Source: Magnetococcales bacterium DCbin4 (GTDB lineage: Bacteria; Pseudomonadota; Magnetococcia; Magnetococcales; UBA8363). From it: 39,097 nt of DNA. Below are positions 1 through 39,097 of the stretch, one piece after another (position 1 is the first letter of the stretch; each line of letters starts with the position of its first letter). The stretch lies in assembly GCA_002753735.1 (NCBI GenBank), contig PEAN01000035.1, forward strand, positions 1-39,097. Reading direction: 5' to 3'. Both the position numbers and the translations under genes were made by a program. The notes below the pieces were generated by a model. The model made no database searches. It had not been told where the DNA came from and saw only the letters and a program-made list of their open reading frames with translations.

Positions 1-139
1 AATCCCCCAGACCCCTTTTTTATTTCAATATTTTTATATATATCATTCAATTGCCAATCATCCTCTCCAGTTAATGAATCTGACAAAGTAGAACTAAACA
101 GCTTCCGCAAGCCGGAGTCCTCAAAGTCATCTTTTATTC

Positions 140-2671
140 TTAATCACAAAGCATCCGGTTCGGCACGATTTCCCGGTGACGGTTCATCTGCTTCATGGGA
201 CGAAGCGCCATTGGACGGCATGCCATCCTTTCGCTCATCGGTCTGTTCTCTGGCTGCGTTCCCAAAACCGGTTTTACCACGACTTCGTCCCCGGCCCCGG
301 CCACCACGGCGCGACCGTTTGCGTTTGGCCGTTCCTTCGGTTCGATTGGCTTGCCCGATATCCGATTCATACGCCTGTGGCCCGAGATCACGCCCCTGAA
401 GATCTTCTTCCTCCTCCTCCTCTTCCGGCAACGGACTCGAAGCCCCGGCAGGTTGATTGGAGTTGACTTCATGCAGGGTATAAAGTCCGGGGAATCGCAT
501 GGCAAGTGCTTCCACCTGACGCATGTCCTGTTGCGGTTTTTCCGAACGCGGTGGTTTCGGCTCCGCAGAGGTTTCCTCCTCCTCCCCCTCCACCCCCCCC
601 CCCCCTGGGCAGGCGGCCGGAACCCTTCTGCACGCCCCTGAATCGCATCGGAGGCCGGATTCATCCCTTCGGCCGTCCCCGAATTCTTCTTGCGCCGACG
701 TTTGCGGCGACGCTTTTTCTTTGCCGGATCAGTCGATTCACCCGCGGGCGCAGAGGGACTCCCTTCCTGTACCGCAGCAGCCGCGGGTTCATTATTCCTG
801 GCCGGTGCCGTTTCCGGTTCCTCCGCAACCACGACAGGCTTGCCCTTTTCCTCGCGCACCTTGTCCTTTTTGACCCTTTCACTATGAGTGGTCTTGAACT
901 CCGGCGGTTGCAGACTCATGTCGGCGAAAATATTGATGGTCACCTGGTTGGCCTCTTCCAGCCGAACCAGTGAAGCACGCTTGTGATTGAACAGATAATT
1001 GAGCACCTCGGAAGAGACATGATAATTGAAAATTTGATGCCGCCCCTGGGAAATTTCCTCCTCGATGCAACGATAGGTGTAGATCGCCGCCGACTCCACC
1101 GACCGGATGGTCCCCAACCCCTTGCAGCGGGGACATTCGATGCGATTGGTCTCGCTGAAGGTCGGACGCAAACGCTGACGCGACAGTTCCAACAGGCCAA
1201 ATTGGGAAATCCGACCGATCTGCACCTTGGCCCGGTCGCTCTTGAACGCCTCCTTGACCCGCTTTTCCACCTCCTGGATGTGCTTGCGATCCTCCATGTC
1301 GATGAAATCGATGACCACCAACCCGCCCAGATCCCGCAGGCGCAGTTGCCGGGCGATTTCATCGACCGCCTGAAGGTTGGTCTTGAACGCCGTCGTTTCC
1401 ACATCCTTTTCACGGGTGGAGCGGCCTGAGTTGATGTCGATGGTCACCAAAGCCTCGGTGGGATCGATCACCAGATAGCTCCCCGCCTTCAGTTGAACCA
1501 CCCGTTCATGCATGGTTTCAATCTGACTTTCGACCTGATAGCGGGCAAAAAGCGGAATACTTTCGCGGTAGGGTTGGACCACCTTGACATATCTGGGCAT
1601 CAACAGGCGCATGAAATCCTTGCCCAGACGGTACCCCTCCTGCCCTTCAATGAGGATTTCCTCCATGTCGGTGGTATACAGATCACGGATGGTCCGAATG
1701 ATCAAATCCCCTTCCTCATGGATGAGACAGGGTGCCTTGCGGGTCTGCGCCCCTTCGAGAATCATTTTCCACAGGCGGGTCAGATAGCTGATATCACGAC
1801 TGAATTCTCGTTTATTGCGCTGCATCCCGGCGGTACGGATGATCAGACTCATCTCCTGCGGAATCGCCAGGCTGCTGAGGATGCTTTTTAAATTTTTGCG
1901 TTCGGCGGCATCGGTGATCTTGCGGGAAATCCCCCCGCCACCCGGGTTTTCGGGCAACAGGACGGTATAACGACCCGCAAGCGACAGATTGGTGGTCAGG
2001 GTTGCCCCCTTGTTGCCCCGGGATTCCTTGATCACCTGCACCAGGACCGTCTGATTGCGCTGCAATATTTTTTGAATGGGTGGGGGACGGCGACGATGCT
2101 GACGCCGTATTTCCTCCAAGGGGGGACGATCTTCCTCCTCCTCTCGTTCCGGTTCATGGTCCACATCCTGATCCGGGACCAACGCCTGCGCGTGATCCTC
2201 GCCCTCATCGGAAGCGCGGTCGGAATCGGCGATTCCCTCATCGTCCAGGGAATCATCACCTTCGCCATCTTCCGCATCGGAACCGGCATCGCCCCCAACG
2301 GGATCGGGATGTTCCATGACCAATGCGGCAGCATCCATCTCATCATCGCCATCGTCCGCCTCATCATCCATCTCTTCGGCGACGGTCACCACCGGCAGCG
2401 TTGTCGTTCCCTTGGCGGTCAATCCCCCCGGCGTAAAATATTTGGGATGGATGTCATTGACAGACAGGAAGCCTTGACGTCCGCCATGGAATTCGATGAA
2501 AGCTGCCTGTAGCGAAGGTTCTACCCGGGAAACACGACCCAGGTAGATGTTGCCTTTGATCTGTTCCTTGTTGGCGGTTTCAATATCCAGGTCAACAAGT
2601 CGATTATCCTGTATGATGGCAACCCGGATTTCTTCAGGATGGGTGGCATCCACCAGCATGCGTCTGGTCAT
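140..2671 (-). CDS. rne: Ribonuclease E, C-terminus frameshifted at a 13-nt G tract
   Basis: Endoribonuclease E, the core of RNA degradation and rRNA/tRNA processing. The N-terminus (MTRRMLVDATHPEEIRVAII) and S1 domain are typical; a long Asp/Glu-rich insertion (about residues 95-190) splits the S1 domain, as in alphaproteobacterial RNase E. The DNase I-like catalytic Asp residues lie in TIDINSG and VVIDFIDM, and the zinc-link is CPRCKG. The reading frame as sequenced ends at 140, but after a run of 13 C (plus strand 593-605) it reads an unnatural Arg-rich tail. The neighbouring frame (593 down to a TGA at 144-146) carries the acidic and Arg/Gly-rich tail expected for an RNase E scaffold. One more G, or two fewer, would join them into about 838 residues. 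An AAGGA lies about 11 nt before the ATG. Divergent from rluC, as in other proteobacteria. Confidence 0.93.
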   Translation of the reverse strand: MTRRMLVDATHPEEIRVAIIQDNRLVDLDIETANKEQIKGNIYLGRVSRVEPSLQAAFIEFHGGRQGFLSVNDIHPKYFTPGGLTAKGTTTLPVVTVAEEMDDEADDGDDEMDAAALVMEHPDPVGGDAGSDAEDGEGDDSLDDEGIADSDRASDEGEDHAQALVPDQDVDHEPEREEEEDRPPLEEIRRQHRRRPPPIQKILQRNQTVLVQVIKESRGNKGATLTTNLSLAGRYTVLLPENPGGGGISRKITDAAERKNLKSILSSLAIPQEMSLIIRTAGMQRNKREFSRDISYLTRLWKMILEGAQTRKAPCLIHEEGDLIIRTIRDLYTTDMEEILIEGQEGYRLGKDFMRLLMPRYVKVVQPYRESIPLFARYQVESQIETMHERVVQLKAGSYLVIDPTEALVTIDINSGRSTREKDVETTAFKTNLQAVDEIARQLRLRDLGGLVVIDFIDMEDRKHIQEVEKRVKEAFKSDRAKVQIGRISQFGLLELSRQRLRPTFSETNRIECPRCKGLGTIRSVESAAIYTYRCIEEEISQGRHQIFNYHVSSEVLNYLFNHKRASLVRLEEANQVTINIFADMSLQPPEFKTTHSERVKKDKVREEKGKPVVVAEEPETAPARNNEPAAAAVQEGSPSAPAGESTDPAKKKRRRKRRRKKNSGTAEGMNPASDAIQGRAEGFRPPAQGGGGWRGRRRKPLRSRNHRVRKNRNRTCVRWKHLPCDSPDFIPCMKSTPINLPGLRVRCRKRRRRKKIFRGVISGHRRMNRISGKPIEPKERPNANGRAVVAGAGDEVVVKPVLGTQPENRPMSERMACRPMALRPMKQMNRHREIVPNRMLCD
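593..605. repeat. 13-nt poly-C (poly-G on coding strand) tract inside rne
   Basis: Thirteen consecutive C on the plus strand. The tract sits exactly where the credible C-terminal frame of rne switches. It could be a homopolymer length error in the assembly, a slipped-strand (phase-variable) site, or a site of transcriptional or ribosomal slippage. The sequence alone cannot separate these. Confidence 0.8.
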
Positions 2672-2872
2672 TCGTCGTTATTCCTTTATGTGCATAGGGC
2701 CGTTCAGCCACGGGCCGGTCGCGGTGATCCGTCGGCGGGCAAAACGGCAAGGTTCCAATATGGGGGACACTTGAAATGAAGAAAAAAATAGGGGATGCGT
2801 TCGAAAAAGCCTGCGTTGCGTCCGTGCATTTAAGGTAATCATTCATGAGGGCCATTATAGAAAGGGTTTGCG

Positions 2873-3865
2873 ATGAAAGCAAATGCGGTGATTCCCCTTG
2901 GCAAAAAAACCGGGGTTTCCCTGATCGAAGTAGACGATCTCCACGCGGGAATGCGCATGGATCGTTTTCTCAAGCAACATCTTCCGGGGGTTCCTTCGGG
3001 TTTGATCCACAAACTGCTGCGAACGGGGCAGGTCCGTCTGAATGGGGGTCGCGTCAAGGGGGACGAACGGCTTAAACCGGGAGGCAAGGTACGGATTCCC
3101 CCGTTGAACCTTCCTGAACCCGCCGACCCCGACCACCCTGCCCCACCACCCGCAGCCATGCTCCGGGCGCTTGAAGGATCCCTTTTATTGGAAGGTGAGG
3201 GATTCATGGTGATCAACAAGCCTCCGGGGTGGCCAGTCCATGGGGGCACCGGGCAGATCTCGGGATTGATCGATGGATTGCGTTATTTATGGAAGGATTC
3301 ACCCCATCGCCCTGAACTGTGTCATCGTTTGGACCGTGATACCTCAGGATGCCTGCTGTTGGCGACGGATCGTCGGGCGGCGGGGACGTTGACGGCTGCG
3401 TTTCGAGAGGGAACGGTGAAAAAAACGTATCTGACCCTGGTCCAGGGGATTCCCCATCCCGCCGAAGGGGTGATCGAATCTTCGCTGATCAAGGGGATGC
3501 TCAAGTCGGGGGAACGGATGGTCGTAACGAATGATTCGGGCCGAAGCGCCCGCACCCGGTATCGGGTCAGTGAGCGGTTCAGGACGGAATCCCTGCTCGA
3601 CATCACCCTGGATACGGGCCGGACCCATCAAGTGCGTGCCCATCTGCAATCGGTAGGGCATCCTTTGGCGGGAGACGGCAAATATGGGGATCGTGCATTC
3701 AACCGCAGGATGAAGGAGCAGGGGTTGAAACGGATGTTTCTTCATGCCCGCAACCTGATTTTTCCGCATCCCGTGACGGGTACGCCGGTTCGGGCAACGG
3801 CACCCTTGGATCCCGCACTGGTGCAACTGCTCGACCATTTGAGGCAATCATCAAAAACACGTTAG
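2873..3865 (+). CDS. rluC: RluC/RluD-family 23S rRNA pseudouridine synthase
   Basis: Converts uridines to pseudouridine in 23S rRNA. An S4 RNA-binding domain occupies about residues 25-75 (MRMDRFLKQHLPGVPSG, then RLNGGRV). The RluA-type synthase domain follows, with the catalytic motif HRLDRDTSG near residues 151-159 (Asp154 is the expected nucleophile) and the closing DGKYGDR and LHARNLIFPHP motifs. At 330 residues it has normal family length. AAAGGG precedes the ATG. It is divergent from rne with about 200 bp between, the same gene pair as in E. coli, which favours RluC over RluD. The next gene starts 17 bp downstream, so they are probably co-transcribed. Confidence 0.88.
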   Translation: MKANAVIPLGKKTGVSLIEVDDLHAGMRMDRFLKQHLPGVPSGLIHKLLRTGQVRLNGGRVKGDERLKPGGKVRIPPLNLPEPADPDHPAPPPAAMLRALEGSLLLEGEGFMVINKPPGWPVHGGTGQISGLIDGLRYLWKDSPHRPELCHRLDRDTSGCLLLATDRRAAGTLTAAFREGTVKKTYLTLVQGIPHPAEGVIESSLIKGMLKSGERMVVTNDSGRSARTRYRVSERFRTESLLDITLDTGRTHQVRAHLQSVGHPLAGDGKYGDRAFNRRMKEQGLKRMFLHARNLIFPHPVTGTPVRATAPLDPALVQLLDHLRQSSKTR

Positions 3866-3882
3866 ACAATCATGGTTCTGAC

Positions 3883-6408
3883 ATGAAAGAACAAAACAAT
3901 ACCACTGAAACAAATATCAAAACGCCCGGAGAAACAGGCCGGGCCCCACTTGAATCCCCTCAGCACACGTCTGATGGGCTGCCCGGGTCAGACCCACGGG
4001 ATCATTCGAGCCAAACCGGGACCCATGAACAGTTACAGAAAAAACATCCGACCGCGTTGCCCAGGAACCATCAACTCAGGAACTACCGCATTCTCAAACT
4101 ATTGGGCGCAGGTTATTTTTCATACACCTATCTGGCAGTTGACACCAACCTGCCCATGTTGTTCATCATCAGGGAATACCTGCCGGCAGGTATTGCCAAG
4201 AGGGGGCCGGGCTTGATTCTTGTCCCAAAATCATCTGAACACGCCTTCAAATACAATACAGGTCTCTCGCAATTTTTGAATGATGCCGAAATCATTGCAC
4301 GCCTTCAACATGACAATATCGTTCCTTTACATACCTTTTTTGAGGATCATCACACAGCCTACATGGTCATGCCATACAGGAATGGTGAAAATCTTTCTGC
4401 TGCTTTAAAGAGAAACAAAAAAATTCCGGAAGGCAATCTGATCAAGATCGTACTGGGATTTTTGAATGGTTTGGAGCAATTACATTTTAATGGTTATATT
4501 CACAGAAACATTAAACTCAGCAGTTTCTTCCTCCCAAGAACCAGCAGTGAAATGCTCGCCATTTCAGGGGACACCTATCAGGTGCTGGAACAAGAGGGGA
4601 TCACATCCATTCTATTACCCTCTGGAGATTCGCCCTTCGCCGAATTTGATACAAGCCAAGGACTTCTTGGACCATGGACCGATATTTATTCCATTGGCGC
4701 TGTTCTTTACATGTGCGTCACAGGTTTGATCCCAAGCAGTATTACCGCACGTACACAAGCAATCAAAGAAAACACCGCTGATCCCGTTTCTCCTGCGGTC
4801 GATATTGGTGATCGACTCTACTCGGAAACCTTGTTAACCGCAGTGGATGCCGCCATGTCCGTCCGGATCAAGTCCAGACCCCAGGATATCGACACCTTGC
4901 GCCAACTCCTCCTGGCATCGCCCAATTCAGGTCAAGGTGATTCTTCGAAAGCACACCCCATCCCGACCAGGCCCTCTGAACAAGCGCCTGATCCATCGAC
5001 GGCCGGCAATGATTCCTCGGATGGAGATACGGATGAAGCGTCGCAGGAAACCAGCAACCTGCTGGAGACGATCAAGGATGGAATTGGAGGTCTTTTTGGT
5101 TTCTTTTCCAGTAAGAAAAAAGACATGGAAGAATTTTCCTCAGAAGCGGATCATCTGTCAAAAGAGATTGCAGGGATCAACAGCGCCGAAGAGATCGAAC
5201 TGGTGAAGAAAAAATTTAGTATCAAGTTGGATCTATTGAAAAAACAATTTAAAGAAGTGTCCAACCATTTGGAACACAATGAACGAAGCCTTCAAACTGC
5301 AATGAAAGAATTGCGCCGATTGGAAATTGGACGCAAGCCCAGGCCCAAACAGGAGGATTCCACACCTCAACGGCCTGAGGAACAGCCCCCCCCCGCTCAA
5401 ATGCCAGTGCGTGCCACAGGCACCGATTCTTATTTCAAGAACAAGATGGCCGGGCAATCAACAAGCTCCCGGAGCGAATCCGCCGATGATGAACAAAAAT
5501 CATCCGGGCACCCACTGGATGCACGCAGAACGCCACACATTGAACACCCCGTGCATGACCCGATTGGACCGGTACACGCTCCACAGCCATTATTTCACAG
5601 CCACCCTCAAACCATCCCTTCTGAACGTGACCCGGTCTACAAGGCAGAGAAATTGCCGCCCTTTGCCAAATTGGTCGCACTGGACAAAAACATGGTTCCA
5701 GAAGTCCAGGATATCACGCTGGAACTTGCGGAGTTATCGATTGGCAGCGGCCCCGGGAACACAATTTCCATCGACACCAGGAAACTATCGACAAAAAATG
5801 CCAGAATTTATCCAATGGATGGAATTTGGCATATCGAAGAATTCCCGGGATCTTTAGGTGTCAAGGTTAACGATATTAAAATACAGAACAGCCCGCTGAA
5901 AGAAGATGATATCATTTACATAGGATATATTCCCTACAAGTATCAAAGCCATGGACTTTCCCATGCAACGCAGCAAAATGCCTTGATGGACGAAATCAGC
6001 GAAAAATATTCTAAAAACAGCGATGGCTTTGTGATCATTAAATTGCAAATCTTTAACATTGATCGCGTCGCAAAAGAATTTAACAAGAAAGAAGCGGAAC
6101 GGGTTGAACAATCAATAGAGACACGCCTGAAAAAACATTTCATCGGGTCCAATGACATCATTTACAAATCCATCTCTGGCAAATATTTCATCATTTATCA
6201 TGATGCAGATCGTGACGCCATCGCACCCGTATTCAGTAAACTTGTTGAGAAAATAAAGACAAAAGTCGTTCCTGCTGGAGTAGGATCCAAGCCGATATTT
6301 GTTGAAGGAAAATTTGCAACCATCAATTCAGAAGATTACCAGCATGCGGATGAAATGATCGAAGCGCTCGGTCTATTGCAGGAAACCATTGGACTCCCTT
6401 TGGTATAG
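3883..6408 (+). CDS. Predicted pseudokinase with coiled coil, FHA-like and degenerate GGDEF-like domains
   Basis: An 841-residue cytoplasmic signalling protein. Residues about 67-345 have a Ser/Thr kinase fold: glycine loop LLGAGYFSYTYLA, and helix-F segment WTDIYSIGAVLYMCVTG. The catalytic residues are altered: the ATP-binding Lys is Arg (FIIREYLP, R97), the catalytic HRD is HRN (IHRNIK, N209) and no DFG is recognisable. Phosphotransfer is therefore unlikely. A charged low-complexity/coiled-coil section (about 400-490) follows, then an FHA-like beta domain (about 616-690: IGSGPGNTISI, GVKVND) and a C-terminal domain resembling a GGDEF fold without its active-site motif (SGKYFIIYHD at the expected position). 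The last assignment is inference. Base composition is more AT-rich than rluC and the HAD gene on either side, suggesting insertion of an accessory gene. Confidence 0.75.
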   Translation: MKEQNNTTETNIKTPGETGRAPLESPQHTSDGLPGSDPRDHSSQTGTHEQLQKKHPTALPRNHQLRNYRILKLLGAGYFSYTYLAVDTNLPMLFIIREYLPAGIAKRGPGLILVPKSSEHAFKYNTGLSQFLNDAEIIARLQHDNIVPLHTFFEDHHTAYMVMPYRNGENLSAALKRNKKIPEGNLIKIVLGFLNGLEQLHFNGYIHRNIKLSSFFLPRTSSEMLAISGDTYQVLEQEGITSILLPSGDSPFAEFDTSQGLLGPWTDIYSIGAVLYMCVTGLIPSSITARTQAIKENTADPVSPAVDIGDRLYSETLLTAVDAAMSVRIKSRPQDIDTLRQLLLASPNSGQGDSSKAHPIPTRPSEQAPDPSTAGNDSSDGDTDEASQETSNLLETIKDGIGGLFGFFSSKKKDMEEFSSEADHLSKEIAGINSAEEIELVKKKFSIKLDLLKKQFKEVSNHLEHNERSLQTAMKELRRLEIGRKPRPKQEDSTPQRPEEQPPPAQMPVRATGTDSYFKNKMAGQSTSSRSESADDEQKSSGHPLDARRTPHIEHPVHDPIGPVHAPQPLFHSHPQTIPSERDPVYKAEKLPPFAKLVALDKNMVPEVQDITLELAELSIGSGPGNTISIDTRKLSTKNARIYPMDGIWHIEEFPGSLGVKVNDIKIQNSPLKEDDIIYIGYIPYKYQSHGLSHATQQNALMDEISEKYSKNSDGFVIIKLQIFNIDRVAKEFNKKEAERVEQSIETRLKKHFIGSNDIIYKSISGKYFIIYHDADRDAIAPVFSKLVEKIKTKVVPAGVGSKPIFVEGKFATINSEDYQHADEMIEALGLLQETIGLPLV

Positions 6409-6546
6409 CCTGGAGCGGGGGGAAAGAGCGGATGAGCACGCCATGAGTTTGATTTTGCTTCACATCCCCACAGGAAGATCCGGGGAAGAACGCCTCCAAC
6501 ATTTTTTTCGTTCATACACCCTTGCCCGGAAAGAGACCCTGAACTC

Positions 6547-7209
6547 ATGCGCTTCGACCTGGTGATTTTCGATTGCGATGGTACCCTGATGGACAGCCTG
6601 GAAACGATCTGGCGCGGCGTCAATCTGGCAATGGAGACCCAAGGGCTTGAGCGGCGGTTTGATGCGAAGGAAGTCGCAACCATCGTTGGCTTATCGCTGG
6701 AACGTGCCTTCGCCCAATTGTTGCCCGAATCATCGCCCGAAGTCTGGCATGCCCTGACCCGCTCCTATAAGGAGCAGATTCGCCGGCTCATCCAGCAGGG
6801 ATTGCCTGAATCGCCCCTTTTCCCGGGGGTTCGCGCAACCCTGACCCGGTTGCATGCGGCAGGCATCGTTCTGGCAGTCGCGACCGGGAAATCAATGGCG
6901 GGCCTTCAACGATCACTCAAAGCACATGATCTGGATCGATTTTTCACCTTTTTCCAGACCGCCGACACCGCCCCCAGCAAACCCCATCCCGCCATGGTCA
7001 CCCAGATTCTTGCCGACAGTGGCTTGTCGGCGTCACGGACGGTGATGGTTGGAGATACCGACTTCGACATGCTCATGGGCCAAAAAGCGGGAGTCGCCAC
7101 CTGTGCCGTGACGTTCGGCTGTCACAGCCGCGAACGTCTGGCCATCACCAACCCCGATTTCTGGCTTGATCACATGGAACGGCTACCGGTCATCCTGGGC
7201 GTGGAATGA
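6547..7209 (+). CDS. HAD-superfamily hydrolase, phosphoglycolate phosphatase-like
   Basis: A 220-residue haloacid dehalogenase hydrolase. The N-terminal motif I is FDCDGTLMDS (nucleophile and acid/base Asp), motif II is the Thr in AVATGKS, motif III is the Lys in PSKPHP, and motif IV is GDTDFDM. The helical cap between motifs I and II is of subclass I (Gph/beta-phosphoglucomutase type). The substrate is probably a small phosphate ester such as 2-phosphoglycolate, but the sequence does not decide it. HAD genes next to rluC are frequent in proteobacteria. Start chosen at the ATG directly before RFDLVIFDCDG. Confidence 0.87.
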   Translation: MRFDLVIFDCDGTLMDSLETIWRGVNLAMETQGLERRFDAKEVATIVGLSLERAFAQLLPESSPEVWHALTRSYKEQIRRLIQQGLPESPLFPGVRATLTRLHAAGIVLAVATGKSMAGLQRSLKAHDLDRFFTFFQTADTAPSKPHPAMVTQILADSGLSASRTVMVGDTDFDMLMGQKAGVATCAVTFGCHSRERLAITNPDFWLDHMERLPVILGVE

Positions 7210-7365
7210 CGCCCCAAACGGTGGCAAACCTGAAAAAATGTTCAAAGTTGCCTGAAATTGTCCGGCAAAGGTAGAGAAAATTCCCGGTTCGTGGCAGGAT
7301 TCGTCTTTCAATCTAAGGAACGGACCCGATTCTTTAAAAGGATCGGAACAGCGGGAAGAAAACTC

Positions 7366-8769
7366 ATGAGCGCCAGGACACTTTTTGCAAAAATATGGGA
7401 GGAGCATCTGATCCGCCAGGATGAAGATGGCACAGCGCTTCTTTATATCGACAGGCACCTGGTACACGAAGTCACCTCGCCCCAGGCATTTGAAGGACTC
7501 CGCCTCAACCGACGCAAGGTGCGCAGGCCCCAGGCCACATTCGCAGTCCCCGACCACAATGTCCCCACCAAGGATCTGGCCAACGGCATCCAGGATCCCG
7601 TATCACGGTTGCAGGTGGAAACGTTGGAAAACAACTGCCGTGAATTCGGCATCCGCATCTTCGGCATGGGCGACCCGCGTCAGGGGGTCGTACATGTCAT
7701 GGCTCCGGAACAGGGATTGATCCTGCCGGGTCTGACGGTTGTCTGCGGCGATTCCCACACCGCCACCCATGGGGCATTCGGTGCATTGGCGTTTGGCATC
7801 GGCACGTCCGAGGTTGAACATGTGCTGGCAACACAAACGTTGACCCAGAAACGCCCCAAGACCATGCGCATCACCCTGACCAACACCCTGGGCCCCGGCG
7901 TGACCGCCAAAGATTTGGTTCTTCACCTCATCGGCAGGATCGGCACCGCCGGAGGCACTGGATATGCCATCGAATTCGCCGGTGAAGCGATCCGCACCCT
8001 GTCCATGGAAGGACGCATGACGGTCTGCAACATGGCCATTGAAGCGGGTGCGCGGTCGGGAATGATCGCCGTGGACGACCGGACCATCGACTACCTTGCG
8101 GGTCGCCCCTTTGCCCCCAGGGGCAAGGATTGGATCGAGGCGGGAATCCTGTGGCGTCACTATGTCTCCGATCCGGGTGCCCAATTCGACAAGGAATTGA
8201 AGATGGACGCCGGAACCATCGAACCCCAGGTCTCCTGGGGAACTTCTCCGGAGATGATGGCCCCGATTTCGGGCGTCATCCCCGATCCCACCCGGGAATC
8301 AGATCCGGTGCGCCGCGGTTCGATGGAAAAAGCCCTGGCCTACATGGGACTCAAACCAGGGATGAAGATCACGGATATCGCCATCGACAAGGTATTCATC
8401 GGTTCCTGTACCAATGGCCGGATTGAAGATCTTCGAGCTGCCGCTGCCGTGGTCAAGGATCGACGGGTTGCCCGTTCGGTCAAACTGGCACTGGTCGTCC
8501 CCGGTACCGGTCTGGTCAAACGTCAGGCCGAGGAAGAAGGGTTGCATCAGATGTTTATCGACGCCGGATTTGAGTGGCGCGAACCGGGGTGCTCCATGTG
8601 CCTGGCGATGAACAACGATGTCCTGATGTCCGGAGAACGATGCGCCTCCACCTCCAACCGCAATTTCGAGGGACGGCAGGGGGCGGGCAGCCGCACCCAT
8701 CTGGCCAGTCCCGCCATGGCGGCGGCGGCGGCGATATTCGGCCATTTCATTGATGTCCGGGGGCTGTAA
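7366..8769 (+). CDS. leuC: 3-isopropylmalate dehydratase, large subunit
   Basis: LeuC with LeuD isomerises 2-isopropylmalate to 3-isopropylmalate in leucine synthesis, using a [4Fe-4S] cluster. The chosen ATG gives 467 residues, the usual LeuC length, starting [16 protein letters not shown]; a GGGAAG stands ahead of it. An in-frame extension to 7258 has no family support. Aconitase-family landmarks are present: [21 protein letters not shown], the cluster Cys motif GSCTNGR and the Cys pair GCSMCLAMN. It heads the leu-asd cluster. The 156 bp upstream show a weak CCGAT/ATCGG hairpin near 7330 but no clear leucine leader peptide. Confidence 0.97.
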
Positions 8770-8829
8770 CCGTCTCTTTGGTCTGCCCACAACGTTTTTT
8801 TCTACGGCATGTCAAAAGGAATTCATCCC

Positions 8830-9498
8830 ATGGATCTGGAATTGATCTTGTTCAAGACCTGTCCCTTTGCCCAACGTACCGTCATCGTCTTGGATCACCT
8901 GGGCATTTCTTATCGTAAAACGACCATCAATCCCGCCGACCGGCCCGATTGGTTGATGGAATGTTCCCCCATGGGGCAGGTCCCGGTCCTCAGAATCAAC
9001 GGCAACCGGGCGATCTTCGATTCGGTAGCCATTGCCGAATTCGCCAATGATCATGCAAACGGCGGACTGCTCGCCCCGGACCCGGTTCAGAGAGGGTTGG
9101 AACGGGCGTTGGTGGAATGGTCGGGCACCTGCCAAAGGGCCTTTGGCGAGTGTATCGCAGCCCGCGACGAAGCGGCCTGGCACCATGCATTGGCCGATCT
9201 GACCGCCAAACTTTACTGGGTGGAAAAACTGGCCCATGAGGCGGGACCTTGTCTCATGGGGGAAGGGTTCACCCTGGTGGATGCTGCCATGGCACCCTTG
9301 TTCATGCGCATGCGTTCCTTGCAGAAAACGGTCACTTGTTTCAATGCCGAAGCCACCCCCAAAATGGTTCGTGCCATGGATCGAATCCTGGCCATGGATG
9401 TCGTTCAGCGGTCGGTGGAAGGTGAATTTGATCGAATGTTTCGCATGATGGTCCGGGGACGGGGCAAGGGAGGGTATGTCGATACCCGCATGGGTTGA
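8830..9498 (+). CDS. Glutathione S-transferase-like protein
   Basis: A soluble protein of about 222 residues. The thioredoxin-like N-terminal half has KTCPFAQRT (Cys11 in the omega/SspA-like active-site position), the cis-proline motif QVPVL and the glutathione-contact DS pair in [11 protein letters not shown]. An alpha-helical C-terminal half follows. The substrate is unknown; it may be an enzyme or an SspA-like regulatory protein. Start chosen at 8830 because AAAGGA lies about 9 nt ahead, whereas the in-frame ATG at 8809 has none. It lies between leuC and leuD, an unusual place, and its 3' end runs to about 55 bp before leuD, so it probably shares the transcript. Confidence 0.82.
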
Positions 9499-9553
9499 TC
9501 CAGATTCGGATCGCGGGTACGCACGTCCAGGTTTATTACAAGGAGCGCAGAAT

Positions 9554-10225
9554 ATGGAACCGTTCAAGGTGTTCAATGCCCTCGTGGCACCGTTGGATCG
9601 AGCCAATGTGGATACCGATGCCATCATTCCCAAACAATTTCTCAAGGCGATCAACCGGACCGGTTTCGGCCCCAATCTGTTTGATGAATGGCGTTACCTT
9701 GACCGAGGTGAACCGGGACGCTCCTGTGCCAACCGCCCCATCAACCCTGAGTTCATCCTCAATCAGCCCCGTTATCAGGGAGCGGGCATTCTCCTGGCAC
9801 GCGACAACTTCGGCTGTGGTTCCTCCCGGGAACATGCCCCCTGGGCCTTGCTCGATGATGGATTCCGCGTCATCATCGCGCCGAGTTTTGCCGACATTTT
9901 TTTCAACAATTGTTTCAAAAACGGAATCCTCCCGGTCGTCCTGGAAGCCCGGATCGTGGATCAACTTTTTGGAGAAACCGTGGCAACCCCCGGCTACCGC
10001 TTGACGGTGAACCTTGAAACCACGACCATCACCTCCCCCGGAGGGGAAACCTGGCGCTTCACCGTTGACCCCTTCCAACGTCACTGCCTGCTCAACGGGC
10101 TGGATGACATCGGACTGACGCTAAACCATGAAGATGCCATCGAAAACTATGAGATCAAGCGTCGCCGTGACCGGCCCTGGACCTTTATTCCGGATGATGG
10201 AGACCGTCTTGGATTCAATGATTGA
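9554..10225 (+). CDS. leuD: 3-isopropylmalate dehydratase, small subunit
   Basis: LeuD, the swivel-domain partner of LeuC. The chosen ATG ([15 protein letters not shown]) follows AAGGAG by about 8 nt and gives 223 residues, the larger proteobacterial LeuD size. Family motifs include [15 protein letters not shown], the substrate-loop motif [16 protein letters not shown] and the C-terminal RRRDRPW. An upstream in-frame extension to 9476 overlaps the GST-like gene and is not needed. leuB follows after 48 bp. Confidence 0.97.
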
Positions 10226-10273
10226 TGTTGGAACATACACTGGACTGTTTGGTTTGGCGCTGAGGATGGACCT

Positions 10274-11362
10274 ATGACACACAAACATATTCTCGTTCTG
10301 CCGGGAGACGGCATCGGTCGCGAAATTGTCGCAGAGGCGATGAAAATATTGGATTGGCTTGGATCACGGCCTGGAATCCAGTGGACCATCGAAGAGGGAT
10401 TGATCGGAGGCAGCGCTTATGATGCCACCGGGGTTCCCCTTCCCGAGGAGACCGTCAACCGTGCCAGGAAAGCGGATGCGGTGCTGTTGGGGGCGGTGGG
10501 CGGGCCCAAATGGGACCGGCTCGATTTTTCCCTGCGCCCGGAACGGGGGCTCCTGGGAATCCGCAAAGCCCTCGATCTTTATTGCAATCTACGCCCCGCC
10601 CAGGTATTCGCGCAACTGATCGACGCCTCCCCCCTGAAACGGGAAATCGTTGAGGGGATTGATGTCATGGTGGTCCGCGAACTTTCCTCTGGCATTTACT
10701 TTGGTGAGCCAAGGGGGATTGAAACCCTGGCCGATGGCCGTCGGCGTGGCTTCAACACCCTCTCCTATACCACCGATGAAATTGAACGGGTGGCCCGCCG
10801 CGCCTTTGAAGCGGCACGCAAACGAAAAAACAAACTGTGTTCGGTGGACAAGGCCAACGTCCTGGAAACGACCGGTCTGTGGCGCGAAGTCGTCAGCGAA
10901 CTGGGGCGCCGGGACTATCCCGATGTCACCCTGAGCCACATGTATGTGGACAACGCCGCCATGCAACTGTTGCGCAATCCACGCCAGTTCGATTGCATCG
11001 TCACCACCAACCTGTTCGGCGACATCCTTTCCGATGAAGCCAGCATGCTCACGGGATCAATCGGCATGCTGCCATCCGCCTCTTTGGGAGACCACAACGC
11101 CCTGTACGAACCGATTCACGGCTCCGCGCCCGACATCGCGGGCAAAGGGATCGCCAACCCACTGGCCACCCTGCTGTCGGTGGCAATGATGTTGCGCCAT
11201 TCCCTGGAATTGCCAAAGGAAGCGGACCGGATCGAAAGGGCGGTCAACCATGTGCTGGATCAGGGATTGCGTACCGCGGACATCATGCAGCCGGGAGCCC
11301 GTGAAGTGGGAACGGTTGCCATGGGAGATGCCGTCATGAAGGCGTTGCAGGAAGAGGTCTGA
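10274..11362 (+). CDS. leuB: 3-isopropylmalate dehydrogenase
   Basis: NAD-dependent oxidative decarboxylation of 3-isopropylmalate to 2-oxoisocaproate, the third committed step of leucine synthesis. A 362-residue protein of normal length with N-terminal [13 protein letters not shown], the loop GAVGGPKWD, the substrate-binding Arg motif [12 protein letters not shown], the substrate/metal segment [20 protein letters not shown] and the NAD-site [10 protein letters not shown]. It continues the leuC-GST-leuD-leuB operon; asd follows after about 66 bp. Confidence 0.98.
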
Positions 11363-11428
11363 TCTCAAAGATCATCATCGCAACCGGCGGTCCGAACCGC
11401 CTTTTGTCACGCTTGCTGGAGAGCATGA

Positions 11429-12445
11429 ATGAAAAAATACAATGTCGCAGTCGCCGGGGCGACTGGTAACGTCGGACGTGAAATTCTTGGAATTCTTCAG
11501 GAACGGGACTTTCCCATCCATGAACTCCATCTGCTGGCCTCGGAACGGAGCGCCGGTTCGACCATGCGATTCAAGGATCGGGAACTCGTCGTCAAGGATC
11601 TGTCCAAATTTGATTTCAAAGGGGTCCACATCGGCCTGTTTTCGCCGGGGGCCTCGGTTTCATCCCGTTATGCGCCGATTGCGGCCAGTGCCGGATGCGT
11701 GGTGGTGGACAATACCTCTTTTTTCCGCATGGATCCCGAAGTGCCGCTGGTGGTCCCGGAAGTCAATCCCCAGGCCATCGCCCAATACCGGAACAAAGGG
11801 ATCATCTCCAATCCCAACTGTTCCACCATTCAGATGGTGGTCGCCCTGAAACCGATCCACGACGCCGCCACCATCAAGCGGGTGGTGGTCGCCACCTATC
11901 AGGCGGTTTCTGGCGCCGGGAAGGAAGCGATGGACGAACTGTTCGAGCAGACCCGCTGCACCTTCATCCCGGGCAAGGCAGTCCCGCCGAAGAAATTTTC
12001 CAAGGAAATCGCCTTCAATGTCCTGCCCCACATCGACCAGTTCCTGGAAAACGGCTACACCAAGGAAGAGATGAAAATGGTCAATGAGACCCAGAAAATT
12101 CTCGACCCCGCCATCCGGGTCGCGCCGACAGCGGTCCGGGTTCCCGTGTTCAACGGCCACTCCGAAGCCATCACCATTGAAACGGAAAAAAAACTGACCG
12201 CCGCCGAGGCCCGCCGACTGCTTTCCCAGGCACCCGGAATCGAGGTCATGGACGATCCGGCCACCAAAACCTATGCTTCTCCCCGGGATGCATCGGGCAA
12301 GGATGCCACCTTCGTTTCACGGATTCGTGAAGATGTCAGTTGTGACCATGGCTTGCAAATGTGGGTTGTGTCGGACAACCTGCGCAAAGGAGCCGCCCTG
12401 AACGCCGTTCAAATCGCCGAGGTGTTGATCCGCCAATATCTGTAA
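11429..12445 (+). CDS. asd: Aspartate-semialdehyde dehydrogenase
   Basis: Reduces aspartyl phosphate to aspartate semialdehyde, the branch point for lysine/diaminopimelate, methionine and threonine. The N-terminal Rossmann motif is VAGATGNVGREIL, the catalytic Cys is in NPNCSTIQMVVAL, and the later VSGAGKEAMDEL and NVLPHID segments are typical. At 338 residues it is full length. Its position after leuB and before a FimV-type gene matches the widespread proteobacterial order leuC-leuD-leuB-asd-fimV. A GGAGAGCATG context precedes the start. Confidence 0.97.
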   Translation: MKKYNVAVAGATGNVGREILGILQERDFPIHELHLLASERSAGSTMRFKDRELVVKDLSKFDFKGVHIGLFSPGASVSSRYAPIAASAGCVVVDNTSFFRMDPEVPLVVPEVNPQAIAQYRNKGIISNPNCSTIQMVVALKPIHDAATIKRVVVATYQAVSGAGKEAMDELFEQTRCTFIPGKAVPPKKFSKEIAFNVLPHIDQFLENGYTKEEMKMVNETQKILDPAIRVAPTAVRVPVFNGHSEAITIETEKKLTAAEARRLLSQAPGIEVMDDPATKTYASPRDASGKDATFVSRIREDVSCDHGLQMWVVSDNLRKGAALNAVQIAEVLIRQYL

Positions 12446-12473
12446 ACGCGCATCTCGGATTGGGGAACCGATC

Positions 12474-15101
12474 ATGATTGATTGCACAGGGGCAAGACGA
12501 TTGCGTGAATGGGTGGCAGGGCTGGTACTGTCCGTGCTGTTTCTGCTGCCCGTTCAGGCAGCCCAGGGGCTGACACTTGGCGCCATGGAGGTCAAAAGCC
12601 ACCTGGGGGAACCCTTTCATGCGACGGTCACCATCATATTGGGAAGCAAGGAGATCGCCATTCCCCTGGTGGCCGCCAAGGCTCAACCCAAGGATTACGA
12701 ATCCCTGGGACTGGAACATCATGAATTGATCGGCAACCTGATCTTGAGCATGGAGGGCAAAGGAAGCCAACGCCGCCTGCTGGTGACGACCAGAGATCCC
12801 ATCCAGGTTCCATTTTTCAATTTTCTTTTGAAGCTCTCCACCGAACAGGGTGACCATTTTCGCAATTATCCCACTTTTCTTGAAGTTCGCCCTTCACCAC
12901 TTTCACGTGAGTTTCAGCCCCCCGTTCTGTTGACACCGACCCATTCCCTGTCCGATCAGAACAGGACCGCCACCAACAAGGATGAATATGGCCCCATCCG
13001 TCCCGGTGAAACCTTGATCGGCATCGCCGAACAATTCACCACCCCCCCCCATACCCGATATCAGGTATTGGCGGCATTTTACGCGCTCAACAAATCACTC
13101 CTGGTCAATGGCAACATGAATGGCCTTCCGGTGGGTGTCATCCTTAAAATTCCCCCTCGAGAACAGTTCGAAGCCATGAATGCGGATCAGGCCAAGACAT
13201 TGGCGGCCACGCAACGCCAAGAGTGGACCCAAAACCTGGTTGCATCAACGCCCCGTCCCTCCGTCACCACCGATACCACGCGCAAACCGAAAGCGGGCAA
13301 AGACTTGGCAAAACCGATTGTCAGCGTACCGCCACGCGTCGAAAAAACGGGAGAGATTGTCGATATGCGCCTGACGGTATCTCCGGCGGACAAGGAAGAT
13401 ACGCTGACGCTCTCCAATCGTATCAGCGAAACCAAGGATACAAATACTGCAAGGAACAGCGCCGTCCCTGCCACCCCATCCCCGGCAACACCCGCCGCGC
13501 AGCAGACAGAACCCGCCAAAAAACTGGATCCGACCGAGGGTAAACCAAGCGTTTCCCTGGAATTGAATGCCAGCAACCAACTCGCAGCCACTGGAGAGAT
13601 GGATCATCTGAAGAAAGAGGTTGCCTCCCTGGCTGACCAACTCAAGCAAAGTGAATCATCACGTTCCCAGCTTCAACTGCAATTGGCAACGTTGGAAGGA
13701 CGGTTCAAAAAGCTGGAACAGGATCGCCAATCTCAACCCCCTCCCCCGGTTGAAACCGAAGTACCCTGGGATTTGGTCGCAGCGGGGGGGACCGTTGTGG
13801 TCCTGGTGACCGGTCTTTTGGGTTGGTTGAGTTTTCGAGGACGCAAAAAAGGATTGGCAGAAGACCCCACGCTTCTACCCCAGGCGGTTCCCGTAACCAG
13901 CACTTCACGGGTTTCCTCTCTGGCCTCCAACAGTATCATGCCCGGATCCCGAATCAAATCCGTCCCAGTCCAAGCCCCACCTCCCGATCTTCCATCCCCC
14001 CCGGCCCAAATCATGGAAGAAAGGGATCAACTTGACGCGACACGTACTGATTCCGGGTCAAGAACGAATGCTGCGGAAAGCACCCAACCGATTACCGCAC
14101 CCTCCGACAAAAGCGACTTGCCGCCCGACACTTCGTCCAAGAAAAAGGAAAGCAACCCGCAAAAGGCCGCTTATGCCGGTGCCATGGGTGCTGGAATCAT
14201 CGCCGCATCAAGTTTTAACACCGATGGAAATGAAGACAATGATGGGGTATTGGACCTGGGAGGTGAAGACGAAGAGACGGAAAACATCTTCAACCTGGGA
14301 GATGATCGACCCGAAGTCCCTGAAAAAAAGACATCTCAATTCAATGATGTCGCACCGGCACCTTTGCTTGATCCAGGTCATGGAGCGTTCGCACCATCTC
14401 CTTCTACGCCGTCGGATGACCACGACGAAGATCGAACATCGGCCACCGATTCCTCGGCCTTGATGGAAATCGGCATCGAGGAAGCCTCTTCGGGGCCATT
14501 ATTGAAAACCATTCATGAAGAAGATTCTTCGGAGACGATGTTGGAAATCGGCATTGAGGAAGCCTCTTCGGGACCGTTGTTGGAAATCGGCATCGAGGAA
14601 GCCTCTTCGGGACCGTTGTTGGAAATCGGCATCGAGGAAGCCTCTTCGGGACCGTTGTTGAAAACCAATCGTGAAGCAGATTCTTCGGGGTCAATGTTGG
14701 AAATCGGCATTGAGGAAGGCTCTTCGGGACCGTTATTGGAAATCGGCATTGAGGAAGGCTCTTCGGGACCGTTGATTCAGGAACACGCTTCCGGAAGGTC
14801 GGAGCACAATCAACCCATTGCCATGTCGCCAAAGCCTGAAACAGAGCTTGAGACCCTGACCTTTGAAGTCCCCTCGATGGAGGATGTTCCGGGTCGTCCC
14901 CCCTCTGAGCCAACAAAGGCCATCGAGGTTGAAACCATTACCTTTGACCTTGACGAAACCCCGGTGCCGATCCATAAGAAAGTCACCCAGACACCGGACA
15001 AAAAAAAATATGAATCATCAGCGAATGGACACCGTCTACCCGAGAATAATCATGACGACGACCTGCCCGAGCTTGAATTGATTACCGACGAAGCATCTTG
15101 A
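12474..15101 (+). CDS. fimV: FimV/HubP-type polar landmark membrane protein
   Basis: An 875-residue single-pass inner-membrane protein. In order: signal sequence (about 1-32, ending VQAAQG), FimV N-terminal beta domain (LTLGAMEVKSHLGEPFHATV), a LysM-like peptidoglycan-binding module (about 165-240: RPGETLIGIAEQF, LNKSLLV, VGVILKIPP), a periplasmic coiled coil (about 370-415), a transmembrane helix (WDLVAAGGTVVVLVTGLLGW) and a long acidic cytoplasmic tail with 13-residue repeats. This is the architecture of FimV/HubP/TspA polar organisers, which place pili, flagella and chemoreceptors at the cell pole. The usual conserved FimV C-terminal TPR-like motif is not evident. Located directly after asd, the standard fimV position. 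Confidence 0.85.
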   Translation: MIDCTGARRLREWVAGLVLSVLFLLPVQAAQGLTLGAMEVKSHLGEPFHATVTIILGSKEIAIPLVAAKAQPKDYESLGLEHHELIGNLILSMEGKGSQRRLLVTTRDPIQVPFFNFLLKLSTEQGDHFRNYPTFLEVRPSPLSREFQPPVLLTPTHSLSDQNRTATNKDEYGPIRPGETLIGIAEQFTTPPHTRYQVLAAFYALNKSLLVNGNMNGLPVGVILKIPPREQFEAMNADQAKTLAATQRQEWTQNLVASTPRPSVTTDTTRKPKAGKDLAKPIVSVPPRVEKTGEIVDMRLTVSPADKEDTLTLSNRISETKDTNTARNSAVPATPSPATPAAQQTEPAKKLDPTEGKPSVSLELNASNQLAATGEMDHLKKEVASLADQLKQSESSRSQLQLQLATLEGRFKKLEQDRQSQPPPPVETEVPWDLVAAGGTVVVLVTGLLGWLSFRGRKKGLAEDPTLLPQAVPVTSTSRVSSLASNSIMPGSRIKSVPVQAPPPDLPSPPAQIMEERDQLDATRTDSGSRTNAAESTQPITAPSDKSDLPPDTSSKKKESNPQKAAYAGAMGAGIIAASSFNTDGNEDNDGVLDLGGEDEETENIFNLGDDRPEVPEKKTSQFNDVAPAPLLDPGHGAFAPSPSTPSDDHDEDRTSATDSSALMEIGIEEASSGPLLKTIHEEDSSETMLEIGIEEASSGPLLEIGIEEASSGPLLEIGIEEASSGPLLKTNREADSSGSMLEIGIEEGSSGPLLEIGIEEGSSGPLIQEHASGRSEHNQPIAMSPKPETELETLTFEVPSMEDVPGRPPSEPTKAIEVETITFDLDETPVPIHKKVTQTPDKKKYESSANGHRLPENNHDDDLPELELITDEAS
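14463..14774 (+). repeat. Eight tandem 39-bp units in the FimV cytoplasmic tail
   Basis: Eight in-frame 39-bp units, each encoding 13 residues. Six are of type A (LEIGIEEASSGPL, the last two with G for A) and two (units 2 and 6) are of a diverged type B (LKTIHEEDSSETM and LKTNREADSSGSM). The order is A B A A A B A A. Type A units are nearly identical at DNA level, so recent expansion by recombination or slippage is likely and copy number may vary between strains. Confidence 0.9.
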
Positions 15102-15123
15102 GCATGGAGGAGGAAACACGGTT

Positions 15124-16122
15124 GTGATCAGGTGTATGGCATTTTTGCTGTTCATATTGCTGGGAGGTGTGTGGCACAGTCATGCCACAGCGGGGGAGAT
15201 CACCTTTGGACCGGTCGAAGTGACCAGTGCCATGGGAGAACCATTGCACATCAAAATTCCGTTTCACACTTCCCGCACCACCCCACCGGAAAACATTGAA
15301 GCCCTTTGGGGCGTCCCCACCAATTATTCGCACCAGGGAGGACCAATCCTTACGGTTGTGGCAAAGCAGGAAGACGGCAAGGATACCCTGTTGATCGACA
15401 GTGACCGGAGCATGACGATCCCTTTTTTCACCCTTTTGATCCGGATGGCGGTGGAAGATCGGATCATCATGAGAAATTTTCCGGTATTCCTGGGTGAACG
15501 CACCCGGGAAGCTGCGACATCCGCCGGATCAATGAAGATGAATGATCCATCCGTTTCCCCACCTCCGGAGCACCGTGCATCTTCATCCCCCGCCCCGAGC
15601 TCCATCCCAATGCCACCCATGGCGCAAGAGTGGATCCTGGGACTGCTTGTTGCCGTCGTGTTATCCGGCCTGTTTCTGTTTTTCCTGCGCGATAAAAGAC
15701 GACTTCCCCGTGGAGGGATTGCGCGTGGATTTGTCCGTCGGCGCCCCATGGCAACCCCGCTGCCATCACGTCCGGAACCTGTCATTTCAGCACAGGAACC
15801 CACCATTCCGCCGAATCAGGAAGAAGCTGCACAGAGGAGTGAATCGCCGCCCCGGGAAGCAGCACCCCATGGCACCGAACATGCCAACGGATCCGTTGCC
15901 GCCCCAGAGATTCTGGAATCTTCGTCATCCCAGAACCAGCCCTCAGGGTCGGTTGACAGCACTCCTGAACCAAAGGAAGAGACGCTTTCCCCACAACTTC
16001 CGGTCAGGTCAACCTCCATCACCACCAACCGCGGAACCAAAGGGGTCAAAATCAGTACCGTGATCCGTAAACGATCCACATCGTCAAACCAAACACCGTC
16101 AAAGACGAAGGACCATCGGTAA
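15124..16122 (+). CDS. Second, shorter FimV N-terminal-domain membrane protein
   Basis: A 332-residue protein starting at GTG, 10 nt after a GGAGGAGGA. It has a signal peptide (CMAFLLFILLGGVWHSHATAG), the same beta domain as the preceding gene (ITFGPVEVTSAMGEPLHIKI, ending in a FFTLLIRMAVEDRIIMRNFP segment), a Pro/Ser-rich linker, a transmembrane helix (WILGLLVAVVLSGLFLFFL) and a basic/Ser-Pro-rich cytoplasmic tail. No LysM or coiled coil is visible. It begins 22 bp after the fimV-like gene and looks like a reduced paralogue from local duplication, perhaps a partner of the larger protein. Confidence 0.72.
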   Translation: MIRCMAFLLFILLGGVWHSHATAGEITFGPVEVTSAMGEPLHIKIPFHTSRTTPPENIEALWGVPTNYSHQGGPILTVVAKQEDGKDTLLIDSDRSMTIPFFTLLIRMAVEDRIIMRNFPVFLGERTREAATSAGSMKMNDPSVSPPPEHRASSSPAPSSIPMPPMAQEWILGLLVAVVLSGLFLFFLRDKRRLPRGGIARGFVRRRPMATPLPSRPEPVISAQEPTIPPNQEEAAQRSESPPREAAPHGTEHANGSVAAPEILESSSSQNQPSGSVDSTPEPKEETLSPQLPVRSTSITTNRGTKGVKISTVIRKRSTSSNQTPSKTKDHR

Positions 16123-16188
16123 TAACAAGGGTCGGTCCCGACAGGATGTGTCAGACTCGACGTTTCGTATAAAATGGATCCATGAATC

Positions 16189-17340
16189 ATGTCACTTCCT
16201 GGCCAAACCATTCAATCTGAACCTACAGGCAACAAACCCAAACTTCTCATTCTGGCCCATCTTCCCCCACCCGTCCATGGCGTTACCGTCATGAGCCAGT
16301 ATGTGGTCAATTCATCCTTGTTGCATCAGCATTTTGAAATTTTTGTTCTCCCCATCCAATTTACCGCCAATCTGCATGATTTGGGGAAGAACAACTTCAA
16401 AAAACTGTTCCGGCTTGTACAATTAACAGCGCAACTGGTCTTTCATTGCCTGACCTTCAAACCCGATCTGGTTTATTTCACCTTTGTTCCCACAGGGATG
16501 CCATTTTATCGCGATGTCATGCTTCTATCGCTGATCAAAGCCATGGGGTTTCATACTATTTTGCATCTTCATGGCATTGGGATCAAGGAAGCCTCCAGAC
16601 AATGGTTCAATCGGTTTCTTTACCGCCGGGCCTTTTCCGGCGTGCAGGTCATTCATCTTTCCCATCTACTGTACGATGATATAGAAAGCTACGTTTCCAA
16701 AAAGGATTGTTTTTTCCTTCCTAACGGAATTGCCACATCACCCCACCCTTCAAAAATTATCAATATTCACGCGAAGCATGGTCGTAAGACCCGTTTTCTA
16801 TTTTTATCCAATATTATGGAGGAAAAGGGCCCCCTCGATTTCATCCTCGCCTTGGGAATGCTAAAAAACCGTGGAATTCAATTCCATGGCATTGTAGCAG
16901 GAGGCGTGGGTTCCCGTGCATTCATGGACACCCTGCTGGCCCAAATCAAGGAAACAGGATTGGAAGGAATGGTGTCGTATGTGGGTGCAAAGTTTGGAGA
17001 AGAAAAAGATGTATTATTTGCCGATGCTGATATTTTTGTCTTTCCAACCCACCGTGAGAGCTTTGGCTTAGTCATTCTCGAAGCGATGTCTCATTCCTTG
17101 CCGATTATCGCCTCCTTTGAAGGTTCCATACCGATGATCGTTGATAACGGCGTAACCGGAATACTATTCCCCAAGAAAGATATCGAAAAACTTGCTCATG
17201 CCATGGAACTTCTTGAAAAGGATAAAAATCTGCGCAATCTCATGGGACAGGCGGGACGAGACCGGTTTTTGAACCATTTTACGCTCAAGCGGTTTGAAAC
17301 CGATCTGGCCCGAATTCTTGTCACCTGTTGTCAGAGATAG
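16189..17340 (+). CDS. GT4-family (GT-B fold) glycosyltransferase
   Basis: A 383-residue retaining glycosyltransferase. The N-terminal domain has PPPVHGVTVMS, a donor/acceptor loop common in polysaccharide GT4 enzymes. The C-terminal domain has FLSNIMEEKGPLDFI, the E-x7-E motif in HRESFGLVILEAMSHSLPII and the closing NGVTGILFP. It probably adds a sugar to a surface polysaccharide or lipid-linked intermediate; the donor cannot be read. Start at 16189 without a clear ribosome binding site. It has more AT-rich codon use than the leu genes, a possible sign of transfer, and occupies the place where truA often follows fimV. Confidence 0.82.
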   Translation: MSLPGQTIQSEPTGNKPKLLILAHLPPPVHGVTVMSQYVVNSSLLHQHFEIFVLPIQFTANLHDLGKNNFKKLFRLVQLTAQLVFHCLTFKPDLVYFTFVPTGMPFYRDVMLLSLIKAMGFHTILHLHGIGIKEASRQWFNRFLYRRAFSGVQVIHLSHLLYDDIESYVSKKDCFFLPNGIATSPHPSKIINIHAKHGRKTRFLFLSNIMEEKGPLDFILALGMLKNRGIQFHGIVAGGVGSRAFMDTLLAQIKETGLEGMVSYVGAKFGEEKDVLFADADIFVFPTHRESFGLVILEAMSHSLPIIASFEGSIPMIVDNGVTGILFPKKDIEKLAHAMELLEKDKNLRNLMGQAGRDRFLNHFTLKRFETDLARILVTCCQR

Positions 17341-17380
17341 CCTGTCGCAATGCACTGAAACAGAGAAAGGATTTTCACAC

Positions 17381-20300
17381 ATGTACTCCTGGTTCGTGCA
17401 TCTGTTTGCCATCGCCATGATTGTTCTGGCCACTCCGGTTCATAGCGAACCGCCCCCCCCCGCTTCTCGCCCGATATGGGATATTGAAGTGTTGTCGGAG
17501 GAAATTTTGGCGATGGGACGGGCCAAGACCGAACAGGAAATGGCTGCGCTGCCCGCGGATGCCAAGGAATCCAGCAATGAAGGATTGATGCGGAGCGCCC
17601 TGAAAACACGGCTGGCGCTCCTGACGGAACTTGAAGAATCCCTCAAACATCGGCTCCTGCTGCAACAATCGGCCCCGCAGCGGATCCAATCGGAAACGGA
17701 AATCGCCAACGCCCTGGCCCGCATCAAGAAACAAACCCATCCCACCCCTCCCGACAACCCGACCAATGAAGCGTTCGGAGCACTGCGGGAAAAGTTGAAT
17801 ACCGCATCGGGCAAGCTTGAAGAACTCAAACGGGAAATGAGTGAACGTGCTGAAATCATGCAGGGATTGAGCGCACGGATCACCACGACCCGGGAACGTC
17901 AGCGCGAGGCCCAACGCAACGAGGAAAAATTTCGCAATCTGCTGGTGGGAACCGCCCCCCTTGACAACCGTTCCGTCGTCATGGCCCGGGTTGACAATGA
18001 AAAACTTTCGGCGCGAGTCGCCACGGAAATTCTCAAGGAATTGGAAGCGGAGCAGGAGTTCGAAAAACAGACCGTCGGCATCCGGGATCGGCTTTTGGAA
18101 CTGTCGCAGTTGGAATTCGACCGGGTCCAGCAGGAAGTGACCCTGTATCAGGGTGCCATGAACAAAATCCATAATCAAACCTTGAAGGCGCAGGAGGCGG
18201 AAATCAACCTCAAGGAATCGGCCATCGAACATGCCACCAGCCAGGATGCCCTGTTTTTGGCGACATGGGAGGCCAATGCCGCCCGGGTCCGCCGCAATGT
18301 CACCGGATATACCGCACTGCTCAACGAAATCAGGGCGACCATCACCGAACAGGAAGACAAACTGAAGTCGGAACGGGAAGAATTGAAAAATTTGCGTGGC
18401 TTGGCGGGACAGGGGTCGGGCTTGAACGAATTGGCCTCGGAAATATTCAAGGAAGCCTATCTGCGTCTCAACAGCAGCCGTAAAGAGATCGAAAACATCC
18501 ATCATGGCGACCTGGACCCACGCATCCAGGATGCCATGGGACGACAATCGGAACTCGTCGCCCTGCTCCCCGGGCTGCGCAATCAATGGCGGGAAGAATT
18601 GCAAAAAGCCTCCCGGGGATTGCCTGAATCGCGTCTTAAATCCTTTGAGGACAAGGCGGAAAAGGTATTCAACGCCTATCGTTCGGAACTGGCCGAGGAA
18701 AAACGGATCCTCCTTGAGATCAATCTTCAGGGCCAACGGCTACGCATTGTGCCGATGGAACGCAAGGAGGTGTTGGCAGAACTGGAAACATTCGTTCTGG
18801 CACGCATCTTTTGGGTTCAGGATGACCTTCCGGTCGGATTGACGATGGTGCAACAATTGTTGCATGAACTTTTTTCCCTTGAACGCCCCTATTCCATCAT
18901 CAACTGGTGGCTTGAAGTCCTTTCCCGGGACACCCTGACCACCCTGGTCCGATTTGTCCAAAGTGGTCGCACGGCATTCCTGGGTGGCTTGTTTCTGGTG
19001 GGGCTGCCACTCTTATTGGTCTGGATCAATCGCCACATCAACCGGATCGCCGACACGCAAAAACACGAACACCCCGACCCCACCCCAAAAGAGATCGCCC
19101 GGACCCACTTTTTTGCGTTCCTGGCAACCTGGCTCAGCCCTTTTTACCTTCTTGCCATCGCCTGGGCCATCGATTCGGTCGGTTTTCCCGCATCATTGGG
19201 CACCGTGGGTTCCAGGTTCATGATCCACGCCGCATTGTTTCTGTTTTTATGGCGAACCAATGTATTCTTCCTCCGTCCACCGGCGATCCTGACCGCAGTC
19301 ATCGACATTCCCCAGGAGATCTGTCATGATCTGTACCGTGCCATCCGCATCGTCCTGCTGGCCTATCTGGTTTGTCTCTTGCCATGGATGATGTTCAACG
19401 ATTGGCCGTTTCATTTTGAAATCCTTCCCCGCCTTGGGCTGACCTTGTTTCAAATGGCGGTCATGATCGCCATCTATCGTCTGATCCGTTTGCGTTCCAG
19501 CCTGGTGCAAAAATTTTTGAGTCTTGGCGACAAGACCGGAGTTCTGGCACGGCATTGGAACCTGATCATGCTCCCTTCGGTGCTGTTCATGATGATGATC
19601 ATCAGCATGGATTTGGCAGGTTATCGTTTTGGCGCCCGTTATCTGGCCGCCAATGGTTTATTGAGTTTTCTCACCATCATTGCCATGACCGGCATCTACC
19701 GGGTGATGGCGGTGGTCTCGGAAAAGATGATCCACCATTGGGCGAAAGAAACCGCTGCCGAAACCGGGAGTCCTTGGGATCAGGCCAAGAGCAATCTTCT
19801 GGCCCGTCAAATCCAGGGACCGTTGAGTTGGATCGTTTTTTTGACGGGGACCCTGACTCTGGCCGATTATTGGGGAATCAATGAAAGCGTCCTGCGTTCT
19901 TTGAGCGATGTCACCCTGTACAGCGTCACCGGTGCCGATGGACAAATTCAGTTTGTCACTCTGGCCGATTGGAGCACCTTCCTGTTTTGCCTTTTTCTGG
20001 TGTTTTGGATTGCCCGCCGACTGCCGCATTTGTTCGACTGGTTTTTCTTTTCACGCATGGATGCCGATGCCGGCATGCAGTACGCCATCGTTACCATGAC
20101 CAGATATCTTGTTGTTCTTACTGGAATTTTTGTAGCATTTTCATTTTTAAAACTCGACCTGGCCAAAATCGGCTGGTTGGCGGCGGCCATTTCGGTTGGT
20201 CTTGGATTCGGCCTTCAGGAAATCGTGGCCAATTTTGTCAGCGGCATCATCCTGCTGGTGGAACGGCCGATCCGGGTAGACGATCTGATCACCGTCGGTG

Positions 20301-20752
20301 CCATGTCGGGGAAGATCACCCGCATCAACATTCGCGCCACCACCCTGCGCAATTTTGATCAGCAGGAAATCCTCATTCCCAACAAACAACTGATCACCCA
20401 GGAAGTGACCAACTGGACCCTGGGCGACACCCGGATACGGCTGGTCATCCCCATCGGCGTCGCCTATGGTTCCGATGTGGATCGTGTCAGCGCCATTTTA
20501 ATGGAACTGGCAGTCAGTCAACCCGAGGTATTGAGCACCCCTGCCCCCGAGGTTTATTTCATGAACCACGGAGCCAGTTCACTGGATTTTGAGTTGCGGG
20601 TCTTTTTGAACCACCCCAGCCTGAGCCTGCCCATGCGCGACCGGCTCAACAAACTGATCAATAAACGTTTTCAGCTTGAAAAGATTGAAATTCCATTTCC
20701 CCAGACCGATATTCACATCCGTTCCGGATTGGCCATGGGAATCAGCGCATGA
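17381..20752 (+). CDS. MscK/KefA-type mechanosensitive channel of the MscS family
   Basis: A 1123-residue protein that opens under membrane tension to release solutes. The ATG at 17381 (AAAGGA about 9 nt upstream) starts a signal peptide (MYSWFVHLFAIAMIVLATPVHS). A long periplasmic coiled-coil region (about 40-480) follows, then roughly eleven hydrophobic segments, and the MscS core: pore helix GLGFGLQEIVANFVSGIILL, then ERPIRVDDLITVG, RNFDQQEILIPN and a C-terminal alpha/beta domain. Length and layout match MscK/YjeP-like proteins rather than small MscS. Its 3' end overlaps the convergent gene by 11 bp. Confidence 0.9.
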   Translation: MYSWFVHLFAIAMIVLATPVHSEPPPPASRPIWDIEVLSEEILAMGRAKTEQEMAALPADAKESSNEGLMRSALKTRLALLTELEESLKHRLLLQQSAPQRIQSETEIANALARIKKQTHPTPPDNPTNEAFGALREKLNTASGKLEELKREMSERAEIMQGLSARITTTRERQREAQRNEEKFRNLLVGTAPLDNRSVVMARVDNEKLSARVATEILKELEAEQEFEKQTVGIRDRLLELSQLEFDRVQQEVTLYQGAMNKIHNQTLKAQEAEINLKESAIEHATSQDALFLATWEANAARVRRNVTGYTALLNEIRATITEQEDKLKSEREELKNLRGLAGQGSGLNELASEIFKEAYLRLNSSRKEIENIHHGDLDPRIQDAMGRQSELVALLPGLRNQWREELQKASRGLPESRLKSFEDKAEKVFNAYRSELAEEKRILLEINLQGQRLRIVPMERKEVLAELETFVLARIFWVQDDLPVGLTMVQQLLHELFSLERPYSIINWWLEVLSRDTLTTLVRFVQSGRTAFLGGLFLVGLPLLLVWINRHINRIADTQKHEHPDPTPKEIARTHFFAFLATWLSPFYLLAIAWAIDSVGFPASLGTVGSRFMIHAALFLFLWRTNVFFLRPPAILTAVIDIPQEICHDLYRAIRIVLLAYLVCLLPWMMFNDWPFHFEILPRLGLTLFQMAVMIAIYRLIRLRSSLVQKFLSLGDKTGVLARHWNLIMLPSVLFMMMIISMDLAGYRFGARYLAANGLLSFLTIIAMTGIYRVMAVVSEKMIHHWAKETAAETGSPWDQAKSNLLARQIQGPLSWIVFLTGTLTLADYWGINESVLRSLSDVTLYSVTGADGQIQFVTLADWSTFLFCLFLVFWIARRLPHLFDWFFFSRMDADAGMQYAIVTMTRYLVVLTGIFVAFSFLKLDLAKIGWLAAAISVGLGFGLQEIVANFVSGIILLVERPIRVDDLITVGAMSGKITRINIRATTLRNFDQQEILIPNKQLITQEVTNWTLGDTRIRLVIPIGVAYGSDVDRVSAILMELAVSQPEVLSTPAPEVYFMNHGASSLDFELRVFLNHPSLSLPMRDRLNKLINKRFQLEKIEIPFPQTDIHIRSGLAMGISA

Positions 20753-21506
20753 ACGCGACAACCCATTTTTGGCGCATCACCAGCCAAAGGAAAACCGGCG
20801 CGGAAATCAGGGTTCTTTTCCAAAGATGACGGGGATTGCGCAGCAAACGTGGCAACCATTCCAGTCCCAGACGTTGAAATATCGGATTGGAACGGTGCAC
20901 CTGCCCTGAAAAAAAGTCAAACACCGCGCCGATGGGACCGACAATGGGGACTTCAAGCCGATGAATATGGGCATGAATCCACTTTTCCTGTTTGGGCGCG
21001 GTCAATCCCACCCACAACACGCTGGGTCTGGCGGCATGGATCGCCCGTAGAATCCGTTCATTCTCCTCAGCATCGAATTCGGGAACAAACGGTGGGGAAT
21101 AACATCCCACGACTTCCATCAGGGGAAATCGTTCCTTCATCCGGAGGCGGATTTTCTCCAGGGTATCCGGAGTGGAACCGAGGAAAAAACAACGGCCTGC
21201 GGGTGTTGCCGACAATGCCTGGTTGATGCCCAGAAACAGGTCGGTACCGGTCACGCGAGCGTGAATGTCCCCCCCCAACAGACGCGATGCCAACAGAATG
21301 CCCACCCCATCGGGGACGATCAGATCGGCATTGAGCAGGGCTTGGCGGAATTGAGGATCATGACGCGCCACGACCAGGGAATGGGGATTGGCACAGGCGA
21401 AATAACGGGCCGGACCGGGATCATGCACCCAGGAACAAATTTCGTCCAGACAGGATTGGAGCCCCATTTGACTGACAGGATAATCGAGGATTTCCTCCGT
21501 AGTCAT
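20742..21506 (-). CDS. WecG/TagA/CpsF-family (GT26) glycosyltransferase
   Basis: A 254-residue glycosyltransferase of the ManNAc/ManNAcA-transferase group that makes lipid-linked polysaccharide precursors. Signatures: FACANPHSLVVARHDPQFR, ADLIVPDGVGILLASR, GTDLFLGI, FFLGSTPDTLEK, WVGLTAPKQEKWI and the C-terminal GAVFDFFSGQVHRSNPIFQRLGLEW. The start at 21506 gives an ATGA overlap with the stop of the upstream gene, which argues for translational coupling; an upstream start at 21530 is possible. The C-terminal basic/hydrophobic segment may touch the membrane. Confidence 0.88.
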   Translation of the reverse strand: MTTEEILDYPVSQMGLQSCLDEICSWVHDPGPARYFACANPHSLVVARHDPQFRQALLNADLIVPDGVGILLASRLLGGDIHARVTGTDLFLGINQALSATPAGRCFFLGSTPDTLEKIRLRMKERFPLMEVVGCYSPPFVPEFDAEENERILRAIHAARPSVLWVGLTAPKQEKWIHAHIHRLEVPIVGPIGAVFDFFSGQVHRSNPIFQRLGLEWLPRLLRNPRHLWKRTLISAPVFLWLVMRQKWVVAFMR

Positions 21507-22372
21507 GGCAAAAGTTCCTGGTGGTAACACGTTTTTCCCGCTTTGGCCAATTGTTCCAAGGTTTCAAGAAACTCCCTGCACCCCAGGAGGATGGCCTTCA
21601 AGCGATGAAGTTTTTCCTCGTGGTAATACCCCCGCGCAATCAGGTCAGGCACGATCAGGCGCAGATCACGACGGCGGGACCACTCGGGATTGAACAGATG
21701 GGTGGTGGTTGGCCAACAGGTGCCATCGGCATCGCGGCTTTGCAGGTTCCATGTTTCCCGGGTGAATGGATCGAACGGCAACAAGGGACGGATGATCTCT
21801 TCGACGGCATGAAAAAACGTCAACGCCCGGATATCAACCCCCAGGAGCAGATTCTGCCCCCCATATTCCAACATTCGGGCATAGGGGGAACCGGCACCAC
21901 AGGGGGTCAGACAGCGATGATGATCGCGCGTGATCTCACGGGCCAGACGACCCCAGGCAGCGACCGGATGGGTGGGATGCACACTGCGAATGACGCCGGG
22001 GCTGCGGCGAAACAGTTCGGTCACCATCCCCATCCGACTCGGGGTCCGGCGCACATCGAACACCTGCCCCCCCTCGACCCAATCCCGAGCCAGTCCGGAA
22101 AAGGGCAACGTTGGCATCAGCAACGTCCCCTGTTCCCCCACCACCCGTTGCAGGATGCCGATCAAATCTTTGGGAGTTCCATCAAACCCCTCGAATCCTT
22201 CCCAGGAACCATGGACCATCACCACCTGTCCCGGCTCCACCCCCAGACGATGCAAAAAATGGATCAGTTCATCAGCTCCGAACCCTTGAAATCTGCGGAT
22301 CGCCCCTAATCGCAACTGCCGGATACGCGATTTGATCTTCAATTTCAGGCTTGCGAGTGACGGATGATCCAT
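21503..22372 (-). CDS. AAC(3)-family N-acyltransferase, probably sugar or lipid-carrier modifying
   Basis: Resembles the aminoglycoside 3-N-acetyltransferase family: VMVHGSWEGF, GTLLMPTLPFSG, RRTPSRMGMVTELFRRSPGVIRSVHPTHPVAAWG, then LLLGVDIRALTFFHAVEE (acetyl-CoA and catalytic His region). About 289 residues from the ATG at 22372; the frame stays open to 22528 but those residues do not look like family sequence, so the start is uncertain. It is coupled to a WecG-type glycosyltransferase, so acetylation of a polysaccharide amino sugar is more likely than drug resistance. No other resistance genes are nearby. Confidence 0.75.
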   Translation of the reverse strand: MDHPSLASLKLKIKSRIRQLRLGAIRRFQGFGADELIHFLHRLGVEPGQVVMVHGSWEGFEGFDGTPKDLIGILQRVVGEQGTLLMPTLPFSGLARDWVEGGQVFDVRRTPSRMGMVTELFRRSPGVIRSVHPTHPVAAWGRLAREITRDHHRCLTPCGAGSPYARMLEYGGQNLLLGVDIRALTFFHAVEEIIRPLLPFDPFTRETWNLQSRDADGTCWPTTTHLFNPEWSRRRDLRLIVPDLIARGYYHEEKLHRLKAILLGCREFLETLEQLAKAGKTCYHQELLP

Positions 22373-22488
22373 AACGAATGAAATCCACAAATGGACGTTT
22401 AAAACACGGCGATTTTCCACAGACAACACAGTCGATACCAAGGTTCCACCCGTTTGTCGGCAATTGCGCAACCATTGGTACTTGTGAT

Positions 22489-22494
22489 TATAAT
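22489..22494 (+). promoter_or_regulatory. Possible -10 box upstream of the TerC-family gene
   Basis: A perfect TATAAT lies 63 bp before the ATG of the TerC-family gene in the region divergent from the AAC(3)-type gene. No good -35 at ideal spacing is seen, so the call is weak. Confidence 0.3.
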
Positions 22495-22556
22495 GTAAGC
22501 TTGAATTATTTTCACGCACGAATTCCATTGACCATTAACCACGGTTAACCCTCATC

Positions 22557-23183
22557 ATGGAAACAGAACTGGTCAGTCAATTAACCGCTTTCATTCAAGT
22601 CATCTTCATTGATCTGGTATTGGCCGGTGACAATGCCATTGTTGTGGGTATGGCAGCCGCATCGGTTCCTCCGGAAAGGCGCAGAAAGGTGATCGTCCTG
22701 GGAACGGCCGCCGCCGTTCTTCTGCGCATTATTTTTGCCCTCATCACCACTCAATTATTACAAATCATCGGCCTGACCCTGGCGGGCGGTCTGTTGTTGC
22801 TGTTTGTGGCATGGCAGATGTTCCGGGATATTCGTTCCCACGGTCAAGAAAAAACCGCTCATGAAAAAGAAGAAGCTGCCCGGAACCAGGGGCAGGACAA
22901 GACTGTTACTGCCGCTGTATGGCAAGTGGCCATGGCGGATCTTTCCATGTCGCTGGACAATGTGCTGGCAGTCGCCGGTGCCGCCAAGGATCATCCGGGA
23001 ATTCTGGTCGCCGGCTTGGTCATCGCCGTCATCATGATGGCGTTCGCGGCCAACTATATCGCGCGCCTGATCCAGAAACAACCCTGGATTGCATGGATCG
23101 GACTGGCAATCATTACCTATGTTGCAATCGACATGACATGGCGTGGCTACCTGCAAATCACCGCCAGTACCGTATCGGCGTAA
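22557..23183 (+). CDS. TerC/YjbE-family integral membrane protein
   Basis: A 208-residue TerC-family protein; family members include Mn2+ exporters such as Alx/MeeF/MeeY. Two conserved acidic Asn-Asp motifs lie in membrane helices: FIDLVLAGDNAIVVGMA near the N-terminus and MADLSMSLDNVLAVAGAA in the second half. Around six or seven hydrophobic helices can be seen, with a charged cytoplasmic loop (about 98-120) between the two halves. Metal export is inferred from the family. The leader is too short for a yybP-ykoY manganese riboswitch. Confidence 0.87.
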   Translation: METELVSQLTAFIQVIFIDLVLAGDNAIVVGMAAASVPPERRRKVIVLGTAAAVLLRIIFALITTQLLQIIGLTLAGGLLLLFVAWQMFRDIRSHGQEKTAHEKEEAARNQGQDKTVTAAVWQVAMADLSMSLDNVLAVAGAAKDHPGILVAGLVIAVIMMAFAANYIARLIQKQPWIAWIGLAIITYVAIDMTWRGYLQITASTVSA

Positions 23184-23429
23184 CCCACCGGACGGATATG
23201 AGGAAGCAAACAGGCTCAAAACAAGAAGGGATCCTTCGAGCGTTGTACCCGGGATTTCATTTTGATCATACCTGGAGCATGGGAAACCATCATCCCAGCC
23301 AAAACAGGGTTTCCTTTGGGACAAGGTGGAAACAAAACCGGGATGGATGCTCCAGATTCTTCAATTTTTGATCATGTTCTCAAACCCCAACCCCTAATGG
23401 AATAAACATTTAATGGACAAGGAGTTTCC

Positions 23430-24161
23430 ATGATGAACCTGAAAAGAGTGATGTCCCTTCTTGGCGTAGGGGCATTGGCCCTTACGTTGACCTCCTGTGC
23501 GCCACCGACCATTGAGGAAGGATGGATGCACCAGGGATTTCGTCAATGGCACCCCCAGGAAGGACAAGCCCAGGTCGCTACCACTGGCACCCAATGTTAT
23601 TTCTGTACCCCGACCGCACAGCCTGCACCACAAAGAGTGGATGGCGACAGCGATGGCGACATGGTTGCCGACAGTCGGGATCAATGCCCGGGGACCCCTC
23701 GTGGAATCACCGTCGATTCCCGGGGCTGTCCTTTGAATGTTGACAGCGATAACGATGGCATTCAGGACCATGCCGACAAATGCCCACAAACCCCGGTTGG
23801 CGCCAAAGTGGATGTTCATGGCTGCTGGCAACCCGGACCGGTGCAATTCAAATCGGGAAGCGCCAAGATTGGGCCCAGTGCCCAAACGATGCTCAAGGAA
23901 CTGCTGATTGTCCTCAAGAACAATCCCAATGTGACCTTGGGCATTCATGGTCATGCCGACAATCGCGGTAATGACAAGGCCAACAAGAAACTGGCAGAGG
24001 GCAGGGCCAAAGCGGTTGAACAATATCTCATCAAGGGAGGTATTGCCAAAAACAGGCTGATGATCAGTACCTTTGGTGAAGAACAACCGGTTGCCGACAA
24101 CAAATCCAAACAAGGGCGCGCACAAAACCGCCGGGTTGAATTTGTTCCGCAACCGCACTGA
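23430..24161 (+). CDS. OmpA-family lipoprotein with thrombospondin type-3 calcium repeats
   Basis: A 243-residue outer-membrane lipoprotein. The signal peptide ends in the lipobox LTSC (lipidated Cys23). Two Asp-rich thrombospondin type-3 repeats (DGDSDGDMVADSRDQCP and DSDNDGIQDHADKCP) follow, with paired Cys, likely Ca2+-binding. The C-terminal OmpA/Pal peptidoglycan-binding domain (about 135-240) has VQFKSGSAKIG, IHGHADNRG, LAEGRAKAVEQYL and AQNRRVEF. It anchors the outer membrane to the cell wall. AAGGAG precedes a double ATG; the second ATG, three bases on, is equally good. A strong hairpin follows 10 bp after the stop. Confidence 0.9.
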   Translation: MMNLKRVMSLLGVGALALTLTSCAPPTIEEGWMHQGFRQWHPQEGQAQVATTGTQCYFCTPTAQPAPQRVDGDSDGDMVADSRDQCPGTPRGITVDSRGCPLNVDSDNDGIQDHADKCPQTPVGAKVDVHGCWQPGPVQFKSGSAKIGPSAQTMLKELLIVLKNNPNVTLGIHGHADNRGNDKANKKLAEGRAKAVEQYLIKGGIAKNRLMISTFGEEQPVADNKSKQGRAQNRRVEFVPQPH

Positions 24162-24171
24162 GTCGCCAAGA

Positions 24172-24201
24172 GGCAGCCATGATCAACCGATCATGGCTGC
24201 C
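24172..24201 (+). terminator. Strong hairpin after the OmpA-family lipoprotein gene
   Basis: A perfect inverted repeat with 13-bp arms (GGCAGCCATGATC) around the 4-nt loop AACC, starting 10 bp after the stop codon. The T-run is poor, but position and stability fit a transcription terminator. Because the neighbouring remnant converges from the other side, it may work in both directions. Confidence 0.75.
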
Positions 24202-24235
24202 TTGCAATGCCATCAATAAAGCCATTGATCACCGG

Positions 24236-24740
24236 TCATTCAGGACCGAGATGGGACGAATCCTGGACGTAGGATTCCTCGAACTTCCACTCCTCATAAT
24301 CATCCATCCACAACGCTTCGGGATTGCGGCGGAAGCAGGACATTGGTGATTTCCTGATGTGACCGCAGATATGCCATCACTGCATCCAGATCGGAAATCT
24401 TCTCTTTGACCTCCCGTTGAAAAATCCGTTTGCGGAAGCAATAACGACAAATACTGGCACAGGTGTCACTGACCAGCAGCAACGCCGTAGTGGGATATTT
24501 ATGCTCCAACCCTGGCAGTACCGTGTATCGGTGTTCCCGTGAAGGGTCGGCCACCCCCCAGGGAGCCAACTCCCCCTGCGAAGGGATCACGATTCTCCGC
24601 AATGGGTCGGAGGGGTCACTCCAGTCAATCAATGACAGATAATATTCAGTCGCTTTGAACGGGAAATGACCCTCAACATTTTTAAGATTATTTAAATCAT
24701 CATTCAAAACCTGCGAAAGATGGCCATAGGTAGTCGTCAT
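24236..24740 (-). pseudogene. KamA/EpmB-type radical SAM aminomutase remnant with internal deletion
   Basis: The N-terminal part resembles lysine 2,3-aminomutase-family proteins: from MTTTYGHLSQVLNDDL (ATG 24740 with GGAGG seven nt before) through DPLRRIVIP to the radical-SAM Cys cluster CASICRYCFRKR. After HQEITNVLL the family continues with a GGDPL SAM-binding motif and about 200 more residues. Here the frame instead stops at 24300-24302. A second frame gives a plausible C-terminal tail (CFRRNPEALWMDDYEEWKFE, stop 24236-24238). So the centre of the gene is gone and the joint is out of frame. The 4Fe-4S Cys triad is intact but the enzyme cannot be functional. No insertion sequence is visible at the joint. 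Confidence 0.75.
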
Positions 24741-24820
24741 GACAGAACCTCCATGTCGGTTGCCGTACCAGCCTGCAGTTACTTCCATTTCCTGCAAAGA
24801 ACGACAACAAAATCAAACCC

Positions 24821-24838
24821 CTGGGGACAATCCCCCAG
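24821..24838 (-). terminator. Hairpin copy of a dispersed G/C-rich repeat
   Basis: CTGGGG and CCCCAG arms around a 6-nt loop, followed on the minus strand by a T-rich stretch. It lies downstream of the response regulator gene on that strand. The same AATCCCCCAGACCC wording recurs at the left edge of the window, and a related repeat cluster lies beyond 38.8 kb, so this is also a member of a dispersed intergenic repeat family. Confidence 0.5.
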
Positions 24839-24931
24839 ACCCTTTTCAATTGACTCGATCGTTTAATTAATTTTCATGTTTTTCAAGACTCATGGCAATA
24901 TAATAATTATTCGAATCCATTGAACCCGGTT

Positions 24932-25588
24932 TCACACCTTCGATTTTCCCAACACGCGCAACAGATTGAAGGCATTGGTGCCGGGCAAGGTCAGGGTATA
25001 CAGTTTGTCCTCTCCCTGCCGGATCAACTGTGCTTCTTTGAGGATGCGCAGGTGAAACATGGTTTTGGTGTGATCGCTGATGGCAAGCGCCATACTGATG
25101 TCGGTCATGCGCAACGCGCTGGTCTGCCCCAACATTTCAATGATGCGTCGACGGATGGGATTGGCCAGGGAGGCAAGGGTCTGGTCCAGGTTGCAGGATT
25201 GGATCTGCATTTCAAACCTGGCCTCTTCCAGGCATCGGCGAATCACCGCAACCAGGTCATCGAAGAGAAACGGTTTGGAGAGATAATCGGAAGCCCCCTT
25301 GCGGATGGCCTGTACCGCCGTATTGACGGTGGCAAAGGCGGTGAGCATGATGAATTTGACGGTACTGCGCAACTTACGCATTTCCTGCATGGTTTCGATC
25401 CCATCCATGCCGGGGATGATCAAATCCAAAAGCACCACATCGATTTGTTCCTTTGCCAACACGCGCAAACCTTCCATTCCCGTTTCCGCGGTAAAGGTTT
25501 GGAACCCTTCATGACCAAGTAAAGCTGCCAGATTTTCCCGCAATTCAGCTTCATCATCGACAATCAAGATGGCATGTTGGCTTGACAT
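24932..25588 (-). CDS. Response regulator: REC domain plus ArsR-type winged helix
   Basis: A 218-residue regulator. The receiver domain (about 5-118) has the acidic pair DDE, phosphoacceptor Asp55 in VVLLDLIIPGMDG, Thr83 in MLTAF and Lys105 in SKPF. The C-terminal domain (about 136-205) is an ArsR-like winged helix (LASLANPIRRRIIEML, MTDISMALAISDHTKTMFHL, LKEAQLIRQGEDKLYTL) rather than the usual OmpR or NarL type. ATG at 25588, three bases after the kinase stop codon, with GGAGGG inside the kinase 3' end. The kinase, transporter and regulator form one minus-strand operon. Confidence 0.9.
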   Translation of the reverse strand: MSSQHAILIVDDEAELRENLAALLGHEGFQTFTAETGMEGLRVLAKEQIDVVLLDLIIPGMDGIETMQEMRKLRSTVKFIMLTAFATVNTAVQAIRKGASDYLSKPFLFDDLVAVIRRCLEEARFEMQIQSCNLDQTLASLANPIRRRIIEMLGQTSALRMTDISMALAISDHTKTMFHLRILKEAQLIRQGEDKLYTLTLPGTNAFNLLRVLGKSKV

Positions 25589-25591
25589 CAA

Positions 25592-27820
25592 TCATCCCTC
25601 CCGTACCCGTGGAACCATCGGAAGTCGCAACGTCGCCATGGCGCCGCCCCCTGGAGCGTTGGCCACATTGAGGAAACCACCCAGTTGCCGGATGATGCTG
25701 TAACAGATGGGCAATCCCAAACCGACACCGATTCCTGATTTTTTGGTTGTGAAAAAAGGTTCGAAAATTTTACTTTCCAGACCGGGTGGGATACCGGTTC
25801 CCCAGTCACGAATGGAGAGCAACAGCCTGTCATCGCCTTCAAGACGGGCATGCACATGAATTTTGCAGGGGCCTGAGGAGGCATCCAGGGCATTTTGCAT
25901 CAGATTGCGCAACACCTGTCCGATTTTCATCCGATCGCCCCATATCCTGATGGTTTCAGGGACCTCCATCAACACATCAAAAGGTCGCGCATCGGCCTGC
26001 ACCAGATCGATCATTTCATTGAGTTCATCCTTGAGGTCGAAGAAGTCGAATTCCAACTGGCCGGTCCAGGAATATTCCATCATTTGTCGCGCCGCATGGG
26101 TCGCACGGCCAATATTGTTTTCCACCTGATTCAAACGATGGGCCACCTCTGGATTCAACGTTTCGGGCGCCATCAGGAAGCGAATATTCTGCAAGCCCAT
26201 GGCAGCGGTGGATAAAGGGTTGTTGATCTCATGAGCGACACGAACCGCAAACTGACCGATGGTGGACATTTTTTCCGCGACCATCAACATGCGTCGCAAT
26301 TCGGCGCGCTCCCTGAGCACCCCCGCCAAATCTTTCATGGCGTTGAGCAAACGGTCGCTGGGTGAACGTTCTTCCACGGTCACCAAGACATCTTCCCGGG
26401 CAAGGCTTTGCGCCATGTCCGCCACCTGATGTTCCGCCCGAACCAGATTTTTCAAGGAATGCAACAGATGATCTTCATCCGAGCGCGGATGGATTTCCAC
26501 ATCAAGATCGCCAATCGCCAATTTTTTCGCCACATTGGCAGCGTAGTGCGTCGCTGAGACCAACACGTTGAGGGAACGGATCAGTTCGTCATGTTCCGAA
26601 CGCTCGACCAAAGAAATGTTCAAATCACCCACGGCCAGTTTTTTGACCGCATCCACCACATGCCGCTCTGCCGCGACCATCCGTTCGATGGATTGCATCA
26701 ATTGACTGAATTCATCCCGGATCGCACCCGAAGCCACAGGATCTTCGTGCCCCAGATTCCCCCTGGCCACGGCCTCCACGGCGGTAATCGCCCGGCCCAG
26801 ACCACGATTGACATCACGCGCAATCCTGAGGGCGATGAAGGTGCCCACCACACAACTGAAACTCAGAAGAACAAACAAGATTCCCGAGACCCAAACAAAA
26901 TCCCGATCCGATTGGCGCTCCGCATCGAGCATCATTTCTTCACTGCTGGCAGACAACGCCTGCAACAGGTTGCGTACCCGGAACAGGATCGGCACCCCCT
27001 GTTCCCGGGACAGGCGAATGGCTTTGTTATTCCCGTTTTCCAAAGTCAATGTGCGGACCTGCCGTGACGTTTCCAGATAGGTTTGGAGATGGGCGTCAAA
27101 AGAGTCCAGATCGTGGTCGATGTGTTCCTGAGCCAACAATCGCTCCAGCACCGCACGCTGTTGGAACACAATCTTTTCGTGAAGTTCCAGGTCACGTCCA
27201 TCCTGCATCATCCGCGCATCATCGGTCGTCAGGATCATATGGAGTTCATCCTTGTACATGGTCATCAACAACAGTTGAATCTCCTGGACGATGGCAGCGA
27301 TCCTGTCTTTATTCTGGAACTCCAGCGTCAGGAGTTTTTTCAGGGATTCCTCAGCCAGGTTCAGCGCCACACGCCCCTGGCTTTCGGTCAACTGCAAAGC
27401 CCGTACATTGGAATTGAGCATGCCGAAATATTGAATGTTCCGGTCGACGGCAATCAATTCTGCAATTGCCGCAGTCACCTGTCCGAGGATATCGATTTCC
27501 CGATCATTGGCGGCCAGGGTACGCAAACCATCCAAGGCATGTTGGAGGTCACCATGGGTCTGTGTGATTTGCTGGGCAAACATTAACAGTTCATCCCGGT
27601 TTTCCGACAGGATGATGTTGCGTTCCAGGCGGGAAATATCCAAAACGGCACGATCCAGGAGATTGACCAGGCGCACTTTTTCCACATCACGTTTGATCAA
27701 CCGGTTGATCCGCTCATTGAGGATGTTCAACATGCCGGCAGCCAGCAATGAGGAGAGCAACAGACAGGTGAGCAAAATAAAGAACCCACCATAAAGGCGG
27801 GTTCTGATGGAGAAGAACAT
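25592..27820 (-). CDS. Membrane sensor histidine kinase with HAMP array
   Basis: A 742-residue sensor. TM1 (about 8-30), a periplasmic four-helix-bundle-like region, TM2 (about 308-332, VWVSGILFVLLSFSCVVGTF), a HAMP domain, then two or three further HAMP-like repeats (recurring KKLAVGDLNI, KKLAIGDLDV, AQSLAREDVLV), a dimerisation helix with the phospho-acceptor His in VRVAHEINNPLS (about residue 530), and an ATPase domain with N-box NLMQNALDAS, G1 DWGTGIPPG and the F/G2 segment FEPFFTTKKSGIGVGLGLPI. The HAMP string resembles chemoreceptor-like signal amplifiers. It lies 18 bp after the transporter stop and 3 bp before the regulator start, so it is the regulator's cognate kinase. Confidence 0.93.
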   Translation of the reverse strand: MFFSIRTRLYGGFFILLTCLLLSSLLAAGMLNILNERINRLIKRDVEKVRLVNLLDRAVLDISRLERNIILSENRDELLMFAQQITQTHGDLQHALDGLRTLAANDREIDILGQVTAAIAELIAVDRNIQYFGMLNSNVRALQLTESQGRVALNLAEESLKKLLTLEFQNKDRIAAIVQEIQLLLMTMYKDELHMILTTDDARMMQDGRDLELHEKIVFQQRAVLERLLAQEHIDHDLDSFDAHLQTYLETSRQVRTLTLENGNNKAIRLSREQGVPILFRVRNLLQALSASSEEMMLDAERQSDRDFVWVSGILFVLLSFSCVVGTFIALRIARDVNRGLGRAITAVEAVARGNLGHEDPVASGAIRDEFSQLMQSIERMVAAERHVVDAVKKLAVGDLNISLVERSEHDELIRSLNVLVSATHYAANVAKKLAIGDLDVEIHPRSDEDHLLHSLKNLVRAEHQVADMAQSLAREDVLVTVEERSPSDRLLNAMKDLAGVLRERAELRRMLMVAEKMSTIGQFAVRVAHEINNPLSTAAMGLQNIRFLMAPETLNPEVAHRLNQVENNIGRATHAARQMMEYSWTGQLEFDFFDLKDELNEMIDLVQADARPFDVLMEVPETIRIWGDRMKIGQVLRNLMQNALDASSGPCKIHVHARLEGDDRLLLSIRDWGTGIPPGLESKIFEPFFTTKKSGIGVGLGLPICYSIIRQLGGFLNVANAPGGGAMATLRLPMVPRVREG

Positions 27821-27838
27821 GCGGACCTCGGATCCGAT

Positions 27839-29125
27839 CTAGGGTACAGGCGGCGTCCAACCCATGATTGCCAGCATCACGAAGAAACCAACCACATACC
27901 CCACAGGGATATGCCAACCATTGCGCAACCACTGGAACACCGACCGGGCTTCCGGGATGCTGTTGGAGATGGCAACCCCGGCTGAAGAACCGAACCAGAT
28001 CATGGAACCGCCAAACCCGACCGCATAGGCCAGGAGGCCCCAATCATATCCCCCCTGTTTGATGGCCAGGGCGGTCAAGGGGATATTGTCGAAGACGGCG
28101 GAGATGAAGCCCAACGCCAGGGTGGTTTCCCAGGAGGCGAGCGGTAATTTTTCCACGGGCATCAAGGATGCGCAAGTCACCAACGCCAACAGGAACAGGG
28201 AACCTTTGGCCGTTGCCGGGAGCAGGTTCCAATTGGGGGAACGCAAGGGGGCGGAAAGCAGCAATGCCACCCAGACCGCAACCCCGATGAACGGGAAACG
28301 GTCGGCAATCTCTGAAAAACTCAGATTGACGGTCACATTGGTCCCGATGGCGGCAATCAGGATGAAGAATACGATGCCCACACGGACCTTGTCGTAGTGG
28401 CCGTCGGTCTGCGAACCGGCGACCAACTCGGCATGCCGGGCCTGTTGCATGGAGGCGGGAATCCCGAACACGATCAGGGCGGTGAATGCGGCGATATAGG
28501 CGGGTAATACCACCATGGGACTGATTCCTGCGATCCACATCATGGTGGTGGTCGTATCGCCCACGACGCTGCCGGCGCCCCCCGCGTTGGAAGCCGCCAC
28601 GATGGCCGCAATGTATCCGATATGCAATTTTCGCTTGTAGATTGACAGGGCGACGGTTCCACCGATAATCGCGGCGGCAATGTTATCCAAAAATCCGGAC
28701 AGGATGAAAATCAGCAGCAGCAGGACGAATCCCCCTTTCCATCCTGAGGGCAGCACCCGCGGAATCAGTTCCGGCACATGGCTGCGCTCGAAGTGGTCGG
28801 CCAACAAGGCAAATCCCACCAGCAGGCAAAACAGGTTGGCCAGAATGACCCATTCATGTCCAAAATGGGAGACCAATCCGGCAAATCCCGCCCCATGTTT
28901 GAATCCGGTCACGAAAAAGTTGTATCCCAGAATGATGAACATCCCGCTGGCCGCGACCTGCAAGGTGCGATGATGGAACAGCGCCACCCCGATCAACGTG
29001 GCACCGAACAGAATAAACTCCAGGGGAATTCCAGCCAGGACCGGTCCATCGATCCGACCCGAGGCCCAGACATCCGCCGGCAGCACAAGAGTGCCAAGCC
29101 ACATCCACCATTTGATCATGTTCAT
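27839..29125 (-). CDS. NhaD/ArsB-superfamily ion transporter
   Basis: About 428 residues, polytopic inner-membrane protein of the ion-transporter superfamily (NhaD-type Na+/H+ antiporters, ArsB, CitM). It begins with a signal-like first helix ending PADVWASG and has about twelve hydrophobic segments. The two half-repeats carry LSGFLDNIAAAIIGGTVAL and FISAVFDNIPLTALAIKQGG, whose DN motifs sit in the re-entrant transport region, and SNAGGAGSVVGDTTTTMMW, a strong NhaD signature. Na+/H+ exchange is the best guess. Start uncertain: ATGs at 29134, 29125 and 29119; 29125 has GGGAAG at good spacing. It is first gene of an operon with the two-component system, which may sense ionic conditions. Confidence 0.85.
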   Translation of the reverse strand: MNMIKWWMWLGTLVLPADVWASGRIDGPVLAGIPLEFILFGATLIGVALFHHRTLQVAASGMFIILGYNFFVTGFKHGAGFAGLVSHFGHEWVILANLFCLLVGFALLADHFERSHVPELIPRVLPSGWKGGFVLLLLIFILSGFLDNIAAAIIGGTVALSIYKRKLHIGYIAAIVAASNAGGAGSVVGDTTTTMMWIAGISPMVVLPAYIAAFTALIVFGIPASMQQARHAELVAGSQTDGHYDKVRVGIVFFILIAAIGTNVTVNLSFSEIADRFPFIGVAVWVALLLSAPLRSPNWNLLPATAKGSLFLLALVTCASLMPVEKLPLASWETTLALGFISAVFDNIPLTALAIKQGGYDWGLLAYAVGFGGSMIWFGSSAGVAISNSIPEARSVFQWLRNGWHIPVGYVVGFFVMLAIMGWTPPVP

Positions 29126-29546
29126 CCGATCCATCTTCCCGTTGATCAATGTTATTGTTTGCCAAGGTCAAAGCATGGTCACACCGGGATCCATGGATCT
29201 GACGGCTTCCATGAAGATTATCCGGAATCTCCACGGAAACGACAATGTGAAATAAATTTCAGTTTTATATAATTTTGCTTTACGTTTGATTCGATCTGCG
29301 GCTATTACAATAAAATTCATCGTGGAACGCAAACGGGAATGACGAAACCATGCCTTCGATGTTGGGTGCAATTTCAAAACAGATGACAGGGGTCTCCATC
29401 GAGGAAACAATTTTGCGCAATCATCAATGAACAAGGGAGCATTGACCCGTTTGGTCAAGACCCGCGAACGGCGTCACCCGGGCCAGCGCCAAATTCCAGG
29501 AGCGGGGCAGATGGAAAACGGTCCTGGAAATCGCGCCCGCTCCGCA
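29126..29546. other. Intergenic region between the transporter operon and the DGR locus
   Basis: About 420 bp without a convincing gene. The part 29230-29340 is AT-rich and should hold the promoter of the minus-strand transporter operon. The rest becomes GC-rich toward the hairpin of the second variable gene. A plus-strand open frame beginning near 29427 runs antisense through the FGS gene and is a shadow. Confidence 0.6.
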
Positions 29547-29602
29547 GTCCATGTCCTGGGCACCCCGGCGCTCCGCTGGCCGGGGCGGCCCCGGACATGG
29601 AC
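29547..29602 (-). other. Hairpin/cruciform downstream of VR2
   Basis: A 56-bp inverted-repeat structure: outer arms GTCCATGTCC (29547-29556) and GGACATGGAC (29593-29602), inner arms CCCCGGC (29563-29569) and GCCGGGG (29579-29585). It lies 38 bp beyond the end of variable repeat VR2. In the Bordetella phage DGR a hairpin just past the initiation-of-mutagenic-homing site is needed for target recognition; the matching position here suggests the same role. No T-run follows, so it is not a standard terminator. Confidence 0.8.
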
Positions 29603-29633
29603 CGCTCCGCTCCTGCCTGCTTGCCTGCCCGGC

Positions 29634-30539
29634 TCACGGATGAACTCGGGCACAGCGGAAGCCCAGACCGTCGAAGCGGCCGTCGGAGGGGTGCCTGCTG
29701 CGGTACGCCGCCCGCACGTAGCGAGCGAAGCCGATCCAGGACCCGCCGCGGATGACACGGTCGCCGCCGGCTTCATCATCCTGCCAGGAAGATCCATCGG
29801 TAGGTGCCCCTTCATAGCTTTCATGCCAATGATCATTGCACCATTCCAATACATTGCCCAGCATGTCGTACAACCCCCATGGATTGGGAGCTTTACGGCC
29901 TACCGGGTGGGTGCCAGCCTGTGTGTGCGGATACTGTTTCTCCTCCCAACCTGTGTTGTCATAACCATCATCCAACTCAAAACCAACCCCGCTGTTACCG
30001 CCGTACCAGGCGATAAGATCCAGGGCCGGAGCGTTATGTTTGCCGAGGATTTTGATGTCGCCGGTATAAAGGGCTGTGGTGGTACCGGCACGACAGGCAT
30101 ACTCCCACTGCGCCTCCGATGGCAGGACCAGATTGAGGCCGGGCAGGTCATCGTTGATCCGCTTCAAAAAAATCTGAACATCGTCCCAGCTGACCTGTTC
30201 CACCGGTCGGTCGGGTGTTTTGAAATAGCTCGGGTTGTCGCCCATCACCGCCTGCCAGAGCGCCTGGGTGCAGGGAGTGTCGAACAACCAATAGCCTTTT
30301 TCAATCGTCACCTCATGCCGTGGGCCTTCACCCTCAAAGCGGCCCGGTTCGTCCTCGGGTGATCCCATCCAAAACCGTCCGGGAGGGATCCAGCGCAGAC
30401 GCTGGCGGACCACACCGATGGCAAATTCGACGAAAACGCCCCGACGATCCTCACCCCAGCCACTGGCCCATGGGGGTGGGGAACCATCGGCCAGGGGATG
30501 CCATGCGGTATCGACCAACGAAGTCGGGGACATATACAT
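29634..30539 (-). CDS. DGR target 2: stand-alone FGS (sulfatase-modifying-factor/C-type-lectin-like) protein with variable C-terminus
   Basis: A 301-residue protein that is almost entirely an FGE-sulfatase/SUMF1 domain (about 47-301: RWIPPGRFWMGSP, PVEQVSWDDVQIFL, LPSEAQWEYACRAGT, PWGLYDMLGNVLEWC, VIRGGSWIGFARYVRAAY, LGFRCARVHP). The Cys pair used by true formylglycine-generating enzymes is absent from the GGSW segment, so a ligand-binding role is likely. Start at ATG 30539 with GGAGGA just upstream. It closely resembles the C-terminal domain of the large vWA-FGS protein in protein and DNA, even past the stop codon into the hairpin, so it arose by duplication. It lies beyond the template repeat. 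The last 44 residues are the variable repeat. Confidence 0.92.
   Translation of the reverse strand: MYMSPTSLVDTAWHPLADGSPPPWASGWGEDRRGVFVEFAIGVVRQRLRWIPPGRFWMGSPEDEPGRFEGEGPRHEVTIEKGYWLFDTPCTQALWQAVMGDNPSYFKTPDRPVEQVSWDDVQIFLKRINDDLPGLNLVLPSEAQWEYACRAGTTTALYTGDIKILGKHNAPALDLIAWYGGNSGVGFELDDGYDNTGWEEKQYPHTQAGTHPVGRKAPNPWGLYDMLGNVLEWCNDHWHESYEGAPTDGSSWQDDEAGGDRVIRGGSWIGFARYVRAAYRSRHPSDGRFDGLGFRCARVHP
29641..29773 (-). repeat. DGR variable repeat VR2
   Basis: About 133 bp at the 3' end of the second FGS gene, homologous to the template repeat at 30686-30818. Between the GC-rich 3' block (29641-29666, putative initiation-of-mutagenic-homing site) and 29773 I count 13 substitutions, all at positions where the template coding strand has A. 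Template Asn residues become Asp, Ile, Phe, Tyr, Ser, Gly and Phe. Outside adenines the copies are identical in this interval. Confidence 0.95.
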
Positions 30540-30685
30540 GCCTTCCTCCGAAAAGAAACCGGACGGCGAGCCTTCACCCGGGCACCACCAAGGCTACCAG
30601 CACGCCGCCGGAACTGAGTTTCGGCGAACCGTAAGGGACGCCATGGACGATATGTCTGTTCATACCCGGAACATCCATCCGGCCG

Positions 30686-30818
30686 TGAGCTCGGGCACAG
30701 CGGAAGCCCAGATCGTCGTTGCGGTTGTCGGAGGGGTGCCTGTTGCGGTACGCCGCCCGCACGTTGCGTGCGTTGTCGTTCCAGGACCCGCCGCGGATGA
30801 CACGGTTGCCGCCGGCTT
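30686..30818 (-). repeat. DGR template repeat TR
   Basis: A non-coding repeat beginning 24 bp after the reverse transcriptase stop codon. On the minus strand it would read GGNRVIRGGSWNDNARN and so on, with seven AAC codons placed at the binding-site positions of the FGS fold, the hallmark of a DGR template (AAC can mutate to many codons by adenine changes without creating a stop). The 3' block 30686-30711 matches the VR initiation block except one C/T difference (the IMH* versus IMH distinction). It is not followed by the hairpin found after both VRs. The sequence on to 30540 shows no convincing gene. Confidence 0.95.
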
Positions 30819-30841
30819 TTCGACCATCGCCCTTCTTGATT

Positions 30842-31861
30842 CTAAAGATTGCTCAGGAGGTCTGCAAGCGGCTGGCGGCGTAACTGTTCACGGCGCCAGG
30901 CGGAAGCATCGGTGTGGGCCGTCAGCGCCAGGGTATGGGTCATCCCGGTCTGCAAGGTGGCGACATCGATCCGCCCTGCGGCATAATCTTCTTCCCAGCG
31001 ACGGCGAGCCGCGATGTAACGGCGTTTGCGACGGCGCGACAACAACAGACGATCAGGAAGGATACGGTAGCCACAAAAGAGAAGGCCATCACCGCTGCGA
31101 CCGATATGCACCGGCTCCTTGACCTCCAACCTGAGGATTCCGGCAACATGATCGCGCGTCCGGGTCATGGACTCCTTCATGGCCGCCTTATCGTCGCCCC
31201 ACCAGACAATATCATCCATGTAACGCACCATTCCGCGCACCCGGCACTTCTCCAACAACAACCGATCGATTTCGCCCAGGTAATGGTTGGCAAAGTGTTG
31301 CGAAGTCAACGCGCCGATGGGCAACCCCATGCCCGGACTTGTCTGATGGGCGTGGATGATCCGCGTCATCAGATGCAGCAAACCACGATCCTTGAACCGG
31401 CGTGCCAATTTGCCAAGCAAAAGGGTGTGGTCAATGGCGGCAAAATAGCCACGGATGTCAATCTTGGCGTACCAGGGATAACGCCCGAGATGGTGGCGGG
31501 CACGGTGGACCGCAGCAAGGGTTCCTTTGCCGACCCTGCAAGCGAAGGTATCCTCCACCAGGGCACGGTCAAGTACCGGGCCAACGTGTGCCATCAAGGC
31601 ATGGTGCAAAACTCTTTCGCGAAAACAGGGGGCATGGATGATGCGCGGCTTGGGATCGCGGATGCGAAAAGAACGCATGGTGCCCACGGCAACCGAACCG
31701 TCGAGAATATCATTTTGCAGACGGGCCAGCTCGCCATGAAGATCGGCGCGGAAAAACCGCACCTCGTCCCGGCTTCCTTTCCCCTGCGCAGCGCGGTGGA
31801 AGGCTGCCGCCAGGTTGTGCCAGTCCGCAACCTCTGCCAGCCCGACAGCACTACGTTTCAT
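30842..31861 (-). CDS. Diversity-generating retroelement reverse transcriptase
   Basis: A 339-residue RT starting at ATG 31861 (MKRSAVGLAEVADW), overlapping the end of the HRDC gene by 11 nt (ATGAAACGTAG), so translation is coupled. RT motifs: RIIHAPCFRERVLHHAL (motif 2), YAKIDIRGYFAAID (motif 3, Asp135), GLPIGALTSQHFANHYL (motif 4, with the SQ form typical of DGR RTs) and RYMDDIVWW (catalytic YMDD, 214-217). There is no maturase, endonuclease or retron ncRNA signature. It makes error-prone cDNA of the adjacent TR RNA, which replaces VR sequence in the two FGS genes. The frame stays open upstream to 32215, but that part is the HRDC gene in another frame. Confidence 0.96.
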   Translation of the reverse strand: MKRSAVGLAEVADWHNLAAAFHRAAQGKGSRDEVRFFRADLHGELARLQNDILDGSVAVGTMRSFRIRDPKPRIIHAPCFRERVLHHALMAHVGPVLDRALVEDTFACRVGKGTLAAVHRARHHLGRYPWYAKIDIRGYFAAIDHTLLLGKLARRFKDRGLLHLMTRIIHAHQTSPGMGLPIGALTSQHFANHYLGEIDRLLLEKCRVRGMVRYMDDIVWWGDDKAAMKESMTRTRDHVAGILRLEVKEPVHIGRSGDGLLFCGYRILPDRLLLSRRRKRRYIAARRRWEEDYAAGRIDVATLQTGMTHTLALTAHTDASAWRREQLRRQPLADLLSNL

Positions 31862-32333
31862 GGGCGACGCCACCAGCAGTGGCGGGTTGGGAAGTCTGGC
31901 GCAGAATCCGGAGAAATGCCTCACCGTACTTTTCCATGCGTGCGTCGCCGATACCGGGAATACCTTGCATCGCCGCCTTGGTCTGGACACGACGCTGCAC
32001 CATTTCCGCCAACTGATCATTGGTGAACAGGGCGTAGGCGGGAACCCCTTCGGCTTCGGCCATCTCCTTGCGAAGCGAACGCAATTTGGCGAACAGGGCG
32101 AAGTCCTGATCGTTAAGCACTTCACGATAATCAATCTTGGAACGCGATTTTCCCGATTGCCCCTGGCCATCGGAAGGTTCAAAACTGACACAAATCGCCC
32201 AGGCACTGTTGGCACCGTCCTGAACGAGGGAACGGTCGATGGCCAGAATGCGATGTGAACTCAAAAAACGATTCAGCTCCTCGAACGCCGAGTCACCGCC
32301 ATGCACGGCAATGGTGAAGAATCGAAATTGCAT
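31851..32333 (-). CDS. HRDC-domain DGR accessory protein
   Basis: A 160-residue protein. The N-terminal part (MQFRFFTIAVHGGDSAFEELNRFL, then AWAICVSFEP) is a small alpha/beta region, and the C-terminal part (about 78-146) is an HRDC domain: LFAKLRSLRKEMAEAEGVPA, FTNDQLAEMV, MQGIPGIGDARMEKYG. HRDC domains bind nucleic acid in RecQ helicases and RNase D. HRDC genes are a known alternative accessory gene in DGRs, and here no Avd-like four-helix protein is visible. A role in binding TR RNA, cDNA or the target during homing is inferred. It overlaps the RT start. Confidence 0.88.
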   Translation of the reverse strand: MQFRFFTIAVHGGDSAFEELNRFLSSHRILAIDRSLVQDGANSAWAICVSFEPSDGQGQSGKSRSKIDYREVLNDQDFALFAKLRSLRKEMAEAEGVPAYALFTNDQLAEMVQRRVQTKAAMQGIPGIGDARMEKYGEAFLRILRQTSQPATAGGVAHET

Positions 32334-32370
32334 CAGATCTCCCTTTCAAAAAATTCGCTCGCGCTCCGCA

Positions 32371-32426
32371 GTCCATGTCCCGGGCTCCCCGGCGCTCCGC
32401 TTGCCGGGGCGGCCCCGGACATGGAC
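32371..32426 (-). other. Hairpin/cruciform downstream of VR1
   Basis: Same structure and length (56 bp) as at 29547-29602: outer arms GTCCATGTCC (32371-32380) and GGACATGGAC (32417-32426), inner arms CCCCGGC (32387-32393) and GCCGGGG (32403-32409). It starts 38 bp past VR1, the same distance as for VR2. About 106 bp downstream of both VR genes are nearly identical, including both stem pairs. Confidence 0.8.
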
Positions 32427-32457
32427 CGCTCCGCTCCTGCCCGCTTGCCTGCCCGGC

Positions 32458-35121
32458 TCACGGATGAACTCGGGCACAGCGGAAGCCCAGATCGCCGAAG
32501 CGGTAGTCGGAGGGGGGCCTGAAGCGGTACGCCGCCCGCACGAAGCGTGCGAGGCCGAACCAGGACCCGCCGCGGATGACACGGATGCCGCCGGCTTCCC
32601 CATCACCCAGCCAGGGAGTGCCATCGGTCGGTGCCCCTTCATAATTTCCGTGCCAATGATCGGCGCACCATTCCCATACATTGCCCAGCATGTCGTACAA
32701 CCCCCACGGATTGCAAGCTTTGAGTCCCACCGGGTGGGTTCCAGCCTTCGTGTGCGGATACTGTTTCTCCTCCCATCCCGAACTGTCTTCCCCCTTGTCC
32801 AACTTAAAATCGACCCCGCTGTTGCCGCCATACCAAGCGATGGGATCCAGGGCAGGGGCGTTATGTATGCCGAGGATTTCGATGCCACCGGTATAAAGGG
32901 CGGTGCTGGTACCGGCACGACAGGCATACTCCCATTGTGCCTCTGACGGCAGAACCAGATTGAGACCGGGTAGTTGATCGTTGATCCGCTTCAAAAACGT
33001 CTGAACATCGTCCCAGCGAACCTGTTCCACGGGTCGGTCTGGGGTTTGGAAACGGCTTGGGTTATCGCCCATCACCGCCTGCCAGAGCGCCTGGGTGCAG
33101 GGGGTGTCGAACAGCCAGTACCCTTCCTTGATCGTCACCTCATACCGTGGACCTTCGTCCCCATCGCGCCCCGGTTCATCCGCAGGCGAACCCATCCAAA
33201 ACCGCCCAGGGGGAATCCAGCGCATCTTTTGTCGGGCCTGACCCACCACGAATTCCGCCCACAGCCCGAAGCGGTCGCGCCCCATGGCATCGGCCCAAGT
33301 GGGACGGCCGAGACGGCGGAAACTCAGGCGTTCGCAATCGCTCCGGATATGGAACCCGGGAGCGGAAGGAAGATCGCAAACCGTTTTCCGGGGATCCCCA
33401 AGCAGGATCGGCGGAGACGAATCATGCGGATTTTCAATGGTGATCAGACCATTAATCGAATGCAACGTTCCAAGCCAACTGCCAGTCGGTAATATTGGAA
33501 GTTCCTGTTTCAGTTCCAGACGGCCTTCCGACTGAACAACATGGAAGCGCCGTACCACGGGGAGATCTGATTGATGATCACCTTCGATCAGTTCCGGTCG
33601 AAATCCGGGCGGCGGGACGTAATTTGGATCGGAACCATGGAGGGCATGATCCAGACGGATGATCTGTTCTCCGAAGACCGGGTCCTGCCAAAAATGGGCG
33701 TTGGCCCGTTTTTTCACCTTCCGAAACCAGGCATGCCGGTCGCTGCTCCCCGCATCCTGGCCATGGTTCCTGGACCGGTCACTGAACCAACGCCAAAAGT
33801 CGCGGGCAAAGGTTAAATCATCAGGAGAGACCTGGTGTGATTGGCTGTCGGTGCCAAAATTAGCAATTTCATCCGCCACCACCTCATCGGCCATATTCCA
33901 ACGCCACCGGCGCCAATGGTGCAGGACCATGGCGCGGTCCTCATTGGAATGACCGTCGAATCCGGCCCGCAGTTCCGCATTTGCCTCGGGCGTCAGGGAC
34001 GCGGCCACGCTGTGCGTGCTGCTCAGGGCGGAATGGCTCCACACATCCGCCTCGGTGCCGGCATCCGCCCGTTCCGGACCCAACGCAAGCCGGACATCGC
34101 GCAACAATCCCGGCTCGATGCGCACCAACGTTCCCAGGAGGCGCAATAGTTGTTCCGCCCGCGCCGTCAATACTTCCGGTGCATTCGTCGCGCCGCTCCG
34201 ATCCCGTTCCCACGCCACACACTGCCACCAATGTTTCAGTTCGGACGGAAAACGCTCCAACGGCGCGGGAAACAGGACCACCCCCCGGCACGATTGGGCC
34301 TGCAAGCGACGCCCAAGGTCGAGCCATGGCGCCCGGGCTTGACTTCCGCCCCGTTGCAATGCCCCCAGGTCCCCCAAAACAAAAACGGTTCCCCCCGGAG
34401 GCGGCAAACGGTATCCCCCTTCCGAATCACCCAGGAGCCGAGGTTCATCCAATCCTTCATGAAACCGGGCCGCTTCAAGATCATTCTCGCCCAGGATGGA
34501 GGCGAGATCGGCAAAGACCCGTTGCTGATCTTTCCAGAAGGGGACCAGATGCTCGCTGCGATCCAGGACGACCTGAACCGAACGCCCCCACTGGCGTTTG
34601 CGACGGCGAGGAATCCGGGGAAGCAGTCGACCCCGCTCCATGTAATGAAGAATACGGGCAATATCCGGCTCGTGACCTTCCTGCCATTGTGCCAAAACCT
34701 GGCGCAACCGTGGTTGCAATTCCGGCCAGGTGGTCAAGAACCGAAACCTTGGCGGATCCTTGGGACGACCCTGCCAGACAGGGGGGGTAGAGGCAAAGAT
34801 CACAATTGGAGGCGGTGGTGCAGTGGATTCCTGGGCGTAGCCGACCTGTTGCCAAAACAACACTGGAATCAAAGGTTGTGGCTGCAAGGAATCTTTTTGT
34901 TCAGTCCCTTGGACAGACGAATCAGGAGGAACCTTTGAAAAGACGGATCCTGATTCCGCATGATCCATTAACTCATCCATCTCCTCGGGAGGTGGATGGT
35001 ATCCCAAAAGAATGGACATCCCCCTGATGACCCCATCATCCTTCAGTGAACAGACCCGAACCAGATCAGCCCGCCCGCAGATTCCCGAATGGATCACTGT
35101 TTTTTCCCGGTGGAGGCTCAT
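32458..35121 (-). CDS. DGR target 1: vWA-like/FGS fusion protein with variable C-terminus
   Basis: An 887-residue protein from the ATG at 35121 (AGAGGG 7 nt ahead; the frame stays open to 35214 without a site). Residues 1-175 are Pro-rich and unrecognised. Residues about 180-300 look like a degenerate von Willebrand A domain (SVQVVLDRSEHLVPF with D187/S189; TVFVLGDLGAL; RGVVLFPAPLERFP). A helical section and a beta-rich linker follow to about 630. The FGS domain is 633-887 (RWIPPGRFWMGSP, PSEAQWEYACRAGT, GLYDMLGNVWEWC, RGGSWFGLARFVRAAYRF). Residues about 844-885 are the variable repeat. The FGE catalytic Cys pair is absent. Next to a MoxR ATPase, vWA plus FGS suggests a receptor whose variable tip binds ligand and whose vWA region couples to MoxR. 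The vWA call is inference. Confidence 0.9.
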   Translation of the reverse strand: MSLHREKTVIHSGICGRADLVRVCSLKDDGVIRGMSILLGYHPPPEEMDELMDHAESGSVFSKVPPDSSVQGTEQKDSLQPQPLIPVLFWQQVGYAQESTAPPPPIVIFASTPPVWQGRPKDPPRFRFLTTWPELQPRLRQVLAQWQEGHEPDIARILHYMERGRLLPRIPRRRKRQWGRSVQVVLDRSEHLVPFWKDQQRVFADLASILGENDLEAARFHEGLDEPRLLGDSEGGYRLPPPGGTVFVLGDLGALQRGGSQARAPWLDLGRRLQAQSCRGVVLFPAPLERFPSELKHWWQCVAWERDRSGATNAPEVLTARAEQLLRLLGTLVRIEPGLLRDVRLALGPERADAGTEADVWSHSALSSTHSVAASLTPEANAELRAGFDGHSNEDRAMVLHHWRRWRWNMADEVVADEIANFGTDSQSHQVSPDDLTFARDFWRWFSDRSRNHGQDAGSSDRHAWFRKVKKRANAHFWQDPVFGEQIIRLDHALHGSDPNYVPPPGFRPELIEGDHQSDLPVVRRFHVVQSEGRLELKQELPILPTGSWLGTLHSINGLITIENPHDSSPPILLGDPRKTVCDLPSAPGFHIRSDCERLSFRRLGRPTWADAMGRDRFGLWAEFVVGQARQKMRWIPPGRFWMGSPADEPGRDGDEGPRYEVTIKEGYWLFDTPCTQALWQAVMGDNPSRFQTPDRPVEQVRWDDVQTFLKRINDQLPGLNLVLPSEAQWEYACRAGTSTALYTGGIEILGIHNAPALDPIAWYGGNSGVDFKLDKGEDSSGWEEKQYPHTKAGTHPVGLKACNPWGLYDMLGNVWEWCADHWHGNYEGAPTDGTPWLGDGEAGGIRVIRGGSWFGLARFVRAAYRFRPPSDYRFGDLGFRCARVHP
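32465..32597 (-). repeat. DGR variable repeat VR1
   Basis: About 133 bp at the 3' end of the vWA-FGS gene, collinear with the template repeat. I count 15 substitutions between VR1 and TR within 32491-32597, all at template adenines (to T, G or C); no non-adenine position differs. The encoded changes turn template Asn/Asp/His into Ile, Phe, Gly, Leu, Phe, Phe, Pro, Tyr, Phe and Gly, giving an aromatic-rich surface distinct from VR2. The 32465-32490 block is the putative initiation site. Confidence 0.95.
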
Positions 35122-35269
35122 GGTTGAGCCCTCTGCAAAAAGTCCAGGAAAAAATCGAGAATATAATAACTTTAACCGCTTAAAAAAATAATTGCATTTT
35201 TCATATATATTCATATTTTTTTATGCTGCGTGAGAGACGGGTTTACAATAGAGACTTTTTGTAGTGGAC
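35122..35269 (-). promoter_or_regulatory. AT-rich gap with possible internal promoter before the vWA-FGS gene
   Basis: The only sizeable gap in the first part of the operon (148 bp) and much more AT-rich than the flanking genes. On the minus strand there are TATATT/TTATATTC-like boxes and A/T tracts, so a separate promoter for the vWA-FGS and DGR genes is plausible. No ORF with a ribosome binding site is present. Confidence 0.4.
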
Positions 35270-36250
35270 TCATGGTTGGTTTCGTTTCGCATCGGGATGT
35301 TTGCTCACCGTAAACCGCGCCACACGATCCAGCAACGCCTTCTGTTCCTTCGGCTTCTCGGGTGCCATGTCCGATACCGCACGCAAAAGATCAAGGAATT
35401 CCGCCTGACCCGGCAAGGGGCGCCAACGCGCCGCTTCCGCTTCACGGCGATCCTGGATCAACATTTCAGCAGCGCTGTTCAAAACCTCTTGATCCAGCTT
35501 GAAATGGACTTTGGCCCGTTCGATCAAATGTTGTTTCAGTGGTTTTTCTTCCCTGGGCAACCCCATGTGCAGCACCAGACAGCGACGCACAAAAGCGGGC
35601 GGCAAAGCACGTTCCTCGTTGGTGGTGATGATCACCAGCGGCACTTTTTCCGTGCGCATGACCGGATCTTCCCATCCGGGAGGGTGAAGACTTCCCATCC
35701 CCAACGCCTCAAGCAATCCATTGGGGACATCGGATTCCGCCTTGTCGATCTCATCGATCAGGACCACACATCCGTTGTTCGAATCGCACCCTTCAGCTTG
35801 ACGCGGTGGCTTGTGTTGATGCTTTGCCGCTTGTTTTGCCGCCGAATCCCAGTTCAACGCCCACCACAGCGGACGGGGATGCACAAAATTGCGCACGGCC
35901 AGATCACGATGCAGTTCTTCCCGTGAAGTCACATCCCCGCAGGCGCCCCGCAATTGCGCCTCGGCCAACCGGGACACCGCATCATAATGCCACAGCAGGT
36001 CGGAAGATTCGGTACGGGAATCGACGACAAACTGGACATAGGCCCGCTTCAAAACCACAGCCGCCGCCCGTGCCAATTGACTTTTGCCAATCCCGGGTTC
36101 GCCCCGCACCAGCAACGGGCGTTGCGCAGCCAATGCCGCTTCCACGGCATGAAGGTCCAGTTCACTGAAAAAATGATTCAGTGCCGGAAAACCATCCGTG
36201 GCAGGACGTTGGATTGTAGCTCCAGGTTTGATCTTCATTTGAAGACTCAT
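35270..36250 (-). CDS. MoxR-family AAA+ ATPase
   Basis: A 326-residue AAA+ protein. Walker A is GEPGIGKS (50-57), Walker B is VLIDEIDK (163-170), sensor 1 is TTNEE (Asn211) and the arginine-finger region is FVRRCL (222-223). Family-typical LLVRGEPGIGKSQLARAAA and NGLLEALGMGSLHPP segments are present, with an insertion of about 50 residues before Walker B. MoxR ATPases act as chaperones together with vWA proteins. Its partner here is probably the vWA-like/FGS product downstream. AAGGA precedes the ATG; the protease gene ends 13 bp upstream, so they are co-transcribed. Confidence 0.92.
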   Translation of the reverse strand: MSLQMKIKPGATIQRPATDGFPALNHFFSELDLHAVEAALAAQRPLLVRGEPGIGKSQLARAAAVVLKRAYVQFVVDSRTESSDLLWHYDAVSRLAEAQLRGACGDVTSREELHRDLAVRNFVHPRPLWWALNWDSAAKQAAKHQHKPPRQAEGCDSNNGCVVLIDEIDKAESDVPNGLLEALGMGSLHPPGWEDPVMRTEKVPLVIITTNEERALPPAFVRRCLVLHMGLPREEKPLKQHLIERAKVHFKLDQEVLNSAAEMLIQDRREAEAARWRPLPGQAEFLDLLRAVSDMAPEKPKEQKALLDRVARFTVSKHPDAKRNQP

Positions 36251-36263
36251 GTCTCTTTCCTTC

Positions 36264-37733
36264 TCATTTGTCCTTCAGGGGAACCATGCGGCGTACTGAA
36301 TTATATTGCCCAACCTCAAATTTTTTCAGTTGGATATCGTCGTTCAAAGCAAGACAGGCAATGGGATATTTTTCTGAGATATATTCCATCATTTTACGTA
36401 TTTCCGTTTGTTTATTTGAATCACTTGGCATAAGAAACGCCAGATAGGATGTACGTTTCCCAGCATCCCGCTCATCTTTGAGATAATCTAAAACGACAGG
36501 TAGTTTCTCATAAAGATCTCTTACTTGTTCTCCAGGTTCTTCATCATAGAATTTATTGACCAAATGATGATTCAAATCATTGATAAATTTATCTTGCGAA
36601 CCAAAACCGGAATCTGGAGCATCCGGCAATTGAAGGACCCCCTTCGGAAATTGAGTTTCCCTTTCTCTTGGACGAAACCGTGTTTCCCGGCTATCGACAC
36701 CCGCCATGACGATTTCCGCCACGGTCGCATGAAAGGCCGGCACATCAACAAGCAATGCTTTGTTTTTTTTCTTATCGATCCGAACACCCTCAATAACACC
36801 ATGGTCATACAAAGCGGGCAATAGTAACATAAAGACATCGTACAATACATCCGCATGATTGGCCTCCCCATTCTCGACAGCATTCAACCATGCAGTATTA
36901 AAGGCTTTCAACATGTCATGGAATGAAACCTCCAGGAGACAATCCGCCAATATCCCCACTTTTTTTTCTGGAGATGCACCACTCCATGTATCGTTCTTTA
37001 TCAATCCCCTCGCCACTGAATCAATAATATCGAATGAATTCTTAATCTTTCCCATTAAACGGCCACGATATTCATTGATCCTTTTCTGCTTGTCGTCGTA
37101 TCCAATCGCTTTACGAAAATCAGAATCCTCCAGCATCTTCCAGGAAGGAACCGCATGTATTCTTGCGCTATTGAAACCTGTCGGATTGGATCTTACGATA
37201 CCAAGAATCTTCCTCCGGACAAAGACCGCCATCCCGGAAACCCCCTTCCATCCTTCTTCCCGATCTGGATTCGCATCTTCGGAGAGTTCAAAGCAGGGTT
37301 CGGCATCCGCCTTGGAATACACACGGCCTTGAAAGCTGGCGGCCTTTGGAAGTTCTTTCCGCCGAGCCACATGTGGAAAACCCTCGCTGGCCCACCGTGT
37401 GTCCTCGCTTGGCCGATCCGATGAAAGAAACAGAGACTCCTTTGGCGTCCACTCCTTTTCAGGAAGACGCAGCAACGCGGCATCCAGTTCACCCTCGCCA
37501 CGCCAAACAATCGCATCATCCGCCAACGTCAACCAACCCTGATCGCCATCCACCTTTGGTTTGTGGTACCACCATTTGGCTTTGATAGGCTTCTGATTGT
37601 CCCGGTCCTTGGTTTCCAGGACATGTCTGGCCGTCAGAATCAAGTTCGGCACTACAGGGTAACCCGTGGCCAATTCAGCAAGGCCGTCCTTGCTCGGAAC
37701 ACTGATCAGCACCACATAATTTTTAAAATTCAT
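36264..37733 (-). CDS. Trypsin-like serine protease of the conflict operon
   Basis: A 489-residue protein with an N-terminal chymotrypsin-fold domain (about 1-210). A catalytic triad can be proposed: His37 in LILTARHVL, Asp84 in GELDAALLRL and Ser166 in GVSGMAVF, with the following LGIV strand. No signal peptide, so it is cytoplasmic. The C-terminal 280 residues are mostly helical with no domain I recognise; they may be a sensor or effector. ATG 37733 is preferred over the adjacent TTG. It lies 14 bp after the Trypco2-like gene and 13 bp before moxR. In MoxR-vWA systems such proteases are proposed as proteolytic relays or effectors. Confidence 0.85.
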   Translation of the reverse strand: MNFKNYVVLISVPSKDGLAELATGYPVVPNLILTARHVLETKDRDNQKPIKAKWWYHKPKVDGDQGWLTLADDAIVWRGEGELDAALLRLPEKEWTPKESLFLSSDRPSEDTRWASEGFPHVARRKELPKAASFQGRVYSKADAEPCFELSEDANPDREEGWKGVSGMAVFVRRKILGIVRSNPTGFNSARIHAVPSWKMLEDSDFRKAIGYDDKQKRINEYRGRLMGKIKNSFDIIDSVARGLIKNDTWSGASPEKKVGILADCLLEVSFHDMLKAFNTAWLNAVENGEANHADVLYDVFMLLLPALYDHGVIEGVRIDKKKNKALLVDVPAFHATVAEIVMAGVDSRETRFRPRERETQFPKGVLQLPDAPDSGFGSQDKFINDLNHHLVNKFYDEEPGEQVRDLYEKLPVVLDYLKDERDAGKRTSYLAFLMPSDSNKQTEIRKMMEYISEKYPIACLALNDDIQLKKFEVGQYNSVRRMVPLKDK

Positions 37734-37747
37734 CAATGGCTACTCCA

Positions 37748-38074
37748 TCATGCCGAAGGATCCGGTACCCGGTCCGAAACATACACATCCAAACCTCCCT
37801 TCCTATCCGAATTCATCGGTTTGAGCTTCAATCGAACCTTCATGATGGATTCCGATTTCACCTCCCCCTTGGCCTTGGCATCGATCACCCAAAACTTCAC
37901 CCCAGCTTCGACACCGCCCGTTTTTGTGGCAGCAACACTCAAATCAAGGTCGATTTCCTCAACTTTAAACCTTATTTCCTTATTATTTCCTTGATGTTGC
38001 GCCGTCAGCAATTCGTCGCGCAAATTTGCGATGGCGCTGGAAAGCTGGATCAAACCTTCTTTTTCCCCGGACAT
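37748..38074 (-). CDS. Trypco2-like (trypsin-co-occurring domain) protein
   Basis: A 108-residue protein. It has an N-terminal helix (LIQLSSAIANLRDELLTAQ) followed by alternating strands (KEIRFKVEEIDLDLSVAA, GVEAGVKFWVIDAKAKGE, MKVRLKLKPM). This matches the small trypsin-co-occurring domain 2 found beside trypsin-fold proteases in prokaryotic conflict operons. Its partner would be the protease encoded 14 bp downstream. It is first gene of the minus-strand operon, with GAAAGGGGGA before the ATG. Its activity is unknown; a regulatory or adaptor role is inferred from association. Confidence 0.8.
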   Translation of the reverse strand: MSGEKEGLIQLSSAIANLRDELLTAQHQGNNKEIRFKVEEIDLDLSVAATKTGGVEAGVKFWVIDAKAKGEVKSESIMKVRLKLKPMNSDRKGGLDVYVSDRVPDPSA

Positions 38075-38106
38075 GGAATCCCCCTTTCAATCAATTGAAA
38101 TGTACC

Positions 38107-38128
38107 AGTATCATCGGATGATGATACT
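38107..38128. promoter_or_regulatory. Palindrome between divergent genes: candidate operator
   Basis: Perfect inverted repeat AGTATCATC / GATGATACT with a 4-nt spacer, 33 bp ahead of the first gene of the conflict operon and 48 bp ahead of the divergent gene. On the minus strand TTGATA followed by CATCAT at 17-bp spacing, and on the plus strand TTGAAA followed by a GATGAT-like box, would both place promoter elements over it. A dimeric repressor could control both directions. No regulator gene is adjacent. Confidence 0.5.
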
Positions 38129-38176
38129 TTATGGCAAAAATATCAAAACCAAAATCAATACCAAAAGGAGAAAACC

Positions 38177-38806
38177 GTGGATCATGAACAAAATATTGAA
38201 CAATTGGTCAACCAACTGGAAACCTTGACCCGAATCGTCGCGGCCAGCGAACGTCGTCACCAACAGATGGCAAAATCATTGCGGTGGTTGGGGATCACCT
38301 TTGCCAGTCTGATGGTCATGATGGTGATGCTGCTCGGCAACGGCGTCACCCAGGCCATCGCCGAAGTCCAGGGGCCGGGCAGCAGACTGGAGGCGGTCCT
38401 GGAAAAGGTGGAAGGGATGTTGAGTAAATTAATGCAGGAAAAACAAACCATCGGTGGCTTGATCGGCAATATGGCAGCACTGGCGGCATGGGCCAATGAA
38501 CGGGTGCATGATCCCGAAGTCAAACAACTCGGCAACGAAATGATGACCTTGGGCGCACGGATCAAACAGGATTCCGATCTGATGCGCGGGATGATCTATA
38601 CCTCATCCACCCCACTGGATCGGCAAAATGTCCGGGTCTGGAAAAACGTGGGCGACCTCCAGTTGAATGACCCGATCGCTTCGCCGGCGGTGGCGGCACA
38701 TCAGATTTCCGGGTCGGTGGCGGGATCGCTCAATGCCATGGTCTGGTCGATGGATTCCACCGCGGGACGCATGGGACGGGCATGGTCCTGGATGCCCTCC
38801 CCATAA
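38177..38806 (+). CDS. Hypothetical single-pass membrane protein
   Basis: A 209-residue protein I do not recognise. GTG start with AAAAGGAG six nt before it. The N-terminal 35 residues form a charged amphipathic helix (NIEQLVNQLETLTRIVAASE), followed by one transmembrane helix (about 38-60, WLGITFASLMVMMVMLLGNG) and a likely periplasmic, helix-rich Met/Ala-rich remainder (LEAVLEKVEGMLSKLMQEK). Divergent from the conflict operon across a palindrome; whether it belongs to that system is unknown. Confidence 0.7.
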   Translation: MDHEQNIEQLVNQLETLTRIVAASERRHQQMAKSLRWLGITFASLMVMMVMLLGNGVTQAIAEVQGPGSRLEAVLEKVEGMLSKLMQEKQTIGGLIGNMAALAAWANERVHDPEVKQLGNEMMTLGARIKQDSDLMRGMIYTSSTPLDRQNVRVWKNVGDLQLNDPIASPAVAAHQISGSVAGSLNAMVWSMDSTAGRMGRAWSWMPSP

Positions 38807-38831
38807 TTAAAAGAAAAAAGGGGTCTCAAGG

Positions 38832-39006
38832 GATTGCCCCCAGGGTGTTGACTTTGGTTTTTACTTTACATCCCCCACAGAGGACTGGGGGATGTAAAAC
38901 GAAAAAACATTAAAATCAACAAACCCTGGAGGACTTCGTCCCCCAGACCCCCTGTGGGGGATGTAAAACCAAAATCAAAAACAAAGTCAACACCCTGGGG
39001 GCAATC
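38832..39006. repeat. Nested inverted repeats in the right intergenic region
   Basis: A perfect 24-bp inverted repeat has arms at 38832-38855 and 38983-39006. Between them lie a 12-bp-arm hairpin (38865-38898) and a second copy of GGGGGATGTAAAAC (38956-38969). A further hairpin TGGGGG/CCCCCA (38996-39011) overlaps the right arm. The same G/C-rich wording occurs near 24821 and at the left edge. It looks like a dispersed intergenic repeat family. No ORF is present. Confidence 0.8.
38865..38898. terminator. 12-bp-arm hairpin downstream of the hypothetical gene
   Basis: TTTACATCCCCC and GGGGGATGTAAA around a 10-nt loop, beginning 58 bp after the stop codon of the hypothetical gene. It could end its transcript, although the T-run is weak and it is also part of the repeat cluster. 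Confidence 0.45.
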
Positions 39007-39074
39007 CCCCATATGCGTTAATTTTCTATAAACCGTTTATTGAATGCCAGGAAATGTGTCAGAATGTGCGCATT

Positions 39075-39097
39075 ATGGCTAATTCAATCAAACTGAC
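39075..39097 (+). CDS. Possible start of a gene cut by the window edge
   Basis: An ATG at 39075 opens MANSIKL and runs off the right end. No convincing ribosome binding site precedes it, and too little sequence is present to identify a product. Confidence 0.2.

What the first reader, a model, noticed from the sequence alone, without database searches (positions are those of the whole stretch)
29641..32597. Adenine-specific divergence proves an active or recently active DGR
Aligning both VRs to the TR, I find 15 (VR1) and 13 (VR2) substitutions, and all 28 lie at adenines of the template coding strand; no other position differs in the core interval. Seven AAC codons in TR sit at the diversified sites. 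This is the signature of mutagenic retrohoming and means both genes were rewritten from the same template.
Basis: seen in the sequence. Interest (0 to 1): 0.9.

Follow-up and report, generated by a model that had tools for sequence, protein, structure and literature searches.

The report
Diversity-generating retroelement with two targets
This stretch carries an intact bacterial gene-diversifying machine that copies one template, with errors only at its A bases, into the ends of two lectin-like sensor genes beside a putative defence operon; it is a well-formed new member of a known kind.

Summary
All 28 lie at the 26 template adenines and none at the 103 other sites (Fisher 4e-11 and 5e-13). 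All seven AAC codons are changed in both VRs. The only other difference in the stated interval, TR C30689 to T in both VRs, is a conserved IMH*/IMH-type mark.

The locus is a complete DGR: a DGR-type RT (nearest solved structure 8UB7), an HRDC accessory gene, TR, and two FGE/C-type-lectin targets. It sits in a probable operon with a MoxR ATPase, a trypsin-like protease and Trypco2. This matches the 'clade 5A' layout of Doré et al. 2024. Recent activity is well supported; ongoing activity is untested.

Added here: (1) a covarying ~140-nt RNA just 3' of TR in 28 of 35 related loci, absent from Rfam; (2) a long hairpin with GNA-type loop motifs after VRs but not TR; (3) the long target's N-terminus, of a type reported to lack predicted domains, folds like a vWA domain; (4) two RT-less relics in the genus that look like VR×TR recombination scars.

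The parts
30690..30818 (-). Template repeat (TR) core, 129 nt, starting 24 nt after the RT stop; 26 A, 7 AAC codons
30686..30689 (-). 3' end of TR; C30689 (GAGCTC) is T in both VRs (GAGTTC): IMH*/IMH-type difference, conserved in most related loci
29645..29773 (-). Variable repeat VR1, 3' end of the short target; 13 substitutions, all at template A
32469..32597 (-). Variable repeat VR2, 3' end of the long target; 15 substitutions, all at template A
30842..31861 (-). Reverse transcriptase, 339 aa, DGR type (LPIGALTSQ, YMDD), intact; nearest solved chain 8UB7
31851..32333 (-). HRDC-domain accessory gene, overlaps the RT start (RecQ-type HRDC)
29634..30539 (-). Short target, 301 aa, FGE/C-type-lectin domain only, ends in VR1
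32458..35214 (-). Long target, 918 aa: N-terminal extension plus FGE/C-type-lectin domain (residues ~638-917) ending in VR2
34204..34599 (-). vWA-like fold in the long target, residues ~206-337 (model residues 67-198), with degenerate DxS and GDLG motifs
30553..30693 (-). Structured RNA element immediately 3' of TR (candidate spacer/priming RNA); also the leader of the short target gene
29544..29605 (-). Long inverted repeat after VR1, ~36 nt beyond its end, GCGGAGC at apex
32368..32429 (-). Long inverted repeat after VR2, ~36 nt beyond its end, GCGGAGC at apex
35270..36250 (-). MoxR-like AAA+ ATPase (Walker A GEPGIGKS, Walker B VVLIDE)
36264..37736 (-). Trypsin-like protease candidate (TARHV...DAAL...GVSG triad motifs), C-terminal half unassigned; weak LmuA/Avs1b protease hits
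37748..38074 (-). Trypco2 (trypsin-co-occurring domain 2)

Best explanation
A complete chromosomal diversity-generating retroelement. An RNA covering TR and the structured element just 3' of it is bound by the RT with the HRDC protein (inferred by analogy with BPP-1). The RT copies TR and misincorporates opposite A only. The cDNA replaces the VR at the 3' end of each FGE/C-type-lectin target (shown by sequence: both VRs equal TR except at A). A T-for-C mark at the 3' edge and a long hairpin after each VR, both absent from TR, probably make the VRs recipients and leave TR a donor (inferred). The targets are probably variable sensors of a MoxR / vWA-like / trypsin conflict system encoded in the same operon (inferred from gene context and fold). 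The element was active recently enough that no ordinary substitution has accumulated in either VR.
For: 28/28 substitutions at template A, to G, T and C. TR/VR layout and A-specificity repeated in 24 further loci from proteobacterial and other genomes. RT nearest to solved 8UB7 at E 5e-40 versus 1.7e-11 for a group II intron RT, intact ORF with YMDD and a GxxxSQ motif. HRDC accessory, as described for T. denticola DGRs (PMC4891356). FGE domain closest to T. denticola TvpA 2Y3C, Z 26.6. RNA model hits at the same place in 28/35 loci, at least 8 of them not used in building; 23/26 pairs with changes on both sides, 0/500 shuffles. VR-flank stems median 14 versus 8 in random windows and 7 in TR flanks. 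Target paralogs 15.5% divergent next to VRs with 0/103 non-A differences.
Against: No reads or second strain of the same species, so ongoing diversification is not shown. The two VRs share six identical substitutions out of nine co-changed sites, more than equal base choice would give; T bias or some exchange between the targets could explain it. Sensor function and conflict role rest on context only.
Confidence: 0.94

Rival explanations
1. A relic: the DGR worked in the recent past but is now silent or defective.
For: A single genome shows outcome, not process. Related loci in the genus have lost HRDC and RT (L087, L088).
Against: RT, HRDC, TR, RNA element, TR/VR edge mark and hairpins are all intact, and 0/206 non-A sites have changed. 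In the RT-less relic L088 the VRs differ from the TR of the same genome at 2 and 5 non-A sites as well as 13 A sites.
Confidence: 0.2
2. The repeats are ordinary duplicated C-termini kept alike by gene conversion, with diversity due to selection on surface residues.
For: The targets are paralogs and the segment after the VRs is also alike (95% over 105 nt).
Against: Selection or conversion would not confine changes to the template's A at all codon positions with 0/103 others, nor place a non-coding third copy next to a DGR RT.
Confidence: 0.02
3. The hairpins after the VRs are just transcription terminators rather than part of the target site.
For: They are GC-rich stem-loops, and in this window they lie just beyond the stop codons.
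Against: In roughly half of the relatives the hairpin region lies inside the target reading frame, some between tandem lectin domains. They follow VRs and not TRs, and the GCGN(N)AGC motif is strand-oriented: 44/51 versus 4/51 reversed.
Confidence: 0.12

Closest known systems
Clade 5A DGRs, e.g. Thiohalocapsa PB-PSB1 DGR 8 (Dore et al. 2024, PMC10907252)
   Same: [quoted passage not shown] Trypco and trypsin-like genes adjacent
   Different: Different host; RT phylogeny against their reference set not run; the N-terminal extension, which they report as having no predicted domain, models here as a vWA-like fold
Treponema denticola TvpA DGR (PMC4891356; structure 2Y3C)
   Same: HRDC accessory gene overlapping the RT; FGE-type C-type-lectin target, Z 26.6
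   Different: Lipoprotein surface targets and TR-accessory-RT order there; here accessory-RT-TR order with intracellular-looking conflict-system targets
Bordetella phage BPP-1 DGR (PMC3240598, PMC12875486)
   Same: A-specific TR-to-VR transfer, IMH/IMH* difference, structured RNA 3' of TR, stem-loop after VR
   Different: HRDC protein instead of Avd; stems of ~20-30 pairs with internal loops instead of 7-10 bp; apex motif GCGGAGC instead of a GRNA tetraloop; chromosomal
MoxR-vWA-VMAP ternary conflict systems (Kaur et al. 2020, PMC7159879)
   Same: MoxR ATPase, trypsin-like protease, Trypco2 and a DGR-linked FGE domain fused to a vWA-like module
   Different: No canonical VMAP domain detected in the protease; vWA-like domain too divergent for Pfam

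Membership tests
Diversity-generating retroelement | TR/VR pair whose differences are confined to template adenines | tested here: met
   28/28 at A; Fisher 4e-11 and 5e-13
Diversity-generating retroelement | Adjacent RT of the DGR lineage | tested here: met
   Nearest solved chain 8UB7, E 5e-40, far above group II intron and retron RTs (that 8UB7 is the BPP-1 DGR RT is my own knowledge); GxxxSQ and YMDD motifs read from sequence. No tree was built.
Diversity-generating retroelement | Accessory protein (Avd or HRDC type) | tested here: met
   HRDC, E 1.2e-18
Diversity-generating retroelement | VR at the 3' end of a C-type-lectin-fold target | tested here: met
   Both targets end 7 nt after the VR interval; FGE domain, best fold TvpA 2Y3C
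Diversity-generating retroelement | IMH/IMH* difference at the 3' edge | tested here: met
   GAGCTC in TR, GAGTTC in both VRs; the same kind of mark in most relatives. Function not tested.
Diversity-generating retroelement | RT-dependent ongoing diversification | not testable with these tools
   Needs reads or experiment
Clade 5A DGR (Dore et al. 2024) | MoxR upstream of long target, short lectin-only second target, Trypco/trypsin neighbours | tested here: met
Clade 5A DGR (Dore et al. 2024) | RT falls in clade 5A of their tree | not tested
MoxR-vWA-VMAP ternary system | vWA domain partner | tested here: inconclusive
   No Pfam hit; AF2 model pLDDT 84, vWA domains take ranks 1-15 at Z 8.3-9.8 except one HGPRT at 8.3; Foldseek E > 0.02
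MoxR-vWA-VMAP ternary system | Canonical VMAP domain | tested here: inconclusive
   No Pfam match in the protease C-terminus; its fold was not modelled
Group II intron, retron or antiviral DRT reverse transcriptase | Best match to those RT models above curated cut-off | tested here: not met
   TIGR04416 86.8 bits versus cut-off 300; retron and Drt models far below cut-off

The most novel reading that the evidence does not exclude
This DGR lineage uses a shared, so far undescribed pair of structured signals: a ~140-nt RNA family 3' of TR, and long DNA hairpins carrying a GNA/GNNA mini-hairpin loop motif after the VRs. The latter would join the GRNA loops of phage DGRs and these under one DNA-hairpin rule. 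Its long targets carry a hidden vWA domain that completes the MoxR ternary system, and VR x TR recombination prunes the RT from copies, leaving targets that may be served in trans.
Probability: 0.45. Interest if true: 0.6.

Novelty: new member of a known kind. Interest (0 to 1): 0.42.

Why it matters
It adds a clean two-target member to the chromosomal DGRs tied to putative conflict systems, where function is still open. The conserved RNA element, the VR hairpins and the RT-less relics give defined parts to test how such DGRs choose recipients and how they are lost. The vWA-like fold offers a concrete link between the variable sensor and the MoxR ATPase.

Tried and rejected
Checked for further VR or TR copies in the genome: none; the segment after the VRs is likewise present only twice. 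Checked for phage or plasmid carriage of this RT lineage: viral contigs give only 31% relatives, plasmids at most 39%. Rfam gave only chance microRNA matches below cut-off. Whole-flank folding energy was a poor test of the hairpins because the region is GC-rich, so a stem score with random and shuffled controls was used instead. Foldseek alone did not identify the N-terminal domain (best E 0.027); VIA-align favoured vWA but only 1.5 Z above unrelated phosphoribosyltransferases. Solved-structure sequence search of the protease gave nothing. A literature search for a Magnetococcales link (an untested guess at the host) found nothing. GCGGAGC also occurs at the stem base in some flanks, the window included, so it is not purely an apex motif.

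Full report
Observation. In the 129-nt core, VR1 has 13 and VR2 15 differences from TR, all at template adenines, out of 26 A and 103 other sites (Fisher 4.4e-11 and 5.2e-13). One non-A difference lies in the stated interval, at TR C30689, T in both VRs. All seven AAC codons of TR are changed in both VRs. A is replaced by T, G and C (18, 8, 2 here; 303 T, 337 G, 98 C in the family), which is not the pattern of a single deaminase.

Anatomy. On the minus strand the order is Trypco2 (37748-38074), trypsin-like protease (36264-37736), MoxR ATPase (35270-36250), long target (32458-35214), HRDC gene (31851-32333), RT (30842-31861), TR (30686-30818), RNA element (30553-30693), short target (29634-30539). 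The genes are same-strand and close-set, probably an operon (inferred). The RT's nearest solved relative is 8UB7 at E 5e-40, against 1.7e-11 for a group II intron RT; that 8UB7 is the BPP-1 DGR RT is my own knowledge. The FGE domain of the long target is closest to T. denticola TvpA, 2Y3C, Z 26.6.

Family. Twenty-four further loci with related RTs carry the same layout: TR just after the RT, one VR about 1 kb beyond it and one about 1.8 kb before it, some with a third VR in tandem lectin domains. Over 25 loci and 52 VRs, 715 of 1256 A sites differ against 63 of 4757 non-A sites; 28 of 52 VRs have no non-A change.

Recency. The two targets differ by about 15.5% over the 600 nt before the VRs, yet neither VR has any of 103 non-A sites changed. 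If the VRs had diverged like the coding sequence beside them, this would have a chance of about 3e-8 each. That supports rewriting later than the gene duplication, hence recent activity. It does not show present activity.

RNA element. RNAalifold on 19 loci found 23 pairs 3' of TR, 16 with changes on both sides. A covariance model hits at the position just 3' of TR in 28 of 35 loci, including at least eight loci not used to build it (L044, L046, L048, L052, L054, L057, L059, L061) plus same-genus L071 and L072. On those matches 92% of cells pair and 23 of 26 pairs change on both sides; 0 of 500 shuffles and no slid version come near. The alignment was fitted to the model, which favours the structure, but the slide control falls to 32-48%. 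No Rfam family matches. By analogy with BPP-1, whose spacer RNA 3' of TR recruits the RT complex and primes cDNA (PMC12875486), this is the likely priming element (inferred).

Hairpins. Each window VR is followed after about 36 nt by a long stem (29544-29605 and 32368-32429). Across 51 VR flanks the stem score has a median of 14, against 8 in random windows of the same loci, 8 in shuffled flanks and 7 in TR flanks; 23 of 51 exceed the 99th percentile of random. GCGGAGC occurs in 38 of 51 VR flanks, 1 of 25 TR flanks and 1.9% of random windows. The wider GCGN(N)AGC occurs in 44 of 51 in the coding orientation and 4 of 51 reversed. GNA and GNNA loops closed by G-C pairs form unusually stable DNA mini-hairpins (PMC4686876). 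Guo et al. showed that BPP-1 needs a stem-loop after VR with free stem sequence and a GRNA loop (PMC3240598). The stems differ between loci but are often alike within a locus (between-locus median 0.66). In roughly half of the loci the motif lies inside the target reading frame, which argues against a simple terminator.

Long target. Dore et al. [quoted passage not shown] An AlphaFold2 model of residues 140-560 has pLDDT 84 and pTM 0.82. VIA-align puts vWA domains at Z up to 9.8 over 117 residues, rmsd 2.8, with the first unrelated fold at 8.3. The alignment keeps D-x-S after the first core strand and an invariant D in GDLG after a later one, as a degenerate MIDAS would. I take this as probable but not proven.

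Relics. The RNA model also found same-genus copies without a nearby RT. In L087 and L088 a target ends in a diversified VR-like sequence with the TR-type GAGCTC edge or RNA element directly after it, followed by the second target, with HRDC and RT missing. This is what recombination between VR2 and TR would leave (inferred). The L088 VRs match the TR of the same genome (L070) at all but 2 and 5 non-A sites while differing at 13 A sites, which suggests past or trans service.

Verdict. The finding is correct and the interpretation sound apart from 'proves active'. It is a new member of a known kind, close to clade 5A of Dore et al. The extra features are worth following; I could not check the supplementary material of that paper, so their novelty is uncertain.

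Noticed in passing
L087:4925-6108 and L088:4570-5742 (same-genus genomes G006, G007): RT-less cassettes: a VR-like end fused to the TR-side RNA element and then a second target, as if VR x TR recombination had deleted HRDC and RT.
   Followed up: partly
window 30553-30693 (-) and 28 matches in related loci: Covarying ~140-nt RNA 3' of TR, not in Rfam; it also forms the leader of the short target.
   Followed up: yes
window 29544-29605 and 32368-32429; 51 VR flanks: Long hairpins after VRs, often near-identical within a locus and different between loci (homogenised by an unknown process), with an oriented GCGN(N)AGC motif.
   Followed up: partly
window 36264-37736 (-): Trypsin-like protease candidate with weak similarity to LmuA and Avs1b proteases; its C-terminal half is unassigned.
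   Followed up: no
window 35270-36250 (-): MoxR ATPase resembles NCBIfam MadB_ATPase (62 bits, E 4e-17, well below the curated cut-off of 475).
   Followed up: no
G000:C110:83-715: A second, unrelated-looking reverse transcriptase elsewhere in the genome (RVT_1, 104 bits).
   Followed up: no
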